DNA of 64,000 bases from contig NZ_JODC01000019.1 of assembly GCF_000720765.1 (NCBI RefSeq), forward strand, positions 62,001-126,000. The letters run 5' to 3'. Both the position numbers and the translations under genes were made by a program. The DNA comes from Streptomyces sp. NRRL S-646. GTDB taxonomy: Bacteria; Actinomycetota; Actinomycetes; Streptomycetales; Streptomycetaceae. Under the pieces are notes generated by a model. That model was not told the origin of the DNA. It did no database searches and saw only the letters and a list, made by a program, of their open reading frames with translations. The number at the start of each line of letters is the position of its first letter. Position 1 is the first letter of the stretch. Below are positions 1 through 64,000 of this stretch, one piece after another.

Positions 1-607
1 GCCGGGTGACCCGGTCGGCGTCGGCGTCCACGGTCTCCAGCATCAGCCGCTTCTGGTCGTCCGTGAACCGTTCCCATTTGGCGAGGAGCGTGGCGGTGAA
101 GCCCTTGACGGAGGTCAGGGGCGACCTGAGTTCATGGGCCACGGTCGCTATCAGCTCGGCGTGGCTGCGCTCGGTGCGGCGGCGCGCCTCGGTGTCGCGC
201 AGCGAGACGACGACACGGCGGACCGGGCCGGTGGGTTCACCGCGGACGTACCGGGCCGATACGAGGACCTCCCGTCCACCGGGAAGCAGCAGGTTCCGCT
301 CGGGCTGCCGCCGGCGAATGGCGAGCCCGCCGTACGGGTCGGTCAGCTGCCACCAGCGCCGACCCTCCAGGTCCTCTAACGGCAGCGCCTTCTCCAGCCG
401 CTGCCCGAGGGCGTCCCTGGCGGGGACGGCGGTGATCCGCTCGGCGGCGGCGTTGAAGCAGATGACGTGGCCGTGCTCGTCGGCGACGACGAGGCCGTCG
501 GGCAGTACGTCGGGGTCGATGCCGAGCTCGGCGAGATCGCCGTGCCGGGGCTCGGGCGCGCGCTGCGCGTCCCGTGATCCCCGTGCCCTGCTCGTGCCGA
601 CACTCAT
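1..607 (-). CDS. PAS-domain sensor histidine kinase, N-terminal part (cut by window edge)
   Basis: This is the first 202 residues of a gene that runs off the left edge. A PAS-like segment covers about residues 30-140 (VVADEHGHVICFNAAAERI). It is followed by a histidine phosphoacceptor box, AHELRSPLTSVKGF, with H158 as the presumed autophosphorylation site. No transmembrane segment precedes the PAS region, so this part looks cytoplasmic. The ATPase domain lies outside the window. The ATG at 607 was chosen because the frame has PAS character from near there. From memory, S. coelicolor has an orphan-type kinase in the same position between pheST and the rplT operon. Signal and partner regulator are unknown. 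Confidence 0.85.
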   Translation of the reverse strand, partial: MSVGTSRARGSRDAQRAPEPRHGDLAELGIDPDVLPDGLVVADEHGHVICFNAAAERITAVPARDALGQRLEKALPLEDLEGRRWWQLTDPYGGLAIRRRQPERNLLLPGGREVLVSARYVRGEPTGPVRRVVVSLRDTEARRRTERSHAELIATVAHELRSPLTSVKGFTATLLAKWERFTDDQKRLMLETVDADADRVTR

Positions 608-662
608 TCCCCGTAACCCCACCCTTCAGACGGCGCAGGTGGCCCCCGAGCTGGTCACCCTA

Positions 663-1505
663 CTAGCTCTCGGTGACGGAGCGGCACCCTCCGGAGGCGC
701 GCTGTGCACGGGCTGACGCATACAGACATACGGCGGCCGCGGTGGCGAGGTTCAGACTCTCGGCCTTCCCGTGGATCGGCACGCGCACCACGGCGTCCGC
801 GAGTGCGCGGGTCTCCTCCGGAAGCCCCCAGGCCTCGTTCCCGAACACCCAGGCGGTCGGCCCGCCCATGGTGCCCTTGTCGAGCTCGTCGTCCAGGTCG
901 TCGGTCCCGGCCCCGTCCGCGGCGAGGATCCGGACACCGGCCCGCCTGAGCCCCTCGACCGCGTCCTCGACGGGAACGCCGACGGCGACGGGCAGGTGGA
1001 ACAGCGAGCCCACGGAGGCCCGTACGGCCTTGGGGTTGTAGAGGTCGACGGACGCGTCGGTCAGTACGACGGCCTCGGCGCCGGCGGCATCGGCGCACCG
1101 CAGCACGGTCCCGGCGTTCCCCGGGTCCCTGACATGCGCGAGGACGGCGACGAGCTTGGGCCTGGCGGCGAGGATCTCCTCGAAGGGCGTGTCCAGGAAC
1201 CGGCAGATCCCGACGAGCCCCTGCGGGGTGACGGTCGTCGAGATGTCGGCGATCACGTCATCGGCGGCGAGATGAACACGGACCCCGGTGTCCCGGGCCT
1301 CCCCCACGATGTCGGCGTACCGCTCCGCGGCCTCGACCGTGGCGAACAGCTCCACCAGCCCGTGCCCCGCGGCTTCCCGCACGGCCTGCGGCCCCTCGGT
1401 CAGAAACAGCTGCTCCTTCCCACGGAAGTTCCGCTTGGCGAGCCGCCGGGCGGCGACGACACGAGGGGAACGGGGGGAGATCAGCTCGGGGGTAACGGGA
1501 GGCAT
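663..1505 (-). CDS. TrmH/SpoU family RNA 2'-O-ribose methyltransferase
   Basis: A SPOUT-fold enzyme of 280 residues that transfers methyl from S-adenosylmethionine to a ribose 2'-OH of tRNA or rRNA. All three SpoU motifs are visible: DPGNAGTVLRCADAAGAEA (motif 1), AWVFGNEAWGLPEE (motif 2) and VPIHGKAESLNLATAAAV (motif 3). An N-terminal substrate-binding domain of about 110 residues (RNFRGKEQLFLTEGPQAV) comes first, as in the 23S rRNA G2251 and tRNA G18 enzymes. The exact substrate cannot be read from sequence. The ATG at 1505 has AGGTGA five bases upstream and is preferred to a GTG three codons earlier. It lies downstream of rplT but is separated from it by a strong hairpin. Confidence 0.9.
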   Translation of the reverse strand: MPPVTPELISPRSPRVVAARRLAKRNFRGKEQLFLTEGPQAVREAAGHGLVELFATVEAAERYADIVGEARDTGVRVHLAADDVIADISTTVTPQGLVGICRFLDTPFEEILAARPKLVAVLAHVRDPGNAGTVLRCADAAGAEAVVLTDASVDLYNPKAVRASVGSLFHLPVAVGVPVEDAVEGLRRAGVRILAADGAGTDDLDDELDKGTMGGPTAWVFGNEAWGLPEETRALADAVVRVPIHGKAESLNLATAAAVCLYASARAQRASGGCRSVTES

Positions 1506-1533
1506 CAAGGTCACCTAACTCAATCAACGAAAC

Positions 1534-1561
1534 GGACCCGCGGGCAGCAACCCGCGGGTCC
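1534..1561 (-). terminator. Terminator of the infC-rpmI-rplT operon
   Basis: A perfect 11-bp stem (1534-1544 with 1551-1561, GGACCCGCGGG/CCCGCGGGTCC) with a 6-nt loop lies just past the rplT stop. On the minus strand it is followed by the T-rich stretch GTTTCGTT. It separates the ribosomal operon from trmH. Confidence 0.75.
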
Positions 1562-1592
1562 GAATGTCACGTCGGCCTAGGCCAGTGCAGCG

Positions 1593-1976
1593 TCACGCAG
1601 CCTTGGGCGCGTTGACGTCCGCCGGCAGGGCCTTCTGCGCAACCTCGACCAGCGCGGCGAACGCGGTGGCGTCGTTGACGGCCAGCTCGGCCAGGATCTT
1701 GCGGTCGACCTCGACGTTCGCGGCCTTCAGACCCTGGATGAAGCGGTTGTACGTGATGCCGTTGGCGCGGGCAGCGGCGTTGATGCGCTGGATCCACAGC
1801 TGGCGGAAGTCACCCTTGCGCTTCTTGCGGTCGTTGTAGTTGTAGACCAGCGAGTGGGTGACCTGCTCCTTGGCCTTGCGGTACAGGCGCGAACGCTGAC
1901 CGCGGTAGCCGGAGGCCTGCTCGAGGATCGCCCGGCGCTTCTTGTGGGCGTTGACTGCCCGCTTGACGCGTGCCAC
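1593..1976 (-). CDS. rplT: 50S ribosomal protein L20
   Basis: L20, 127 residues, binds 23S rRNA early in 50S assembly and in several bacteria represses its own operon. The sequence is typical from end to end: N-terminal basic extension [15 protein letters not shown], central [19 protein letters not shown] and the globular C-terminal part ([17 protein letters not shown]). The GTG start at 1976 has AAGGAG seven bases upstream. It is the last gene of infC-rpmI-rplT, about 100 bp downstream of rpmI. The family's known autoregulation is relevant to the unusual leader found upstream of infC. Confidence 0.98.
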
Positions 1977-2077
1977 TTGTTAACTCCTTGTAGCGGGGCC
2001 GTGGTTGGACTCACACGGCCCGGAAACGATTGGGTCCCGGTCCAGACGTACGGCGCTCAGTGGGGGCGCCGCTCACG

Positions 2078-2272
2078 TCACTTGCCGAGAAGCTTCTTGA
2101 TCTTCGCGGCGTCGCCCGGGGCCATCTCGGCGTTGCCGGTGAGGCGACGCGTCACGCGGGACGACTTGTGCTCGAGCAGGTGGCGCTTGCCGGCGCGCTC
2201 ACGGAGCACCTTGCCGGAGCCGGTGATCTTGAAGCGCTTGCTGGCACCGCTGTGCGACTTGTTCTTCGGCAT
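2078..2272 (-). CDS. rpmI: 50S ribosomal protein L35
   Basis: L35, 64 residues, a small basic large-subunit protein. It starts with the family signature [20 protein letters not shown] and contains [14 protein letters not shown]. The ATG at 2272 is fixed by that conserved N-terminus; an in-frame extension upstream to 2329 has no family similarity. GAGGAG lies upstream of the ATG. It sits between infC (111 bp away) and rplT, the standard order. Confidence 0.98.
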
Positions 2273-2383
2273 AGCGCCGTTCTCTCCTCGTCGGTGGCGC
2301 TCCGGTGCCCGGTCGCGAAAACCGGGCACGGTGGAGCGTCGTTCGTGTTTCGGTTACATCCTGGGGACTTGCGTCCCCCGGGA

Positions 2384-3058
2384 TCACGCCTCGGCGGAAG
2401 CCTCGGCAGGTGCCTCGGTCTCCACGGAGTCCTCGGTCGCCTCGGCGTGCTCGGTCTCCGCGGCGTTCTGCGACTTGCCGGGGTTGGCCTTCGCGTCTGC
2501 CTTGCGGGCTTCCTGCGCCTGGCGGGCCTCGGCCATCGCCTCGGTCTTCTTCTTGTGCGGACCGAGAACCATGATCATGTTTCGGCCGTCCTGCTTCGGG
2601 TTCGACTCAACGAAGCCGAGGTCCTGGACGTCCTCCGCGAGACGCTGCAGCAGTCGGTAGCCCAGCTCGGGCCGGGACTGCTCGCGACCACGGAACATGA
2701 TCGTGATCTTGACCTTGTCGCCCTGCTTGAGGAACCGGACGACGTGACCCTTCTTGGTGTCATAGTCGTGCGGGTCGATCTTCGGCCGGAGCTTCATCTC
2801 CTTGATGACCGTGTGCGCCTGGTTCTTGCGCGCCTCACGGGCCTTCATGGCCGACTCGTACTTGAACTTCCCGTAGTCCATGAGCTTGCACACGGGCGGA
2901 CGGGCGTTCGCCGCGACCTCGACCAGGTCCAGGTCGTACTCCTGCGCAAGCTCCAGTGCCTTGGCCAGCGGGACGATGCCCACCTGCTCGCCACTGGGAC
3001 CGACAAGTCGCACCTCGGGAACGCGAATCCGGTCGTTGATGCGGGGCTCGGCGCTGAT
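2384..3058 (-). CDS. infC: Translation initiation factor IF-3, apparently with an AUC start
   Basis: IF3 (about 224 residues here) binds the 30S subunit, checks initiator tRNA and keeps subunits apart. The N-terminal domain ([20 protein letters not shown]) and C-terminal domain (KMKLRP-like [36 protein letters not shown]) are complete. A glutamate/alanine-rich tail of roughly 45 residues follows, as in other Streptomyces IF3 proteins. No ATG, GTG or TTG sits near the domain start. The strong Shine-Dalgarno GAGGAGG is followed after four bases by ATC AGC GCC, so ATC at 3058 is the likely start. An upstream GTG (3083) runs into TAA after three codons. An in-frame ATG at 3166 has no ribosome-binding site and lies inside a terminator-like hairpin. 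Non-AUG infC starts are established for autoregulation in E. coli (AUU). Confidence 0.95.
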
Positions 3059-3393
3059 GGATCCTCCTCGGTTAGCACCACACGGCGGTCTGGCGGACAG
3101 CCGCGTATGTCTCTCTTTCGTTAGACCTAACCGCGCCGAAGCATGAAAAATGCCCCGGACGATCACAGGCGGGGCTCCAAAGCACTACCGGAGCACCGCC
3201 GCGATGACGCGGGGCGCGCTTTCGGGCGACTCCATCGTCCGTACGGAACGATGGTGGCCGCCTGACCGGGGTGACCCGCCGTCCCGGGGGACAGTCAGGT
3301 GGGAGATCGGAGCCTCCACTTGTGGGCCGGACACGCGAGCGTCCAGCCGGTCGTCACACAAGGTTAGCAGCAACCCGGGGGTGGTGCTAACCG
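3059..3393 (-). promoter_or_regulatory. Structured infC leader with long-range 13-bp complementarity
   Basis: Read on the minus strand, CGGTTAGCACCAC (3393-3381) is perfectly complementary to GTGGTGCTAACCG (3081-3069), which ends three bases before the GAGGAGG of infC. The first segment can instead form a local hairpin, because GGTTAGCA (3392-3385) also pairs with TGCTAACC (3369-3362). Between them lie a hairpin at 3232-3254 (CCATCGT/ACGATGG) and a terminator-like stem at 3146-3175. This looks like a leader that switches between two folds, which would suit IF3 or L20 autoregulation. The transcription start was not located, and the distal arm overlaps the promoter region of the divergent gene at 3422. 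Protein binding to DNA at both copies is an alternative reading. Confidence 0.5.
3146..3175 (-). terminator. Attenuator-like hairpin in the infC leader
   Basis: On the minus strand a GCCCCG/CGGGGC stem (3175-3170 with 3157-3152) with a 12-nt loop is followed by ATTTTTC. A U-tract after a GC stem is rare in this genome, which makes an intrinsic terminator plausible. It lies about 90 bp upstream of the infC start, so it would act as an attenuator. Confidence 0.5.
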
Positions 3394-3421
3394 GCCTGCA
3401 CCGGGCCCTATCGTGTGGGGC

Positions 3422-3790
3422 ATGAGTGACACCCCTCCTGAGTCTCCCGAGTCCCCCGCCGACTTCGACGCCATGACCCGCGACATCGCCGAGGTCCCCG
3501 CCGTCGAGGTGATCGTGACGGTCGCCGTCAACCTGATGAGCGCCGCCGCGGTGAAGCTCGGTCTGACCGAGGAGGGCGACAAGTACAAGGACCTGGACGA
3601 GGCCCGCAAGCTGATCCACGCTCTGGCCGGCCTGCTGGACGGCAGCGCGACCGAGATCAGCTCCTTCCATGCGGCGCCGCTGCGCGACGGTCTGAAGTCG
3701 CTGCAGCTGGCGTTCCGCGAGGCGTCGATCGTCCCGGACGAGCCGGGCCAGGGGCCGGGCGAGAAGTACACGGGGCCCGTTTACGGCTAG
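3422..3790 (+). CDS. DUF1844 family protein
   Basis: A small acidic protein of 122 residues with the DUF1844 core VEVIVTVAVNLMSAAAVKLGL followed by DLDEARKLIHALAGLLDG. Function is not known. The family is widespread and commonly sits next to infC in actinobacteria. There is no Shine-Dalgarno before the ATG. TATCGT, a possible -10 box, ends seven bases before it, so the mRNA may be leaderless. It is transcribed divergently from infC, and the distal arm of the 13-bp infC inverted repeat lies 29-41 bp upstream of its start, so the two genes may share a control site. Confidence 0.85.
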   Translation: MSDTPPESPESPADFDAMTRDIAEVPAVEVIVTVAVNLMSAAAVKLGLTEEGDKYKDLDEARKLIHALAGLLDGSATEISSFHAAPLRDGLKSLQLAFREASIVPDEPGQGPGEKYTGPVYG

Positions 3791-3794
3791 TCGA

Positions 3795-4529
3795 TCACCG
3801 TACGTACAAGGGCTCGCCCGGTGGCGTCGCCCCGGCCGGCAGCAGCGCCAGGTCGAGGCCGCGCACCAGGCGGGCCCTCAGTGTTTCGTCGGCGGCGAGG
3901 CGCTCGGCGACGGCGCGGGCGGCCTCGGCGGGTGCGGCGGAATCGTCCAGTACGAGGGCGAGGGTGCCGTCGGCCTGACCGGGCCCGAGGTGGGCGCGCA
4001 GCACGGCGGGCTCGGCGGCCACCGCGGTCCGGACCGCCTCCCGTACGGCGGGGTCGGACAGGGGGTCGGCCGTCGTACGCCCCTCGGCGAGTGCGAGCAG
4101 CGCGGAGCCGGTCAGTTCGAACGGCACCGGCCCGGCCAGGTCCAGCACCACCGTGTCCGCCTGCTCGTGCGCGGCGGCCTGCAGTGCCTGGTGCAGGGGT
4201 ACGGCGACGGGGCGGGCCGCCGGGTCCCAGCGAGCCAGGGAGTCGGTGGAGGTGAAGGCCGGCAGAGCGGTGCGGGAGCCGGCCTTGAGGGTCGGGACGG
4301 CCATGTCGCTGGTCTTCTCGCGGCGCAGCCCGTTCTCGTCCTCCTCGACCTCGCCGAGGACGGCCACCACGGGGACGAGCAGCCGGGCGCCCTTGAGTGC
4401 CTCCAGGACGGGGCCCACGGCGGTGCGGTCCTCGGCCCAGGCGGTGAGCGCGGCGCTGAGCCGGGGGTCGGCGGTGCCGTCGTCGTCGGAGAAGCCGGAG
4501 TCGGGAATGTTCTTGTTCGCCACGGTCAC
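3795..4529 (-). CDS. SseB-family protein
   Basis: A soluble 244-residue protein with an SseB N-terminal-type fold: LLVPVVAVLGE, then TSDMAVPTLKAGSRTALPAF, LARWDPAARPVAVPL and VVLDLAGPVPFEL. A second alpha/beta half follows. No catalytic motif is visible and the biochemical role is unknown; in Streptomyces the gene is conserved beside infC and the DUF1844 gene. The GTG at 4529 opens the frame. A second GTG at 4523 is eight bases after a possible -10 box TAGGGT, so leaderless initiation there is possible. It converges on the DUF1844 gene with only four bases between stops. Confidence 0.8.
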   Translation of the reverse strand: MTVANKNIPDSGFSDDDGTADPRLSAALTAWAEDRTAVGPVLEALKGARLLVPVVAVLGEVEEDENGLRREKTSDMAVPTLKAGSRTALPAFTSTDSLARWDPAARPVAVPLHQALQAAAHEQADTVVLDLAGPVPFELTGSALLALAEGRTTADPLSDPAVREAVRTAVAAEPAVLRAHLGPGQADGTLALVLDDSAAPAEAARAVAERLAADETLRARLVRGLDLALLPAGATPPGEPLYVR

Positions 4530-4684
4530 CGACCCTATCGGGCGGATATCGGGGGGATGCTGCTGGGCTTGTGCGGCCCCGGAAACCGCTGGTTCACAGG
4601 GTTCACGGCTTTCTCAGATTTCCCTGACGCACATCTAACGTCCGTCTAACCGAGCGCACAGTCGCCGCCTCCAGCATCGCGAGA

Positions 4685-5683
4685 ATGGAGTCCCCCAGAG
4701 AACGCCGCCGCCGCGCTCGTCCGTCCAGGACGCGCACCCTGCTCCACACCGCCCTCGCCGTCGTGGCCGTCGTCGGCGGTACGGCCGCCGGGACCGTGTA
4801 TGTGAAGGCTCGGGCGCACTCCGGTGCGAGCCCCGTATCGTCGGCTACGGCGCCGGCCTCCACCTCGGCCGCGGCGGACGGGGAGGATGCGGTGGAACCT
4901 GTGGCAGAGCCGGCGGTGGACTACGACGCGCTGCTGGCCGGGGCCGTGAAGTCGGTGCCCGTCGAGGACGGCGCGCAGGTGTCGGTGGCGGTGCTGGACC
5001 TGGACTCGGGCGAGAGTGCCTCGTACGGGGACGGCTCGTTCGACACGGCGAGCATCGTCAAGGTCGACATCCTGGCGGCGCTGCTGCTCCAGGCGCAGGA
5101 CGCGGGCCGGCACCTCACGGCGAGCGAGAAGTCGTACGCCACCACGATGATCGAGAACAGCGACAACACCGCCGCGTCCGCGCTGTGGCAGATCATCGGC
5201 AAGGCGGAGGGTCTCGACGCCGCGAACGAGCGGCTGGGGCTCTCAGCCACCGCGGGCGGCGACGGCATGCTGTGGGGGCTGACGCAGACCACGGCCGCCG
5301 ATCAACTCACGCTGCTGCAGCAGGTGTTCGGGGACGACTCGGGGCTGAGCGAGGTCTCGCGGACGTATCTGCAGGGGCTGATGGAACACATTGAGGCCGA
5401 CCAGCACTGGGGCGTGTCGGCGGCGGCCGACGGCTCCCGGTGGGCGCTGAAGAACGGCTGGCTGCCGCGCAGCACGACCGGACTGTGGGACATCAACAGC
5501 ATCGGGCGGGTGACGGTCGGCGGCCGCGACCACCTGTTGGCCGTGCTGTCCAAGGGCAACTCGACGCAGGCGAAGGGGATTTCGCTGGTCGAGTCGGTGG
5601 CGAAGGCGGCGGTTTCGGCGCTGGCCGGGGACACCTCGGTGTCGTCCGCTTCTGCTTCGCCCTCCGCGTCCGTCCCGGAGTGA
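4685..5683 (+). CDS. Membrane-anchored class A beta-lactamase-like serine hydrolase
   Basis: A 332-residue protein with a basic N-terminus, one membrane segment (about residues 17-37, LHTALAVVAVVGGTAAGTVY), a Ser/Ala-rich linker and an extracellular penicillin-recognising domain. The active-site motifs are in order: SxxK as S123-I-V-K126, SDN at 159-161 (IENSDNTA), and the KTG-type triad as K256-N-G258. Asn in place of Thr in the third motif is unusual, so it may act on cell-wall peptides or another acyl substrate rather than on beta-lactams. A low-complexity SSASASPSAS tail closes the protein. It stands alone and faces the convergent protease gene. Confidence 0.85.
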   Translation: MESPRERRRRARPSRTRTLLHTALAVVAVVGGTAAGTVYVKARAHSGASPVSSATAPASTSAAADGEDAVEPVAEPAVDYDALLAGAVKSVPVEDGAQVSVAVLDLDSGESASYGDGSFDTASIVKVDILAALLLQAQDAGRHLTASEKSYATTMIENSDNTAASALWQIIGKAEGLDAANERLGLSATAGGDGMLWGLTQTTAADQLTLLQQVFGDDSGLSEVSRTYLQGLMEHIEADQHWGVSAAADGSRWALKNGWLPRSTTGLWDINSIGRVTVGGRDHLLAVLSKGNSTQAKGISLVESVAKAAVSALAGDTSVSSASASPSASVPE

Positions 5684-5696
5684 CGGGCCGGCGGTC

Positions 5697-6863
5697 TCAG
5701 AAGCCGTCGAAGCGTGGGCGGCGGCCGCGCCACAGGAAGACCGCCGCGACGAGCAGCACCCCGCCGAGGCTGCCCGCGAGCGGAGCCGCCCAACTGCTGG
5801 TGCCGTCACCGGACTTGGACTCGTCCGGGCCGGGTCCGAAGTACTTGTCGCCGTACGACACCGCCTGCAGGCCCTTGGGCTTGAGTCGGCCGGCGGCCTT
5901 GATCGCGGCGGCCGGGTCGATCATGCCGAAGCCGCGCGAGTCGTCGCGACCGCCGGCGGGAGGGTTGCGGGCGGTGTCCTCGAGGAGCTGCTTGATCTGG
6001 GCGGGGGTCAGCCCCGGGTGGGCGGCCTTGATGAGGGCGACCGCGCCCGAGACGAACGCCGAGGCCGCGCTGGTCCCCCAGCCCTCGTAGTACTTGTGGT
6101 CGGGGTCGGCGATGACGATCTTGTCGCCGGGGGCGCTGACGGTGGCGTACCAGCGGCGGGTGGAGAACGAGGCGCGGATGCCGAAGCGGTCGACTGCCGT
6201 CGCGGCGATGACGCCCGGGTAGGCGGCCGGGTAGGAGACGTGGTCGCCCTTGTCACCGCCGTTGCCTGCCGAGGCGACGACGGCCACGTTCTTCTTCAGG
6301 GCGTACTGGACGGCCTCGTCCTCGGCGGGTTCGGGGTGGGCGGAGGCGGAGTCGTCGCCGAGGGAGAGGTTGATGACGTCGGCGCCGTGGTCGGTGGCCC
6401 AGCGGATGCCTTCCGCGAGGGCGTTGCCGCGGGTGGAGCGGGCCTTGCCGCGGGCGGTGTCGCCGTCCTCGAGGATCACCCGCACCGGCAGGATCTTCGC
6501 CTCGGGGGCGATGCCCATGACGCCGTCGGCGTCGCCGGGGCCGTGTCCGTGCCCGGCGATGATGCCGGCCATGGCGGTGCCGTGCCGGGCCCATGCCCGG
6601 TCCCCCTGCTCGGCCCCGAAGCCGATCATGTCCTTGGCGGGCAGGACGTTGCCGGCCAGGTCGGGATGGTCGGCCTCGACGCCGGTGTCGAGGACGGCGA
6701 CGGTGATGCCCTTGCCCTTGGTGGTCTGCCAGGCCTGCTGGGTGTGCATGGCGTCGAGGGCCCACTGCTGGGCGCGTATGCCGTCGGCGTGCGCGACGGT
6801 GGCCGGCACGAGGGCGAGGGAGGCGGCGAGGAGGACGCTCAGCGTTCCGATGCGGCGCGTCAC
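5697..6863 (-). CDS. Mycosin-like S8 subtilisin protease, secreted and membrane anchored
   Basis: A 388-residue serine protease with a signal peptide (residues 1-26, ending AHA), the catalytic triad D59 (AVLDTGVEADHPDL), H94 (RHGTAMAGIIAGHG) and S265 (GWGTSAASAFVSGA), and one C-terminal membrane helix (PLAGSLGGVLLVAAVFLW) before RRPRFDGF. That layout is the same as mycosins (MycP), the proteases of type VII secretion systems. The GTG start overlaps the stop of the upstream gene (GTGA), so the two are co-translated. No EccB-E or WXG100 genes are in the window, so a link to type VII secretion is by family only. Confidence 0.88.
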   Translation of the reverse strand: MTRRIGTLSVLLAASLALVPATVAHADGIRAQQWALDAMHTQQAWQTTKGKGITVAVLDTGVEADHPDLAGNVLPAKDMIGFGAEQGDRAWARHGTAMAGIIAGHGHGPGDADGVMGIAPEAKILPVRVILEDGDTARGKARSTRGNALAEGIRWATDHGADVINLSLGDDSASAHPEPAEDEAVQYALKKNVAVVASAGNGGDKGDHVSYPAAYPGVIAATAVDRFGIRASFSTRRWYATVSAPGDKIVIADPDHKYYEGWGTSAASAFVSGAVALIKAAHPGLTPAQIKQLLEDTARNPPAGGRDDSRGFGMIDPAAAIKAAGRLKPKGLQAVSYGDKYFGPGPDESKSGDGTSSWAAPLAGSLGGVLLVAAVFLWRGRRPRFDGF

Positions 6864-8941
6864 GAGGGGTTCTCCGTGGGCGAGGTGACGTCTTTGCGCA
6901 GGGCCCGTTCGATGCGGTCGGCGAGGCCCTGGGCCTCGTTGCCGAGGCCCGCCTGGGCGGGGGCCGCGGTGGCGCCGGACTGGGTGGCCTGCTCGGCGGG
7001 GACCGGGGTGTCGACGCTGCGGCCGTCTGCCCAGCCGGAGACGGCGTAGACGACGACGGGGGCGTCGGTGAGGACGGAGACGGTCCAGGAGGCACGCTGC
7101 TTGTTGCCGAAGTGGGCGGCGGCGGTGTTCTTCGCGGCGTAGGGGCGGGGCATGAGGTCGGTGCGGGTGCCGAGGCCCTGACTCTGGAAGCGTTTGGCGA
7201 GGGAGGTCATGGATGCGGTGTCGGCCTCGGTGAAGAGGAGGCCGACGGTGGTGACGAAGCTCTGGGTGGCGTCGGTGTACGTGGCGCGGAGCAACCGCTG
7301 GCAGCCGACCGGTGCGAGGGCCTTCTTCAACAGCGGGTCGAAGGCGTCCTTGCAGCCGCTGTCCGGTGCGACGGCGATGCGGGTCCAGGTCCGGTCGGCG
7401 CCGCCGGGTCCGGCGCCCGTGCCCTGCACGGTGCGCGGGAACAACTGGTCCACGGGCACGCTGTGCCACAGGCTCCCGGCCGCGGCGAACGTGTCCTGCC
7501 CGCCGTCGTCCCCGGAGCCCCCGACCAGCCAACTCCCGGTCACGGCACCGCCGATGAGCCCGAGCCCGAGCACGACACAGGCGGCGACGGCGGCAGTGCG
7601 CGAACGCATCCGCCCCCCGAGCGGCCGCGGCCGGACCCGCTCGTCATATCCCTCGGGTTCCCCGAACGACACCACCGGCCGCCCGCCGCCGGGCACCCCC
7701 GGAGCGCTCCAGGAAAGCGCCGGGTCGGGCAGCCCCGCGCCCACACCTTCCACCCGAGTGCCCGGCAAGGGCGGCATGGGCGGCGACTGCGACGGGTGGC
7801 GGAAGCTCGGGCGGGTGGAGGGCATAGGAGGTGTGGCCGCGCCGGGGGTCGAGCTGGGCCGGGCGGGCGGCATCGGCATGGACGAGCCGGGGCGACGGGC
7901 CGGTTCGGCGGGGGCAGCGGCCGGGCGGGGTGGCGGCGTGGCCGTGCCCGGGCGGGCATCCGCCGACGGCGGGGTGCTGCCCGGGCGGCCGGCCGGCTGC
8001 GCGGCTGCACCGGGGCGAGAAGCCGGACGGGCAGGAGGCATGGGCCCGGCAGCCGAGCCGGCGCGCCGCGGCGGATCGGCGGGAGCCGGGGGCGTGGTCG
8101 AACCGGCAGGGGCCCCCGCCGGACGGGCAGGAGGCACGGACTTGGCGGCCGACTCAGGCCGGTGCAACGGGTCGGCGGACGGCAAGGACGGCGTCCCCGA
8201 CCGCGTACCCGAACCGGTCGGACTCGGCGGAACAGCCCCGCCAGAGCCCGAAGCCGCACGCGCAGAAGGCATCCGTCCAGCAGCCGAATCAGCACGGCGC
8301 CGCGGATCAGCGGACGGTGACGACGACATCGACCGCGTACCCGAACCAGCGGGGGCGTCCGATGTCGGCGGGGTGGCCGAGCCGGGAGGGGGCGGTGTGG
8401 GCGTCCGGCCCGTGACCGGCGTGGTGGTCGGGGCCTCGGGTGGGGTCACCGGGGGGATCGGGCGGAGGCGCGTGGTGGTTTCCTGGGGGGTTTCCGCGGC
8501 GGCGTTCGGGGCGCCGGGCGGCGGCGTGGGGCGGTGGGTCGGGCGTGGCGGTACATCGGTGCCCGGAGCGGGTGCGGGCGTACCGGCGCTGTTGCGCGCC
8601 GCCGGAGGGGTGTCCGGGAAGCGGGCCGAGGCCTGCGGCGGGGGCGGGGGCTGCGGACTCGACCAGGCCTCGCCCCCCACAACGCCGTCCCGAATGGGCG
8701 GCAGCGGAGCCGGAGCCGGTTCGGGCTCGGCGGACGAGTCGGGCCCGGCTTCGGTGTTCGAATCCATGGACGGGGTGCGGTGGCCGAACGCCTCGAAGGG
8801 TCCGGAGCGTCGCCACGGGGACCAGGCCTCGCCGGAGGCCGTCGCGGTGTCCTGCGGCCGGTCTTCCGACGGCGACGATCCGACCGTCGGGGGCTGGGGT
8901 GGGCGCGGCGGAATGGAGGCATGCTGCGCTTCCGTGCTCAT
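6860..8941 (-). CDS. Proline-rich single-pass membrane protein coupled to the mycosin gene
   Basis: A 693-residue protein. Residues 1 to about 440 are disordered and very rich in Pro, Ala, Ser, Gly and Arg. Within them is a degenerate tandem unit of the form ADPxRRxxSAAxxMPPARPA, repeated at least three times. One membrane helix follows (about 448-470, AAVAACVVLGLGLIGGAVTG). The roughly 215-residue outer domain has two cysteines (DSGCKDAF, PVGCQRLL) that could form a disulfide. No known enzyme motif was recognised. It shares a 4-bp overlap with the mycosin-like protease downstream, which suggests that the outer domain and the protease work together. The ATG at 8941 has a GGGGGG ribosome-binding stretch. 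Confidence 0.75.
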   Translation of the reverse strand: MSTEAQHASIPPRPPQPPTVGSSPSEDRPQDTATASGEAWSPWRRSGPFEAFGHRTPSMDSNTEAGPDSSAEPEPAPAPLPPIRDGVVGGEAWSSPQPPPPPQASARFPDTPPAARNSAGTPAPAPGTDVPPRPTHRPTPPPGAPNAAAETPQETTTRLRPIPPVTPPEAPTTTPVTGRTPTPPPPGSATPPTSDAPAGSGTRSMSSSPSADPRRRADSAAGRMPSARAASGSGGAVPPSPTGSGTRSGTPSLPSADPLHRPESAAKSVPPARPAGAPAGSTTPPAPADPPRRAGSAAGPMPPARPASRPGAAAQPAGRPGSTPPSADARPGTATPPPRPAAAPAEPARRPGSSMPMPPARPSSTPGAATPPMPSTRPSFRHPSQSPPMPPLPGTRVEGVGAGLPDPALSWSAPGVPGGGRPVVSFGEPEGYDERVRPRPLGGRMRSRTAAVAACVVLGLGLIGGAVTGSWLVGGSGDDGGQDTFAAAGSLWHSVPVDQLFPRTVQGTGAGPGGADRTWTRIAVAPDSGCKDAFDPLLKKALAPVGCQRLLRATYTDATQSFVTTVGLLFTEADTASMTSLAKRFQSQGLGTRTDLMPRPYAAKNTAAAHFGNKQRASWTVSVLTDAPVVVYAVSGWADGRSVDTPVPAEQATQSGATAAPAQAGLGNEAQGLADRIERALRKDVTSPTENPS

Positions 8942-9215
8942 GCACCCCCCGTTTCCTCGCGCCCGGGCCGTCCACCTGTACGCGGGCCGTCGTCCTTGCG
9001 CTCAACCGGTCGACGCCGGGCCAGTCCGTCCCGGGCACGCATACCCGTACGAGCGGACCGGCATCCGGATGCATGTGCAACCGCCGACGTTCCGCCGTAC
9101 GTGCGCGTCACTCTACGGGCTGCCCCTGTCAGAACGGGAACCAGTCCACGAGCACGAGGCATCTGCCCGGAACGTCCCCCTACCCTGCGGTAATCCTGTC
9201 TGGCAGGCTTCGTTC
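8942..9215. other. Divergent intergenic region
   Basis: About 270 bp between the divergent proline-rich protein gene and the aldolase gene. It must hold both promoters. No convincing -35/-10 pair, operator palindrome or small coding frame was recognised. Confidence 0.4.
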
Positions 9216-10418
9216 ATGACTGCGCGCGCCGCCGACCGGGTCCGCTACGACCGGGCCACCGCCCATCTCGACGCCCCTCTCGCCATCGTGGATCTGGATG
9301 CCTTCGACGCCAACGCGGACGATCTCGTGCGCCGCGCGGGCGGCAAGCCGATCCGGGTCGCCAGCAAGTCCGTCCGCTGCCGGGCCCTGCTGGAGCGGGT
9401 CCTCGCCAAGGACGGGTTCGCGGGCATCATGTCCTTCACCCTCGCCGAGTCCCTGTGGCTGGCGCGCGGCGGCTTCGACGACATCCTGCTCGCCTATCCG
9501 TCCGCGGACCGCGCCCGCTTCGCCGAGCTGGCCTCCGACCCCAAGCTCGCCGCCGCCGTGACCGTCATGATCGACGACCCCGCGCAGCTGAGGTTCATCG
9601 ACGAGGCCCGCGACGGCGGGCGTGAAGTCATCCGGGTCTGCCTGGAGTTGGACACCTCTCTGAAGCTGTTCGGGGGCCGCGTGCGCGTCGGCGCGCGTCG
9701 GTCGCCGCTGCATTCGCCCGCCCAGGTCGCCGACATGGCCCGGCTCGTGGCCCGGCGGCCGGGGTTCAAGGTCGTGGGGATAATGGCGTACGAGGGCCAT
9801 ATCGCGGGCGTCGGTGACTCCGTCGCCGGGCGGCCGCTGCGGTCGCGTGCCGTACGGCTCATGCAGGCAACGGCCCGCCGGGAGCTCGCCGAGCGACGCG
9901 GCGAGGTGGTGCGTGCGGTGCGGGCCGTCGTACCGGATCTGGAGTTCGTCAACGGCGGTGGCACCGGCAGTGTGCAGCACACCGCCGCCGAGGACGCCGT
10001 CACCGAGATCGGCGCAGGCTCCGGGCTGTACGTGCCGCGGCTGTTCGACAACTACACGTCCTTCAGCGGGCGTCCGGCGGCTCTGTTCGCCCAGCCCGTC
10101 GTACGCCGGCCAGGGGTCGGGGTCGTGACGGTGCTCGGCGGCGGATACCCCGCCTCCGGCGCGCCCGGAAGCGACCGGCTGCCCGTCCCGCACCTGCCCG
10201 AGGGGCTGCGCTACGACCCTCAGGAGGGACCCGGCGAGGTGCAGACGCCGCTGCTCGGCTCCCCCGCCGACGACCTGCTGATCGGCGACAAGGTGTGGTT
10301 CCGGCACGCCAAGGCCGGTGAGCTGTGCGAGCGCTTCGACGTGCTGCATCTGATCGAGGGGGATGAGGTGACGGCGACCGTCCCGACGTACCGCGGGGAG
10401 GGCCACACCTTCCTCTAG
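9216..10418 (+). CDS. D-threonine aldolase / alanine-racemase-fold PLP enzyme
   Basis: A 400-residue fold-type III PLP enzyme. The N-terminal barrel has the PLP lysine in RVASKSVRC (K51), then IMSFTLAESLWLARGGFDDIL, IRVCLELDTSLKLFGGRVRVG, GIMAYEGHIAG, FVNGGGTGS and EIGAGSGLYVPRLFD. The C-terminal part carries the metal-binding-type region of D-threonine aldolases (HLIEGDEVTATVPTYRGEGHTFL). Family members cleave or deaminate D-amino acids; many are annotated amino acid deaminase/aldolase and the substrate is not readable here. The ATG at 9216 fits the family start but has no strong ribosome-binding site. It stands alone, converging on the HAD phosphatase gene. Confidence 0.85.
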   Translation: MTARAADRVRYDRATAHLDAPLAIVDLDAFDANADDLVRRAGGKPIRVASKSVRCRALLERVLAKDGFAGIMSFTLAESLWLARGGFDDILLAYPSADRARFAELASDPKLAAAVTVMIDDPAQLRFIDEARDGGREVIRVCLELDTSLKLFGGRVRVGARRSPLHSPAQVADMARLVARRPGFKVVGIMAYEGHIAGVGDSVAGRPLRSRAVRLMQATARRELAERRGEVVRAVRAVVPDLEFVNGGGTGSVQHTAAEDAVTEIGAGSGLYVPRLFDNYTSFSGRPAALFAQPVVRRPGVGVVTVLGGGYPASGAPGSDRLPVPHLPEGLRYDPQEGPGEVQTPLLGSPADDLLIGDKVWFRHAKAGELCERFDVLHLIEGDEVTATVPTYRGEGHTFL

Positions 10419-10443
10419 CCGGTGCACCAGGGGTCGCTGCAGG

Positions 10444-11682
10444 TCAGTACACGGTGTCCGGCTGGTCCGGGACCACGAAACCGTCGTCGCGCAGAAGGGG
10501 GTCCTTGGCGCCGTCGGAGGCGTTGTGGGCCCTGGTCGAGCACGGGTACGGGTCCGGCCTGCGCGGCAGGGGCTCGATGAACATGGGGTTGATCAGCCAG
10601 CGGCCGTCGGCGTTGTCGTAGGCCCGGCACATCAGCTCCGGCTTGTTGCGGTTGAGGACGAGGTGTGCGCCGGTCGCGTCGCCGACGAAGGTGACGTCGG
10701 TGTCGGCGTCCCCGGCCGCGAGGACCGGGCGCCGCGGCCACGGCTGCCGCTGCCAGGCCGCGGCGCCCTGGACGCCGTAGATCTCCTGGTTGATCCAGCA
10801 GCGTTTGCCGTCGATGTACGGGATCGCCGTGCCACGGGTCGCGGGTACGTTGCCGCAGCCCTGGTTGCTGGGTGTGATGCGGCCGCGGCGGTCGAGGAGG
10901 GAGCGGATGGCGATGGTGTGGGCGGGGTCGATGCCGATGGCCCGGGACCAGACCTCGGTGATCGGCTCGGAGCCCGCGGAGACGATGTAGACGTCGAATC
11001 CGGCTCGTTGGAGGGTGTGGATGAGGTCGCGCTGCTGGTCGTAGTAGCGGACGTAGGCGGGCACGGTGTGGGTGCCGAGGGTGCGGGTGGCGCCGATGGG
11101 GGCCGCCAGGGCTTCGGTGCGGGCCTGGCGGGCGTAGGAGGCGAGGTCGGCGGGGGTGCGGCCGGCGAAGAGCTGGGGGATCCAGGCGTACTGCGGGACG
11201 GTGCGGCGGTGGTTCCAGGTGCCGGCGAAGGCGGGGGCGCCGCTCGCGGTGGTGGCGTTCTCGCGGATGTCGAGGATCTCGTCCGTGCAGCGGGGGTTGG
11301 TCGAGGTGCGCAGGGGTTCGGAGGTGCCGGTGCCGCAGGCCTCGGCCAGGGCGCGGTCGGCGGCGTCGGTGAGCCAGGGGCTGGTGTCCTTCCAGCGGGC
11401 CGGGCGCAGGAGCCGGTCGTGTCTGAGGGACCAGGAGAGGGTGGCGTCGGTGACGTCGTTCTTGGTGACGGTGTTGTCCCAGTCGAAGACGGCGACCGGG
11501 TGGCCGCCGGCTCCCGAGCAGGTGCCGCGCTCGTCGATCACCTGCTGGAGGCGGGCGCGGTTGTCGCCGTACCAAGTGCCGGTCAGGCGGGGGCAGTTCG
11601 AGTGCGGGGAGACGGGGGGTGCGGTGGGCGCGGCCGCCAGGGCGGCGGCCGCGGCCAGGGTCCACGCGAGAAGGGATCGCAT
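10444..11682 (-). CDS. Secreted HAD-superfamily phosphatase
   Basis: A 412-residue exported protein with a signal peptide (LLAWTLAAAAALAAAPTA) and the haloacid dehalogenase motifs: motif I VAVFDWDNTVTKND with nucleophile D67 and acid/base D69, motif II YIVSAGSE, and motif IV AAGDADTDVTFV. The layout resembles phosphoserine phosphatase-like exported HADs of actinobacteria. Seven or more cysteines in the mature part suggest disulfides, as expected outside the cell. Substrate unknown; a phosphate-scavenging role is only an inference. It has its own promoter region on the minus strand, facing away from the SDR gene unit by only about 25 bp. Confidence 0.85.
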   Translation of the reverse strand: MRSLLAWTLAAAAALAAAPTAPPVSPHSNCPRLTGTWYGDNRARLQQVIDERGTCSGAGGHPVAVFDWDNTVTKNDVTDATLSWSLRHDRLLRPARWKDTSPWLTDAADRALAEACGTGTSEPLRTSTNPRCTDEILDIRENATTASGAPAFAGTWNHRRTVPQYAWIPQLFAGRTPADLASYARQARTEALAAPIGATRTLGTHTVPAYVRYYDQQRDLIHTLQRAGFDVYIVSAGSEPITEVWSRAIGIDPAHTIAIRSLLDRRGRITPSNQGCGNVPATRGTAIPYIDGKRCWINQEIYGVQGAAAWQRQPWPRRPVLAAGDADTDVTFVGDATGAHLVLNRNKPELMCRAYDNADGRWLINPMFIEPLPRRPDPYPCSTRAHNASDGAKDPLLRDDGFVVPDQPDTVY

Positions 11683-11707
11683 ATGCGTGGACCGTACCGT
11701 TTCGTCC

Positions 11708-12490
11708 CTACAGGGGCGTGACGTACGCGCCCGCGATTCCGCCGTCCACCAGGAAGTCTGTGGCGTTGACGAAGGAGGAGTCGTCGCTGGCGAGGAAGGC
11801 GACGGCGGCGGCGATCTCCTCGGCCTCGGCGAACCGGCCGACGGGGATGTGGACCAGGCGACGGGCGGCCCGCTCGGGGTCCTTCGCGAACAGTTCCTGG
11901 AGGAGCGGGGTGTTGACCGGGCCCGGGCAGAGGGCGTTCACGCGGATGCCCTCGCGGGCGAACTGCACGCCCAGCTCGCGGGACATGGCGAGCACGCCGC
12001 CCTTGGAGGCGGTGTAGGAGATCTGGCTCGTGGCCGCGCCCATACGCGCCACGAAGGACGCCGTGTTGATGATGGAGCCCTTGCCCTGCTGCCGCATGTA
12101 GGGGATGGCGGCCTTGCAGCACAGGTAGACGGAGGTGAGGTTGACCTCCTGGACGCGCTTCCAGGCCTCCAGGCCGGTCTCCAGGATGGAGTCGTCGTCG
12201 GGCGGGGAGATGCCCGCGTTGTTGAAGGCGATGTCGACGCTGCCGTAGGTGTCGAAGGCGGTCTTGAAGAGGGCCTCGACCTGCTCGGCGTCGGTGACGT
12301 CGACCTTCACGAAGGTCCCGCCGACCTCGTCGGCGGCCGCCTTGCCGCGGGCCTCGTCGACGTCGCCGCAGACGACGTGCGCGCCTTCGGAGGCGAGCCG
12401 GCGTGCGGTGGCGAGGCCGATGCCGCTGCCGGCTCCGGTGATGACGGCGGTACGCCCGACCAGGCGTCGGCAAACAGGGGTGTCGGTCAC
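11708..12490 (-). CDS. SDR-family NAD(P)-dependent oxidoreductase of the GlnA4 unit
   Basis: A 260-residue short-chain dehydrogenase. It has the Rossmann glycine motif TGAGSGIG (about 18-25), NNAG (90-93), and the catalytic S145, Y159 and K163 (YTASK). Acidic D43/D45 after beta-2 (VVCGDVDE) suggests NAD rather than NADP. The GTG start overlaps the stop of the aldehyde dehydrogenase gene by 4 bp, so it is the third gene of the glnA4-aldehyde dehydrogenase-SDR operon. Its place suggests oxidation of an alcohol intermediate, for example gamma-glutamylethanolamide or a related compound. This is inference from context. Confidence 0.88.
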   Translation of the reverse strand: MTDTPVCRRLVGRTAVITGAGSGIGLATARRLASEGAHVVCGDVDEARGKAAADEVGGTFVKVDVTDAEQVEALFKTAFDTYGSVDIAFNNAGISPPDDDSILETGLEAWKRVQEVNLTSVYLCCKAAIPYMRQQGKGSIINTASFVARMGAATSQISYTASKGGVLAMSRELGVQFAREGIRVNALCPGPVNTPLLQELFAKDPERAARRLVHIPVGRFAEAEEIAAAVAFLASDDSSFVNATDFLVDGGIAGAYVTPL

Positions 12491-13887
12491 TGTGCGGGGC
12501 CTTCCGTGCTGATGAAGACGTTCTTGGTTTCGGTGAAGGCGGTCAGGGCGTCCGGCCCGAGCTCGCGGCCCAGGCCGGACTGCTTGTAGCCGCCGAAGGG
12601 GGTCCAGTAGCGGACGCTGGAGTGGGAGTTGACGGAGAGGTTGCCGGCGCGGACGGCCCGCGAGACGCGCAGGGCGCGGCCCAGGTCGCGGGTCCACAGG
12701 GAGCCGGCCAGGCCGTACGGGGTGTCGTTGGCGAGGCGGATCGCGTCGGCCTCGTCGGTGAAGGGCAGGAGGACGGCGACGGGGCCGAAGATCTCCTCGC
12801 GGGCCGCCTCCGAGTCGTGCCGCTCGCCGGTGAGGACGGTCGGCGGGAACCAGAACCCGGGCCCGTCGGGGGCGCTGCCCCGCAGGGCCGGGGCCTCGTC
12901 GGGCACGAACGACCGTACGCGGTCCAGCTGTTGACGGCTGATCAGCGGGCCCATCTGGGTCTTCTCGTCGGCCGGGTCGCCCACCACGACCGTGGACAGC
13001 GCGTCGGCGAGCAGGTCGCGGACCTCGTCGTACACCGGTTCCTGGACCAGGATCCGGGTGCGGGCGCAGCAGTCCTGGCCGGAGTTGTCCAGGAAGGAGA
13101 AGGGGTCGACGGCGGTCCTGAGGTCGGCGTCGGCGAAGACGATGTTGGGGCTCTTGCCGCCGAGTTCGAGGGTGACCGGCTTGACCAGCCGGGCGCAGCG
13201 CTCCATGACCTCGCGGCCGGTGCGGGTGGAGCCGGTGAACACGATCTTCGCGACGTCGGGGTGGTCGACGAGGGCGCGGCCGGCGATGTGACCGTAACCC
13301 GGGACGACCTGGAAGAGATGCTCCGGCAGGCCCGCCTCCAGGGCGAGTTCGGCCAGGCGCAGGGCGGTCAGCGGGGTGGTCTCGGCGGGCTTGAGGACGA
13401 CCGCATTGCCCGCCGCGAGGGCCGGGAAGGAGCCCCAGGCGGCGATGGGCATCGGGAAGTTCCAGGGGGCGATGACACCGACCACGCCGAGCGGTTCCTG
13501 GAAGGTGACGTCCCAGCCGCCGGTCACGGGGATCTGCTTGCCAAGGAGGCGTTCGGCGCCGCCCGCGGAGTACAGCAGGAGGTCGCGGGCGTTGCCGGCC
13601 TCCCAGCGGGCGTTGCCGAGGACATGGCCCGCCTGGCGGACCTCCAGCTGGGCCAGCTCCTCGACATGCGCGTCGACGACGTCGGCGAAGCGGCGCAGCA
13701 GTCGGGCCCGGTCGGCGGGGGCGGCGGCCGCCCAGGTCCGCTGGGCGGCGGTCGCGCGGGCGACGGCGCGGTCCACGTCGGCCGCGTCGGCGGCGGGGAC
13801 GGTGGCGACGACCTCCTCGGTGGCGGGGTTCAGTACGACGAGTTCGTGCTCGGCAGACGTGTACTCGGCAGACAACAGGGGCCTCAC
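12487..13887 (-). CDS. Aldehyde dehydrogenase of the GlnA4 unit
   Basis: A 466-residue NAD(P)-dependent aldehyde dehydrogenase. Seen are the Asn of GVIAPWNFPMP, the cofactor loop FTGSTRTG, catalytic E241 in LELGGKSPNIV and nucleophile C273 in NSGQDCCARTR. It is the size of PuuC/gamma-aminobutyraldehyde dehydrogenases. The GTG start overlaps the glutamine synthetase stop (GTGA) and its own stop overlaps the SDR start. In the gamma-glutamylation logic it would oxidise a gamma-glutamyl aldehyde made from a glutamylated amine. The exact substrate is inferred. Confidence 0.92.
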   Translation of the reverse strand: MRPLLSAEYTSAEHELVVLNPATEEVVATVPAADAADVDRAVARATAAQRTWAAAAPADRARLLRRFADVVDAHVEELAQLEVRQAGHVLGNARWEAGNARDLLLYSAGGAERLLGKQIPVTGGWDVTFQEPLGVVGVIAPWNFPMPIAAWGSFPALAAGNAVVLKPAETTPLTALRLAELALEAGLPEHLFQVVPGYGHIAGRALVDHPDVAKIVFTGSTRTGREVMERCARLVKPVTLELGGKSPNIVFADADLRTAVDPFSFLDNSGQDCCARTRILVQEPVYDEVRDLLADALSTVVVGDPADEKTQMGPLISRQQLDRVRSFVPDEAPALRGSAPDGPGFWFPPTVLTGERHDSEAAREEIFGPVAVLLPFTDEADAIRLANDTPYGLAGSLWTRDLGRALRVSRAVRAGNLSVNSHSSVRYWTPFGGYKQSGLGRELGPDALTAFTETKNVFISTEGPAQ

Positions 13888-15254
13888 ATGCGTTCGAAGG
13901 AGCGGCGCAGCTCCCAGTCGGTCACCGCGGCGTCGAAGGCCTCGAGCTCGACGCGCGCCATGTTGCGGTAGTGCGCGACGACCTCGTCGCCGAAGGCGGC
14001 CTTGGCGATCGGGCTGGTCTCCCAGAGCTCGGCGGCCTCGCGCAGGGTGGTCGGGACGTGCTCGTACTCGGCGGTGTACGCGTTCCCCGCACACGCCTCG
14101 GGCAGCTCCAGCTTCTGCTCGATGCCGTACAGTCCGGCCGCCACCAGCCCGGCGACGGCGAGATGCGGGTTGACGTCACCGCCGGGCAGCCGGTTCTCGA
14201 ACCGCATTGAGCGGCCGTGGCCGACGACCCGCAGGGCGCAGGTGCGGTTGTCGTAGCCCCAGGCGACGGCGGTCGGGGCGAAGGAGCCCGGCTGGAACCG
14301 CTTGTACGAATTGATGTTGGGGGCGTACAGGAGCGAGAAGTCGCGCAGGGCGGCGAGCTGTCCGGCGAGGAAGTACCGCATGACGTCCGACATGCCCCCG
14401 GGGTCGTCGGAGGAGCCCGCCATGGCGTTGTTGCCGGCCGCGTCCGCAAGGGAGAGGTGGATGTGGCAGGAGTTGCCCTCCCGCTCGTTGTACTTGGCCA
14501 TGAAGGTGATCGACACGCCCTCCTGGGCGGCGATCTCCTTGGTGCCGGTCTTGTAGATCGCGTGCTGGTCGCAGGTGACGAGGGCGTCGTCGTAGCGGAA
14601 GGCGATCTCGTGCTGGCCGGGGTTGCACTCGCCCTTGGCGGACTCGACGGTGAGGCCGGCGCCCGCCATTTCATTGCGGATACGGCGCAGCAGGGGCTCG
14701 ATGCGTCCCGTGCCGAGCACCGAATAGTCGATGTTGTACTGGTTCGCCGGTGTCAGCCCTCTGTAGTTGGCGTCCCAGGCCTGTTCATAGGTGTCCTTGA
14801 AGACGATGAACTCCAGCTCGGTGCCGACCTGGGCGGTGAAGCCGTGCTCGGCGAGGCGCTCCAGCTGGCGGCGGAGGATCTGCCGCGGGGCGGCGACCAC
14901 GGGCGAACCGTCGTTCCAGGCGAGGTCGGCGATCAGCATGGCCGTACCGGCGTTCCAGGGCACCCGGCGCAGGGTGCGCAGGTCCGGGTGCATGGCGAAG
15001 TCGCCGTAGCCGCGCTCCCAGGAGGACATCGCGTATCCGTCGACCGTGTTCATCTCGGTGTCGACGGCGAGGAGGTAGTTGCAGCCCTCGGTGCCGTGGT
15101 GGAGGACCTCGTCGAGGAAGAAACGTGCGGCGAACCGCTTGCCCTGGAGCCGCCCTTGCATGTCGGGGAAGGCCAGGACGACAGTGTCGATCTCACCGCT
15201 CGCGACGAGGGCATGCAGCTCCTCGACGCTGAGCGGGGGTGTGCGGTCTGCCAC
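13884..15254 (-). CDS. glnA4: GlnA4-type gamma-glutamylamide synthetase (glutamine synthetase family)
   Basis: A 456-residue type I glutamine synthetase-fold enzyme. Visible are the metal/substrate motifs VGTELEFIVFKD, SAKGECNPGQHEIAFRYDDAL, the ATP-site SCHIHLSLAD and NRTCALRVVGHGRSMRFENRLPGGDVNPHLA. The tyrosine adenylylation motif of GlnA is absent. From memory, S. coelicolor GlnA4 makes gamma-glutamylethanolamide, not glutamine, so that ethanolamine can be used as a nitrogen source. The surrounding genes are the same. The GTG at 15254 has GGAG upstream. First gene of the operon and divergent from a FadR-type regulator across 94 bp that holds a candidate operator. Confidence 0.9.
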   Translation of the reverse strand: MADRTPPLSVEELHALVASGEIDTVVLAFPDMQGRLQGKRFAARFFLDEVLHHGTEGCNYLLAVDTEMNTVDGYAMSSWERGYGDFAMHPDLRTLRRVPWNAGTAMLIADLAWNDGSPVVAAPRQILRRQLERLAEHGFTAQVGTELEFIVFKDTYEQAWDANYRGLTPANQYNIDYSVLGTGRIEPLLRRIRNEMAGAGLTVESAKGECNPGQHEIAFRYDDALVTCDQHAIYKTGTKEIAAQEGVSITFMAKYNEREGNSCHIHLSLADAAGNNAMAGSSDDPGGMSDVMRYFLAGQLAALRDFSLLYAPNINSYKRFQPGSFAPTAVAWGYDNRTCALRVVGHGRSMRFENRLPGGDVNPHLAVAGLVAAGLYGIEQKLELPEACAGNAYTAEYEHVPTTLREAAELWETSPIAKAAFGDEVVAHYRNMARVELEAFDAAVTDWELRRSFERM

Positions 15255-15300
15255 GGGAGAGCTCCTTCGGCTGCTGACGCTTTTTCGACCGGGCCGGAAG

Positions 15301-15330
15301 CCATAAGGTATTGCGGAGAACCATTGCTTG
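15301..15330. promoter_or_regulatory. Candidate operator between glnA4 and its GntR regulator
   Basis: AAGGTATTG at 15305-15313, with a loosely inverted ACCATTGCTT at 15320-15329, sits midway between the divergent starts. The word AAGGTAT occurs again inside the palindrome before the C26 hydrolase gene (16130-16136). A GntR/FadR-type site for the product of the gene at 15349 is the likely meaning. Confidence 0.4.
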
Positions 15331-15348
15331 GGAAGGGGGTGCGGCGGG

Positions 15349-16083
15349 ATGTCGCTGGATCCGGACGGCAGCCTGGAGGACCGGTTGACACCGGTACTGC
15401 GGCCGGTGCGGGCGGGCAACGGCTTCGAGGAGGCACTGGAGCAGATTCTGCAGGTCGTACGGCTGGGTCTGGTGCCGGGCGGCGACCGGCTGCCGGCCGA
15501 GCGGGAGCTGGCGGAGCGGCTCGGGATCAGCCGGGTGACACTGCGCGAGGTGCTGAAGGTGCTGCAGGACCAGGGTCTGGTGGAGTCCAGGCGCGGGCGC
15601 TACGGCGGCACGTTCGTCCTGCCGCGCGCGGACGCCGGCGGCGAGGACGAGCTGCGGCGCCGGGTCGCCGAGGTCGACATCGAGGACGTCCTGCGTTTCC
15701 GGGAGGTCCTGGAGGTCGGGGCGGCGGGGCTGTGCGCGACGCATGGCCTGGGCAGGGAGCAGGCGGACCGGCTGCGCGAGGCCCTGGCCCGCACGGGCGA
15801 CGCACCGCTCGCCGACTACCGGCGTCTGGACACGATGCTGCATCTGACGCTGGCCGAGCTCTGCGGATCTCCGACGCTGACCGCGCAGTACGCGGCGGTC
15901 CGGGCGACGGTGAACGACCTGCTCGACTGCATTCCGCTCCTCGTCCGCAACCTGGAGCACTCGCAGCGGCAGCACGTCGCGCTGGTGGAGGCGGTCCTGG
16001 ACGGGGACGCGGACGGGGCGCGGGAGATGATGCGGGAGCACTGCGCGGGGACGGCGGCGCTGCTCAGGGGGTTCCTGGCGTGA
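15349..16083 (+). CDS. FadR/GntR-family transcriptional regulator of the GlnA4 unit
   Basis: A 244-residue repressor-type protein. The winged helix-turn-helix is at about residues 25-85 (LPAERELAERLGISRVTLREVLKVLQDQGLVE), followed by RRGRYGGTFV in the wing. The C-terminal all-helical FCD domain (VLRFREVLEVGAAGLCATHG ... LDTMLHLTLAELCGSPTL ... HSQRQHVALVEAVLDGD) has the His/Asp positions that bind a metal and ligand in FadR relatives. It lies between glnA4 (divergent) and the C26 hydrolase (same strand, 85 bp downstream), and probably controls both. The ATG at 15349 has GGAAGGGGG upstream. Confidence 0.88.
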   Translation: MSLDPDGSLEDRLTPVLRPVRAGNGFEEALEQILQVVRLGLVPGGDRLPAERELAERLGISRVTLREVLKVLQDQGLVESRRGRYGGTFVLPRADAGGEDELRRRVAEVDIEDVLRFREVLEVGAAGLCATHGLGREQADRLREALARTGDAPLADYRRLDTMLHLTLAELCGSPTLTAQYAAVRATVNDLLDCIPLLVRNLEHSQRQHVALVEAVLDGDADGAREMMREHCAGTAALLRGFLA

Positions 16084-16127
16084 GGGGCCGCTTTCCCGGG
16101 GGCCTTGCCTTCGAGGGCACCTCTCGA

Positions 16128-16151
16128 CAAAGGTATGAATACAATCCTTTG
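16128..16151. promoter_or_regulatory. Palindromic operator overlapping a -10 box, upstream of the C26 hydrolase
   Basis: A perfect 6-bp inverted repeat CAAAGG (16128-16133) / CCTTTG (16146-16151) with a 12-bp spacer starts 41 bp before the ATG. TACAAT (16140-16145), a good -10 box, lies inside it. Binding here would block transcription, which fits the adjacent FadR-type repressor. Confidence 0.5.
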
Positions 16152-16168
16152 CCGGACCGGGAGGACGC

Positions 16169-16882
16169 ATGGCGGACGGGCCGCTGATCGGCATCAGTAC
16201 GTATCTGGAGGCCGGGGCGCGCTGGGGCGTGTGGGAGCTGGAGGCCGCGCTGCTGCCGGTCGGCTATCCGCGGCTGGTGCAGCGGGCGGGCGGGCTGGCC
16301 GTGATGCTGCCACCGAACGCGCCGGAGCACGCCTCCGCGACCGTCGCGCGTCTCGACGGTCTGGTGATCGCGGGCGGTCCGGACGTCGAGCCGGTCCATT
16401 ACGGCGCGGAGCCCCATCCGCGGACGGGCCCGCCGGCGCGTGCCCGGGACGCCTGGGAACTGGCGCTGATCGATGCGGCCCTGGCCGCCCGAGTCCCCCT
16501 GCTGGGCATCTGCCGGGGCATGCAGCTCCTGAACGTCGCCCTGGGCGGCACGCTCGTCCAGCACATCGACGGCCACGCCGAGGTCGTCGGCGTCTTCGGC
16601 GACCACCCGGTGAAGCCGGTGCCCGGCACGCGGTACGCCGCCGCCGTGCCCGAGGAGACATCCGTACCGACGTATCACCACCAGGCCGTCGACCACCTCG
16701 GCACCGGCCTGATCCCTTCGGCCCACGCGGCGGACGGGACGGTGGAGGCGCTGGAACTGCCGCCCGCGGACGGCTGGGTGCTGGGTGTGCAGTGGCATCC
16801 GGAGATGGGGGACGACCTGCGGGTCATGCGGGCGCTGGTGGAGGCGGCTGCTTCGGCTACGAGTCCTTCAGCCGTCTCCTGA
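16169..16882 (+). CDS. Gamma-glutamyl amide hydrolase, peptidase C26 (PuuD-like)
   Basis: A 237-residue class I glutamine amidotransferase-fold hydrolase. It has the nucleophile elbow GICRGMQLLN with C115, the His/Glu of the triad in VQWHPE (H210, E212) and the oxyanion/substrate loop VIAGGPDVEP. PuuD-type enzymes remove the gamma-glutamyl group from glutamylated amine breakdown products and return free glutamate. This is the release step expected after GlnA4, aldehyde dehydrogenase and SDR. It follows the regulator gene by 85 bp, with its own promoter-like palindrome. Its 3' end overlaps the convergent kinase-like gene by 26 bp. Confidence 0.9.
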   Translation: MADGPLIGISTYLEAGARWGVWELEAALLPVGYPRLVQRAGGLAVMLPPNAPEHASATVARLDGLVIAGGPDVEPVHYGAEPHPRTGPPARARDAWELALIDAALAARVPLLGICRGMQLLNVALGGTLVQHIDGHAEVVGVFGDHPVKPVPGTRYAAAVPEETSVPTYHHQAVDHLGTGLIPSAHAADGTVEALELPPADGWVLGVQWHPEMGDDLRVMRALVEAAASATSPSAVS

Positions 16883-17831
16883 GCCAGGCGAGGGCGGCGT
16901 CGCCCTGGGCGCGTTGGAAGGCGCGCAGGGTGGGAAGGCCTGGGGGCGGCGGCCGCAGGGCGTGCTCGACAAAGTAGCCGGCCAGCGCGGCCAGAGCGGT
17001 GGTGACGGCTGCCGGGTCCGCCTCCCGGCCGACGGGATGCGCCGTGAACACCTCCTCCGGGTCCGGTCCGCCCTGGGCCCTCACGCAGGGCAGCATCACC
17101 AGCAGGTCGAACCAGGGTGCGGCGCGCACCGCGTGCGGCCAGTCGACGAAGACGACCCGGTCTTCGGCGGTGAGCAGCATGTTGTCGGCGCGCAGGTCGG
17201 CGTGGGCGAGGGTGTCGCCGGACGCAGCCCGGGTCCAGTCCGCGGCGATGCCGGCGAGGCGGGGCAGTTGGGCGAGAGTCCAGGCGTCGAGGCGTCCACG
17301 GACCTCGTGCTCCGGCTGCGCCCGCAACCGCTGCCAGCCGGAGAAGTCGTCGGCGAGCGCTTCGGCCGCGGGCGGTGCGTCCACCGGGGACGGGGTGAGG
17401 ATACGGCTGAGTTCTGCCACGGCGTCGAGGACGCGCTGCAACTCCCGCTCCCGCCAGGGGACATGGGGCTGACGGCCGGGGATCTCCTCCAGGACCAGGG
17501 CGACCCAGGTTCCGTCGTCGTAAGTGCCGAGCAGGCGGGGTGCGGGGACGGTGTGCGGGAGGGCGGCGGTATGGCGGGCCTCGGTGCGGTGCAGAGTGGG
17601 GCTGTGCGGGTTGGTGTCCGCGCTCACCGCCTTGACGAAGGCGCGGCGGCCGTCGGCGGTTCGGATGCGGGCGGCTGTGCCTGGGGAGAAGCCGCCGGGT
17701 TGGGTGACTGCGTGGACGACGGGGCTGCCGCCGAGCACGTCTGCAACGGCGTTGCGCACGGTGGCCGGGAGTGCGTCCCAGGGTGTGCGGACGCCTGCGG
17801 CGGGCGGGGCGGGGGTGGTCATGCGGTTCAT
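16857..17831 (-). CDS. Aminoglycoside phosphotransferase (APH)-family kinase
   Basis: A 324-residue protein-kinase-like small-molecule kinase. The nucleotide lobe contains AFVKAVSAD with the ATP-binding lysine, and EARHTAALPHTVPAPRLLGTYDDGTWVALVLEEIPG as the hinge. The catalytic loop is LAHADLRADNMLL (HxDxxxxN) and the metal-binding Asp is in VVFVDWPHA. Family members phosphorylate antibiotics, choline, homoserine and other small compounds, so substrate is open; resistance should not be assumed. The ATG at 17831 was chosen because the frame upstream of it belongs to a repeat-rich intergenic sequence. Confidence 0.8.
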   Translation of the reverse strand: MNRMTTPAPPAAGVRTPWDALPATVRNAVADVLGGSPVVHAVTQPGGFSPGTAARIRTADGRRAFVKAVSADTNPHSPTLHRTEARHTAALPHTVPAPRLLGTYDDGTWVALVLEEIPGRQPHVPWRERELQRVLDAVAELSRILTPSPVDAPPAAEALADDFSGWQRLRAQPEHEVRGRLDAWTLAQLPRLAGIAADWTRAASGDTLAHADLRADNMLLTAEDRVVFVDWPHAVRAAPWFDLLVMLPCVRAQGGPDPEEVFTAHPVGREADPAAVTTALAALAGYFVEHALRPPPPGLPTLRAFQRAQGDAALAWLRRRLKDS

Positions 17832-17879
17832 GGTGCGGTCCGGTGCCCCTCGCACACCAAGGGTTTTCGCCCCCGCCGC

Positions 17880-18090
17880 CCCTACCCGTCCCGTCCCTGG
17901 GGGCTCCGCCCCCAGACCCCCGATCGGCCTGAACGGCCTCGTCCTCAAACGCCGGACGGGCTGAAAAGATCAATCCCCGGCCGGCGAAATTCAGCCCCAG
18001 TCCGCAAAATTCAGCCCCTCCGGCGTTTGAGGAGCGGGGGTCCGGGGGGCGGAGCCCCCCGGGTCGGGACGGCAAGGGGCGGCGGGGGCG
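17880..18090. repeat. Compound palindromic intergenic repeat
   Basis: This gap is a nest of inverted repeats. Hairpin CTGGGGGC/GCCCCCAG lies at 17897-17915. A 14-bp perfect inverted pair TCCTCAAACGCCGG (17942-17955) and its complement (18020-18033) encloses two direct copies of AAATTCAGCCCC (17987-17998 and 18007-18018). Hairpin CCGGGGGGC/GCCCCCCGG lies at 18042-18062. The word CTCAAACGCCGGA is a familiar Streptomyces intergenic repeat. The element sits between two minus-strand genes and may also stop transcription. Confidence 0.8.
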
Positions 18091-18101
18091 AGGAAAGATC
18101 G

Positions 18102-19025
18102 TTACCCACGGGTCAGCGACAACAGCTCACGTGCCGGCCCCACCGGCCGATGCCCCGTCGGCCACACCGCCCGCAGATCCCTGGCCAGCGCGACGCCGTC
18201 GACCGGCACCGACACCAGGCGCCGCATAGCAAGCTCCTCCCCCACCGCCAGCTCACTCAGCACCGCCGGCCCCGCCCCGCTGACCACCGCAGCCTTCACC
18301 GCAGTCGTCGACGACAGTTCGATCAGCGGCCGCGCCAACCCGCCCAGCGCCGCATCCAGGACCTGCCGGGTCCCTGAACCCTTCTCCCGCAGAATCAGGG
18401 GCGTCTCCGCCAGCTCCGAGGCCTCCAGCGGACGCCGGCGGCGGGCCCACGCATGTCCCGGTGCCGTCACCACGATCAGCCGGTCGTGGGCGATCACCGT
18501 CGAGTCCAGGCCGGGCGGCACACTGACCCCCTCCACAAAACCCAGGTCCGCCTCGCCCGACAGCAACCGCTCCCCCACCGCCGCCGAGTTGCCCGCAAGC
18601 AGGGACACCGCCGTGTCGGGACGCTGGGCGCGCAGCGCCAACAGCCAGCCGGGGAGCAGGTATTCGGCGATGGTCATGCTCGCCGCCACCCGCAACCGGG
18701 AGTCCCGCCGGTCCCGCAGCGCCTGCGCCCCCGCGTCGAAGGCCTCCGCCGCCTCGACGATCCGCCGCGCCCAGTCCGTGACCAGCGCACCGGCGTCCGT
18801 GAGGCGGGAACCCCGCGGGGAACGGTCGACGAGGGCCACACCCAACTGCCGTTCCATCGACCGGATCCGGCTGCTCGCCGCCGGCTGTGTGATCCCCACC
18901 TCCCGCGCGGCCCCGCCCAGACTGCCGAGCCGCGCCACCGCCAGCAGCAACTCCAGCGCCCCGAGATCAGGCACCCGATGCGCCAGCGAGACCACGACGG
19001 CCGGCGGCTCCTCCCTGTTACTCAT
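18102..19025 (-). CDS. LysR-family transcriptional regulator
   Basis: A 307-residue LysR regulator. The helix-turn-helix is at about residues 20-78 (LELLLAVARLGSLGGAAREVGITQPAASSRIRSMERQLGVAL), followed by a linker helix and a substrate-binding domain (LRVAASMTIAEYLLPGWL ... ADLGFVEG ... LIVVTAPGHAWA ... GSGTRQVLDAAL). It resembles the CysB/CbbR-type group with the TIAEYLLP signature. It is divergent from a TDT-family transporter, the usual sign that it controls that gene. A CATAA-N7-TTATG palindrome overlaps its own start codon, and TAAGCT just before the ATG suggests a leaderless transcript. Confidence 0.9.
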   Translation of the reverse strand: MSNREEPPAVVVSLAHRVPDLGALELLLAVARLGSLGGAAREVGITQPAASSRIRSMERQLGVALVDRSPRGSRLTDAGALVTDWARRIVEAAEAFDAGAQALRDRRDSRLRVAASMTIAEYLLPGWLLALRAQRPDTAVSLLAGNSAAVGERLLSGEADLGFVEGVSVPPGLDSTVIAHDRLIVVTAPGHAWARRRRPLEASELAETPLILREKGSGTRQVLDAALGGLARPLIELSSTTAVKAAVVSGAGPAVLSELAVGEELAMRRLVSVPVDGVALARDLRAVWPTGHRPVGPARELLSLTRG

Positions 19026-19039
19026 AACTCCAGCTTATG
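19023..19039. promoter_or_regulatory. LysR-type operator overlapping the regulator's start
   Basis: CATAA (19023-19027) and TTATG (19035-19039) form a perfect 5-bp inverted repeat with a 7-bp spacer. It covers the LysR start codon and lies about 50 bp upstream of the divergent transporter. The T-N11-A-like form suits autoregulation by the LysR protein. Confidence 0.45.
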
Positions 19040-19087
19040 CCCTCATAGAGACATGCTCCCTGGTCGCAGGGACCCGGCAGCGAGACC

Positions 19088-20263
19088 GTGACTGCCATGG
19101 TCACCGCAGCCCAGCCCCTTCCGCGTGCCACCGCACGCCCCCCGCGCGCCACGGCCGTCCGTCATCTCGGGCCCAACTGGTACGCCGCCGTCATGGGCAC
19201 CGCCATCGTCGCCACCGCAGGGTCGTCGCTCCCCCTCCACGTCCCCGTCCTGCGCACCGCCTGCGCAGCCGTGTGGGCCCTCTCCCTCGGCCTCCTGCTC
19301 GCTCTGCTGACCGCCCGCGCCCTGCACTGGAGGCACCACCGCGACCAGGCCCGCGCCCACCTCCTCGACCCGGCGACGGCACCGTTCTACGGGTGTCTCG
19401 CCATGGCCCTGCTGGCCGTCGGCGGCGGTGCCGTCACCGTCGGCCGGCACTGGATCGGACCGGACGGCGCGCTCGTTCTCGACGCCGTGCTGTTCACCGC
19501 CGGGACGGTGGTGGGGCTCGCGGCCGCCGTCGCCGTCCCGTACCTGATGGCCGTACGACACAAGGCCGAGCCGGAGCAGGCCACGCCGGTGTGGCTGCTG
19601 CCTGTCGTCGCGCCCATGGTGTCCGCGGCGCTCGGGCCGCTCCTCGTGCCGCACCTGCCGGCGGGGCAGCCCCGGGAGACGCTCCTGTTCGCCTGCTTCG
19701 CGATGTTCGGGCTCAGTCTCCTCATGACCCTGCTGATGCTGCCGGTGATCTTCGGTCGGCTGATGACCGGCGGTCCGCTGCCCCTCGTCCTGACCCCGAC
19801 CCTGTTCCTGGTGCTCGGGCCGCTGGGGCAGTCCACCACCGCGGTCGGCAGGTTCGCGGACGTCGCACCGGGGGTCGTACCGGCGCCGTACAGCGAGGGA
19901 TTCGGCATCCTGGCCGTCCTGTACGGCGTGCCCGTCATGGGCTTCGCGCTGCTCTGGCTGGTGTTCGCCGCCGCGCATGTGGTGCGGGCCCGGCGGCAGG
20001 GCATGGGCTTCGCGATGACGTGGTGGGCGTTCACCTTCCCGGTCGGGACGTGTGTCACGGGCGCCGAGGCGCTCGCCCGGCACACCGGGCTCGTCGTGTA
20101 CGACTGGCTCGCGGTCGGGCTGTACGTCCTGCTCGTCGTCGCCTGGGGCACCGCCGCCCTGCACACGGCTCGCGGTCTGGTCAGCGGAGCGCTGCCAAGC
20201 GGTTCGGGCGAAGTCCGCTGCCGCGCGGCGGAGCCGCATGTCGATCCTGCGGCCGCACCCTGA
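19088..20263 (+). CDS. TDT-family (TehA/SSU1-like) ten-helix transporter
   Basis: A 391-residue integral membrane protein with about ten helices. It starts with the family motif LGPNWYAAVMGTAIVATAG, the equivalent of the conserved P-x-W-F-x-x-V-M-G-T of tellurite-resistance/dicarboxylate and sulfite exporters. Further helices include FACFAMFGLSLLMTLLMLPV and GMGFAMTWWAFTFPVGT. Substrates in the family include C4-dicarboxylates, sulfite and tellurite; none can be chosen from sequence, though the CysB/CbbR-like neighbour makes sulfite plausible. Start may be GTG 19088 or ATG 19097; neither has a strong ribosome-binding site. The last 14 or so codons lie in one arm of a 22-bp palindromic repeat. 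Confidence 0.85.
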   Translation: MTAMVTAAQPLPRATARPPRATAVRHLGPNWYAAVMGTAIVATAGSSLPLHVPVLRTACAAVWALSLGLLLALLTARALHWRHHRDQARAHLLDPATAPFYGCLAMALLAVGGGAVTVGRHWIGPDGALVLDAVLFTAGTVVGLAAAVAVPYLMAVRHKAEPEQATPVWLLPVVAPMVSAALGPLLVPHLPAGQPRETLLFACFAMFGLSLLMTLLMLPVIFGRLMTGGPLPLVLTPTLFLVLGPLGQSTTAVGRFADVAPGVVPAPYSEGFGILAVLYGVPVMGFALLWLVFAAAHVVRARRQGMGFAMTWWAFTFPVGTCVTGAEALARHTGLVVYDWLAVGLYVLLVVAWGTAALHTARGLVSGALPSGSGEVRCRAAEPHVDPAAAP

Positions 20264-20300
20264 AGGGGCGCGGGCGTGGACATGCGGCTCCGCCGCGCGG
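20221..20300. repeat. 22-bp-arm palindrome invading the end of the TDT gene
   Basis: Positions 20221-20242 and 20279-20300 are perfect reverse complements of 22 bp (core GCGGCGGAGCCGCATG) around a 36-nt loop that holds the transporter stop codon. The first arm encodes the final residues of the transporter. It could also act as a terminator between the convergent genes. Confidence 0.85.
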
Positions 20301-20332
20301 GCGCGACCGGCCACGACGCACCCGCAAACAGC

Positions 20333-21067
20333 TCACCGCTCATCCCGCGGAGCGCTTCGCAGCGCCTCGCCCAGCACCCGCGGCGCCTCGGTCAACGACG
20401 GCCCGTACCAGGTCAGATGACGTCCGCTGACCAGTGCGCACTTCAGTCCCGGGAACGCCTCCGGGCCGTCGTCGGCCGTGAAGCGGTACGGCTCGTCCGG
20501 CAGTACGACGACGTCCGGGGCGGCCGCCCGCAGCTCGTCGAGCGGGATGCGGGGGTAGCGGTCGGGGTGGGTGGCGTAGAGGTGGTCGACGCCGAGGCGG
20601 GACAGGACGTCGCCGGCGAAGGTGTCCCGGCCCAGGACCATCCAGGGGCGGCGCCAGATCGGGACCACGGCCGTCGTACGGTGCTCGGGGCGCGGCAGGC
20701 GGCACCAGGTCGTCTCGGCCTCGTCGAGCCAGCGGGGGCGGGACTTCGCGCCGCAGGCCTCCAGCACCCGGGCGAGCTCCGCGAACGCCTGTGGTATGTC
20801 ACATACCACCGTCACCAGGACCTCGACGCCCGCCGCGCGCAGCGCCGCCAGGTCGGGTTCGCGGTTCTCCTCCGCGTTGGCCACCACCAGGTCGGGGGCG
20901 AGCGCGAGGATGCGGTCGAGTTTCGGGTTCTTGGTGCCGCCGATGCGGGGGACGTCCAGGTCCGCGGGGTGCGTGCACCAGTCGGTCGCGCCGACCAGGG
21001 CTCCCGGTACCGAGACCGCGACCGCCTCCGTCAGCGACGGGACGAGGGAGACGACACGCACCGGCAC
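20333..21067 (-). CDS. Helical-backbone metal-receptor protein without signal peptide
   Basis: A 244-residue protein of the BtuF/FhuD-type periplasmic-binding fold. It has VRVVSLVPSLTEAVA at the start, GATDWCTHP, VPRIGGTKNPKLDRILALAPDLVVANAEENREPD (long backbone helix region) and PDVVVLPDEPYRF. It lacks a signal peptide or lipobox, so it is probably cytoplasmic or not a classical ABC receptor. Relatives are annotated cobalamin-binding protein. The GTG start overlaps the TAG of the XRE-cupin gene by one base, so they are co-translated. No ABC permease or ATPase is adjacent. Ligand is not known. Confidence 0.75.
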   Translation of the reverse strand: MPVRVVSLVPSLTEAVAVSVPGALVGATDWCTHPADLDVPRIGGTKNPKLDRILALAPDLVVANAEENREPDLAALRAAGVEVLVTVVCDIPQAFAELARVLEACGAKSRPRWLDEAETTWCRLPRPEHRTTAVVPIWRRPWMVLGRDTFAGDVLSRLGVDHLYATHPDRYPRIPLDELRAAAPDVVVLPDEPYRFTADDGPEAFPGLKCALVSGRHLTWYGPSLTEAPRVLGEALRSAPRDER

Positions 21068-21642
21068 TACCGCGACCGGTTCTGGACCGCCTCGACGTGC
21101 TCGGCCACCGCGACGACGACCACGCGCGTGTCGGACACGGTCGCCCGCCACCGGTGGCGTACGCCGCCGGTCAGGTACAGCGTGTCGCCGCGGCCGAGCC
21201 GGTAGGCCCGCCCCTCGGCCTCGATCTCCACCGCGCCGTCGGCAACGTACATCAACTGGTCGTTGCGGTACTGGAATTCGCGGCCCGCGTCATGGTCCCC
21301 GGTGAACTCCGAGGCGTGCATCTGGTGGTGCCCCCGCACCAGGGAACGCACCCGCGGTTCTGCCGCCGGCTCCGGTTCGGCGCGCACGACGTCGACGCTG
21401 CACGCCGGGTCGGCGGCGGCGAGGAGTTCCACGGCGGTGGTGCGCAGGGCGTCGGCCACCTTCTCGAGGGACGTTCTGCTGGGCCGCGCCCGGTCGTTCT
21501 CGACCTGGCTCAGGAACGGAACCGACAGGCCGCTGCGCTCGGCCACGACGGCGAGGGTGAGCTGCAGCGCCCGACGGCGTCGCCGCACGGCAGCGCCCAC
21601 TCGCAGGGGCTGATCCTTGTGGTCGTCTTTGTGGTCGCCCAT
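21067..21642 (-). CDS. XRE-family regulator with C-terminal cupin domain
   Basis: A 191-residue regulator. The helix-turn-helix lies at about residues 15-70 (VGAAVRRRRRALQLTLAVVAERSGLSVPFLSQVENDRARPSRTSLEKVADAL) and the cupin sensor at about 120-185 (DQLMYVADGAVEIEAEGRAYRLGRGDTLYLTGGVRHRWR). Proteins of this layout sense small metabolites and often control amine, amino acid or antibiotic-related genes. It is co-transcribed with the metal-receptor gene. The ATG at 21642 has GGAG close upstream. An imperfect dyad CTGC-N7-GCAG at 21736-21750 in its promoter region could be an autoregulatory site. Confidence 0.88.
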   Translation of the reverse strand: MGDHKDDHKDQPLRVGAAVRRRRRALQLTLAVVAERSGLSVPFLSQVENDRARPSRTSLEKVADALRTTAVELLAAADPACSVDVVRAEPEPAAEPRVRSLVRGHHQMHASEFTGDHDAGREFQYRNDQLMYVADGAVEIEAEGRAYRLGRGDTLYLTGGVRHRWRATVSDTRVVVVAVAEHVEAVQNRSR

Positions 21643-21894
21643 CGCTCCGGCTCCCTCCTTCGCTCGTGGTCCGTGTGGCGCGGTTCCGTGTGCCGTGCAC
21701 CGGCGTCCGGGGGCGGCACTTCGGATGAGTTTTCTCTGCACCTTACGCAGGTTCGGCAAACCGTTTCATGCGCCCGTCACATCCCCGTAAACACTGCGTG
21801 CGGTCAATTCGCCAACTCTGGCCCGCGCATGAGCTCTCCGGACTCCCCGGGCGCGGATTCCTCCTTCGGGACGAAGGCGCTGACCAGCAGGGCC

Positions 21895-22110
21895 TCAGGG
21901 CGGTCCGGGCCGGTCGCGGGGGCCGTGGGCGGTCGGCGCGGGCGCGGCGCTCTCCGGAGGTGCGGATCGCCTTCCGGTCGGCCGGTCCGGTGCCGGGATC
22001 CCGGGCGTACGGCCGCCGGTTTCCGACGTCGGCGGGGCGACGCCCAGTTGGCGTTCCGTGTCGCGGTCCGGCCGGTCATGGCTGGTCAGTTCGATGGTGT
22101 CGCCATGCAC
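21895..22110 (-). pseudogene. Possible small hypothetical or truncated gene
   Basis: A 71-residue minus-strand frame starting at GTG 22110. Strong G/C bias at third positions continues upstream of any usable start to about 22210, as if the 5' end of a longer gene were lost. The peptide is Pro/Arg/Thr-rich (ERQLGVAPPTSETGGRTPG) and matches no family I recognise. There is no clear ribosome-binding site. It could be a remnant or a frame open by chance in high-GC DNA. Confidence 0.25.
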
Positions 22111-22262
22111 CGAGGTGATGTCCGGGGTGCCTTCGGCACGGACGGCCGGGGTGCGCGCCGCGGTGCATGTGCGGTCGGCACTTCCGGCGGCGAGGACAGT
22201 GAGGCTTGGGTGATGACATAGCCCTACGTGGTTGGCCGGATCCTTTTCGTACGCCCTTCACA

Positions 22263-22304
22263 CGCGCGTGGGCGGCCCGTCGCGAAACGGACCGCCCACG
22301 CGCG
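22263..22304. terminator. Large hairpin downstream of the osmoprotectant transporter
   Basis: An 18-bp stem (22263-22280 with 22287-22304) with one mismatch and a 6-nt loop lies about 30 bp past the stop of the permease-binding protein gene (stop at 22334). No T-tract follows. Likely transcription end for the minus-strand operon. Confidence 0.7.
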
Positions 22305-22333
22305 CGTGCTCCCCTACGGGGGTGTCTTCGGGC

Positions 22334-24949
22334 CTACTGAGGTGTCATCCGGCCCACCACGTCCGGGTGCTCCTTGACCCAGGCGGCGACGGCCTCCTCC
22401 TCATGGCCCTGGCCGCGCTTGTTGATCTCGGCCTCAAGGCTGCCGAGCTCCGCCTCGCTCATATGGAAGCCCTTGATCCACTTGGTGAGCTGCGGGTACT
22501 GCCCGGGGAACTTCTCGTTGGTGATGGTGCGGATCGTGTTGCCCTCGCCGAAGAGCTTCTTGTCGTCCTTCAGCTTGGTCAGGTCGTAGCGGCTGTACGC
22601 CCAGTGCGGCGACCACAGGACCACGGCGACGGGCTCCTTCTTGGCATAGGCCCGCTTGAGCTCGGCCAGCATCGCCGGGGTGGAGCCGTCGACGACCTTG
22701 TACTCCTTGTCCAGGCCGTAGCCCGGCAGAACCTTCGTCTTGAGGAGGTTCATCTCACCGGTGCCCGGCTCGATGCCCATGATCTTCCCGCCGAAGGTGC
22801 TCGCCTTGCCCTTGAGGTCGTCGTAGGACTTCACGCCCTTGACGTACGAGGGCACGGCGACCTCCAGCGAGGTCGGCTGGTACCAGGTGCCGAGGTCCTT
22901 GAGTCTGTCCTTGTTCTTGTCCCAGTAGTTCTGCTGCGCGTACGGCAGCCAGGCGTCGAAGTTGACGTCGAGGTCACCGGAGGCGAGGCCGGTGTAGACC
23001 GGGCCGACGTCCATCTGCTTGAGGTTCAGCTTGTAGCCGCGCCGCTCCAGGACGTTCTTCCAGAGGTACGTGACGGCGATGTCCTCGTCCCAGGGGAACC
23101 AGGCCACGTTGACGCTCCGCTTGGCCTCGGCGGGGGTCGGGCCCGAGCCGCCGGCGACCGGGGCCAGCTTGTCGACGACGCCGGGGTTCTTCTTCAGCCA
23201 GGCGCGTACGGCATCCTGCTGCTTGCCCTTGCCCACCTTGTTGATCTCGGACTCGAGGCTGGTGAGCTGCTTCTCGCTCATCCTGAAGTTCTTCAGCCAC
23301 TTGCCGACGGTGGGGTTGTCCGACGCGAAGCCCTTGCGGGCCAGCGTGTGCACGCCGTCGCCCTTGCCCCAGGCGCCCTTCGGGTCCTTGAGCTTCTTCA
23401 GGTCATAGTCGCTGTACGCCCAGTGCGGCGACCACAGAGTCACCACGATCGGCTCCTTCTTGGAGTACGCGCGCTTGAGCTGGGCCAGCATGGCGGGCGT
23501 GGAGCTGTCGACGACCTTGTATTCCCCGTCGAGGCCGTACTCCTTGAGGACCTTGCTCTTGAGCAGGCTCATCATGCCGGCGCTGGACTCGATGCCGGTG
23601 ATCTTGCCGTCGAACTCGGAGGCCTTGCCCTTGAGGTCGGCGAGGGAGTTGACGTCCTTCATGTACGACGGCACGGTCAGCTCCAGGGACGTCTGCCCGT
23701 ACCAGGAGCCGAGGTCGTCGAGCTTGCTGCCGTACTTCTTCCAGTACTCGGCGTGCGTGGTCGGCAGCCAGGCATCCGTCTGGAAGTCGAGCTGACCCGA
23801 GGCGAGCGAGGTGTAGAGCGGGCCCGCTTCGAGCTGCTTGGCCTCGACGTCGAAGCCGCGCTGCTCAAGGACCTCCTTCCACAGGAAGGTGGAGGCAACG
23901 CCCTCGTCCCAGGGGATGTAGCCGATGGTGATCTTCTTGCCCTGGCCGACGTTCGTCGCGTTCGAGGCAGCGGTCCCGCCGTTCGAGCCACCGAAGATGC
24001 CCATGCCGCCCGCGACCAGCGCGAGAACGACGACTCCGATGACCGCGACCGCGGGACGCGGGCGGAAGTTCCAGATCGTCACGCCGTGGTCGGCGGGCAG
24101 CTTGGCGAGGGCCCGACGGCCCGTCGGGGACGCCTGGGTGCCCAGGGCGCTGGTCATGCGGTCGAGGTAGATCGCCAGGATCACGATGGAGATGCCGGCC
24201 TCGGAGCCGAGGCCGACGTTGAGCTGGCCGAGGGCCTCGTTCACGTCGGCGCCCAGTCCGTCGGCGCCGACCATGCCCGCGATGGCCGCCATGGACAGGC
24301 CCAGCATGATGACCTGGTTGACGCCGGCCATGATCGTGGGAAGTGCGAGCGGGAGCTGGATACGCAGCAGGGTGTCGCGCGGGGTGGTGCCGAACGCGTC
24401 GGCGGCCTCGACCAGTTCCTTGTCGACCTGACGGATGCCCAGCTCCGTCATGCGGACGCCGGGGGCCAGGGCGAAGATCAGGGTCGCGACGATGCCGGCG
24501 GGGGCTCCCGAACCGAAGAAGAGGATGGCCGGGATGAGGTAGATCATCGCGGGCAGCGTCTGCATGAAGTCGAGGACAGGCCGCACGAGGGCGCTGACCC
24601 GGTCCGAGCGGGCCGCCCAGATACCGACCGGCACTGCGACGACCAGGGCGATGATCGTCGCGACGAGGACGAGTGACAGCGTCATCATCGCGTGGTCCCA
24701 CAGTTCGAGGGAGTCGACGAACGCGAATCCGACAAAGGTCAGCACACCCGCGACCACGCCGCGCAGCCAGAACGCGATCACTGCGAAGATGCCCGCGAGC
24801 AGCAGAGGGTGCGGTGCCTGCAGGACGGCGTCGATACCGTCGAAGGAGCCCTCGAAGACGGTCTTGAAGAAGTCGAACAGCCAGGCCATGTGGTCGAGCA
24901 GCCAGTCGACCGTGCTGTTGACCCAGTCGCCGAACGGAATCCTAGGCAC
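22334..24949 (-). CDS. Betaine-type ABC permease fused to two substrate-binding domains
   Basis: An 871-residue fusion. Residues 1 to about 300 are an OpuAB/ProW-type permease with the EAA loop EAADAFGTTPRDTLLRIQLP. One more helix (AVAVIGVVVLALVAGGMGIF) follows, then two homologous OpuAC-type binding domains of about 260 residues each. Each repeats the same ligand-site elements: IPWDEGVAS/FPWDEDIAV, TDAWLP/FDAWLP and LWSPHWAYSDYD/LWSPHWAYSRYD, whose Trp residues form the usual quaternary-amine box. It imports glycine betaine, proline betaine or choline as osmoprotectants. Both receptors stay tethered to the outer membrane face. The GTG start overlaps the ATPase stop by 8 bp. Confidence 0.93.
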   Translation of the reverse strand: MPRIPFGDWVNSTVDWLLDHMAWLFDFFKTVFEGSFDGIDAVLQAPHPLLLAGIFAVIAFWLRGVVAGVLTFVGFAFVDSLELWDHAMMTLSLVLVATIIALVVAVPVGIWAARSDRVSALVRPVLDFMQTLPAMIYLIPAILFFGSGAPAGIVATLIFALAPGVRMTELGIRQVDKELVEAADAFGTTPRDTLLRIQLPLALPTIMAGVNQVIMLGLSMAAIAGMVGADGLGADVNEALGQLNVGLGSEAGISIVILAIYLDRMTSALGTQASPTGRRALAKLPADHGVTIWNFRPRPAVAVIGVVVLALVAGGMGIFGGSNGGTAASNATNVGQGKKITIGYIPWDEGVASTFLWKEVLEQRGFDVEAKQLEAGPLYTSLASGQLDFQTDAWLPTTHAEYWKKYGSKLDDLGSWYGQTSLELTVPSYMKDVNSLADLKGKASEFDGKITGIESSAGMMSLLKSKVLKEYGLDGEYKVVDSSTPAMLAQLKRAYSKKEPIVVTLWSPHWAYSDYDLKKLKDPKGAWGKGDGVHTLARKGFASDNPTVGKWLKNFRMSEKQLTSLESEINKVGKGKQQDAVRAWLKKNPGVVDKLAPVAGGSGPTPAEAKRSVNVAWFPWDEDIAVTYLWKNVLERRGYKLNLKQMDVGPVYTGLASGDLDVNFDAWLPYAQQNYWDKNKDRLKDLGTWYQPTSLEVAVPSYVKGVKSYDDLKGKASTFGGKIMGIEPGTGEMNLLKTKVLPGYGLDKEYKVVDGSTPAMLAELKRAYAKKEPVAVVLWSPHWAYSRYDLTKLKDDKKLFGEGNTIRTITNEKFPGQYPQLTKWIKGFHMSEAELGSLEAEINKRGQGHEEEAVAAWVKEHPDVVGRMTPQ

Positions 24950-26030
24950 CGGCGATCACCTTCTCGCCGCCCTGGTTGCGAGGGGAGTCGCACAGCGCGG
25001 GTTCGCCCTGCTCGTCGCCGAGGAAGCCGACGAGGCGCTGTCTGCGTACGACACCGACAAGCCCCCGTTTCGCGTCGAGGACGGCGACCGGGTGCGTCAA
25101 CCGGGCGCTGATCGCGCAGAGTTCGGCAATCGGCGTGTCGGGCGTCGCGGTCTCGCAGCGGCATTCGGCCTCGTCGCCGCGAACGTCCTCGTCCATGACG
25201 GCGGACGCGGTCAGGACGCGGGAACGGTCGACGTCCTGGATGAAGGAAGCCACGTAGTCGTTGGCCGGGCGGACGAGGATGTCCTCGGCACTGCCGGTCT
25301 GGACGATGCGGCCGTCACGCATGACGGCGATGCTGTCGCCCAGACGCATGGCCTCGTTGAGGTCGTGGGTGATGAAGACGATGGTCTTCTTCAGGCTCCG
25401 CTGCAGTTCGAGCAGCTGGTCCTGCATGTCGCGGCGGATCAGCGGGTCCAGGGCGCTGAACGACTCGTCCATCAGCAGCAGGTCGGCGTCGGTGGCGAGG
25501 GCGCGGGCGAGGCCGACGCGCTGCTGCATGCCGCCGGAGAGCTCGTCGGGCCAGGACTTCTCCCAGCCGGCCAGTCCGCACAGGGCCAGCGCCTCGCCGG
25601 CGCGCTGCTCGCGCTCGGCGCGGGGCACGCCCTGCACGGCCAGGCCGTAGGCGGCGTTCTCGAGGACGCTGCGGTGCGGGAACAGCGCGAAGTGCTGGAA
25701 GACCATGCTGATCTTCCTCGCGCGGACCGCGCGCAGTTCGCGGTCGCCGAGCGCGGTCAGGTCCTGGCCGTCGAAGCGGACCTGTCCCGCGGTCGGCTCC
25801 AGCAGGCCGTTGAGCATGCGCAGCAGCGTGGACTTGCCGGAGCCGGACAGGCCCATGACGACGAAGATCTGGCCCGGTTCCACGGTGAAGGAGGCGTCGA
25901 TCACGGCGGCTGTGGTGCCGTCGGCGCGCAACTCCTCCCGGTCGGCTCCCTGTCGGAGCCGCTCGACGGCATGGTCGGGTCGTCTGCCGAACACCTTGTA
26001 GAGATGTTCGGCCTCTAGCCTGGAGGACAC
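24942..26030 (-). CDS. proV: Glycine betaine/proline-type ABC transporter ATPase (ProV/OpuAA)
   Basis: A 362-residue ATPase. It has Walker A GLSGSGKS (60-67), Q-loop VFQHFALFPH, signature LSGGMQQR, Walker B LLLMDESFSALDP and switch His in FITHDLNEA. The N-terminal VYKVFG-type start (LYKVFGRRPDHAV) is that of the ProV/OpuAA group. The C-terminal tail keeps a shortened CBS-like part (IAELCAISARLTHPVAVLDAKRGLVGVVRRQRLVGFL), the ionic-strength sensor region of OpuA. It drives the permease-receptor fusion encoded next, with which it overlaps. The GTG at 26030 has AGAGG five bases upstream. Confidence 0.93.
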   Translation of the reverse strand: MSSRLEAEHLYKVFGRRPDHAVERLRQGADREELRADGTTAAVIDASFTVEPGQIFVVMGLSGSGKSTLLRMLNGLLEPTAGQVRFDGQDLTALGDRELRAVRARKISMVFQHFALFPHRSVLENAAYGLAVQGVPRAEREQRAGEALALCGLAGWEKSWPDELSGGMQQRVGLARALATDADLLLMDESFSALDPLIRRDMQDQLLELQRSLKKTIVFITHDLNEAMRLGDSIAVMRDGRIVQTGSAEDILVRPANDYVASFIQDVDRSRVLTASAVMDEDVRGDEAECRCETATPDTPIAELCAISARLTHPVAVLDAKRGLVGVVRRQRLVGFLGDEQGEPALCDSPRNQGGEKVIAGA

Positions 26031-26105
26031 GCTCGCCTCTCGTTTCGCGGGGTCAGGGGGACAGGGGGCGCGCCTGCCCCCGGCCGACCAGGGCAAACGC
26101 GGGAG

Positions 26106-26123
26106 TGGTTCAGTTCACAACCA
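26106..26123. promoter_or_regulatory. Dyad upstream of the osmoprotectant operon
   Basis: TGGTT (26106-26110) and AACCA (26119-26123) form a 5-bp inverted repeat with an 8-bp spacer, 76 bp before the ATPase start and 49 bp before the divergent gene. A regulator site is possible but not supported by a recognised consensus. Confidence 0.25.
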
Positions 26124-26171
26124 GTGCGTAGGATCACCGCCGGTACTTCACATCGGTATGGGGGGACGACT

Positions 26172-26525
26172 GTGGAACGACCGGACGACAAACGTGCGTC
26201 GGTGCTGCGCTTCGCGACGGAGCTGGTGGCCTGGGTCGCCACGCCCTGGGCCCTGTGGCCACACTCCTGGCCGCTCGCCGTGCTCGCGGTGCTGGTGCTG
26301 ATCGGTCTGCCGACCGTCTTCTCCACTCCGGGTGACAAGGCGCACGTGATCGTGCCGGTTCCGGGCCCGGTCACGATCCTGCTCGTACTGCTCCAGCTCG
26401 CCGCGGCCCTGGTGTCGGCGTGGTGGGTCTGGCCCGTCTGGGCGGCCCTCCCGGTCTCCCTCCTGGCGGCCGCCACCCTCGTCACGGAACGCCCGCGCTG
26501 GCGGTGGCTGCTCGCCGACGCGTGA
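26172..26525 (+). CDS. YrdB/DUF2568-family membrane protein
   Basis: A 117-residue integral membrane protein with three or four helices (LRFATELVAWVATPWALWPH, LAVLAVLVLIGLPTVF, ITILLVLLQLAAAL-like VTILLVLLQLAAALVSAWWV, LPVSLLAAATLV). It fits the small DUF2568/YrdB family, whose function is unknown. The GTG at 26172 has GGGGGGAC upstream; the frame can be read farther 5' but without membrane character. It is divergent from the osmoprotectant operon and just upstream of the exonuclease gene. Confidence 0.75.
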   Translation: MERPDDKRASVLRFATELVAWVATPWALWPHSWPLAVLAVLVLIGLPTVFSTPGDKAHVIVPVPGPVTILLVLLQLAAALVSAWWVWPVWAALPVSLLAAATLVTERPRWRWLLADA

Positions 26526-26543
26526 CTGTCAGTCCCGTACGGC

Positions 26544-27476
26544 ATGATGCGAGGCGTGACCGGACGACTGATGCTCCTCGACACCGCCTCGCTCTATTTC
26601 CGCGCCTACTTCGGCGTGCCGGAGTCCGTGAAGGCCCCGGACGGCACCCCGGTGAACGCCGTGCGCGGGCTCCTCGAATTCATCGACCGCCTGGTCAAGG
26701 ACCACCGCCCCGACCACCTGGTGGCGTGCATGGACGCCGACTGGCGCCCTCAGTGGCGGGTGGACCTGATCCCCTCGTACAAGGCGCACCGTGTCGCCGA
26801 GGAGCACGAGGTCGGCCCGGACGAGGAGGAGGTGCCGGACACGCTCTCCCCGCAGGTGCCGGTCATCGAGGCGGTCCTCGACGCTCTCGGCATCGCGCGC
26901 GTGGGCGTCGAGCCGTACGAGGCGGACGACGTGATCGGCACGTTCACCGCGCGGGCGAAGGGCCCGGTGGACATCGTCACCGGCGACCGCGACCTGTACC
27001 AGCTGGTGGACGACGCGCGCGGGGTGCGCGTGCTCTACCCGCTCAAGGGCGTCGGCACGCTGCAGCTCACCGACGAGGCGTGGCTGCGCGAGAAGTATGG
27101 GGTGGACGGAAAGGGGTACGCGGATCTGGCACTGCTGCGCGGCGACCCGAGCGACGGCCTGCCGGGCGTGCCGGGCATCGGTGAGAAGACGGCCGCGAAG
27201 CTGCTCGCCGAGTTCGGGGACCTGGCCGGGATCATGGCCGCGGTCGAGGACCCGAAGGCGAAGCTCACGCCGTCGCAGCGCAAGCGCCTGGACGAGTCGC
27301 GGCCCTACGTCGCCGTCGCCCCGAAGGTGGTGAAGGTCGCGGACGACGTCCCGCTGCCGGACGTGGACACGGCCCTGCCGCACGCCCCGCGCGACTCGGC
27401 GGCGCTGGACGAGCTGGCGGTCCGCTGGGGACTGGGCGGCTCGCTGCAGCGTCTGCTGACGACGCTGGGGATGTGA
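26544..27476 (+). CDS. 5'-3' exonuclease (FEN/PolI-type domain, stand-alone)
   Basis: A 310-residue flap/5'-nuclease like the N-terminal domain of DNA polymerase I, without polymerase. Metal-binding acids appear in MLLDTASLYFRAYF, CMDADWRPQWR, YEADDVIGTF and VTGDRDLYQLVDD, and the helix-hairpin-helix in GLPGVPGIGEKTAAKLL. Such stand-alone enzymes process RNA primers and flaps during replication and repair. Possible starts are ATG 26544, ATG 26547 or GTG 26556; the first was kept. It follows the DUF2568 gene by 18 bp, so both may share a transcript. Confidence 0.92.
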   Translation: MMRGVTGRLMLLDTASLYFRAYFGVPESVKAPDGTPVNAVRGLLEFIDRLVKDHRPDHLVACMDADWRPQWRVDLIPSYKAHRVAEEHEVGPDEEEVPDTLSPQVPVIEAVLDALGIARVGVEPYEADDVIGTFTARAKGPVDIVTGDRDLYQLVDDARGVRVLYPLKGVGTLQLTDEAWLREKYGVDGKGYADLALLRGDPSDGLPGVPGIGEKTAAKLLAEFGDLAGIMAAVEDPKAKLTPSQRKRLDESRPYVAVAPKVVKVADDVPLPDVDTALPHAPRDSAALDELAVRWGLGGSLQRLLTTLGM

Positions 27477-27537
27477 CGATTCCGGCGACCGGCACTCATC
27501 GGGTCTTCATGGGAGAGGTGTTAACTGAGGGAAGGTG

Positions 27538-27556
27538 CTAACTTAGGTAAACCTAA
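27538..27556. promoter_or_regulatory. Iron box (DmdR/IdeR-type operator)
   Basis: CTAACTTAGGTAAACCTAA is a close match to the actinobacterial iron-box consensus TTAGGTTAGGCTNACCTAA. The core TTAGGTAAACCTAA is an exact dyad. It ends 22 bp before the start of a siderophore-interacting protein gene, so binding under iron-replete conditions would repress it. Confidence 0.85.
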
Positions 27557-27578
27557 GCTTGGGAACAGGGAGGCCGCC

Positions 27579-28427
27579 ATGGCAGAACGCCCGGCACGGA
27601 AGCCGCGGAAGGCCCAGTCCGCGCAGGTCGTCCGCACGGAACGGCTGACTCCGCACATGCAGCGCGTGGTCCTCGGTGGTGAGGGTCTGGCCGGGTTCGC
27701 GGCGGACACCTGCACCGACCACTATGTGAAGCTGCTGTTCCCGCCGGACGAGGGTGTCGCCTATCCCGAGCCCTTCGACCTGGAGCGCATCCGCGAGGAA
27801 CTTCCGCGCGAGCAGTGGCCGGTGACCCGGACGTACACCGTGCGGGCCTGGGATCCGGTCCACCGCGAGCTGGCGCTGGACTTCGTGATCCACGGCGCCG
27901 AGGGCCTGGCCGGCCCCTGGGCGGCGCGCGTCCAGCCGGGCGAGACCGTGCACTTCATGGGCCCCGGCGGCGCCTACGCCCCGGACATCAGCGCCGACTG
28001 GCATCTGCTCGTCGGCGACGAGAGCGCCCTGCCCGCGATCGCCCGCTCCCTGGAGTCGCTGCCGGACGGCACTACGACACATGCCTTCGTGGAGGTGTCG
28101 GGCCCCGAGGAGGAGCAGAAGATCGACTCCGACGTGCAGGTCGTCTGGCTGCACCGCGGGGACCGGCCCGTCGGCGAGGCGCTGGTCGAGGCCGTACGGT
28201 CGCTGCGGTTCCCGGAAGGCCGGATGCACGCCTTCGTCCACGGCGAGGCGCACTTTGTGAAGGAACTGCGCCAGCTGCTGCGCTGCGACCTGGCGATCCC
28301 GCGCGAGGACCTGTCGATCTCCGGTTACTGGCGGCTCGGTCACAACGAGGACGGCTGGCAGGCCTCCAAGCAGGAGTGGAACGCGCGTATCGAGGCGGAG
28401 CAGGAGCGCGCGGCGTCCGCCGCGTGA
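27579..28427 (+). CDS. Siderophore-interacting protein (FAD-dependent ferric-siderophore reductase)
   Basis: A 282-residue member of the SIP family, which reduces ferric siderophores in the cytoplasm using NAD(P)H and FAD. The FAD site RTYTVRAWD (RxYTxR) is followed by ELALDFVIHGAEGLAGPWA and MGPGGAYAP. The NAD(P)H-binding domain begins at WHLLVGDESALPAI, and the C-terminal GYWRLGHNEDGWQASKQEW motif is a SIP hallmark. AGGGAGG precedes the ATG at 27579. The iron box immediately upstream shows iron control through DmdR. No siderophore biosynthesis or uptake genes are adjacent. Confidence 0.95.
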   Translation: MAERPARKPRKAQSAQVVRTERLTPHMQRVVLGGEGLAGFAADTCTDHYVKLLFPPDEGVAYPEPFDLERIREELPREQWPVTRTYTVRAWDPVHRELALDFVIHGAEGLAGPWAARVQPGETVHFMGPGGAYAPDISADWHLLVGDESALPAIARSLESLPDGTTTHAFVEVSGPEEEQKIDSDVQVVWLHRGDRPVGEALVEAVRSLRFPEGRMHAFVHGEAHFVKELRQLLRCDLAIPREDLSISGYWRLGHNEDGWQASKQEWNARIEAEQERAASAA

Positions 28428-28433
28428 GACGTC

Positions 28434-28470
28434 CGAAGGGGCGGCACCTCGCCGAGGTGCCGCCCCTTCG
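28434..28470. terminator. Bidirectional terminator hairpin
   Basis: Perfect 18-bp arms (28434-28451 and 28453-28470, core AAGGGGCGGCACCTCG) separated by one base lie between the convergent siderophore-interacting protein gene and the ABC-2 permease gene. It can end transcription from both sides. Confidence 0.9.
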
Positions 28471-28496
28471 TTGTTGCCGTCACACCGGGGGCGCGC

Positions 28497-29273
28497 TCAC
28501 ACCGACCGCTGGTACGAGCGGAAGGTCCGGATCGACAGCCACACCGCCGCCACCGCGAGCGCCAGCAGAGCCCCGCCGCGACTGAGCACGTCAGCCCAGT
28601 CGGGGTGCTCGGACAGGGCCGAACGGCCCGCGACCATCGCCCAGTTGAGCGGGTTGAAGTCGGCGATGTGCCGCATCCAGGACGGCATCTGGGACGGCGC
28701 CATGAAGGCACTCGAAAGAAACGTCAGCGGCAGCAGCAGGAAGGTGTTGATGCCGATGATCGACTCCCGCTCCCGCACCAGCATGCCCAGCGCGTTGGAC
28801 AGCGCCCCGAAGACGGTGCCGAGCAGCACGGAGGCGAGGACCAGGATCGCGATGCCGCCGATGCCGCCCGGGTAGTCGGCGCCTCCGGCCAGCGCGAGCA
28901 ACACGATGACGACCGACTGGAAGGCGGTGACCAGGCCGTTGTTGACGACGTTGCCGTTCATCAGCGCGGCCCGGCTGACCGGCGTGGTCAGGAAGCGGTT
29001 GAGCGTGCCCCGCTGGATCTCCTCCAGCGTGCCCATCCCGGCCCACATGTTGGAGCTGAGCGCACTCATCACGACCACGCCCGGGACGAGGTAGTCGAGG
29101 TACGTGGTCGTCCCGAAGCCACCCAGCTCGACCACCTTCTTGAAGAGGTTGCCGAACAGGAACAGCCAGATCACCGGCTGGATCAGCGTGATGACCGCGT
29201 ACGCCGGCTGCCGGGTGAACACCATGAGCTGACGCTGCGTCATGTACCAGGTCTGGGAGACGGCCGTGCTCAT
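28497..29273 (-). CDS. ABC-2-type permease, DrrB-like exporter subunit
   Basis: A 258-residue permease with six helices. It contains AVITLIQPVIWLFLFGNLFKKV, YLVPGVVVMSALSSNMWAGMGTLEEIQRGTLNRFLTTPVSR (the conserved ABC-2 loop) and LGMLVRERESIIGINTFLLLPLTFLSSAF. DrrB-like permeases export drugs or lipids. The ATG overlaps the stop of the ATPase gene by 4 bp. With the ATPase and the PadR regulator upstream it makes a regulated efflux unit; the exported compound is unknown. Confidence 0.92.
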   Translation of the reverse strand: MSTAVSQTWYMTQRQLMVFTRQPAYAVITLIQPVIWLFLFGNLFKKVVELGGFGTTTYLDYLVPGVVVMSALSSNMWAGMGTLEEIQRGTLNRFLTTPVSRAALMNGNVVNNGLVTAFQSVVIVLLALAGGADYPGGIGGIAILVLASVLLGTVFGALSNALGMLVRERESIIGINTFLLLPLTFLSSAFMAPSQMPSWMRHIADFNPLNWAMVAGRSALSEHPDWADVLSRGGALLALAVAAVWLSIRTFRSYQRSV

Positions 29274-30286
29274 CGCGCACCTCCGGCGAGGACGAGGTTC
29301 TCGGTGCCTTCGGCATCGGCCTCGGAGTAACGGCGGCCGGCGTAGCGGAGGTAGACATCGTCTAGGGAGGGCCGGGCGACGGTCGCGGCGGCGACCCCGA
29401 CCCCGGCCCGCTCCAGCGCCCCGAGCAGTGCGGGTACGGCGGCCGCCCCGTCGTCGGCGCGGACGCTGACGCGGCGCCCGTCGACCAGTACCTCGTGCAT
29501 CCCGGGCAGACCGCCGAGGGCACCTTTGAGCAGCGTACGGCCGGCCTCTCCGAGCGCCTCCCGCAGCTCCAAGTGAACGGCGTCGCCACGGAGTTCACCC
29601 TTGAGGGAGTCCGGGGTGCCCTCGACGACGACCCGGCCGCGGTCGACGATGGCGATGCGCTCGGCGAGCCGGTCGGCCTCCTCGAGGTAGTGCGTGGTGA
29701 GCAGGATCGTCAGACCCTCCTCCCCCGCCAGCCGGCCGATCTCGTCCCACATCGCCGTGCGGGCCTCGGGATCCAGGCCGGTGGTGGGTTCGTCGAGGAA
29801 GAGCACCTCGGGCCGGTGCACCAGACCGAGCGCTACGTCGAGTCGGCGTCGCATTCCGCCGGAGTAGCCCTTGACCGGACGCCTCGCGGCGTCGGCGAGA
29901 CTGAAGCGGTCGAGCAGCTCGTCCACCCGCCTGCCGAGGGCGGCACCCTTCAACCCGTAGAGCCTGCCCTGGAGTTGGAGGTTCTCGCGGCCGGTGGCGA
30001 CCGGATCGGCGCCGGAGCTCTGGGCGACCACACCGATCGCGCGGCGCACCCGGTCCGGGTGGCGCAGCACGTCGTGCCCGGCGACCGTGGCGGTGCCCGA
30101 GTCGGGCTTCGCGAGGGTGGTGAGGATCTTGACGGTGGTGGATTTGCCGGCGCCGTTGGGCCCGAGGAGGCCGAAGACGGTGCCCGGTTCGACGGTTACG
30201 TCCATGCCGCACAGGGCGGTGACATCGCCGGGGTAGGTCTTGATCAGCTGGCGCGCCTGCACTGCGGGCGCACGGGTAGCACTCAC
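29270..30286 (-). CDS. ABC transporter ATPase, DrrA-like
   Basis: A 338-residue ATPase of the drug-resistance type. Walker A GPNGAGKST, Q-loop GVVAQSSGADPVATGRENL, signature YSGGMRRRLDVA, Walker B VLFLDEPTTGLDP and switch LTTHYLEEADRLAERI are all present. The C-terminal extension (LGGLPGMHEVLVDGRRVSVRADD ... PSLDDVYLRYAG) is the DrrA hallmark. It partners the permease encoded next. About 170 bp upstream is the padR gene on the same strand, so PadR-controlled expression is likely. Confidence 0.94.
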   Translation of the reverse strand: MSATRAPAVQARQLIKTYPGDVTALCGMDVTVEPGTVFGLLGPNGAGKSTTVKILTTLAKPDSGTATVAGHDVLRHPDRVRRAIGVVAQSSGADPVATGRENLQLQGRLYGLKGAALGRRVDELLDRFSLADAARRPVKGYSGGMRRRLDVALGLVHRPEVLFLDEPTTGLDPEARTAMWDEIGRLAGEEGLTILLTTHYLEEADRLAERIAIVDRGRVVVEGTPDSLKGELRGDAVHLELREALGEAGRTLLKGALGGLPGMHEVLVDGRRVSVRADDGAAAVPALLGALERAGVGVAAATVARPSLDDVYLRYAGRRYSEADAEGTENLVLAGGAR

Positions 30287-30409
30287 GACTGCTCTCCTGA
30301 ATGAGCGGATGACAACTGATCCGTCCGCTTGAAGAGCGCCGGGCTATCCTGGGTGTGCCGCACCTCGATCGCCTGGAGCCGCTTCACGGCGGATTCAGTT
30401 CGGGGTTCG

Positions 30410-30449
30410 AGACCCCGGCCCAGCTGCTGCAACAGCCCGGCCGGGGTCT
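30410..30449. repeat. 11-bp inverted repeat between padR and the ABC operon
   Basis: AGACCCCGGCC (30410-30420) and GGCCGGGGTCT (30439-30449) are perfect complements around an 18-nt loop, starting just past the padR stop. It may terminate padR transcription or trim the padR-exporter transcript. No T-tract follows. Confidence 0.6.
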
Positions 30450-30455
30450 GTTTCG

Positions 30456-31076
30456 TCAGGTGAACTCCGGTGGCAGCTCCCCCGTTTCGTGGAAGCGACG
30501 CCACCCGTCGACGCCCGGCAGCGAGCCCTTCTCGATCTCCTCCAGGAAACCGCGGACCCATTCCGCCTGTGCCTCGACCATGTGCAACTGGTACTCGACC
30601 TCGACGAGGAAGAGCCGCGGAAGCGTCTCGTACAGCTTCTGCAGCGCCGCGCGCCTGCTCGCCACGTCCACCTCGAGGTTCTGCAGCCGCTCCGCGAGCA
30701 GCCGCACCACGTCGTCGGGAGGCAGGGCACCGAGCAACGACAGCGCAGTCTCGAAGATCGGAAACTCTTCGGCCGGGACGGCCAGCAGATCGGACAGCCA
30801 GTCGGCCATCTCCTCCCGCCCCGCCTCGGTGAGCCCGTAGACCGTGCGCTCGGGCCGGTTGCCCTGCCGCTCGACGTCCGCGACCTCGACGAAGCCGTGC
30901 TTCTGGAGGTTCTGCACGACCGTGTAGAGCGAGCCGTACTTGATCTTCGTGCTGACGTCCTTGCCCTGCCGGCGCAGCGTCTGGCCGATCTCGTATGGAT
31001 GCATCGGCTTCTGCCAGAGCGTGACCAGCACGGCGAGCGCCAGCGGGTTGCTGAGCTTGCGGCGCTTCATCGCCAT
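30456..31076 (-). CDS. PadR-family transcriptional regulator
   Basis: A 206-residue PadR protein. The N-terminal winged helix has the family signature LALAVLVTLWQKPMHPYEIGQTLR ... IKYGSLYTVVQNLQKHGFVEV, followed by a longer C-terminal helical dimerisation domain (FETALSLLGALPPDDVVRLLAERLQNLEVDV). PadR regulators often repress a neighbouring drug exporter and respond to the exported drug. The DrrAB-like pair lies directly downstream on the same strand. An ATACA-N5-TGTAT dyad, close to the PadR operator form, lies 64 bp upstream of the start. Confidence 0.93.
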   Translation of the reverse strand: MAMKRRKLSNPLALAVLVTLWQKPMHPYEIGQTLRRQGKDVSTKIKYGSLYTVVQNLQKHGFVEVADVERQGNRPERTVYGLTEAGREEMADWLSDLLAVPAEEFPIFETALSLLGALPPDDVVRLLAERLQNLEVDVASRRAALQKLYETLPRLFLVEVEYQLHMVEAQAEWVRGFLEEIEKGSLPGVDGWRRFHETGELPPEFT

Positions 31077-31139
31077 GACCGATCACCTCGCTTACGAATA
31101 TCCGTGGCCGAACATATCGCGATGCCCAACCAGGCGTCA

Positions 31140-31154
31140 ATACACACGATGTAT
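31140..31154. promoter_or_regulatory. PadR-type operator
   Basis: ATACA (31140-31144) and TGTAT (31150-31154) are a perfect dyad with a 5-bp spacer upstream of padR. PadR family sites commonly pair ATGT and ACAT half-sites, so autoregulation is likely. Confidence 0.5.
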
Positions 31155-31242
31155 CGCGTTTTGATGTGCGCGGCAAGGGCGTGAGGACTTGGGCCCGTCG
31201 TGGACATGGCGGCGTGACACACACGAAACAGCCCGTCCCTAA

Positions 31243-31262
31243 TTTCTGTCGCCTGACAGGAA
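31243..31262. promoter_or_regulatory. Palindromic operator shared with the guanidine/urea operon
   Basis: TTTCTGTCGCCTGACAGGAA is a dyad with 7 of 9 arm positions symmetrical, 43 bp upstream of the APC permease start. With the five bases before it (CCTAA) it repeats the sequence at 43238-43262, upstream of the TetR-linked guanidine/urea operon, at nearly the same distance to the start codon. Confidence 0.75.
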
Positions 31263-31305
31263 CCCGCACCACTCTCCGCTCCCCGCGCCGAAGGCAGGTG
31301 CCGCC

Positions 31306-32856
31306 GTGACGACAACCACCCCCTCCGACATACGCCCCGACCCTCCGCACTCACCGGACGACGGCTCCCTCGCGGAGTTCGGCTACCGCCAGGAACTGCA
31401 CCGCAGCCTGGGCAGGTACGCCTCCTTCGCGGCCGGGTTCTCCTTCATCTCCGTCCTGACGACCGTCTTCCAGTTCTTCGCCTTCGGGTACGCGTTCGGC
31501 GGCCCTGTCTTCTTCTGGGCCTGGCCGGCGGTGCTGGTCGGGCAGCTGCTGGTGGCCGCGTGCTTCGCAGAGCTGGCCGCCCGGTATCCGATCTCGGGCG
31601 CCATCTACCAGTGGTCCTCACGACTTTCGAACCTCACCTTCGGCTGGTTCGCCGGCTGGATCATGGTGATCGGACAGATCGTGGTGGTCGCGGCGGCGGC
31701 GCTGGCACTGCAGATGGTGCTTCCGGCGATCTGGTCGGGCTTCCAGCTCGTGGGCACCGACTCGGCGGTGACGTCGGAGGACGGCGCGGCGAACGCGGCG
31801 GTCCTCGGAGTGATCCTGCTGGTGCTGACCACGCTCGTGAACATCGTGGACAACCGGGTGATGTCCGTGGTCAACCGGGTCGGCGTGACCGCCGAGATCA
31901 TCGGTGCAGTGCTCATCGTCGTGCTGCTGCTCACCCACTCGACGCGCTCCCCCGGCATCACCTTCCACACCACGGGAGCCGCAAGTTCCGGCCTGTTCGG
32001 GGCACTTGCCGTGGGTTCCTTCACAGCCGCGTACGTGATGATCGGCTTCGACAGCGCGGGCGAGATGAGCGAGGAGACACACCACCCCCGGCGTACGGCG
32101 CCCCGCACGATCCTCACCGCACTCGGCGCCGCGGGCCTGCTCGGCGGCCTGGTCATCCTGGGCGGCCTGCTCGCCGCGCCCAGCCTTACCGACGGCCGGC
32201 TGGGCGTCGACGGCCTGAGCTACGTCCTCACCAGCCGCCTCGGCGACGGCCTCGGAAAGGTGCTGCTGGCCGATGTGGTGGTGGCGATCGCGGTGGCCAC
32301 CCTCGCCATCCAGACCGCGGCCTGCCGGATGCTGTTCTCCATGGCCCGCGACGGCCAGCTCCCCTTCTCCCGCCGCCTCGCCCGCGTCAATCCGGGCACG
32401 GGCATGCCGAACGCCCCGGCCCTCGTCGTCGGCGTCCTCGCCGCAGCCCTTCTGCTGCTCAACTTCGCCTCCCCGGACGCCTTCCTTGCCATCGGCACCA
32501 CCTGCATCGTGATGCTGTACCTGGCGTACGCGATGGTCACGGGCCCGCTCCTGATCCGCCGCCTGCGCGGCGAGTTCACCTCCGAAGGCACCGACGAGAC
32601 GGGCGGCCGGCTCTTCTCCCTCGGCCGCTGGGGCATCCCCGTCAACGCCCTCGCCCTCCTCTACGGCCTCCTCATGACGGTCAACCTGGCCTGGCCGAGG
32701 GCGGCTGTGTACGACCCGGCGGGCGGGCACTGGTACTTCCAGTGGTTCACGGTGCTGTTCCTCGCGGCGACGGTGGTGGCCGGCGGCGCGTACCGGGCTT
32801 ACCGCCGGCGGACGGCGGCCCAAAGTGATGCCGCTGTTCAGAAGGCCGCCGTCTAG
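31306..32856 (+). CDS. APC-superfamily amino acid/amine permease
   Basis: A 516-residue transporter with about twelve helices. It starts with EFGYRQELHRSLGRYASFAAGFSFISVLTT, the layout of the yeast-type and bacterial amino acid/choline permeases. Further on are ELAARYPISGAIYQWSSRLSN (conserved APC loop) and MIGFDSAGEMSEETHHPRRTAPRTIL. The substrate cannot be read from sequence. Its promoter carries the same 20-bp palindrome as the guanidine/urea-carboxylase operon 12 kb away, so it may import the substrate of that pathway or a related nitrogen compound; this is inference. Start GTG 31306 has AGGCAGG upstream. Divergent from padR. Confidence 0.9.
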   Translation: MTTTTPSDIRPDPPHSPDDGSLAEFGYRQELHRSLGRYASFAAGFSFISVLTTVFQFFAFGYAFGGPVFFWAWPAVLVGQLLVAACFAELAARYPISGAIYQWSSRLSNLTFGWFAGWIMVIGQIVVVAAAALALQMVLPAIWSGFQLVGTDSAVTSEDGAANAAVLGVILLVLTTLVNIVDNRVMSVVNRVGVTAEIIGAVLIVVLLLTHSTRSPGITFHTTGAASSGLFGALAVGSFTAAYVMIGFDSAGEMSEETHHPRRTAPRTILTALGAAGLLGGLVILGGLLAAPSLTDGRLGVDGLSYVLTSRLGDGLGKVLLADVVVAIAVATLAIQTAACRMLFSMARDGQLPFSRRLARVNPGTGMPNAPALVVGVLAAALLLLNFASPDAFLAIGTTCIVMLYLAYAMVTGPLLIRRLRGEFTSEGTDETGGRLFSLGRWGIPVNALALLYGLLMTVNLAWPRAAVYDPAGGHWYFQWFTVLFLAATVVAGGAYRAYRRRTAAQSDAAVQKAAV

Positions 32857-32884
32857 CCCGGGCCCCCAGCACGCGCGCGTACGG

Positions 32885-33466
32885 TCAGTCGCCCTTCACG
32901 CGCGCGTGCAGGTGCATGTCGTGCCATCCGTCCTGGTGCCAGCCTGCGCTGCGCTTGGTGCCCTCCAGGACGAAGCCGGCCTTGTCGGCGACCCGGCAGG
33001 ACGCCCCGTTGGCCGTGGCATGCAGCAGCTCCAGGCGATGGAGTCCGATCTCGTCGAGGGCCCAGCGGGTGAGGGTGTTCGTGGCACGGGCGGCGACGCC
33101 ACGGCCACGGGCCGCCGCCGCGGTCCAGTAGGCGATCGCGGCCAGACCCTCGTCGAGCCGGATGTCGCGCAGCGCCACCCGCCCCAGCAAGCGGTCGGTG
33201 TCCGCGTCGGTGACGGCCCACTGGGCGTCCCGCTCCTCACCCCAGCTCCGCTGCCACTCCTCGATCCAGCCGGCGACCTCCTCCACGGAATCCGCGGACC
33301 GGACGTGCCACTGGTGAATCAGCGGGTCCTGGAAGGCGGCATGGACGGCAGGAGCGTCCGCAGCCCGCCACGGGCGCAGGAGGAGGCCGTCGCCGGTGGA
33401 CAACGCGGGCTGAGGGACGCCGGCGAGGCTTCCGGCGGGCACGACGGGGTCAGCGGTGAAAGGCAT
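32885..33466 (-). CDS. GNAT-family N-acetyltransferase (RimJ/RimL-type)
   Basis: A 193-residue acetyltransferase. It shows LLLRPWRAADAPAVHAAFQDP at the start, AIAYWTAAAARGRGVAARATNTLTRWALDEIGLHRLELLH with the acetyl-CoA motif (RGRGVA) and NGASCRVADKAGFVLEGTKR near the end. These are the marks of RimJ/RimL-like enzymes that acetylate protein N-termini or small amines. The ATG at 33466 fits the usual family start; an ATG three codons earlier is also open. It converges on the APC permease gene. Target unknown. Confidence 0.88.
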   Translation of the reverse strand: MPFTADPVVPAGSLAGVPQPALSTGDGLLLRPWRAADAPAVHAAFQDPLIHQWHVRSADSVEEVAGWIEEWQRSWGEERDAQWAVTDADTDRLLGRVALRDIRLDEGLAAIAYWTAAAARGRGVAARATNTLTRWALDEIGLHRLELLHATANGASCRVADKAGFVLEGTKRSAGWHQDGWHDMHLHARVKGD

Positions 33467-33517
33467 GATCCGCATCCTGCCAACGGACAGGGAGGAGCCC
33501 AACGGATTTTCCGACGA

Positions 33518-34867
33518 CTACCGGCCTACGGCACCCCTCTCCAGACACTCCACCCGGACACGGACCCTGTCGGGGTTCAGAGTCATACGGGGCTCGACGC
33601 GCGGCAGTTGAAGGTCGTTGTGCGAGAGCCGCCAGCGGGCCACGATCGTGGACAATGCCAATGTCGCCATGGTCATCGCATAGTTGTCGCCGATGCACTT
33701 GCGCGCGCCTCCGCCGAACGGAATGAAGGCACCGCGCACGTGTTCCTGCTCCGGCAGCCAACGGTCGGGATCGAAGCTGCTGGGGTGAGGATTGAACCGT
33801 GCGTCGTGGTGCATGAGATATGCGCTGTAGACGAGCGTGGTTCCGGGCGGAATCACGGCATCTGCCAGCCGGGCTTCGGTGGTGGTCGTCCGGGTGAAGA
33901 TCCATCCGGGCGGGTAGAGGCGCAGTGTCTCGGTGATGACCCGGCGTGCCAGGTCGAGCCGGGGGAGATCGTCCCAGGTGGCCGTCCGGGTGCCGAGAAC
34001 CTCATCCGTCTCGGCGCGCAACCGCTCCTGGAGCTCGGGGTGTTGGCACAGGAGATGGGCAGCCCAGGTAAGGGCCACCGCGGTGGTGTCGATACCGGCG
34101 ACGAGCAGGGTCATGATCTGAGCGTGGATCTCGGCGTCGCTCAGGGCTCGCCCCTCGTCGTCACGGGTCTCGAGGAGCATCGACAGCACATCGCCGTGGG
34201 ATTTCTCGTCCTGCCGGTACAGACCGATCGTCTTGCTCACCGCGGCCCATGCCCGGTCGCGAGCACGCTCGTAGCGCACGTTCGAGGGGAGTGGCAGGCG
34301 GCGCAGCAAAGGCGGGAGGACGGCCTGCTGGTAGATGCCCCGGAAGATGTCCGGAAGACATTCCGTGACGGTCTCCACGGCGGGCCCCGCGACGTCGGCC
34401 GTGAACAACGTTCGAGCAATTGTGCCACTCGCGAGAGAATACATCTCCGCGCCGGCATCGATGGCTCGTCCATCACTCCAGCCGACTGTGAGCGCGTCTA
34501 TCTGCTCGCTCATGATGACGGCATATTTCTGCAGGGAGGAACGAGAGAAGGCCGGCTGCAAACTACGTCGCTGTCGCCGGTGAGCGCTGTGCGGACACGA
34601 GGCGATGCCGTCCCCGAGCGCATTTCCGACGCGCTCGATGATGGGGCCGCCCTTGTCGTAGACGCGGTCGTTCAGGAGCATTTCCTGGACGAGTTCGGGT
34701 CGGCAGACCACCACGGCCTTTTGCGGACCTAACCGTATCTGTACGAGATCGCCGTACGAGGGGAGGGTTTTCAGGAACTGCAGCGGATCCCGAAGCAAGG
34801 GCAACAGATGCCCGACGAGTGGCAGTGCGCCTGGAGCGTGTGTGATGCCTTCACGGTTCGTTGCCAT
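33518..34867 (-). CDS. Cytochrome P450 paired with the terpene cyclase; contains a TTA codon
   Basis: A 449-residue P450. Present are the I-helix oxygen motif AGIDTTAV, ExxR as ETLR, PERF-type DPDRWLPE and the heme loop FGGGARKCIG with ligand C391. The N-terminal HAPGALPLVGHLLPLLRDPL and the wide spread resemble P450s that oxidise sesquiterpenes (pentalenene- and albaflavenone-type), but no subfamily is assigned. It lies 53 bp downstream of the terpene cyclase on the same strand and should oxidise its product. Leu46 (VQIRLGPQ) is encoded by TTA (34732-34730), the codon read only by the bldA tRNA, so translation should depend on bldA. Redox partners are not encoded nearby. Confidence 0.93.
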   Translation of the reverse strand: MATNREGITHAPGALPLVGHLLPLLRDPLQFLKTLPSYGDLVQIRLGPQKAVVVCRPELVQEMLLNDRVYDKGGPIIERVGNALGDGIASCPHSAHRRQRRSLQPAFSRSSLQKYAVIMSEQIDALTVGWSDGRAIDAGAEMYSLASGTIARTLFTADVAGPAVETVTECLPDIFRGIYQQAVLPPLLRRLPLPSNVRYERARDRAWAAVSKTIGLYRQDEKSHGDVLSMLLETRDDEGRALSDAEIHAQIMTLLVAGIDTTAVALTWAAHLLCQHPELQERLRAETDEVLGTRTATWDDLPRLDLARRVITETLRLYPPGWIFTRTTTTEARLADAVIPPGTTLVYSAYLMHHDARFNPHPSSFDPDRWLPEQEHVRGAFIPFGGGARKCIGDNYAMTMATLALSTIVARWRLSHNDLQLPRVEPRMTLNPDRVRVRVECLERGAVGR

Positions 34868-34920
34868 GACATACCAGCCTTCCTTGGCCGATCCAGGTAT
34901 CGCTCAGCGACCGACCGTTA

Positions 34921-35961
34921 CTACGCCGGGATGTACAGTCCTGGGCTCGGGAGCAGCACCTGAAGATGAGCATGCTGCTGATCCGACTCGTCCGAGGCAC
35001 CGGGGAGTGTGTAGCGACTGGTGTTGCCGTACCACTGCAGGCACCCGTTGGTCCACTGCCGCATTCCGGCAGTGACCTTCAGAATCGCCTCACGGGTGGC
35101 GCGCGGCACGCCACGACTCACCAGGAAGGGCAAGAGCTGTTCTTCGGCGGCCAGGAAGTCGGCTACGCGCGCCTCGACCTTGGCAACGGCCCGGTCGATG
35201 GCCTGCTGCAGCGAGATTCCGCCGGCATGCTGCATCACTATGACAACGTTGTGGAAATCTCCACGTTTGCTGTCCAGGTGGACTGAATGCAGGTCGTTCT
35301 GCCAGGCGACAACATCGCTCGCGGCTTCGATTATCCGCCTGAACAGGCCTGTCCCGTATATGCCTTCTGGAACCTCTGTGTCCTGACTGAGTTCCACCAG
35401 ATCGAATCCGAATTCCATACCTACGGACAACCGCCTGGTCTGGGTGAAACTCTCGATTCCTGGAGGAGTGCCACGGAACCGGTTCTCGGATTCCTCGGCG
35501 AATCCCTGGAAGAATAGCTCCAGGTGCCGGTTGAGCCGTCCATGAAGCGTCGGCGAGAGCCTTTCGCCGGTACGCACGGCCAGATCCGAAAGAGCCCTGG
35601 TGAAAGGAGTCCGGTCTCGCGCGGGGGCAGGGTCTTCTCCGGTATTGATGATGTCCGTCAGGCGCCGCTGAACCGGAGCCCATGCTTCCGGGGCGTCGTA
35701 GACCTTCAACGTGTGCAGGTCGTCCAGGATGAAGGTGAAGAAAAGCCATTCCGCACACAGGCAGAGATCACTGAACGATGCTTCCGGATAGGTCCAGGCG
35801 ACAAAGCGCCCGTAGCCTGCCCGCATCCGCTCCTGGCCGCCTCGCGTCTTGGCCAGCCCGAGGCTCTCTCCGAGTGAGCTGACGTATTCCTCGATCTTCT
35901 GGATGTGTGGACTTACGGCCGGCGGGGCGGGTTCCACAAACGTCGGGATCATGGCGAGCAC
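34921..35961 (-). CDS. Class I terpene cyclase with variant metal-binding motifs
   Basis: About 346 residues, the length of bacterial sesquiterpene or diterpene cyclases. The first Mg site is D80-D81-L-H-T84 in FFTFILDDLHTLK, lacking the third acid of DDxx(D/E). The NSE triad is N222-D-L-H-S226-V-H-L-D230, with Asp for the final Glu. The C-terminal RY pair (R316, Y317) is present. It should cyclise a prenyl diphosphate; product unknown. GTG 35961 has GGAGG five bases upstream; ATG at 35973 or 35952 is also open. Numbering is from that GTG. Sequence is less GC-rich than its neighbours, which with the P450 suggests an acquired pair. Confidence 0.9.
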   Translation of the reverse strand: MLAMIPTFVEPAPPAVSPHIQKIEEYVSSLGESLGLAKTRGGQERMRAGYGRFVAWTYPEASFSDLCLCAEWLFFTFILDDLHTLKVYDAPEAWAPVQRRLTDIINTGEDPAPARDRTPFTRALSDLAVRTGERLSPTLHGRLNRHLELFFQGFAEESENRFRGTPPGIESFTQTRRLSVGMEFGFDLVELSQDTEVPEGIYGTGLFRRIIEAASDVVAWQNDLHSVHLDSKRGDFHNVVIVMQHAGGISLQQAIDRAVAKVEARVADFLAAEEQLLPFLVSRGVPRATREAILKVTAGMRQWTNGCLQWYGNTSRYTLPGASDESDQQHAHLQVLLPSPGLYIPA

Positions 35962-36564
35962 GAGGACCTCCATGTCTGGGCGCAGAAGTCGGCTGAGGCA
36001 GATGAGGTGCGGTCAGGTTGCCTGCTCGCGCGGCGAGAAGGCCGAGGAACAGCCGCAGCGAGCGGCCGCGGCACGAGCCGCGACTCGGGCTTCTCCTTCC
36101 GTGTTGGCGCGAACAGGACGCTCTGCCTTCGGCGGTACACCCTTCAATCACATCGCAGTTCGGTTCACATCGGAAGTGGGCGTCCCTGATCCAGCCGTGA
36201 ACGAACCGAACAGCCAACTGAACGTTCGACGATCGGAACTGACGTTTCCCCTCCTCAAGCCCATGGCTTGAGCAACAGCCCTCGGTCGACCTGACCGGCC
36301 AGAGCCAGCTCACCGAGGGGACGAGCAAGGTGACGACTCTCAGTAGACGCAGACCCGCCAACGGGAACAAGTGATCACAGGGGGGCGCATCGGGGCGCAA
36401 AAGTGGTCACGTAAGCGCATTGGATGGCCGATAGTGCACAGGCACTGATGAACGCGCTCGTGCGCCGGAGCCTGTCATCGCGATCCGGCGCGCAGGCGGG
36501 CGCCCCAACGCCCTGCGACTGCACCTCGCCCCGCTGTCAGCGCCGTCTCGTACGCTTGATCGCG
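35962..36564. other. Intergenic region upstream of the terpene genes, possible remnants
   Basis: About 600 bp with lower GC than the flanks and no convincing gene. It must hold the terpene promoter. A perfect dyad CTCAAGCC-CAT-GGCTTGAG lies at 36254-36272. No terminal inverted repeats or transposase motif were recognised, but the sequence looks like a junction scar rather than native intergenic DNA. TACGCT eight bases before ATG 36565 could be the -10 box of the next gene. Confidence 0.4.
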
Positions 36565-37512
36565 ATGAGACGCCGTACGCCACCTCCGCCCTCTCCCCTG
36601 CCGCAGCGCGACGGGGTGGACCCCGTGCGCGTGCGGTTGCCGGCCGGGGACGAGTGGGCGACCGTACGGGATCATCTGGTGGCGCGGCTCGCGGCCGGGG
36701 CCGGGGTGATCGACGCCATGCTGGACGCGGGGCGGATCGTGGACGGCTCCGGGCATCCCGTGCCGCGGGACGCGGCGTATGTGCCGGGGATGTTCGTGTG
36801 GTTCCACCGGGAGCTGCCGGATGAGGAGCGGGTGCCGTTCACCGTCGACGTCGTGTACCGGGACGAGCACGTGGTCGTGGCGGACAAGCCTCACTTCCTG
36901 GCCACCACCCCGCGCGGGAGCCATGTCGCCGAGACGGCCCTGGCACGGCTGCGACGAGAGCTGGGCCTCCCGACGCTGGGCGCGGCGCACCGGCTGGACC
37001 GGCTGACGGCCGGGCTGGTGCTGTTCACCGTGCGGACCGAGGAGCGCGGCGCCTACCAGTCACTCTTCCGTGACAGGCGGGTGTCGAAGGAGTACGAGGC
37101 AGTGGCCCGGTACGACGCTGCGCTGGACCTCCCGCGCACCGTGCGCAGCCGGATCGTCAAGGAGCGCGGAGTCCTGGCGGCCCGCGAGGTCGAAGGCGAG
37201 CCCAATGCCGTGAGCCGCGTCGAGCTGATGGAGCACCGGGCCGACGGGCTGGGGCGATACCGGCTCGTTCCGAGCACCGGGCAGACCCATCAGCTGCGCG
37301 TCCATATGAACGCGCTCGGCGTGCCCGTCCTCGGCGATCCGCTCTACCCCGTGGTGACCGCCCCCGTGCCGGCCGGTGACTTCCGCCGCCCGCTCCAACT
37401 GCTGGCGCGGGCACTGGAGTTCACCGATCCGGTCACAGGGGCGGAGCACCGGTTCCGCAGTGCCCGAACCCTCGCTGCCTGGAGCTCCTACGGCGACTGG
37501 GCCGGTCAGTAG
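36565..37512 (+). CDS. RluA-family pseudouridine synthase
   Basis: A 315-residue enzyme that converts uridine to pseudouridine in rRNA or tRNA. The catalytic Asp is in AAHRLDRLTAGLVLF. Upstream are VVYRDEHVVVADKPHFLATTP, and downstream SKEYEAVARYD and the C-terminal PSTGQTHQLRVHMNALGVPVLGDPLY, all typical of RluA. The ATG at 36565 lies at the family's N-terminus; a longer frame exists upstream but its peptide is not RluA-like. A possible -10 box so close to the start suggests a leaderless mRNA. It overlaps the convergent conservon P450 stop by 7 bp. Confidence 0.92.
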   Translation: MRRRTPPPPSPLPQRDGVDPVRVRLPAGDEWATVRDHLVARLAAGAGVIDAMLDAGRIVDGSGHPVPRDAAYVPGMFVWFHRELPDEERVPFTVDVVYRDEHVVVADKPHFLATTPRGSHVAETALARLRRELGLPTLGAAHRLDRLTAGLVLFTVRTEERGAYQSLFRDRRVSKEYEAVARYDAALDLPRTVRSRIVKERGVLAAREVEGEPNAVSRVELMEHRADGLGRYRLVPSTGQTHQLRVHMNALGVPVLGDPLYPVVTAPVPAGDFRRPLQLLARALEFTDPVTGAEHRFRSARTLAAWSSYGDWAGQ

Positions 37513-38987
37513 CCGCGCCACCACAGCAGGAAGCGACGCCAGGCGCCCTTCGGGCGGGCCGGTTCCTCAGGCGCGGGCGCCGCCTTGGGCGGTGCGGCCG
37601 GCTGGGGTTCCGCGACAGCGGCCGCCGGCTCGGGCTGCTTGGTGCCGATCTCCCAGTCGGTGCGCTGCGACGGGACCGGGGCGTGGCCGGGCAGCGCCTT
37701 CACGTCCTGCTGGGGCTTCGGCTCGAAGTGGACCGGCAGCTCCACCAGGTGCCGGTTCGAGATGGACGCCCGCCAGCGCAGCTCGCTCTCCTCGCAGGCC
37801 AGTTGGATGTCCGAGAGGCGGCTCAGCAGCGCGTCGACGCCGACGTCGGCGATGGCACGGCCGATGTCCTGGCCGGGGCATTCGTGAGGTCCGCCGCTGA
37901 AGGCGAGGTGGGAGCGGTTGCCCATCATGTTGGCCGACGGGTCGGGGCGTACGCGCGGGTCGACGTTGCCCGGTGCGATGCCCAGGAGGAGGCCGTCGCC
38001 CTTGCGGATGCGCTGTCCGCCCAGCTCGGTCTCCTGTTTGGCGAAGTAGCCGAGGATCGTGCTGAACGGCGGCTCGTCCCACAGGGACTGCTCGACCGCC
38101 TGGGGCACGGTCATCTGGCCGCCGTTGAGCTGGGCACGGAAGCCGGGGTCGGTGAGGACCACTCGCAGCACGTTGGCGAGGAGGTTGGCGGTGGATTCGA
38201 ACGCGACGATCAGGACGACACGCAGGTGCTGGCCGACCTCCTCGTCGGTGAGCCCCGCCGGGTGGTTGATCAGGTGGCTGGTGAAGTCGTCCTCGGGTAC
38301 GGCACGCCGGCGGGCCGTGAGCCGCATCAGGGTTTCCATGATGTATGCGTTGCTGGCGATGGCGGTCTCGGTGCCCTTGAGCATGTCGCGGGCGGCCTGC
38401 ACGAGCCGGTCGTTGTACTCCTCGGGCATGCCGAGGATCTCGCACATCACCGCCATCGGCAGGTGCTCGGCGAACTGACTGACCAGGTCGGCCCGGCCCT
38501 CTTCACAGAACTGGTTGACGAGGTGCTGGGTCGCGCGGTTGATGTGGCGGCGGATGCCCCGGTGGTCGATGGTCGACATGGCGCCGGTGACCGCCCCGCG
38601 CAGCCGCAGGTGTTCGTCGCCCTCGGCGTGGCAGCAGATGGGCTGCCACGCGACGTGCGGCATGAGCGGGTGGTCCGGCTTGAACGTGCCGTCCTGCAGG
38701 GCGGTCCACAACCGGGTGTCGCGGCTGAACAGCGAGGGACTGCTCACCATCTGCAGGTTCTCGCTGTGGCCGAGCACCACCCAGATCGGCACGTCCTCGT
38801 GCAGCAGCGTGGGGGCCACGGTGCCGTGCTCGGCACGGAGCTTTTCGTACACGGCTCCGAGGTCCTCCGCCTCGGGGCCGTACAGTCGTCGCAGCCCGTC
38901 GGGGCCGATGCCGTGCGCGGGGCAGCCGGGGGGCGGGCCGGCCATGGACTCGTCCGTACCGGTCGGGGAGAAGGGTTCAGGCCTCAC
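37506..38987 (-). CDS. cvnE: Conservon cytochrome P450 lacking the EXXR motif (CvnE)
   Basis: A 493-residue P450-like protein. The heme loop FSGGPHECPGQDIG has ligand C370, but the K-helix EXXR is replaced: the usual AVEELLRYEPP reads AVEQSLWDEPP, giving Q300-x-x-W303. The I-helix carries FESTAN. A Pro/Ala-rich tail of about 70 residues ends in a basic WRRFLLWWRGY. From memory, CYP157-family members found in Streptomyces conservons are known to lack EXXR. It is the last gene of the conservon, 172 bp after the GTPase. Whether it turns over substrate is uncertain. GTG 38987 has GGAG eight bases upstream. Confidence 0.9.
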   Translation of the reverse strand: MRPEPFSPTGTDESMAGPPPGCPAHGIGPDGLRRLYGPEAEDLGAVYEKLRAEHGTVAPTLLHEDVPIWVVLGHSENLQMVSSPSLFSRDTRLWTALQDGTFKPDHPLMPHVAWQPICCHAEGDEHLRLRGAVTGAMSTIDHRGIRRHINRATQHLVNQFCEEGRADLVSQFAEHLPMAVMCEILGMPEEYNDRLVQAARDMLKGTETAIASNAYIMETLMRLTARRRAVPEDDFTSHLINHPAGLTDEEVGQHLRVVLIVAFESTANLLANVLRVVLTDPGFRAQLNGGQMTVPQAVEQSLWDEPPFSTILGYFAKQETELGGQRIRKGDGLLLGIAPGNVDPRVRPDPSANMMGNRSHLAFSGGPHECPGQDIGRAIADVGVDALLSRLSDIQLACEESELRWRASISNRHLVELPVHFEPKPQQDVKALPGHAPVPSQRTDWEIGTKQPEPAAAVAEPQPAAPPKAAPAPEEPARPKGAWRRFLLWWRGY

Positions 38988-39159
38988 GATGATCGCTCCG
39001 AAGCTGAAGTGGATCCGGTGTACATGAAGTGATGGGCTCCCCCGGTCCGGGCGGCTCGGACGAAGCCGCAGACGTGGGGGAGGTCGTGCAGGGGGGCGGG
39101 GCCGTACGGCTCGGGGACGGGACGGGGTGACGTACGGCCCGGCTCGATCGGTGCGTGGC

Positions 39160-39780
39160 TCAGGTGGACGCCTTCGCCCTGGCCAGCGAATGCAGGAAGC
39201 GCAGCAGCGTCATCAGGACGTCCCGGCTGGAGGCCCGGCGGCGTGCGTCGCAGTCGATGATCGGGATCTCCTCGGCCAGGTCGAGCGCGGCGCGCAGGTC
39301 GGCGACGGGGTAACGGGGGGCGTCGGGGAAGGAGTTGACGGCGATCACGAAGGGCACGCCGCGCTCCTCCAGCCGCCCGATGACGTCGAAGCTGACCTCG
39401 AGCCGCCGGGTGTCGATCAGTACGACCGCGCCGAGCGCGCCCTCGAACAGCCCGTTCCACAGGAACCAGAAGCGTTCCTGGCCGGGGGTGCCGAAGAGGT
39501 AGAGCACCAGTTGGTCGGTGATGCTGATGCGGCCGAAGTCCATGGCCACGGTGGTGGCCGTCTTGGACTCGGAGCCGTAGTTGTCGTCGACCCCGACGCC
39601 GGCCTGCGTCATGGTCTCCTCGGTGGTCAGCGGCCTGATCTCGCTGACCGAGCCGACCATCGTCGTCTTGCCGACTCCGAAGCCGCCCACGATCACGATC
39701 TTCACCGCGGCCTGGGCCGTGTGCGGCAGATGATCCGCTGTTCGTGGTCCGGGGATGGTGTCAGAGCCTTTGAAGTCCAT
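39160..39780 (-). CDS. cvnD: Conservon Ras-like GTPase (CvnD)
   Basis: A 206-residue ATP/GTP-binding protein of the conservon type. P-loop GGFGVGKTT (32-40), switch region TQAGVGVDDNYG, G3 as GTPGQ (97-101) and a G4 reading N149-S-F in place of NKxD, which is typical for this MglA-like group. It probably relays a signal at the membrane together with CvnA-C, in a module compared with G-protein-coupled receptor systems. Its start overlaps the DUF742 gene by 20 bp. Confidence 0.95.
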   Translation of the reverse strand: MDFKGSDTIPGPRTADHLPHTAQAAVKIVIVGGFGVGKTTMVGSVSEIRPLTTEETMTQAGVGVDDNYGSESKTATTVAMDFGRISITDQLVLYLFGTPGQERFWFLWNGLFEGALGAVVLIDTRRLEVSFDVIGRLEERGVPFVIAVNSFPDAPRYPVADLRAALDLAEEIPIIDCDARRRASSRDVLMTLLRFLHSLARAKAST

Positions 39781-40174
39781 GCATCACCGCTTCGAGAAGG
39801 GAACGGTCGGGGAGCGCCTGCCGGACGATCGGGGCGCGCGCCTGCACCAGTTCTGCCGTCAGCATCTCGGTCAGCAGCACGGTCACCACGCTGAACGGCA
39901 GACTCAGATAGGCCGAGAGCTCGGCCACCGAGAGGGGGGCCGTGCAGAGCCGGAGCATCGCCGTCTGCTCCGGGGTGGCGGAAGGCGGCGGGTCGGCGCG
40001 CGCCACGATTAACGTGACGAGGTCGATGTCGGCGCGTTCCCCGTCCGGCCCGGCCACGACGTACAGCCGCTCCGGGGCCTTCGTGTCACCCTGCTGGCCT
40101 TCCTTGGCAGGTGTCGGGGGAGGTTCCGCGGTTTCCTGACTGGGGTATCGCCGCCGGCGTTGCGGAGGAGTCAT
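39761..40174 (-). CDS. cvnC: Conservon DUF742 protein (CvnC)
   Basis: A 137-residue protein with a disordered Pro/Gln-rich N-terminus and the DUF742 winged-helix-like core (RLYVVAGPDGERADIDLVTLIV ... LCTAPLSVAELSAYLSLPFSVVTVLLTEML). CvnC is thought to bind CvnA and the GTPase. The start overlaps the CvnB stop by 4 bp (ATGA). Confidence 0.95.
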   Translation of the reverse strand: MTPPQRRRRYPSQETAEPPPTPAKEGQQGDTKAPERLYVVAGPDGERADIDLVTLIVARADPPPSATPEQTAMLRLCTAPLSVAELSAYLSLPFSVVTVLLTEMLTAELVQARAPIVRQALPDRSLLEAVMHGLQRL

Positions 40175-40578
40175 ACGGTCTGCCCGTTGCGCCGGGGCGG
40201 GCTGGTGAGATGGGCCCCGATGCGTACGACGAGATCGCGCATGCGGTTGCTCATCAGACCGGGTTCGGCGACCACGTCGGAGAGCACCGCGAGGTAGGCG
40301 TTGGCTCCCGCGGCCATCAGATAGAAGTAGCCGCCGTTGATCTCGATGATGACCAGCTTCATCCGTCCGTCGCTGCCCGGGATCTCATGGGCGACGGCAC
40401 CCGCCAGGCTCTGCAGCCCCGCGCAGGCCGCGGCGACGCGGTCGGCGGCGTCCGGATCGCCCCCGTAGCGAGCGATGCGCAGGCCGTCGGCGGAGAGCAC
40501 GACGATCATCTCGATGCCCGGTACTCCGTCGGCGAGATCCTTGAGCATCCAGTCGAAGTTGGCTCGCTGCTGGATCAC
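40171..40578 (-). CDS. cvnB: Conservon roadblock/LC7 protein (CvnB)
   Basis: A 135-residue roadblock-fold protein (LDWMLKDLADGVPGIEMIVVLSADGLRIA-type start, here FDWMLKDLADGVPG, then AACAGLQSLAGAVAHEI and MKLVIIEINGGYFYLMAAG). Roadblock proteins act as partners or GAP-like regulators of small GTPases, here CvnD. GTG 40578 overlaps the CvnA stop (GTGA); longer frames reading upstream through the kinase gene are not real. Confidence 0.95.
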   Translation of the reverse strand: MIQQRANFDWMLKDLADGVPGIEMIVVLSADGLRIARYGGDPDAADRVAAACAGLQSLAGAVAHEIPGSDGRMKLVIIEINGGYFYLMAAGANAYLAVLSDVVAEPGLMSNRMRDLVVRIGAHLTSPPRRNGQTV

Positions 40579-42167
40579 TTGTGGTCCCTCTCGTCGTCGG
40601 CCTCGATATGGGCCGGCTCGTTGGTCGGCTGGGTGAATGCGGTCGGGTCCGGGTCGCCTTTGAGGCCCTCCCAGAACGCCTCGACCCACAGCCCGGGTTC
40701 GGTTTCCTTGGTCTCCGGCTCCGGTTCCGGCACGGGCGTCGCCCAGGCAGGCCTGCTCGCCCGGGCCTCCCGCTCGGCCTCTTCGGCGGCGGCCTGTTCG
40801 GCGAGCCGCTGGCTGAGCGGGATCTTGACCCGGCTGCGGCGCTGCGGCAGGCCGCCCGCGGTCCACTCGGTGACCTCGGGGATCTCGTCCTCCATGGACA
40901 CGCCGGCCGGGATGCGCGGGCTGGTGGGACGCCGCCGCTTCGGTGCGCGCTTGGGACCTTCGAGCGCACCGAGTTCGAGCTTGGGCGCCGCGGTGGCGCC
41001 GATGCCGTGGGCGAGGCCGGGCGCCTCGTCGCTGGTCACCATCACGCGCGGGATGACGAGGACGGCGCGGACACCGCCGTACGCGGAGGCGCGCAGCGAG
41101 ATCTGCATGTCGAACGCCTTGCACAGGCGGCCCACGACGGCCAGGCCCAGTCGGGGGGAGTCGCCGAGTTCCTGGAGGTCGACGCCGGCCTGGGCGCGCT
41201 CCAGCATGGCCTCGGCCTTGGCGCGGGCCTCCTCGCTGAGGCTGACGCCGGCGTCCTCGATCTCGATGGCGATGCCGGTCTGCACCTCGGTCGCGATGAC
41301 GTGCACCTTGGTCTGCGGCGGCGAGTAGCGCGTGGCGTTGTCGAGGAGTTCGGCGCAGGCGTGGATGACCGGCTCGACGGAGATGCCGCGGATGTTGACC
41401 TTGGCGATGTTGTCGAGCGAGATGCGCCGGTACTCCAGGATCCGGGACATGGCGCCGCGCAGCACGCTGTACAGCGGTACGGGCTGCGGCCACTGGCGGC
41501 CGGGGCGGCCGCCGCCGAGCACCGCGATGGAGTCGGCGAGGCGGCCGATCAGCGCGGTGCCGTGGTCGATGCGCAGCAGGTCGTCGAAGACCTCGGGGTT
41601 GCGGCCGTGGTCCTCCTCCATCTCCCGGAGTTCCTTGGCCTGTTGGTGCACGATCGCCTGGACGCGGCGGGCGATGTTGACGAAGGAGCGCTGCGAGGAG
41701 TCCCGCAGGGCTTCCTCGGTGTCGATGATGTCGAGCATCCGCCTGACCAACGCCACCTGGGCCTTGGGCAGGTCGCGGTAGGCGGGGTCGATGTCGCCGA
41801 GTAGGCGGACCACCTCTCTGGGGGAATGGCCGCCGCGCAGGTACTCGATGGCGGTGGGGACGATCTCGTGCGTGAGGCGGTGGATCTCCTGGTCGTGTCC
41901 GGCGATGCGCCGTTCCGTGTACGCACGGTGACGGGCGCTCTCCTCGCGCACGGCCCGCAGGGCTCGGCCGCGGCGTACCGCTTCGGCCGTCGTCGCGACC
42001 ACCAGGAGCGTGGCGACGGCGCCGCACCACACGACGGCCGCGCGGGCCGGTACGGCCACCAGGGCGACGGCTGCTCCGGTCGCTGCGGCCATCAGTATGG
42101 CGGGCAGCAACAGCACGCGCGCGTAAGGAAGTTCACGGCGCCCGGGAGGGGATTGAACACTCACCAT
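40575..42167 (-). CDS. cvnA: Conservon sensor kinase-like membrane protein (CvnA)
   Basis: A 530-residue protein with two N-terminal helices (LLLPAILMAAATGAAVALVAV, AVVWCGAVATLLVVATTAEAV), a long coiled coil, a dimer-helix region lacking an ordinary H-box (SFVNIARRVQAIVHQQAKEL) and a GHKL ATPase domain (ELLDNATRYSPP for N-box, EIEDAGVSLSEE for G1, LGLAVVGRLCKAF for G2). The tail is Pro/Glu-rich. CvnA starts the conservon signalling module, gathering with CvnB-D at the membrane. The closest S. coelicolor counterpart is probably cvn9/rarA, involved in aerial growth and antibiotic control; this is from memory. ATG 42167 has GAGGG five bases upstream. Confidence 0.94.
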   Translation of the reverse strand: MVSVQSPPGRRELPYARVLLLPAILMAAATGAAVALVAVPARAAVVWCGAVATLLVVATTAEAVRRGRALRAVREESARHRAYTERRIAGHDQEIHRLTHEIVPTAIEYLRGGHSPREVVRLLGDIDPAYRDLPKAQVALVRRMLDIIDTEEALRDSSQRSFVNIARRVQAIVHQQAKELREMEEDHGRNPEVFDDLLRIDHGTALIGRLADSIAVLGGGRPGRQWPQPVPLYSVLRGAMSRILEYRRISLDNIAKVNIRGISVEPVIHACAELLDNATRYSPPQTKVHVIATEVQTGIAIEIEDAGVSLSEEARAKAEAMLERAQAGVDLQELGDSPRLGLAVVGRLCKAFDMQISLRASAYGGVRAVLVIPRVMVTSDEAPGLAHGIGATAAPKLELGALEGPKRAPKRRRPTSPRIPAGVSMEDEIPEVTEWTAGGLPQRRSRVKIPLSQRLAEQAAAEEAEREARASRPAWATPVPEPEPETKETEPGLWVEAFWEGLKGDPDPTAFTQPTNEPAHIEADDERDHK

Positions 42168-42483
42168 GTAGGCCCTCTGAAAAAGATCGGCTGGGTGTCT
42201 GGGGAGCTTGCAAGTGGGGTACGCATGGGACTGCGCTGGATCTTCGGTATTTTTGGGAACAAGCGCACGAATACACCTCAACTCGGTGCGCTGCGGGCGA
42301 GCTTAGTCCGACCGGATCATCGCCGTGTCATATTCAGCAAGCACCTGAAATGGGACCGGACCAAGGGGTACTCTCGGCTCCATTTGCACACTCAGCGCCC
42401 ATTCGAACACGCCGCGTCACGACGTACGGAAGTACGAAAAACACTCACCGTGACGAGTGAAGATCAGCTTCCGCGCCGGTCGG
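42168..42483. other. Conservon promoter region
   Basis: About 315 bp, less GC-rich than its surroundings, between the conservon start and the TetR stop. It should carry the conservon promoter. No small gene, strong hairpin or recognised operator was seen. Confidence 0.4.
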
Positions 42484-43119
42484 TCAGACGCCGGCGATCC
42501 GCAGCGCCGCGTCCGCCGTGGCCTCGGCGAACACCGACACCGGGCGTTCGGGGTCGGAGCGGTGCACGAGGATCACGCCCTCGATCAGACCGAACAACAG
42601 GTCCGTACGGAGATCGAGCTCGTTCTTGGCGAGCGCGCTCCCGGCGGCCGTGGCGGCGAGCAACTGGCGGTAGGCGTCCTTGAGTTCGGCGCGCACGGCG
42701 TGGAAGCCGGCGAACCGCTCGGCGCGCACCTCGGGCAGCAGATACAGCCCGCCGAGGTTGTGCGGGCCGCCGCACAGCAGCTCCACGTCCGTCCGGCACA
42801 GCTCCCACAACCGGCCCTCGGGCGGGGTCGCATCCTCGGCGAGGAGCTGTCGGGCGCAGGCCAGCGAGGGCGTGACCGTGGACTCCAGCAGCTCGGCGAG
42901 GAGCTCCTCCTTGCCGGAGACGTAGTGGTACATGGAGGCCTGCCGCATCCCCGCACGCTCGGCGACCGCACGGGTGGTGGTGGCCGCGTAGCCACGGGTG
43001 GTGAACAACTCGGCGGCGGCCGCGAGCAGTTCGTCGCGCGGCGAGAGGCCGCTGTCCGGCCGTTGCGCGGCCCGCGGCCTGCCGACCCGGCGGCCGCCTG
43101 CTCCACCCGGCGTTCCCAT
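42484..43119 (-). CDS. TetR-family regulator of the guanidine/urea operon
   Basis: A 211-residue TetR protein. The helix-turn-helix is in LSPRDELLAAAAELFTTRGYAATTTRAVAERAGMRQASMYHYVSGKEELL (about 26-75); the ligand-binding domain follows. It is divergent from the four-gene carboxylase operon, and a perfect 9-bp-arm palindrome (43243-43262) lies between them. A near copy of the site before the APC permease at 31306 suggests that one regulator controls both. ATG 43119 was chosen at the start of TetR-like sequence (MGTPGGAGGRRVGRPR); the frame is open farther upstream through the operator region. Confidence 0.92.
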   Translation of the reverse strand: MGTPGGAGGRRVGRPRAAQRPDSGLSPRDELLAAAAELFTTRGYAATTTRAVAERAGMRQASMYHYVSGKEELLAELLESTVTPSLACARQLLAEDATPPEGRLWELCRTDVELLCGGPHNLGGLYLLPEVRAERFAGFHAVRAELKDAYRQLLAATAAGSALAKNELDLRTDLLFGLIEGVILVHRSDPERPVSVFAEATADAALRIAGV

Positions 43120-43242
43120 GCGTTCGATCCTCGCACACGGCCGGGCGGAACGATCTCCGGGCGATCTCCGGACCGGCTTCGTGAGGGCTCGGTAACCCAC
43201 CGGCAACGCGCGGGCAATGCCCGTGACCCGCCCGGCTCCTAA

Positions 43243-43262
43243 TTTCTGTCGGGCGACAGAAA
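43243..43262. promoter_or_regulatory. Perfect palindromic operator of the guanidine/urea operon
   Basis: TTTCTGTCG, a GG spacer and CGACAGAAA form a perfect 9-bp dyad, 40 bp before the first gene's ATG and 124 bp upstream of the divergent tetR. With the CCTAA before it, 14 consecutive bases (CCTAATTTCTGTCG) are the same as at 31238-31251. TetR-type binding site. Confidence 0.85.
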
Positions 43263-43301
43263 CAACCCGGAAGAGACCACACCGGAGCCGGAGGTCCCGC
43301 G

Positions 43302-44126
43302 ATGGCGACAGCGACCACATACGGAGCCCGCGACCACGCACGCGCCCAGGAGGGCACACACGCCGAGGCCATGCCCGTCGTCCCGGCCGCCGCCTGGCCG
43401 GACCCGCCCTGCGCGGCGGGCCATCTGGTCTGGGCCGAGACGGTCGCGGGCGGCAACTACACCCACCGGGTGCTCGCCCGCGGCACCGAGCTGCGCCTGA
43501 CCGACCTGCACGGCGAGGCCTGCGCCCATCTGCTGCTGTTCGTGGCCGACCGGCCCTGGGAGCGGCTGAACGTCGCCGACACGGTGAAGGTCCAGTGGAA
43601 CGCCTACCTCGGCGACGGCCGGCTCCTCCTGTCCGACCAGGGGCGCGTCCTCGCGAGTGTCGTCACCGACACCTCAAGGCGGCACGACGCGCTGTGCGGC
43701 ACCTCCACCCTCGTACGCAACACGGAGCGCTACGGCGACGGCACCCCGCAGTCCTCCTCCCCCGCGGGCCGCGAGCTGTTCAAGCTGGCGGCCGCGAAGA
43801 ACGGCCTGCAGACGCGCGACCTGCCGCCCTCGCTGTCGTTCTTCCAGGGCGTGGAGGTGCGTGAGGACGGGTCCCTGGACTTCACCGGGTCCGCCGGCCC
43901 CGGCGGCAGCGTCACGCTCCGCGCCGAACAGGACGTCACCGTGCTGATCGCCAATGTGCCGCACCCGGCCGATCCACGCCCCGACTACGTCAGCACCCCG
44001 CTGGAGGTCCTCGCCTGGCGCGCCGCGCCGACCGAACCGGGCGATCCGCTGTGGGAGGCCACGCCCGAGGGCCGCCGCGCCTTCCTCAACACCGCCGAAT
44101 TCCTTGCCGCGAGGGGGCTCGCATGA
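43302..44126 (+). CDS. Urea-carboxylase-associated protein 1 (DUF1989), probable carboxyguanidine deiminase subunit
   Basis: A 274-residue DUF1989 protein: LVWAETVAGGNYTHRVLARGTELRLTDLHGEACAHLLLF, then DRPWERLNVADTVKVQWNAYLGDGRLLLSDQGRVLASVVTDTS and CGTST. The DUF1989 pair next to a urea-carboxylase-like enzyme was shown to be carboxyguanidine deiminase (CgdAB), which turns carboxyguanidine into allophanate and ammonia. So this operon more likely degrades guanidine than urea. First gene of the operon, behind the palindrome. Its stop overlaps the next start (ATGA). Confidence 0.9.
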   Translation: MATATTYGARDHARAQEGTHAEAMPVVPAAAWPDPPCAAGHLVWAETVAGGNYTHRVLARGTELRLTDLHGEACAHLLLFVADRPWERLNVADTVKVQWNAYLGDGRLLLSDQGRVLASVVTDTSRRHDALCGTSTLVRNTERYGDGTPQSSSPAGRELFKLAAAKNGLQTRDLPPSLSFFQGVEVREDGSLDFTGSAGPGGSVTLRAEQDVTVLIANVPHPADPRPDYVSTPLEVLAWRAAPTEPGDPLWEATPEGRRAFLNTAEFLAARGLA

Positions 44127-44725
44127 GCACGAAGACCGTGGTTCCCGCCCGCTCCGCCTGGTCCTGCGTCATCCGCGCGGGCGAGACGCTGACCATCACC
44201 GACCTGCACGGCAACCAGGCCGTCGACTTCCTCGTCTACGACGCCCACGACACCTCCGTCCGCTACAGCGCCCCCGACACCATCCACGCCCAGGGCAGCA
44301 TCTTCCTGACCAGGGGCAGCGTGCTGATGTCCAACGAGCACACCCCGCTGATGACGCTGACCGCCGACGACGTGGGCCGCCACGACACGGTCGGCGGCGC
44401 CTGCTCCAAGGAGTCGAACACCCTCCGCTACGGCCACCACACCTGGTCCCAGCACGCGTGCGTGGACAACTTCCTGGCGGAGGGCGCCAAACACGGCCTC
44501 GGCAAGCGCGACCTCGTATCCAACATCAACTGGTACATGAACGTACCCGTCGAGAAGGACGGCACGCTCGGCATCGTCGACGGCCTCTCGGCGCCGGGCC
44601 TGAAGCTGACCCTGCGCGCCGAGCGCGACGTCCTCGTCCTGGTCTCCAACTGCCCCCAGATCAACAACCCGTGCAACGGCTTCGAGCCGACGGCGGTGGA
44701 GATGACGATCGGGGAAGCCGGATGA
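44123..44725 (+). CDS. Urea-carboxylase-associated protein 2 (DUF1989), probable carboxyguanidine deiminase subunit
   Basis: A 200-residue DUF1989 paralogue of the preceding protein: SCVIRAGETLTITDLHGNQAVDFLVYDAHD, SIFLTRGSVLMSNEHTPLMTLTADDVGRHDTVGGACSKESN and DLVSNINWYMNVPV. It should form the deiminase complex with the first subunit and supply allophanate to the hydrolase downstream. Start and stop both overlap neighbours by 4 bp (ATGA), giving tight translational coupling with the carboxylase. Confidence 0.92.
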   Translation: MSTKTVVPARSAWSCVIRAGETLTITDLHGNQAVDFLVYDAHDTSVRYSAPDTIHAQGSIFLTRGSVLMSNEHTPLMTLTADDVGRHDTVGGACSKESNTLRYGHHTWSQHACVDNFLAEGAKHGLGKRDLVSNINWYMNVPVEKDGTLGIVDGLSAPGLKLTLRAERDVLVLVSNCPQINNPCNGFEPTAVEMTIGEAG

Positions 44726-47700
44726 GCTTCGACACGCTGCTGGTCGCCAACCGGGGCGAGATCGCGGTCCGGATCATCCGCACCGCCCGCGAACTCGGCC
44801 TGCGCACGGTCGCCGTGTACGCCGACCCGGACCGCTCCGCCCCCCACGTCCGGCTCGCCGACGAGGCGGTGCGGCTCGGTCCGGCGCCCGCGAAGGAGTC
44901 GTATCTCGACGCCGACCTGGTGCTGAAGGCGGCGAAGGACACCGGCGCCGGCGCGATTCACCCCGGCTACGGCTTCCTGTCCGAGGACGCGGCCTTCGCG
45001 CGCCGCTGCGAGGACGCCGGGATCGTGTTCGTCGGCCCGACGCCCGGGCAACTGGAGCTGTTCGGCGCCAAACACACCGCGCGGGCGGCGGCCGCGGCGG
45101 CAGGGGTGCCGCTGGCGCCGGGGACGGGGTTGCTGGCCTCCGTGGACGAGGCCCTCGCTCAGGCCGCCGTGATCGGCTACCCCGTCATGCTCAAGGCGAC
45201 CGGCGGTGGCGGCGGCATCGGTATGTCGGCATGTCGCTGCGCCGATGAACTCACCGACGCCTGGGAGCGGGTGCAGCGCGTAGCCGCCGCCTCCTTCTCC
45301 TCCGCGGGTGTCTTCCTGGAGCGGCTCGTCGAGCGCGCCCGCCATGTCGAGGTGCAGGTCTTCGGCGACGGCGAGGGCCGGGTCGTCACCTTCGGCGACC
45401 GCGACTGCTCCCTCCAGCGCCGCAACCAGAAAGTGCTGGAGGAGGCCCCCGCCCCAGGCCTCCCTGACCGCGTTCGCGCGCAACTCGCCGCAAACGCCCG
45501 CGACTTGTGCGCCTCGGTCGGCTACCGCTCCGCCGGAACCGTCGAGTTCGTCTACGACGCAGCCCGCGAGGAAGCGTACTTCCTTGAGGTCAACACCCGC
45601 CTCCAGGTGGAACATCCGGTCACGGAGGAGATCTACGGCGTCGACCTCGTCGCCTGGATGCTGCGCCTGGCCCGCGGCGAGTCCCAGGTCGTACGCGAAC
45701 CGGGCGCACCCCGCGGCCACGCCGTGGAGGCCCGCCTCTACGCCGAGGACCCCTCGCGCGAACACCGGCCCAGCGCGGGCCTGTTGACACGGGTCGAGTT
45801 CCCGACGGGCGTCCGGGTCGACGGCTGGGTGGAGACCGGCACCGAGGTCACGACCTCGTACGACCCCATGCTCGCCAAGGTCATCGCCTACGGCCCCGAC
45901 CGCGCCCACGCGCTCCAGCGACTGGACGAGGCGCTGGCCCGCACCCGTGTCGACGGCATCGAGACCAACCTTGGCCTGGTGCGCGCGGCGCTGGACCACC
46001 CCGACTTCAAGGCCGCCGGTCACTCCACGGCGACGCTGGCCTCCGTGACCGACCCGACACCGCGTATCGAGGTCGTCTCCGGCGGCACCCTCACCACCGT
46101 GCAGGACTGGCCGGGCCGTACCGGCTACTGGCAGGTCGGCGTGCCGCCGTGCGGTCCGATGGACGACCTGTCCTTCCGGCTCGGCAACCGGGCGCTCGGC
46201 AACCAGGAGGGCGCCCCCGGCCTCGAATGCACGCTCCAGGGGCCGTCGTTGAGGTTCACCCACCCGACGACGGTGTGCGTGACGGGAGCTCCGGCCGAGG
46301 TCACGGTCGACGGCATGCCGGTCGCGCAGTGGGAACCGGTGACGGTGCCCGCAGAGGCCGTACTGGAGATCGGCGCACCCACACGGCACGGCCTGCGCAC
46401 GTACGTGCTCTTCGCCGGCGGCCTGGACGTACCGGCCTTCCTCGGCAGCGCGAGCACCTTCACACTGGGCCGGTTCGGCGGACACGGCGGCCGGGCGCTG
46501 CGCACGGGCGACGTCCTGCACGGCGGTACGGTCTGCGAGGGCGCCCCGGTGCCTGCCGAAGACCGCCCGTCCTTCACCGCCACATGGCGGATAGGCGCCG
46601 TCGAAGGCCCCCATGCCGCACCGGAGTTCTTCACCGAGGACGACATCCGCGACTTCTACGCCGCCGAGTGGAAGGTGCACTTCAACTCGGCCCGCACCGG
46701 CGTACGACTGGTCGGCCCCAAGCCGCGCTGGGCCCGTACCGACGGCGGCGAGGCGGGCCTGCACCCGTCCAACATCCACGACACCCCGTACTCCGTCGGC
46801 GCCGTCGACTACACGGGTGACATGCCGGTGCTGCTCGGCCCGGACGGCCCCTCGCTCGGCGGGTTCGTCTGTCCGGCGACGGTTCTGAGCGGGGAGCGGT
46901 GGAAGCTGGGCCAGCTGCGCCCGGGCGACACGGTGCGCTTCGCGCCGGTGACCGTCGACGGCTCGCCCCGCGTGGACATCGTGGACGGCGGCGTACTGGC
47001 CCGCGACGGCGACATCACCTACCGCCGCAGCGGCGACGACAACCTGCTCGTCGAATTCGGGCCCATGCAGCTCGACCTGGCGCTGCGCATGCGCGTCCAC
47101 GCGCTGATGGAGGCGGTGGCCGAGGAGGGACCCGAAGGCATCACGGACCTCACACCGGGCATCCGCTCCCTGCAGATCCGGACGGACCCGAGCCGCCTGC
47201 CGCTCCATCACCTCCTCGCCGGGGTCCGGGAGATCACGGCGACGCTACCGCCCACGGACGAACTCGTCGTCCCCTCCCGCACCGTCCACCTCCCCCTCTC
47301 CTGGGACGACCCGGCGACCCGCGAGGCGATCGCCCGCTACATGGCGGGTGTCCGCGACGACGCCCCGTGGTGTCCGTGGAACATCGAGTTCATCCGCCGG
47401 GTCAACGGCCTGGAGTCGGTGAACGACGTGTACGACACGGTCTTCGACGCGGAGTACCTCGTACTGGGCCTGGGAGACGTGTACCTGGGCGCCCCGGTGG
47501 CGACCCCGCTCGATCCCCGCCACCGCCTGGTGACCACGAAGTACAACCCGGCACGCACCTGGACCGCCGAGAACTCGGTCGGCATCGGCGGGGCGTACCT
47601 GTGCATCTACGGCATGGAGGGCCCGGGCGGCTACCAGTTCGTGGGCCGTACGACGCAGGTGTGGTCGGGGTGGCAGCAGCGCGGCGCGTTCGAGCCGGGC

Positions 47701-48291
47701 TCGCCCTGGCTGCTGCGCTTCTTCGACCGCATCCGGTGGTACCCGGTGGACGAGGACGAACTCCTGGACCTGCGCGCCGACATCACGTCCGGCCGCTTCG
47801 TGCCGCGCATCGAGGAGGGCACCTTCTCGCTCGCCGAGTACCAGGCCTTCCTGGACGAGAACGCCGAGTCGATCGGTGAGTTCCGGACCCGGCAGCGGAC
47901 GGCCTTCGCCGCGGAGCGGGACGCATGGGAGGCCGCCGGCGAGTTCGCCCGGGCCGAGGCGGCGGACACACCGGCCACTCCTCCGGCCGAGGTGACCGTC
48001 CCGGCGGGTGGCCGTCTGGTGGAGGCCGAATTCGCCGCGTCCGTGTGGCAGTTGAACGTCGAGCCGGGCGACGAGGTGAGCGCCGGGCAGCCTCTCCTCG
48101 CCCTGGAGGCGATGAAGATGGAGTCCAGGGTGCACGCGCCGATGGACGGCGTGGTGGCGCAGATCCTGGCCAGACCGGGCGACCAGGTGGAGGCGGGGAC
48201 GGCACTGCTCGTCCTGGCCCCGGCGCCGTACTGCATCCATCCGGGGGGCAACCCCCGGACCCCCGGCAGAAACGCAGGTCAGCGGCGGTGA
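44722..48291 (+). CDS. Biotin-dependent guanidine/urea carboxylase
   Basis: An 1189-residue carboxylase. Residues 1 to about 445 are biotin carboxylase (LLVANRGEIAVRIIRTA, KATGGGGGIGM, EVNTRLQVEHPVTEEI). Then come the KipA/KipI-like carboxyltransferase halves (about 455-1020; GGTLTTVQDWPGRTGYWQVGVP, HPSNIHDTPYSVGAVDYTG, VEFGPMQLDLALRMRVHALM). The biotinyl domain has LEAMKMES with biotin K1132. It carboxylates guanidine or urea with ATP and bicarbonate. The accompanying DUF1989 pair favours guanidine, but the two enzymes are hard to tell apart by sequence. A roughly 20-residue tail encoded by a hairpin (48241-48258) is not part of the biotinyl fold. Confidence 0.95.
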   Translation: MSFDTLLVANRGEIAVRIIRTARELGLRTVAVYADPDRSAPHVRLADEAVRLGPAPAKESYLDADLVLKAAKDTGAGAIHPGYGFLSEDAAFARRCEDAGIVFVGPTPGQLELFGAKHTARAAAAAAGVPLAPGTGLLASVDEALAQAAVIGYPVMLKATGGGGGIGMSACRCADELTDAWERVQRVAAASFSSAGVFLERLVERARHVEVQVFGDGEGRVVTFGDRDCSLQRRNQKVLEEAPAPGLPDRVRAQLAANARDLCASVGYRSAGTVEFVYDAAREEAYFLEVNTRLQVEHPVTEEIYGVDLVAWMLRLARGESQVVREPGAPRGHAVEARLYAEDPSREHRPSAGLLTRVEFPTGVRVDGWVETGTEVTTSYDPMLAKVIAYGPDRAHALQRLDEALARTRVDGIETNLGLVRAALDHPDFKAAGHSTATLASVTDPTPRIEVVSGGTLTTVQDWPGRTGYWQVGVPPCGPMDDLSFRLGNRALGNQEGAPGLECTLQGPSLRFTHPTTVCVTGAPAEVTVDGMPVAQWEPVTVPAEAVLEIGAPTRHGLRTYVLFAGGLDVPAFLGSASTFTLGRFGGHGGRALRTGDVLHGGTVCEGAPVPAEDRPSFTATWRIGAVEGPHAAPEFFTEDDIRDFYAAEWKVHFNSARTGVRLVGPKPRWARTDGGEAGLHPSNIHDTPYSVGAVDYTGDMPVLLGPDGPSLGGFVCPATVLSGERWKLGQLRPGDTVRFAPVTVDGSPRVDIVDGGVLARDGDITYRRSGDDNLLVEFGPMQLDLALRMRVHALMEAVAEEGPEGITDLTPGIRSLQIRTDPSRLPLHHLLAGVREITATLPPTDELVVPSRTVHLPLSWDDPATREAIARYMAGVRDDAPWCPWNIEFIRRVNGLESVNDVYDTVFDAEYLVLGLGDVYLGAPVATPLDPRHRLVTTKYNPARTWTAENSVGIGGAYLCIYGMEGPGGYQFVGRTTQVWSGWQQRGAFEPGSPWLLRFFDRIRWYPVDEDELLDLRADITSGRFVPRIEEGTFSLAEYQAFLDENAESIGEFRTRQRTAFAAERDAWEAAGEFARAEAADTPATPPAEVTVPAGGRLVEAEFAASVWQLNVEPGDEVSAGQPLLALEAMKMESRVHAPMDGVVAQILARPGDQVEAGTALLVLAPAPYCIHPGGNPRTPGRNAGQRR

Positions 48292-48344
48292 CCGGCGCGC
48301 ACACCGCGAGGCGAGCATGAGTGAACCACACCGAGGAGCAAGAG

Positions 48345-49994
48345 ATGTCCGCTGTGAACCGTGTCCGTGCCGCCTACGCCCGCATCGAGGCAGTGGACCG
48401 TCCCGAGATCTGGATCGACCTGCGCCCGCAGGCCGAGGTCGAGGCGGAGGCGGACGCGATCGACGCCCGCGTGGCGGCGGGTGAGCAACTGCCCCTTGCC
48501 GGACGCCTGCTCGCGGCGAAGGGCAACATCGACGTGGCCGGTCTGCCCACCACCGCGGGTTGCCCTGCGTACGCCTACGAGCCCGAGGCGGACGCTCCGG
48601 TCGTCGCCCGCCTGCGCGCGGCGGGCGCGGTCGTGCTGGGCACGACGAATCTGGACCAGTTCGCGACGGGCCTGGTGGGCACGCGCTCGCCCCACGGCGC
48701 GGTCCGCAACGCGCACGACCCTGCCCGGATCAGCGGCGGCTCCAGCTCCGGCTCGGCCGTCGCCGTGGCCCTGGGCATCGTCGACCTCGCGCTGGGCACG
48801 GACACCGCGGGCTCGGGCCGGGTCCCGGCCGCGTTCAACGGCATCGTCGGCCTCAAACCGACCCGCGGTCTGGTCCCCACGGCGGGAGTCGTCCCGGCCT
48901 GCGCCTCCATCGACTGCGTGACGGTGTTCGCCCGCACCCTCCCGGAGGCCGAACAGGCGCTGTCCTTCATGACCTCCCCGCCGGACCGCGAACTCCCGCC
49001 GCTCCCCCAGCGCACCCCCGGACCGTGGCGCATCGCGGTCCCGCCCCGGGAACAGCTCGGCGAGCTGGACGAGGGCTGGGCGGAGGCGTACGAGGCGGCG
49101 GTACGGCAGCTCGAAGCGGCCGGAGCCGACATCCGCACCCTCGATCTGGCCCCTTTCACCGAGGCCGCGGCGATGCTCTACGAGGGCGCGTTCGTCGCCG
49201 AGCGCTATACGGCGGTCGGCGGCTTTGTCGACAAGGCGATCGCGGACGGCATCGCGGGCCTGGACCCCACCGTCGCCGGAATCATCACCCGCGCCCGCGA
49301 CATCCCGGCTCACCGGCTCTACGCCGACACCGACCGCCTGACCGCGCTGCGTGCCCGTGCCCTGGCGGAACTCGCCGACACGGACGCCCTGCTGCTGCCC
49401 ACCACCCCCGGCCATCCGACCCTCGCCGAGGTGGCCGCCGACCCGCTCGGCGCCAACGCCCGCCTGGGCCGCTTCACCAACTCCACCAACCTCTTCGACC
49501 TGTCCGCCCTCGCCGTCCCGGCGGGCGAGGTGGACGGCCTGCCGTTCGGCGTGATGCTGATCGGCCCGGCGTTCACGGACGACCGCCTGGCGCGGATCGC
49601 CGCACTGCTCCAGCCGGACACACAGGTGGCGGTGGTGGGCGCGCACCTGTCGGGCCAGCCCCTCAACCCCCAACTCCTGACCCTGGGCGCCCGTTTGGAC
49701 CGCACGACCACGACCGCCCCCGCCTACCGCCTGTACGCCCTGCGGACGACGCCACCGAAGCCGGGCCTCGTCCACGTCGGCGAGGGCGGCACGGCGATCG
49801 AGGCGGAGGTCTGGACTCTCCCCGCGGCGGGCCTGGGCCGCCTGCTGGCGGCGCTCCCCCGCCCGATGACCCTGGGCGGCGTGCAACTGGCGGACGGCAC
49901 CCAGGTCCCCGGCTTCCTGTGCGAACCGTCCGCCCTCACGGACGCCGAGGACATCACGTCGTACGGCGGCTGGCGGGCGTACCTGAGCCGCTGA
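48345..49994 (+). CDS. atzF: Allophanate hydrolase
   Basis: A 549-residue amidase-signature enzyme that splits allophanate to ammonia and carbon dioxide. The Ser-cisSer-Lys triad is seen as K59 (LAAKGNIDV), S133 region (ISGGSSSGSAVAVA) and S157 (GTDTAGSGRVPAAF). The C-terminal domain after residue about 430 (LYALRTTPPKPGLVHVGEGGTAIEAEVW ... GWRAYLSR) is complete, as in full-length AtzF. ATG 48345 has GAGGAG upstream; a GTG eight codons earlier is also in frame. It is the last gene, 53 bp after the carboxylase, and finishes the guanidine/urea pathway. Confidence 0.95.
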   Translation: MSAVNRVRAAYARIEAVDRPEIWIDLRPQAEVEAEADAIDARVAAGEQLPLAGRLLAAKGNIDVAGLPTTAGCPAYAYEPEADAPVVARLRAAGAVVLGTTNLDQFATGLVGTRSPHGAVRNAHDPARISGGSSSGSAVAVALGIVDLALGTDTAGSGRVPAAFNGIVGLKPTRGLVPTAGVVPACASIDCVTVFARTLPEAEQALSFMTSPPDRELPPLPQRTPGPWRIAVPPREQLGELDEGWAEAYEAAVRQLEAAGADIRTLDLAPFTEAAAMLYEGAFVAERYTAVGGFVDKAIADGIAGLDPTVAGIITRARDIPAHRLYADTDRLTALRARALAELADTDALLLPTTPGHPTLAEVAADPLGANARLGRFTNSTNLFDLSALAVPAGEVDGLPFGVMLIGPAFTDDRLARIAALLQPDTQVAVVGAHLSGQPLNPQLLTLGARLDRTTTTAPAYRLYALRTTPPKPGLVHVGEGGTAIEAEVWTLPAAGLGRLLAALPRPMTLGGVQLADGTQVPGFLCEPSALTDAEDITSYGGWRAYLSR

Positions 49995-50059
49995 GCGCTC
50001 CGCGGGATGTGCGGTGATCTGTCTGCGGGGGCCCCAGCGCCCCTTCAGGGCACGGCCTT

Positions 50060-50088
50060 CCCGGACCGCCTCGCGCAGGCGGTCCGGG
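50060..50088. terminator. Bidirectional terminator hairpin
   Basis: CCCGGACCGCC (50060-50070) and GGCGGTCCGGG (50078-50088) form a perfect 11-bp stem with a 7-nt loop between the convergent allophanate hydrolase and helicase genes. No T-tract. Confidence 0.8.
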
Positions 50089-50120
50089 ATGCCGGTTCGG
50101 CCCTGGCGGGGGTCGGCGGC

Positions 50121-52937
50121 TCAGCCCACCGACGAGTAGGCCACCACTCCGCGCAGCAGCAGGTCGACCGCCTTGCGTGCGTTCTTCGCGACCGTCGAGC
50201 TCTCCCCGCCTGAGACGGGGGCCGCCGCCGAGATCTGCCCGAGCACGTCGATGACCTGCTTGCACCACCGCACGAAGTCCCCGGCCGGCATCTCGGCCTC
50301 CCGCAGCACCTCGTCGAGGCCCTTGCCGCTGGCCCACATGTAGGCGGCCCAGGCGAACCCGAGGTCCGGTTCCCGCTGCCCCACGCCCTCGGTCTGGGTG
50401 ATCCGGAAGTCCTCCTCCAGGGCGTCCAGGCGCCCCCAGATCCGCACCATCTCGCCGAGCGCGGCCTTCGCCTGACCGGAGGGCAGCTTCGGCGCCATGG
50501 CGTCGTCGCCCACCCGTGCCTCGTACACCAACGCCGACACGCACGCGGCCAGTTCGGCAGGGCCCAGCCCGTTCCACACCCCGGCGCGCAGGCACTCGCT
50601 GGCCAGCAGGTCGAGTTCGCCGTACAGCCGTGCCAGCCGCTTGCCGTGCTCGGTGACCTCGTCACCGCGCAGGTAGTCCAGCTCGGTCAGCAGCGCCACG
50701 ATCCGGTCGAAGGTCCGCGCGATCGTGTTCGTGCGGCCCTCGATACGGCGCTCCAGCTGCGAGGTGTCCCGCAGCAGCCGGTGATACCGCTCGGCCCAAC
50801 GGGCATGATCCTCACGGTCGTTGCACCCATGGCAGGGGTGTGCGCGAATGGCGGTCCGCAGCCTTGCGATCTCGCGGTCGTCGGCGGCCTGGGAGCGCTT
50901 CTTGCGGGCCCGCTCCGGCGGAATGTGCCCGGCCTTGGTGCGCAGCGCGGAGGCGAGGTCCCGACGCGACTGCGGGGAACGCGGGTTGAAGGACTTCGGG
51001 ATGCGCATCCGCTCCAGCGCCTCGACCGGCACCGGGAAGTCCATCGACGCGAGCCGCTTGACCTGCCGCTCGGCGGTCAGGACCAGCGGACGCGGCCCGT
51101 CGTGGTGCTCGAAGCCCCGGTGGCCGTTGGAACGCCCGGCCGGCAGCCCCGGATCCAGCACCAGCGCCAGGCCCGCGTACTTGCCCGCCGGCACATGGAT
51201 GACGTCACCCGGCTTGAGCTTCTCCAGCGCGACGGCGGCCTCGGCACGCCGCTCGACCGCACCCTGACGGGCCAGCTCGGTCTCCCGGTCCTTGAGCTCG
51301 CGGCGCAGTCGCGCGTACTCCTCGAAGTCGCCCAAGTGGCAGGTCATGGAGGCCTTGTAGCCCTCCAGGCCCTCCTCGTTGCGCTGCACCTGCCGGGAGA
51401 TGCCGACGACCGACTTGTCGGCCTGGAACTGCGCGAAGGACGTCTCGAGGAGCTCACGCGAACGGTGCCGGCCGAACTGCTCGACCAGGTTGACCGCCAT
51501 GTTGTACGACGGCTTGAAGCTGGAGCGCAGCGGGTAGGTGCGCGTGCCGGCCAGTCCCGCGAGGTGCTCGGGGCTCATCCCGCGCTGCCACAGGACGACG
51601 GCGTGTCCCTCGACGTCGATGCCGCGCCGGCCCGCACGGCCGGTCAGCTGCGTGTACTCACCGGGCGTGATGTCGGCGTGCTGCTCGCCGTTCCACTTGA
51701 CGAGCTTCTCCAACACCACCGAGCGGGCAGGCATGTTGATGCCGAGCGCGAGGGTCTCGGTGGCGAACACGGCCTTCACCAGGCCGCGGACGAACAGTTC
51801 CTCGACGACCTCCTTGAACGTCGGCAGCATGCCCGCGTGGTGGGCCGCGATACCGCGCTCCAGGCCCTCCAGCCACTCGTAGTACCCGAGGACGTGCAGG
51901 TCCTCGGTGGGGATGGCGGCGGTGCGCTCCTCGACGAGAGCGCGCACCTTCCCCCGCGCCTCGTCGTCGTTGAGCCGCAGCCCGGCGTACAGACACTGCT
52001 GTACGGCGGCCTCGCAGGCGGCGCGGCTGAAGATGAAGGTGATGGCGGGCAGCAGGCCCTCGGCATCGAGCCGCTCGATGACCTCGGGGCGGCCCGGGGT
52101 CCACACCCGCGAACGCTGTCTGCGCTCCCGCTCGCGGTCCGCCTCACGCATCGCCCTACCGCGTCTGCGGTCCTGGTAGGAGGGCCGCTGGGCCTCCATG
52201 CGGGCCAGGCGCGTGAGGTCGGGGTTGACGGCCTTCTTGTGGCCCTCGCCCTCCTCGAACAGGTCGTACATCCGCCGCCCGGCGAGCACGTGCTGGAAGA
52301 GCGGCACGGGCCGGTGCTCGGAGACGATCACCTCGGTGTCGCCACGGACGGTGTCGAGCCAGTCACCGAACTCCTCGGCGTTGGACACGGTCGCCGACAG
52401 GGACACCAGAGTCACCGACTCGGGCAGGTGGATGATCACCTCTTCCCATACGGCGCCGCGGAAGCGGTCGGAGAGGTAGTGCACCTCGTCCATGACCACG
52501 TAGCCGAGGCCGAGAAGGGTCTGCGAGCCCGCGTACAGCATGTTCCGCAGCACCTCGGTGGTCATCACGACCACCGGGGCCTCGGGGTTGATGCTGTTGT
52601 CGCCGGTGAGCAGCCCGACCATGCCGTCCCCGTAGCGACGGCACAGGTCGGCGTACTTCTGGTTCGACAGCGCCTTGATGGGTGTCGTGTAGAAGCACTT
52701 CTTGCCCTGCATCAGTGCGAGGTGGACGGCGAACTCGCCCACGATCGTCTTGCCGGAGCCGGTGGGCGCGGCGACCAGCACGCCCTTGCCCGCTTCGAGC
52801 GCCTGGCAGGCCTCTATCTGGAACGGGTCGAGGCCGAAGTCGTACATCTCGCGGAAGGAGGCGAGCGCGGTGGCCTGGTCGGCAGCGCGCCTGCGGGCAG
52901 CCGCGTACCGCTCAGCCGGGGAGAGGTCCTCTGTCAT
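50121..52937 (-). CDS. DEAD/DEAH-box RNA helicase, Ski2/Mtr4-like (HelY type)
   Basis: A 938-residue SF2 helicase. Walker A is APTGSGKT (57-64), motif II DEVH (VVMDEVHYLSDRFRG), motif III SLSATVSN, motif V ALGINMPARSVVLEKL and motif VI QLTGRAGRRGID. A long C-terminal region with beta-barrel and helical parts ends in a DSHCT-like domain (LPSGQAKAALGEMVRIWGRLDALEEDF). Ski2/Mtr4-like helicases unwind structured RNA. In actinobacteria the gene is usually beside tatCA, as here. ATG 52937 starts the family-like MTEDLSPAERYAAARRR; earlier frame is intergenic. Confidence 0.93.
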   Translation of the reverse strand: MTEDLSPAERYAAARRRAADQATALASFREMYDFGLDPFQIEACQALEAGKGVLVAAPTGSGKTIVGEFAVHLALMQGKKCFYTTPIKALSNQKYADLCRRYGDGMVGLLTGDNSINPEAPVVVMTTEVLRNMLYAGSQTLLGLGYVVMDEVHYLSDRFRGAVWEEVIIHLPESVTLVSLSATVSNAEEFGDWLDTVRGDTEVIVSEHRPVPLFQHVLAGRRMYDLFEEGEGHKKAVNPDLTRLARMEAQRPSYQDRRRGRAMREADRERERRQRSRVWTPGRPEVIERLDAEGLLPAITFIFSRAACEAAVQQCLYAGLRLNDDEARGKVRALVEERTAAIPTEDLHVLGYYEWLEGLERGIAAHHAGMLPTFKEVVEELFVRGLVKAVFATETLALGINMPARSVVLEKLVKWNGEQHADITPGEYTQLTGRAGRRGIDVEGHAVVLWQRGMSPEHLAGLAGTRTYPLRSSFKPSYNMAVNLVEQFGRHRSRELLETSFAQFQADKSVVGISRQVQRNEEGLEGYKASMTCHLGDFEEYARLRRELKDRETELARQGAVERRAEAAVALEKLKPGDVIHVPAGKYAGLALVLDPGLPAGRSNGHRGFEHHDGPRPLVLTAERQVKRLASMDFPVPVEALERMRIPKSFNPRSPQSRRDLASALRTKAGHIPPERARKKRSQAADDREIARLRTAIRAHPCHGCNDREDHARWAERYHRLLRDTSQLERRIEGRTNTIARTFDRIVALLTELDYLRGDEVTEHGKRLARLYGELDLLASECLRAGVWNGLGPAELAACVSALVYEARVGDDAMAPKLPSGQAKAALGEMVRIWGRLDALEEDFRITQTEGVGQREPDLGFAWAAYMWASGKGLDEVLREAEMPAGDFVRWCKQVIDVLGQISAAAPVSGGESSTVAKNARKAVDLLLRGVVAYSSVG

Positions 52938-53017
52938 CGTGCTTTCGAGCGTACCGGGCCGCACTGACAACAGGACGATCATTATCCGTTCCCGGCCCCT
53001 CGCCGCGCACAGCACAA

Positions 53018-53044
53018 GGGCCGGACGGGTCTTCCGTCCGGCCC
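53018..53044. terminator. Terminator after tatC
   Basis: GGGCCGGACGG (53018-53028) pairs with CCGTCCGGCCC (53034-53044) around a 5-nt loop, 29 bp past the tatC stop. Ends the tatA-tatC transcript before the helicase gene. Confidence 0.8.
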
Positions 53045-53073
53045 TCGCTCATGCAGTTGTCCCTGGGTGATGC

Positions 53074-54018
53074 TCAGGTGACGTCGTCGTAGCCGTTGAC
53101 CCGCTCGGTGCTCGACTGTTCGGGCAGCGCCCGGTTCGCAGAGACCGTCTCCACCTCGCCGATGTCCTCGGGAGTGAGGTCAAGGTCGGAGGCCTCGTCG
53201 TCGGCGGGGCCCTCCTCCTCGCGGCGGCGCTTGCGCTTGTCGTTCATCAGGGAGAACCCGACCGCGCCGAAGTACAGCACCCAGATCGGTCCGGCGAGCG
53301 CCAGCATCGTCAGTGGGTCGGTGCTCGGTGTGGCCACGGCCGCGAAGACAGTGATCCCCATGATCATGCCCCGCCACCAGCTGAGCATGCGCTTACCCGT
53401 GAGTATGCCCGTCAGGTTCAGCATGACCAGCAGCAGGGGAAGCTCGAAGGAGAGCCCGAACACGAGCACCATGCGGACGATCAGATCGAGGAGATCGTCC
53501 AACGGAAGCTGGTTGTCCAGGTCAGCCGGCGAGAACCCGAGCAGGACCTTCGCCATCGTGGGCAGCGTCTCGTAGGCGAAGAACGCACCACCGAGGAACA
53601 GCGGGACACCGGTCGCCACGAAGGCCAGCGCGTACTTCTTCTCATGTCGGTGCAGTCCCGGAGCGACGAACGCCCACAGCTGGTAGAGCCAGACCGGGGA
53701 TGCGAAGATCACGCCTGCCATCAGGGAAACCTTGAGGGCGAGTGTGAAGGGGGTGAGCAAACCGTTCAGCACAATGCGGGCGCAAGTGCCACTGCGGCGC
53801 TGCGCCAGCTCGGCCAGAGTGGACTTGCACCCCACCGAGTCCAGGATCGGGTTCGTGAAGAACTCGATGATGTTCTTGTAGAAGAAGGCGGCGAAGATCG
53901 TGACGACGACGATCGCCAGCATCGCCTTCGCGAGCCGGTTGCGGAGCTCACGAAGGTGATCCACGAGCGGCATTCGCCCCTCGGGATCCTTCTCCGTGTT
54001 GCGGGCAGACTTGAGCAA
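53074..54018 (-). CDS. tatC: Twin-arginine translocase subunit TatC
   Basis: A 314-residue six-helix protein that recognises twin-arginine signal peptides. It has the family start MPLVDHLRELRNRLAKAML, then SPVWLYQLWAFVAPGLHRHEKKYA, FGLSFELPLLLVMLNLTGI and FAAVATPSTDPLTMLALAGPIWVLYF. A charged cytoplasmic tail of about 55 residues (KRKRRREEEGPADDEASD) is typical for Streptomyces. The start is TTG 54018 with GAGG seven bases upstream; a later ATG (MPLVDHL) is the only standard alternative. It follows tatA by about 47 bp and gives the export pathway heavily used by Streptomyces. Confidence 0.96.
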   Translation of the reverse strand: MLKSARNTEKDPEGRMPLVDHLRELRNRLAKAMLAIVVVTIFAAFFYKNIIEFFTNPILDSVGCKSTLAELAQRRSGTCARIVLNGLLTPFTLALKVSLMAGVIFASPVWLYQLWAFVAPGLHRHEKKYALAFVATGVPLFLGGAFFAYETLPTMAKVLLGFSPADLDNQLPLDDLLDLIVRMVLVFGLSFELPLLLVMLNLTGILTGKRMLSWWRGMIMGITVFAAVATPSTDPLTMLALAGPIWVLYFGAVGFSLMNDKRKRRREEEGPADDEASDLDLTPEDIGEVETVSANRALPEQSSTERVNGYDDVT

Positions 54019-54065
54019 CCCACGTCCTCATCTCGTGCGGCAGGCCGGGGGCGTCCGGCCCTGCG

Positions 54066-54353
54066 TCAGCGCTTGGTTGTGTCCGTCGGCTCGCTGACCG
54101 GGCGCGAGCTCGTCACGTCGCCGGGGGCGGCCTGGATGGTGCGCTGAGCCGGGGGCTGCTCGTCGTTGTTGGGCGGGCCGGCCGGGGTGGCCGTGCTGCT
54201 GCCCTCTTCCTTCATCGCCTTGGCCTCGCTCTTGAGAATGCGAGCGGACTTGCCGAGCGAGCGCGCCATGTCGGGAAGCTTCTTGGCGCCGAAAAGGAGA
54301 ACGACGACGATAAGGATGAGAATGATCTCGGGGGCGCCGAGCCTTCCGAACAT
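54066..54353 (-). CDS. tatA: Twin-arginine translocase subunit TatA
   Basis: A 95-residue pore-forming subunit. An N-terminal helix (FGRLGAPEIILILIVVVLLFGAKKLPDMARSLG), hinge Gly and amphipathic helix (SARILKSEAKAMKEE) are followed by a disordered Pro/Thr-rich tail. It assembles with TatC when a folded twin-arginine substrate docks. First gene of tatA-tatC. About 280 bp upstream (54354-54633) has no recognised gene and should hold its promoter. Confidence 0.96.
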   Translation of the reverse strand: MFGRLGAPEIILILIVVVLLFGAKKLPDMARSLGKSARILKSEAKAMKEEGSSTATPAGPPNNDEQPPAQRTIQAAPGDVTSSRPVSEPTDTTKR

Positions 54354-54633
54354 AAGTCTTTACCTTCTCACCGAGGCGGCTGGGGTGGGGTGCTGTCCGA
54401 CTGGTCGGACATGTGTCCGATCAGCCGTGTCACAGCGATCGTAACGCTCAGGGGTAAACGTGAGGCAATCCCCGTGCGTACTCCCGGTCAGCGGTCCGGG
54501 CCTCGTTCTCCGGGCCGCGACCAGCAGCGTACCCGCCAGGGTGGCCCCGGTGACAGGTCGAAGTGACCCAAACCGCCTGGGCCGCACGACTCACATGCCT
54601 CGCACAGCAGTACTCAGCCTCACGCAGCAGCAA

Positions 54634-54828
54634 TCAGAGGGAGTCCACGGCGCGGGCGGTGCTCACGGCCGCCCGCTCGAGGTCCTCGGCGGCCTTGTTG
54701 ATACGGCTCGCGGAGTCCGTGACCTGGCGGCCGAGGCGCTGCGCCTCGACGAACACCCGCACGGCGAACACTCCGAGGACGGCGAGACCCAGAAAACCCA
54801 CAGCTACCGCGAACATCGGCCAGAACAT
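54634..54828 (-). CDS. Small single-pass membrane protein
   Basis: A 64-residue protein with one N-terminal helix (MFWPMFAVAVGFLGLAVLGVFAVRVFV) and a cytoplasmic amphipathic/coiled-coil tail (EAQRLGRQVTDSASRINKAAEDLERAAVSTARAVDSL). No family with known function was recognised. It lies 10 bp after the zinc-ribbon gene on the same strand, ahead of tatA, and its place is conserved in Streptomyces (from memory). Confidence 0.7.
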   Translation of the reverse strand: MFWPMFAVAVGFLGLAVLGVFAVRVFVEAQRLGRQVTDSASRINKAAEDLERAAVSTARAVDSL

Positions 54829-54838
54829 GACGTCGAGC

Positions 54839-55123
54839 CTAGACGGTCCGCAAGGTCCTGACCCCGCCGCCGGTCAGCAGCTCGACGATCCGCTCCCCCG
54901 CCGGCTTGCGGACCGAGGCGCCGCAGTCGGGGCAGGTGAAGGAGTAAAAAGTCGTGCGGCTGCTGGCGCCGATCGCGAGGCGCAGGGCCGCGGCGGCGAG
55001 CTCGAAGCTGCCGCGGCAGTCCGGGCAGCCGGCCCGGAAGGTCACCGGGGACACGCTTCTCATCCCGGCGAAGGCGGCCGCCACCGACATGCCCCCCGCA
55101 CCAGACACCGACGACTCGCTCAA
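54839..55123 (-). CDS. Small zinc-ribbon protein
   Basis: A 94-residue protein with two CxxC pairs, AGCPDCRGSF and FTCPDCGASV, about 30 residues apart, expected to bind one zinc ion. A roughly 28-residue Ser/Gly/Ala-rich lead precedes the ribbon. Function unknown; a nucleic acid- or protein-binding role would suit a zinc ribbon. It lies downstream of pafC in the pafB-pafC direction and just upstream of the small membrane protein. Confidence 0.75.
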   Translation of the reverse strand: MSESSVSGAGGMSVAAAFAGMRSVSPVTFRAGCPDCRGSFELAAAALRLAIGASSRTTFYSFTCPDCGASVRKPAGERIVELLTGGGVRTLRTV

Positions 55124-55205
55124 AGCCCCTGCTCCTCTTCCCTAGGTCGATCGCCTCCGGGGCCCCACGGCCGACGCCCCTTCCAGCTCACTCCCGCCTG
55201 CCGGA

Positions 55206-56231
55206 CTACCCGTCGTGAACCGCGTGCTCTCCGTGCGGCGCCTGCGCCTCGACCCCGTCGTACGCCGCCAGCGCCTCACGGGCCGCCCGCCGGGCGCTGT
55301 CGGCCAGCTCGGGCGGCGAGACGATCCGGCCGTCCCGCCCGAGCCGCAGCGCCAGCCGCCGCAGCGACGCCGGATCCGGGGTCCGCAGGGTGATACGCAG
55401 CCCGCCGTCCGGAAGCTCATCCGCGCTGTCGTGCGGGTAGTACTCGGCGACCCAGCGGCCGCCCGGGCCGACCTCGACGACGACCTCCGGGTCCTCGGCG
55501 GCGGGCTGCACCAGCGCCTCCGACAGGTCCCGCAGCTCGATCTCGGGCGGTGCGGACGGCTCGTCCAGGATCCTGATCTCGGCGACCCGGTCGAGCCGGA
55601 AGGTGCGGCGCGCCTCGGAGCGCCGGCACCAGGCCTCCACGTACGTGTGCCCGACGCTGACGAGCCGGATCGGGTCGATCTCCCGCTCGGTGAGCTCGTC
55701 ACGCGCGGGCGAGTAGTAGCGGATCCACAGGCGGCGGCGCTCCGAGATCGCCCGGTCGACGTCGGCGAAGACACCGCCCTCGGCCTCGAAGGTCACCGAC
55801 AGCCGGGCGCTGGCGCCCGCCGCCTCACCGGCCGCGGCCTCCAGCTTGGCGTTGGCCCGCAACAGCGCCTGGCGGTCGCTCTCCCGCAGCCCGGGCAGGG
55901 TGGACACCGCGCGTGCGGCCACCAGCAGCGCTGTCGCCTCGTCGGCGGCCAGCCGCAGCGGTTCCGCTGTTTCCTCGCCGAGGGCAGCAGGGTTGCGCCA
56001 CCAGATGCGCTCGCCGTCGGTGTCGATGTCGAGCAGGTCGCCACCGCGGAAGCTGGTGCCGCACATGGGCAGCACATCCAGGTCGGAGACCAGCTCGTCC
56101 TCACTGATGCCGAAGGCGCGCGCGACGTCCTCGACCCGGGCCCCGGGGCGCTCCTTCAGATACGTCACCAGGGAGAGCATCCGCCGGGTCTGGTCGATGG
56201 CGTTCACGGGCCTGACCGGTTTGCCTGCCAC
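55206..56231 (-). CDS. pafC: WYL-domain transcriptional activator PafC
   Basis: A 341-residue regulator. The N-terminal winged helix (MLSLVTYLKERPGARVEDVARAFGISEDELVSDLDVL) is followed by a WYL domain (AISERRRLWIRYYSPARDELTEREIDPIRLVSVGHTYVEAWCRRSEARRTFRLDRVAEI) and a WCX domain. PafC works with PafB as the actinobacterial DNA-damage activator, independent of LexA; the WYL domain is thought to sense single-stranded DNA. It follows pafB by 18 bp. Pup-ligase and proteasome genes are nearby, the usual context. Confidence 0.94.
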   Translation of the reverse strand: MAGKPVRPVNAIDQTRRMLSLVTYLKERPGARVEDVARAFGISEDELVSDLDVLPMCGTSFRGGDLLDIDTDGERIWWRNPAALGEETAEPLRLAADEATALLVAARAVSTLPGLRESDRQALLRANAKLEAAAGEAAGASARLSVTFEAEGGVFADVDRAISERRRLWIRYYSPARDELTEREIDPIRLVSVGHTYVEAWCRRSEARRTFRLDRVAEIRILDEPSAPPEIELRDLSEALVQPAAEDPEVVVEVGPGGRWVAEYYPHDSADELPDGGLRITLRTPDPASLRRLALRLGRDGRIVSPPELADSARRAAREALAAYDGVEAQAPHGEHAVHDG

Positions 56232-56249
56232 TGTCCTGCTCGCTCCCCC

Positions 56250-57203
56250 TCAGCCCTTGGCCACGGCACGCAGCCGGTCCACCACGTCCGCGCGCAGCTC
56301 GGCCGGCTCAAGCACCACCACGTCCGGCCCGAACTCCACCAGCCAGGCGTCCAGCCCATGCCCGTACGGAATCTCCAACTCGTCCCAGCCGTCGCCGAGT
56401 TCCCGCACCGCGGTGGCCTTCGCCCGAAGGGGGTAGCCCGCGCCCGAGCGCAGCCGGATCAGCGCGGAGCGGTCCGCGGTCTCCCCCGCCCAGCTCGCCA
56501 CGGTCTCGCGGACGGTGACGACATCGGGAATCTCGGTCGTGAACTGCCCGCTGCGGCTGCGCACCTTGCCGGTGATCCGCGACAGCCGGAACACCCGCTC
56601 GGCGCCCCGGTCGCGGTCCCAGCCGGCCAGATACCAGTGGCCGCGCCAGCACTCCAGCGCCCACGGCTCCACATGCCGGGGCTCGGGGTGGGCGGCGGTG
56701 GCCTTGCGGTAGTCGAAGACGACCGGGCGGCGATCACGGCAGGCCAGCATCAGCGGCTCGAACGCGACCTCGTGCACAGGGATACGGGGCTCAAGCGCGC
56801 CGTGCGCCTCATACGGGTCGACGTCCTCGGGCATCCCTGCCGCGCGCAGCTTCTGCAGGGCGCCGCTGGCCGCACCCGCCAGCCGGGCCTGCTGCCACAC
56901 CTTCGCGGCGAGACCGAGAGCGGCGGCCTCCTCGGCGTCGAGCGTGATGGGCGGCAGGCGGTTGCTGTCACGGCGGGCCAGATAGCCCACCTCGCCGTCG
57001 AGGTTCTCCACCGTCTCGATGACCAGGCCGAGTTCGCGCAGATCGTCCTTGTCCCGCTCGAACATCCGGCTGAAGGAGTCGTCACTGCCCGCCTCGAGGT
57101 AGGCCTCGATGGACTCACGAAGCTCGCGCTTGCTGAGCGGCCGCCGCGTCCCGAGCAGACACAGCGCCAGGTTCATCAGCCGCTCGGCCTTGGCAATGGC
57201 CAT
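56250..57203 (-). CDS. pafB: WYL-domain transcriptional activator PafB
   Basis: A 317-residue partner of PafC. The winged helix (AERLMNLALCLLGTRRPLSKRELRESIEAYL ... FSRMFERDKDDLRELGLVIET) is followed by a WYL domain (ACRDRRPVVFDYRKATAAHPEPRHVEPWALECWRGHWYLAGWDRDRGAERVFRLSRI) and WCX region. It forms the PafBC activator of DNA-repair genes. ATG 57203 has GAAGGG upstream and begins the conserved MAIAKAERL; the frame upstream is not family-like. First gene of pafB-pafC. Confidence 0.94.
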   Translation of the reverse strand: MAIAKAERLMNLALCLLGTRRPLSKRELRESIEAYLEAGSDDSFSRMFERDKDDLRELGLVIETVENLDGEVGYLARRDSNRLPPITLDAEEAAALGLAAKVWQQARLAGAASGALQKLRAAGMPEDVDPYEAHGALEPRIPVHEVAFEPLMLACRDRRPVVFDYRKATAAHPEPRHVEPWALECWRGHWYLAGWDRDRGAERVFRLSRITGKVRSRSGQFTTEIPDVVTVRETVASWAGETADRSALIRLRSGAGYPLRAKATAVRELGDGWDELEIPYGHGLDAWLVEFGPDVVVLEPAELRADVVDRLRAVAKG

Positions 57204-57333
57204 CGACGCCCTTCGCCTCCCTATGGTGCTTACGGACGATGACCGTACCGCCCCCAGGTGGCGTGGCAAAAGCCGAGGGCCCATGCCCGGACAGGCATGG
57301 GCCCCAGGTGATCGGGTCCGGTCGCGGCGACGA

Positions 57334-57705
57334 TCAGACCGCGACGAGGTCGACCACGAAGATCAGCGTCTCGCCCGGCTTGATCGCCGGCGTCGGGCTC
57401 TGGTTGCCGTAGGCCAGGTGGGCGGGGATCGTCAGCTGACGACGGCCGCCGACCTTCATGCCCTGCACACCCAGGTCCCAGCCCTTGATGACACGGCCGC
57501 CACCGAGCGGGAAGCGGAACGGCGTCCCGCGGTTCCAGCTCGCGTCGAACTCCTCGCCGGTGCTGAAGGCGACGCCCACGTAGTGGACGGTGACGGTCTG
57601 GCCCGCCTGCGCCACAGCGCCGTCGCCCTCCCAGATGTCCTTGATCTCGAGGTCCGCCGGGGGCTCGCCGCCCGGGAAGTCGATCTCGGGCTTCTCGATG
57701 CTCAC
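57334..57705 (-). CDS. Cytoplasmic FKBP-type peptidyl-prolyl isomerase
   Basis: A 123-residue single-domain FKBP. Active-site elements are VTVHYVGVAFSTGEEFDASW, FRFPLGGGRVIKGWDLGVQGMKVGGRRQLTIPAHLAYGNQ and LIFVVDLVAV. It catalyses cis-trans isomerisation of X-Pro bonds in folding proteins. There is no signal peptide. GTG 57705 has AGGAGC at good spacing. It follows the two-domain FKBP lipoprotein gene on the same strand. Confidence 0.95.
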   Translation of the reverse strand: MSIEKPEIDFPGGEPPADLEIKDIWEGDGAVAQAGQTVTVHYVGVAFSTGEEFDASWNRGTPFRFPLGGGRVIKGWDLGVQGMKVGGRRQLTIPAHLAYGNQSPTPAIKPGETLIFVVDLVAV

Positions 57706-57765
57706 GTCTCTAGCTCCTGCTTGTCTTCGGAAAGGCAACACGCACAGTCTTACATCACCGAGCCG

Positions 57766-58767
57766 TTACATCTTGGCCAGGATGTCGACCGAGAAGACCA
57801 GCACGGAGTCCTTCTTGATGCCGCTGCCGGCCGGCGGCTTGTCGCCGTAGCCCAGCTTCGGCGGAATGACGATGAGGACCCGGCTGCCGACCTTCTTGCC
57901 GGTCAGGCCCTGTCCCCAGCCCTTGACGACCTGCTGCAGCCCGAACGACGTCAGCGCCTTGCGGCTGTACGTCGAGTCGAACTCCTTGCCCGAGTCCCAG
58001 AACACGCCCTTGTACTGCACGAGCACGCTGTCCTGTGCGCCGACCACGGGGCCGTCGCCCTCGATGATGTAGTTCGCCACCAGCTTGGTGGGCGCGGTCT
58101 TCTTGGGTACGTCGATGGAGGGCGCCGCGCCGTCGGTGTTGGTGCCGACCTTGGGCAGCGCCGCGTCCTTCTGCGGCACGTCCGTGCCCTTGGCGGAGCT
58201 CTTGGCGTTGAACGTGGCCTGCACGTCCACCACGAACACCAGCGTGTCGGTGCCCTTGATACCCGCCTGCGAGTTGCCCGACGTGCCGTACCCCCAGGTG
58301 GGCGGGACAGCCATCTGGACGCGGCTGCCGGTCTTCTTGCCCGTCAGGCCGTACCGCCAGCCGTCGATGATGCTGCCCTCGGCGAGCTGGATGATCAGGG
58401 GCGTCTTGCGGTCGTAGGAGTTGTCGAAGACCTTCGCCGTGTTCCAGATCTGGCCGAGGTAATGGGCCTGCACATAGTCGTTCTCCGCGACCGTCTGCCC
58501 GCCGCCCGCGATGAGCGTCCTGACCGCGAGATTCTTCGACGGCTGGCCGGTGCCCTTGGCGACGGTCGGCTTCTCACCGAACTTCGTGCCCGCCGTGATC
58601 GCCGGCAGCGGTCCGTCGACGATCTTCGGCGGCGGCGCGGCGGACGTGGCCGGTGCAGAGGGCGACGGACTCGCTTCGGCCTTGCTCGAGGCGGACTTGT
58701 CGTCACCGCATCCGGCGAGTGTGACCAGTCCTGCGGGTACGGCGATGAGAAGTGAGCGTCGGCGCAC
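57766..58767 (-). CDS. Lipoprotein with two FKBP domains
   Basis: A 333-residue exported protein. The signal peptide ends in the lipobox LVTLAGC, so it is lipid-anchored outside the cell. A Ser/Ala/Pro linker leads to two FKBP domains, at about 85-190 (VQAHYLGQIWNTAKVFDNSY ... IIDGWRYGLTGKKTGSRVQMAVPP) and about 225-333 (VLVQYKGVFWDSGKEFDSTY ... VVKGWGQGLTGKKVGSRVLIVIPP). It probably helps secreted proteins fold. It lies upstream of the cytoplasmic FKBP gene, next to pafA. Confidence 0.94.
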   Translation of the reverse strand: MRRRSLLIAVPAGLVTLAGCGDDKSASSKAEASPSPSAPATSAAPPPKIVDGPLPAITAGTKFGEKPTVAKGTGQPSKNLAVRTLIAGGGQTVAENDYVQAHYLGQIWNTAKVFDNSYDRKTPLIIQLAEGSIIDGWRYGLTGKKTGSRVQMAVPPTWGYGTSGNSQAGIKGTDTLVFVVDVQATFNAKSSAKGTDVPQKDAALPKVGTNTDGAAPSIDVPKKTAPTKLVANYIIEGDGPVVGAQDSVLVQYKGVFWDSGKEFDSTYSRKALTSFGLQQVVKGWGQGLTGKKVGSRVLIVIPPKLGYGDKPPAGSGIKKDSVLVFSVDILAKM

Positions 58768-58829
58768 GGTAAAGGCCTCGTATCGGTCGATCTTGTGGAT
58801 GGCGTGCGCGCAACTCTACGGCGTGAGAA

Positions 58830-58888
58830 GGGCGCCGTACGGGAAACGTACGGCGCCCGTGTTGCGTTCCGGCCTTTCACCGGAACGC
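58830..58888 (-). terminator. Double hairpin after pafA
   Basis: Two perfect stems stand between pafA and the FKBP lipoprotein gene: GGGCGCCGTACG/CGTACGGCGCCC (58830-58858, 5-nt loop) and GCGTTCCGG/CCGGAACGC (58864-58888, 7-nt loop). Likely terminator for the pafA transcript. Confidence 0.8.
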
Positions 58889-58902
58889 GTTGTTCACATA
58901 GC

Positions 58903-60264
58903 TCACATTCCTGCGATCAGCTTCTCCACCCGGTCGTCCACGGAACGGAACGGGTCCTTGCACAACACCGTGCGCTGCGCCTGGTCGTTGAGCTTCAGAT
59001 GGACCCAGTCGACCGTGAAGTCCCGGCGCTGTTCCTGGGCCCTGCGGATGAAGTCACCGCGCAGCCGGGCCCGAGTGGTCTGCGGCGGAACGGACTTGCC
59101 CTCGAAGATCTTCAAGTCGTTGCAGATCCGCGCCGCTTGACCCTTCCTCTCGAGCAGGTAGTACAGGCCACGACGACGGTGAATGTCGTGGTACGCGAGG
59201 TCTATCTGCGCGACCCTCGGATGCGACATGGTCATGTTGTGCTTGGCCCGGTACCGCTCGATGAGCTTGTACTTCATCACCCAGTCGATCTCGGTGCCGA
59301 TCCGGTCGAGGTCCTCCGCCTCGATCGCGTCCAGCGTGCGGCCCCACAGCTCCAGGACCTGCTCGACGATGCCGGTGCGGATACCGCGACGCTCGCAGAA
59401 GTCCACGGCCTTCTCGTAGTACTCGCGCTGCACCTCGAGCGCGGACGCCTCGCGGCCGCTGGCCAGGCGCACCTTGCGCCGGCCCGTGATGTCGTGGCTG
59501 ACCTCACGGATCGCCCGGATCGGGTTCTCCAGGGTCAGGTCCCGCATCACCGTGCCCGCCTCGATCATGCGCAGCACCAGGTCGGTCGCTCCGACCTTGA
59601 GCAGCATGGTCGTCTCGGACATGTTCGAGTCGCCCACGATGACGTGCAGGCGACGGTAGCGCTCGGCGTCCGCGTGCGGCTCGTCGCGGGTGTTGATGAT
59701 GGGCCTGGAACGGGTCGTCGCCGAGGAGACGCCCTCCCAGATGTGCTCGGCCCGCTGACTGACGCAGTACACCGCGCCCCGCGGAGTCTGCAGCACCTTG
59801 CCGGCACCGCACAGAAGCTGCCTCGTGACGAGGAACGGGATGAGAATGTCCGCGAGCCGGGAGAACTCCCCGTGGCGTGCGACGAGATAGTTCTCGTGGC
59901 AGCCGTAGGAGTTGCCCGCCGAGTCGGTGTTGTTCTTGAAGAGGTAGACGTCGCCCGCGATTCCCTCCTCGTGCAGGCGTCGTTCGGCGTCCACCAGGAG
60001 TCCTTCGAGAATGCGCTCGCCCGCTTTGTCGTGGGTGACCAGCTCGGTCACGTTGTCACATTCCGGTGTCGCGTATTCCGGATGTGAGCCCACGTCGAGA
60101 TAGAGGCGGGCGCCGTTTCGCAGAAAGACATTGCTGCTGCGGCCCCATGACACGACACGGCGGAAGAGGTACCGCGCCACCTCGTCGGGAGACAGGCGGC
60201 GCTGTCCCCTGAACGTACACGTGACGCCGTACTCGTTCTCCAGCCCGAAAATGCGGCGGTCCAT
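58903..60264 (-). CDS. pafA: Pup-protein ligase PafA
   Basis: A 453-residue ligase that joins prokaryotic ubiquitin-like protein (Pup) to substrate lysines, marking them for the proteasome. It is related to glutamine synthetase and gamma-glutamyl-cysteine ligase. Seen are [18 protein letters not shown], the catalytic-Asp region [36 protein letters not shown] and the C-terminal domain ([12 protein letters not shown] ... [16 protein letters not shown]). Length is normal. It starts nine bases after the MFS transporter stop on the same strand. The proteasome subunits lie about 2.5 kb upstream in the window, on the same strand. Confidence 0.97.
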
Positions 60265-60273
60265 GACTGAACA

Positions 60274-61533
60274 TTACGCCCGATCCCCTGAGCTGAAACG
60301 GGGTTCGACGGCACGGTTTGGATCATTTTCCGATGAAGCCGCAACCACCGCACGCCCCGCGGGAGCTGCGAGGACCCGCCCGGTGGCCAGCAGAACCAGC
60401 AGCGACACGGCCCCAGCGACACCCGGCACGGCGAACCCCCACACCGCCCCGCCCCACTCGACGACCGGGCCCGCCAGGCCCGTTCCCACCGAGGAACCCA
60501 CCGTGAACGTCGTCACAATCCACGAGAACGCCTCGGTGACCGTGCCACGCGGCGCATGCCGGTCGACGAGGACGAACGCACACGCCAGACACGGCGCAAG
60601 GAAGAGCCCCGCAACCGTCGCAAGCACCGTCATCACCACCGGACCCGGCATCAGAGTGAGCGGCAGATAACACACCGCCAGAAGCGCTACCAGCACCCGC
60701 AGTCGCCGCTCCGGCGCACCACTCCACTGCCGCGCTCCGTACGCCGTACCACCCACGAGCGCTCCGAGGCCGATCGCCGCCATCAGCCAGCCGTACACCG
60801 CATCCCCACCATGACCGTCCGCATACGCCACGGCCGCGACCGCAATGGAACCCAGCGCCATCCCCACCGCCAGGAACGCACCCAGCAGCACAAGCAGGCC
60901 CGGCGAGCGCAACGCACCCAGCCAGTGCGCCTCCCGCGGCGCCGAACGCCACGCGCGCGAGGGCGGTGAGACGACCACGGAGAGGGCGCCCAGCACTCCG
61001 ACGACGTTGATGAGCACCAGCGCCGCCTGAGCCGACCACAACGACACGCACAGCGTCACCAGCAACGGGCCGACGGTGAACATGACTTCCTGGGCGACGG
61101 CATCCAACGCGTACGCCGTCTGCACCTGCCCCTCGCCGCGCAGCACCGAGGACCACAGCGCCCGCAGACCGCCCTCCAAGGGCGGAGTGAACAGCCCGGC
61201 GAGCGCCACGCACGTGTACGCGAGCACCGGCGGATCGATGCCGACGAAGGCGAACCCGGACATGGCAAGGGCAGAGCCGAGCGCGGCGGGCAGCTGAACA
61301 CGCGGCTGCCCGTACAGATCCACCAGCCGCCCCAGCAACGGCTGCCCCACCGCGTTGGCGACCCCGTACACCGCCGCGAGCCCACCGGCCAGACTGTAGG
61401 TTCCGCCCTCCGCCCGCACGAACAGCACGACCGCGATCGCAGCGACCGCACACGGCAGCCGCCCCACCAGCGTGCCGGCGAGCAGACGCGCGGCGTGCCG
61501 GGTCCTGAGGATCTCCACGTATCCCGCAGCCAT
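60274..61533 (-). CDS. MFS-family transporter
   Basis: A 419-residue transporter with about twelve helices. It contains AVYGVANAVGQPLLGRLVDLYGQPRV (the MFS loop after helix 2), ALDAVAQEVMFTVGPLLVTL and LACAFVLVDRHAPRGTVTEAFSWIVTTFTVG. It resembles drug or sugar efflux pumps; substrate unknown. ATG 61533 has GGAGCGG upstream. It sits directly before pafA and may share its transcript. Divergent from a LacI regulator, with a dyad between them. Confidence 0.92.
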   Translation of the reverse strand: MAAGYVEILRTRHAARLLAGTLVGRLPCAVAAIAVVLFVRAEGGTYSLAGGLAAVYGVANAVGQPLLGRLVDLYGQPRVQLPAALGSALAMSGFAFVGIDPPVLAYTCVALAGLFTPPLEGGLRALWSSVLRGEGQVQTAYALDAVAQEVMFTVGPLLVTLCVSLWSAQAALVLINVVGVLGALSVVVSPPSRAWRSAPREAHWLGALRSPGLLVLLGAFLAVGMALGSIAVAAVAYADGHGGDAVYGWLMAAIGLGALVGGTAYGARQWSGAPERRLRVLVALLAVCYLPLTLMPGPVVMTVLATVAGLFLAPCLACAFVLVDRHAPRGTVTEAFSWIVTTFTVGSSVGTGLAGPVVEWGGAVWGFAVPGVAGAVSLLVLLATGRVLAAPAGRAVVAASSENDPNRAVEPRFSSGDRA

Positions 61534-61569
61534 GTCCGCTCCCCTCACCCGGACCAACGCCGGAAGTTT

Positions 61570-61596
61570 TACGTATAACGTCCGCTCTCATACGTA
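61570..61596. promoter_or_regulatory. Dyad between the MFS and LacI genes
   Basis: TACGTAT (61570-61576) and ATACGTA (61590-61596) are a perfect 7-bp inverted repeat with a 13-bp spacer, 37 bp before the transporter start and 96 bp before the regulator. Operator candidate for the LacI protein. Confidence 0.5.
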
Positions 61597-61691
61597 CCAT
61601 GTGCGCTGTTCACCAGTCCAGACGACCGGAGTGAGCCGCAGGGCTGGAGCGCCCCGAGGCGAACGACCAGAAGACAAGGAGCAGGCCCACG

Positions 61692-62708
61692 GTGGCACCA
61701 GGCAGCACCCGCCCCACCAGCCGAGACGTCGCCCAGGCCGCCGGCGTCTCCCAGGCCGCGGTCTCCCTGGTACTCGGCGACAAATGGCGCGGCCGCGTCT
61801 CGGCCGCGACCGCCGAACGCGTACGAGAGGCCGCCCGCGACCTCGGCTACCGGCCCAACCTCGCCGCCCGCAACCTCCGCCTGGGCCGCACCCGCACCGT
61901 GCTCCTCGTCGTCCCGGCACTGACGACGGAATTCTTCGCCGGCGTGTACACAGGCGCCGCCCGCGTCGCCGCCGACCACGGCTTCGGCGTCGTCCTCTAC
62001 CCCTCCCCCGAAGGCATCGGCCCCGCCCGCGACCCCTTCGCCTCCGCCCAGGCCGCCCTCGACGGCGTCATCGCCTCCTCCATGGCCGCCGACGCCCTCA
62101 CCGCCATCCGCGGCGACCAACTCCCCCTGGTGATGCTCGACAGCGACCCGCAGGGCAGTCTGGGCGCGGCCACAGTGAACCTCGACATCACGGACGGAGT
62201 CCGCCAGGTCGCCGAACACCTGCTGGGCCTGGGCCATCGCCGCTTCCTGCACCTGGCGGCAGACGTGGCGTCCTGGACCTTCGAGGTGCGCGCGCGTGAA
62301 CTGGCCGCACGAGTCGGCGCCGTCCCGGGCACATCACTACGGACGGCCCGCGCCCCGATCTCCATCGACGGCGCCCTGACCGCCGCCGAAGCAGCCCTGT
62401 CCGCCCCCGGACCACGACCCACCGCCCTGGTCTGCGACGACGACAAACTCGCCGCCGGCGCCTACAAGGCAGCCCGCCGCCTCGGCCTGCGCATCCCCGA
62501 CGACATCTCAGTCACCGGCCTCGACGACCTCGCCCTCGCCACCGCCCTCGACCCCGAACTGACGACCGTACGCCTCGATGCCGAGCTCTTCGGCGAGCAC
62601 GGCATGAAAGCCCTGCTGGCCGTCCTGGAGGGGCGTCTGCCCGAGGCGGGCGACATCCCCGTCGAACTGGTCGTACGGGGCTCCACGGCCCCGCCCAGCC
62701 CCTCCTGA
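61692..62708 (+). CDS. LacI-family transcriptional regulator
   Basis: A 338-residue regulator. The helix-turn-helix and hinge lie at residues 7-60 (TSRDVAQAAGVSQAAVSLVLGDKWRGRVSAATAERVREAARDLGYRPNLAARNLR), followed by a periplasmic-binding-like sugar domain (VLLVVPALTTEFFAGVYTGA ... ISVTGLDDLALATALDPELTTVRLDAELFGEHGM). It probably responds to a sugar or similar compound and controls the divergent MFS transporter through the TACGTAT dyad. GTG 61692 opens the family-like frame. Confidence 0.94.
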   Translation: MAPGSTRPTSRDVAQAAGVSQAAVSLVLGDKWRGRVSAATAERVREAARDLGYRPNLAARNLRLGRTRTVLLVVPALTTEFFAGVYTGAARVAADHGFGVVLYPSPEGIGPARDPFASAQAALDGVIASSMAADALTAIRGDQLPLVMLDSDPQGSLGAATVNLDITDGVRQVAEHLLGLGHRRFLHLAADVASWTFEVRARELAARVGAVPGTSLRTARAPISIDGALTAAEAALSAPGPRPTALVCDDDKLAAGAYKAARRLGLRIPDDISVTGLDDLALATALDPELTTVRLDAELFGEHGMKALLAVLEGRLPEAGDIPVELVVRGSTAPPSPS

Positions 62709-62714
62709 ACGCCC

Positions 62715-62746
62715 TGTGCCCCGGCCGCATCGACGACCGGGGCACA
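62715..62746. terminator. Bidirectional terminator hairpin
   Basis: TGTGCCCCGG (62715-62724) and CCGGGGCACA (62737-62746) form a perfect 10-bp stem with a 12-nt loop between the convergent LacI and prcA genes. Confidence 0.8.
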
Positions 62747-62773
62747 CAAGGAGCGGGGTGGGGGTGAGGCGGA

Positions 62774-63526
62774 CTACTCCTCGTCCGAGCCCTCCTCCGC
62801 GCTGCTCTCGGCCTCGGTGGACGCTCCGTCGACCTCCAGAAGCCGGGCCAGCTGGCGCCCCACGATCCGCTTGAACTTCCGGGCCTGCGGACGCGTACGG
62901 TCCAGCACCGCGACCTCCAGACGCTCGGCGGGGATCTCCCGCTGCGTACCGTTCGTATCGCGGGACAGAGCCTGCACGGCCAGCTTCAGCCCCTCCGCGA
63001 GGGACATACCCTCACGGTGCTGCTGATCGAGATAGGTACTGATCTGCTCAGAATTACCACCGACCGCGACCGAACCGTGCTCGTCCACGATCGACCCGTC
63101 ATGCGGCAACCGATAGATCTGGTCACCCTCAGGCGTCTCGCCCACCTCGGCAACGACCAACTCCACCTCGTACGGCTTCTCGGCCGCACTGGAAAAGATC
63201 GTGCCCAGCGTCTGCGCATAGACGTTGGCGAGACCGCGAGCGGTCACGTCATCACGGTCATAGGTGTAACCACGAAGATCGGCATACCGCACACCGCCGA
63301 TCCGCAGATTCTCGTACTCGTTGTACTTGCCGGCGGCCGCAAAACCGATCCGGTCATAGATCTCGCTGAACTTGTGCAGCGCACGGGACGGGTTCTCGCC
63401 GACGAAGACGATGCCGTCGGCATACTGCAACACGACCAGGCTGCGACCACGGGCGATGCCCTTGCGGGCGTACTCCGCCCGGTCGGCCATGGCCTGCTGG
63501 GGTGAGACATAGAACGGCGTCGACAC
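62774..63526 (-). CDS. prcA: 20S proteasome alpha subunit
   Basis: A 250-residue alpha-type subunit that forms the gate rings of the proteasome. It starts with the gating sequence [29 protein letters not shown], followed by [44 protein letters not shown] and [19 protein letters not shown]. An acidic C-terminal tail (about 20 residues) follows. It caps the catalytic beta rings and docks the ARC/Mpa ATPase, which feeds in pupylated proteins. It follows prcB by 61 bp on the same strand. Confidence 0.97.
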
Positions 63527-63587
63527 CGGTTATCCGTCCCTTTCTGTCGAAGTCACGCGATCACCTTCGTAAGAGCCGGTCACCCGG

Positions 63588-64000
63588 CTACAGCAGAGCG
63601 GCCCGCGGACCGTCAGGCTGCTCCAGCCGCCGCGCCAGAATCGAGCGGGCGATCTCGGAGGACTCGTCCTCCGTCAGCCGACGGAAGCCGTCCTCGGTGA
63701 TCACGGTCACGATCGGATAGATCCGGCGGGCGACATCGGGACCACCAGTCGCCGAGTCGTCGTCAGCCGCGTCATACAGAGCCTGCACCACGAGCGTCGT
63801 GGCCTCGGCCTCGGACAAGTCGTCACGGAAAAGCTTCTTCATGGCACCGCGCGCAAAGATCGAACCGGAGCCCGTGGCCGCATACCCATGCTCCTCGGAG
63901 CGGCCGCCCGTCACGTCATACGAGAAAATGCGCCCCTTCGCGCGGTCCACGTCGAAACCCGCGAAGAGGGGAACCACGGCCAAGCCCTGCATGGCCATGC
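63588..64000 (-). CDS. prcB: 20S proteasome beta subunit, C-terminal part (cut by window edge)
   Basis: The last 137 or so residues of the catalytic beta subunit; the propeptide and active-site Thr lie beyond the right edge. Seen are [55 protein letters not shown] and [26 protein letters not shown]. These are typical of actinobacterial PrcB. The order prcB-prcA is the normal one. Confidence 0.96.

Follow-up and report, generated by a model that had tools for sequence, protein, structure and literature searches.

Predicted AmtR-Type Operators Before a Candidate Guanidine Importer Gene and a Guanidine Carboxylase-Type Operon in Streptomyces sp. NRRL S-646

A 64-kb stretch of the genome of Streptomyces sp. 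NRRL S-646, referred to here as the window, contains two similar 20-bp dyads, one of them before the gene of an APC-type permease and the other before an operon annotated for urea carboxylation. Do these sites place both units under one repressor, and what would such a repressor sense? According to the original prediction, a single TetR-family regulon links the permease with the carboxylase operon, and this proposal is supported by site conservation and by published relatives. We estimate a probability of about 0.88 that one AmtR-type repressor uses both dyads as its operators and acts on a guanidine importer gene and a guanidine carboxylase operon. The identity of the releasing signal is a separate and more tentative matter. 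The features concerned are the following:

31243..31262, plus strand: permease-promoter operator, predicted AmtR-type, TTTCTGTCGCCTGACAGGAA
31306..32856, plus strand: APC-type permease, predicted guanidine importer; TIGR03428 at 654 bits, below cut-off; PF13520
42484..43119, minus strand: amtR, TetR-family repressor AmtR of 211 aa; PF00440, AmtR homology and fold matches
43243..43262, plus strand: operon-promoter operator, predicted AmtR-type, TTTCTGTCGGGCGACAGAAA, a perfect dyad
43302..44126, plus strand: UAAP1, DUF1989, carboxyguanidine deiminase subunit type; TIGR03425 at 314 bits, above cut-off; PF09347
44123..44725, plus strand: UAAP2, DUF1989, carboxyguanidine deiminase subunit type; TIGR03424 at 327 bits, above cut-off (slightly longer frame); PF09347
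44722..48291, plus strand: guanidine carboxylase type (annotated urea carboxylase), 1189 aa, with biotin carboxylase, CT and biotinyl domains; D696, D919
48321..49994, plus strand: allophanate hydrolase; TIGR02713 at 710 bits, above cut-off

The two dyads in the window and in other genomes

Both dyads are located where they had been described and agree at 16 of 20 positions, with CCTAATTTCTGTCG, a run of 14 consecutive bases, common to the two. The distance to the start codon, predicted to be 40-43 bp in both cases, is indeed 43 bp for the permease (GTG at 31306); for the operon it is 39 bp (ATG at 43302), slightly outside that range. The divergent tetR gene does adjoin the second dyad, at a distance of 123 bp. 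The dyads are separated by exactly 12,000 bp, which looks like a coincidence, as the distance in relatives varies from about 2.4 to 13 kb. The permease had been called otherwise unassigned, which turned out to be incorrect: among NCBIfam models, it is matched best by TIGR03428, 'permease, urea carboxylase system'. Its score of 654.4 bits is below the curated cut-off of 740.45, a value reached in none of the 246 genus genomes, and the protein is a close relative of this family and not a member of it.

Similar sequences might also recur by chance or represent a general promoter feature. The bare 14-bp core CTGTC-N4-GACAG could be taken in this sense, since it occurs at 12 places in the whole genome against 10 for the reversed control, i.e., at chance frequency. 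The full pattern TTTCTGTC-N4-GACAGAAA, allowing up to three mismatches, has two matches in the window, where 0.04 would be expected. A genome scan of the kind that the original prediction had proposed as a check returned, at up to two mismatches, only the two dyads, the reversed control giving none. As the bare core is at chance level and the full pattern is not, the signal is carried by the flanking TTT/AAA and the pairing. A wider regulon in the same genome was considered as well; across the 10.7 Mb, the pattern with up to three mismatches matches 7 places vs. 5 for the reversed control. With the core alone also at the chance level given above, no sites were added.

The survey of the genus covered 246 genomes. 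UAAP1 is present in 69 of them, seven of which form a separate lineage without a site of the main pattern. Two or more sites (up to two mismatches, anywhere in the genome) were detected in 60 of the 62 main-type operon genomes vs. 3 of the 177 genomes without UAAP1. The two operon genomes with a single site are G001, where the contig begins within the permease, and G044, in which no permease was found. Matches at this stringency also appear outside the regulon: at least one is present in 45 of the 177 genomes without UAAP1, and the reversed control was matched in 11 of 246 genomes (hand count of the table). In the aligned loci, window included, a site lies upstream of UAAP1 in 62/62 and upstream of the permease in 59/60. 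The permease count includes one genome (G139) with the permease on a short contig where UAAP1 was undetected, and the exception is G233, with its second site about 2 kb before the permease. The ends of the sites differ by promoter, being GACAGGAA in 57/59 permease sites and GACAGAAA in 60/62 operon sites. Adjoining tandem dyads, full or degenerate, are found upstream of the permease in L079, L075, L053, and L111.

A longer pattern, CTAATTTCTGTC-N4-GACAGRAA, occurs in at least 120 stretches of public genomes. The 80 of these that were listed were all examined, and every one of their records is titled as actinobacterial. Among these 80 loci, there are 85 exact matches, with 48 before UAAP1, 29 before the permease, and 8 elsewhere. 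The last group comprises two matches that run off the fetched piece (L182, L190), two with the permease start about 0.5-0.8 kb further downstream (L192 and L208, an extra open frame being listed in L208), two that are the opposite strand of the symmetric operon site (L217, L233), one case of the G233 type (L195), and one permease-type promoter with a GlnR-like box and an operator (L207) but no permease match in the 6 kb fetched downstream. Occurrence of the motif at many unrelated promoters, which had been named as evidence that would speak against the regulon, was not observed: 77 of the 85 listed matches precede the two expected genes, and the other eight were not shown to serve an unrelated gene. 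This conservation refutes the idea of a chance or general promoter feature, whose probability we consider negligible.

Several other recurring dyads were noticed. A variant of approximate form TTTCGGTCA-NN-CGACAGAAW, on either strand, is present in L146, L147, L148, and L150 and at G199:C1:3292299-3292318; in L146 and L148 it stands before a gene read as SsgA-family. All five of these genomes have amtR and no UAAP1. The dyad before the SsgA-like gene was considered as a site that may mark a second AmtR target in genomes without the operon. The palindrome TTTCTGTCTCAGGACGGAAA (G024:C14, G122:C41, G212:C18, with near matches in G221, G032, and G183) and the dyad TTTCTGTG-N4-CACAGAAA (G070, G161, G166, G179, G204, G082) are perhaps each the site of another regulator.

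The repressor and the rearranged loci

By sequence and predicted fold, the product of the tetR gene is identified as AmtR. It matches AmtR of M. smegmatis (5e57) with an E value of 5.6e-36 and AmtR of C. glutamicum (5dy1) with 4.3e-33, the best non-AmtR entry having only 2.6e-12. The 14 best PDB fold matches of its predicted model (mean pLDDT 89) are all AmtR chains. AmtR, taken at E up to 1e-25, is found in 69/69 genomes with UAAP1 vs. 18/177 without it; in two of these 18, G201 and G242, amtR sits at the very end of its contig, and the operon may be missing from the assembly only. Fourteen operon-less genomes (L119-L132) retain amtR orthologues that are 66-78% identical, with no operator within three mismatches in the fetched pieces. 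AmtR can therefore do without the guanidine regulon, as these 14 genomes demonstrate. In 11 of the 14, a pseudouridine synthase homologue adjoins amtR, and in most of them amtR is near a long, helicase-like gene close to tatC (names by reading).

The arrangement of the genes varies across the genus. The tree on which it was followed is midpoint-rooted only, does not include the window as a row, and was read by eye. In the early-branching genomes, the permease, amtR, and UAAP1 follow in order with little or nothing between them. A clade of 48 tree rows is split in nearly all cases, an insert of about 6-11 kb separating the permease from amtR, as in the window, and both operators persist. L071 is one compact row in this clade, and the duplicate short loci L140, L141, L143, and L153 are mislabelled as split on the tree, although they come from compact genomes. 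The insert consists of pseudouridine synthase, P450-like, and conservon-like genes. In the window, its main part is the block at 37506-42281 with a P450-like gene, a block that we take to be conservon-like. The window also has, at 33518-35973 between the permease and the operon, a P450 gene with pentalenene oxygenase and albaflavenone monooxygenase as best models, both below cut-off. This gene adjoins one read as a terpene synthase, and close counterparts are found only in some relatives (L073, L084).

One genome (G218) has amtR more than 1 Mb away, yet both operators persist. In another (G097), a sodium/solute symporter-like gene (TIGR00813 at 98 bits, below the cut-off of 184) occupies the permease slot behind a one-mismatch operator, and the genome has no TIGR03428 match at E 1e-150.

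The seven genomes of the separate lineage (G003, G007, G020, G063, G111, G207, G243) have the permease and UAAP1 adjacent and an AmtR that is 40-46% identical. Upstream of the permease, six of the seven carry TACCTGTC-N4-GACAGGTA, which is one base off in L110; the core and spacing are unchanged, and more 11-bp-spaced repeats are located above the palindrome. In G111, the one of the seven that was fetched further, the five genes and amtR run in the same direction, with amtR last. As far as these sequences indicate, operator flanks and AmtR diverge together.

Could the dyads be bound by another regulator, with the adjacent tetR gene as a bystander? The 14 fetched genomes with amtR and no sites and the persistence of both sites in G218 are in line with this. 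Such an arrangement nevertheless seems very improbable given that AmtR is present in all 69 UAAP1 genomes, that operator flanks co-diverge with AmtR, and that the dyad in the window has the core and the spacing of the published AmtR consensus, TAtCTGTCa-n2-cGACAGATAT, a 22-bp sequence cited from Chen et al. 2013 in the available part of PMC8864220.

A class-wide search detected UAAP1 in 26 of 296 genomes, and 19 additional loci were fetched, 17 of them from outside the genus. Outside the genus, amtR is included in the fetched piece of 11 loci; in 10 of these, the core, with at most one mismatch, lies immediately ahead of a gene of the set, and the remaining one, L173, has amtR and no core at this stringency. 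Looser matches to the core also arise by chance within genes, among them genes of loci that lack amtR, e.g., L168, L169, L174, and L175. Two of these, L168 and L169, combine UAAP1, UAAP2, and allophanate hydrolase, and their pieces have neither a carboxylase match nor amtR. Neither a core dyad upstream of their genes nor a riboswitch at gathering score was found in them.

Promoter layout and published AmtR systems

Further elements accompany each operator:

31203-31207, plus strand: further 11-bp-spaced repeat GACAT, permease promoter
31214..31229, plus strand: GlnR-type box of the permease promoter, GTGAC-n6-GAAAC; 9/9 to gTnAc-n6-GaAAc
31240..31245, plus strand: TAATTT, putative -10-like hexamer overlapping the operator; same at 43240-43245
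43192..43207, plus strand: GlnR-type box of the operon promoter, GTAAC-n6-GCAAC; 8/9 to the consensus
43214-43218, plus strand: further 11-bp-spaced repeat GCAAT, operon promoter

In the aligned loci, CTAA ahead of the operator is conserved in both promoter sets, and the conserved columns upstream of each operator follow an 11-bp period. The consensus used for scoring is the S. coelicolor GlnR box gTnAc-n6-GaAAc of Table 2 in PMC10704036 (available part). Within 50 bases upstream of the permease, the best GlnR-box score is 8 or 9 in 57/59 loci vs. 0.8% of shuffled upstreams, and the box has the same offset in 51 of the 59. Operon upstreams scored at a fixed place reach 8 or 9 in 55/62 loci; the shuffle control applies to the 50-base permease scan and not to this fixed-place score, and since relatives are non-independent, none of these fractions is a probability. 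The 50-base scan of the operon upstreams reaches a score of 8 in 0/62 because the box begins at -51. Both promoters are thus of a two-input type as read from their sequence, a conserved GlnR-type box, which the original prediction had missed, being located upstream of the AmtR-type operator.

A mechanism can be proposed on this basis. We infer that AmtR, encoded between the two operators, binds both in this strain and would hold down the importer gene and the carboxylase operon together. The -10-like TAATTT overlaps the operator, so that bound AmtR would block initiation. The GlnR-type box would mediate activation of each promoter under nitrogen limitation, and full expression would require both nitrogen limitation, acting through GlnR, and release of AmtR.

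The control of the orthologous genes by AmtR has reportedly been shown in S. avermitilis. In that species, Chen et al. (2013) are said to have defined AmtR sites upstream of both sav6700 and sav6709, and AmtR was reportedly assigned only a marginal role. The set of amtR, permease, carboxylase, and amidase genes has been described in ten actinobacteria including S. avermitilis (sav6709, sav6698, sav6697, sav6701); there the permease gene lies elsewhere, amtR (sav6701) is divergent, and the link between them was drawn from gene co-occurrence (PMC4222082). The window shares with S. avermitilis the gene set, the separate permease, the divergent amtR, and the CTGTC-N4-GACAG core. The two differ in the flanks, cited for S. 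avermitilis as TAt/ATA in the available text vs. TTT/AAA in the window. Neither GlnR boxes beside both operators nor a guanidine reading appears in the available passages on the S. avermitilis regulator, AmtRsav.

In M. smegmatis, AmtR binds and represses the orthologous genes (PMC4222082), and GlnR binds and activates msmeg_2184, the counterpart of the permease gene (PMC3662644 and PMC4222082, available parts). The msmeg_2184-2189 cluster resembles the window in having a permease, two urf genes, a carboxylase, and an amidase and in being, according to those parts, AmtR-repressed and GlnR-activated. It differs in that amtR is not co-localised and that the cluster is described as urea metabolism. 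The C. glutamicum AmtR regulon, with the box CTAT-N6-ATAG, has a homologous repressor and a similar dyad geometry. There, however, AmtR is the central regulator of some 30 genes and is PII-released, and it differs in a half-site base and in ligand-domain residues, as far as the available text describes it.

The core of the regulon, i.e., AmtR, permease, and carboxylase with the CTGTC-N4-GACAG box, is already in print for S. avermitilis and relatives. The present analysis adds the two-input layout, operators that survive a 6-11 kb insertion, the transporter swap, the co-diverged operator, and, in a small sample, the riboswitch alternation described below. The strings 'guanidin' and 'guanidine' have no occurrences in PMC4222082, PMC3662644, PMC4617892, PMC8864220, or PMC10704036, and 'AmtR' has none in PMC12186494; we do not claim that a guanidine test is unpublished.

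The substrate and the candidate signal of AmtR

The names in NCBIfam and in older papers favour a urea pathway, as annotated, in which the permease would import urea. The residues of the carboxylase point elsewhere. Guanidine carboxylases are defined by Asp at K. lactis positions 1330 and 1584 (PMC11410670, available part). In the window protein, D696 is aligned with Asn 1330 (chain numbering) of urea amidolyase 5i8i, and D919, within GLGD, is opposite the second defining position, as counted by hand on the printed alignment, so that Asp is found at both. Furthermore, carboxyguanidine deiminase is the current reading of the DUF1989 pair (Schneider 2020, available part), and urea does not release M. 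smegmatis AmtR (PMC4222082). Judging from these residues, guanidine is a more probable substrate than urea. The urea reading was set aside for the Asp residues and appears improbable, with the caveat that the first defining column has D in 13 of the 16 fetched loci that include it and M in three (L165, L174, L175). Two of the latter, L174 and L175, carry a guanidine-I riboswitch, which means that the residue at this column does not reliably indicate the substrate in all loci. An APC permease often accompanies degradation genes controlled by this riboswitch, according to the available part of PMC11410670.

The guanidine-I riboswitch (RF00442) was not found near the operon of the window. At gathering score, the window yields a single match, the Streptomyces sRNA Scr1601 (RF02830, 180 bits) at 3145-3355. 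Among other-genus loci without amtR on the piece, RF00442 is present in two of six (L174 and L175, not L161, L165, L168, or L169). It is present in none of the 10 scanned other-genus loci with amtR (L167 being outside the scan) and in none of the 10 scanned Streptomyces loci. These data suggest, for a small sample, that the AmtR-type operator alternates with the guanidine-I riboswitch. Control by the riboswitch concerns the same substrate but employs an RNA sensor, and the scanned Streptomyces loci have the AmtR-type operator instead.

What, then, might release AmtR? It could report the overall nitrogen state of the cell via PII (GlnK), as happens in Corynebacterium, with no specificity for the pathway; the AmtR of C. 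glutamicum is released by the PII protein (PMC8864220, available part). Nitrogen control in M. smegmatis, however, remains intact without AmtR and is lost without GlnR (PMC4222082), and a route for nitrogen input is already present at both promoters in the form of the GlnR-type box. The ligand domain also argues against such a relay. In 28 aligned AmtRs, D111 and E180 are invariant and E130 is conserved in at least 90%; all three are kept in M. smegmatis AmtR, but C. glutamicum AmtR has E, I, and M in their place. We regard the PII relay as unlikely.

The pathway, the riboswitch alternation, the negative urea test, and the acidic residues together make guanidine or a pathway intermediate the best candidate for the signal of AmtR. 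In Streptomyces and other actinomycetes with the operon, AmtR may be guanidine-sensing, guanidine or an intermediate binding at D111, E130, and E180 and releasing the operator. A repressor of this kind would be a protein stand-in for the guanidine riboswitch, with GlnR supplying the nitrogen signal. We hold this as a possibility somewhat short of an even chance because the 14 AmtRs from operon-less genomes retain these acidic residues as well. A comparison of 58 operon-locus AmtRs with these 14 yielded three differing positions, 25, 140, and 183, with no clear story.

Earlier effector trials with M. smegmatis AmtR employed urea and amino acids, neither of which had any effect on binding (PMC4222082), and guanidine has since replaced urea as the assigned substrate of the pathway, according to the available text. 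If guanidine releases AmtR, a guanidine-sensing repressor would be in hand, and the signal of AmtR outside Corynebacterium would be explained. In that case, the two-input promoter, responding to nitrogen and guanidine, would also be usable as a sensor.
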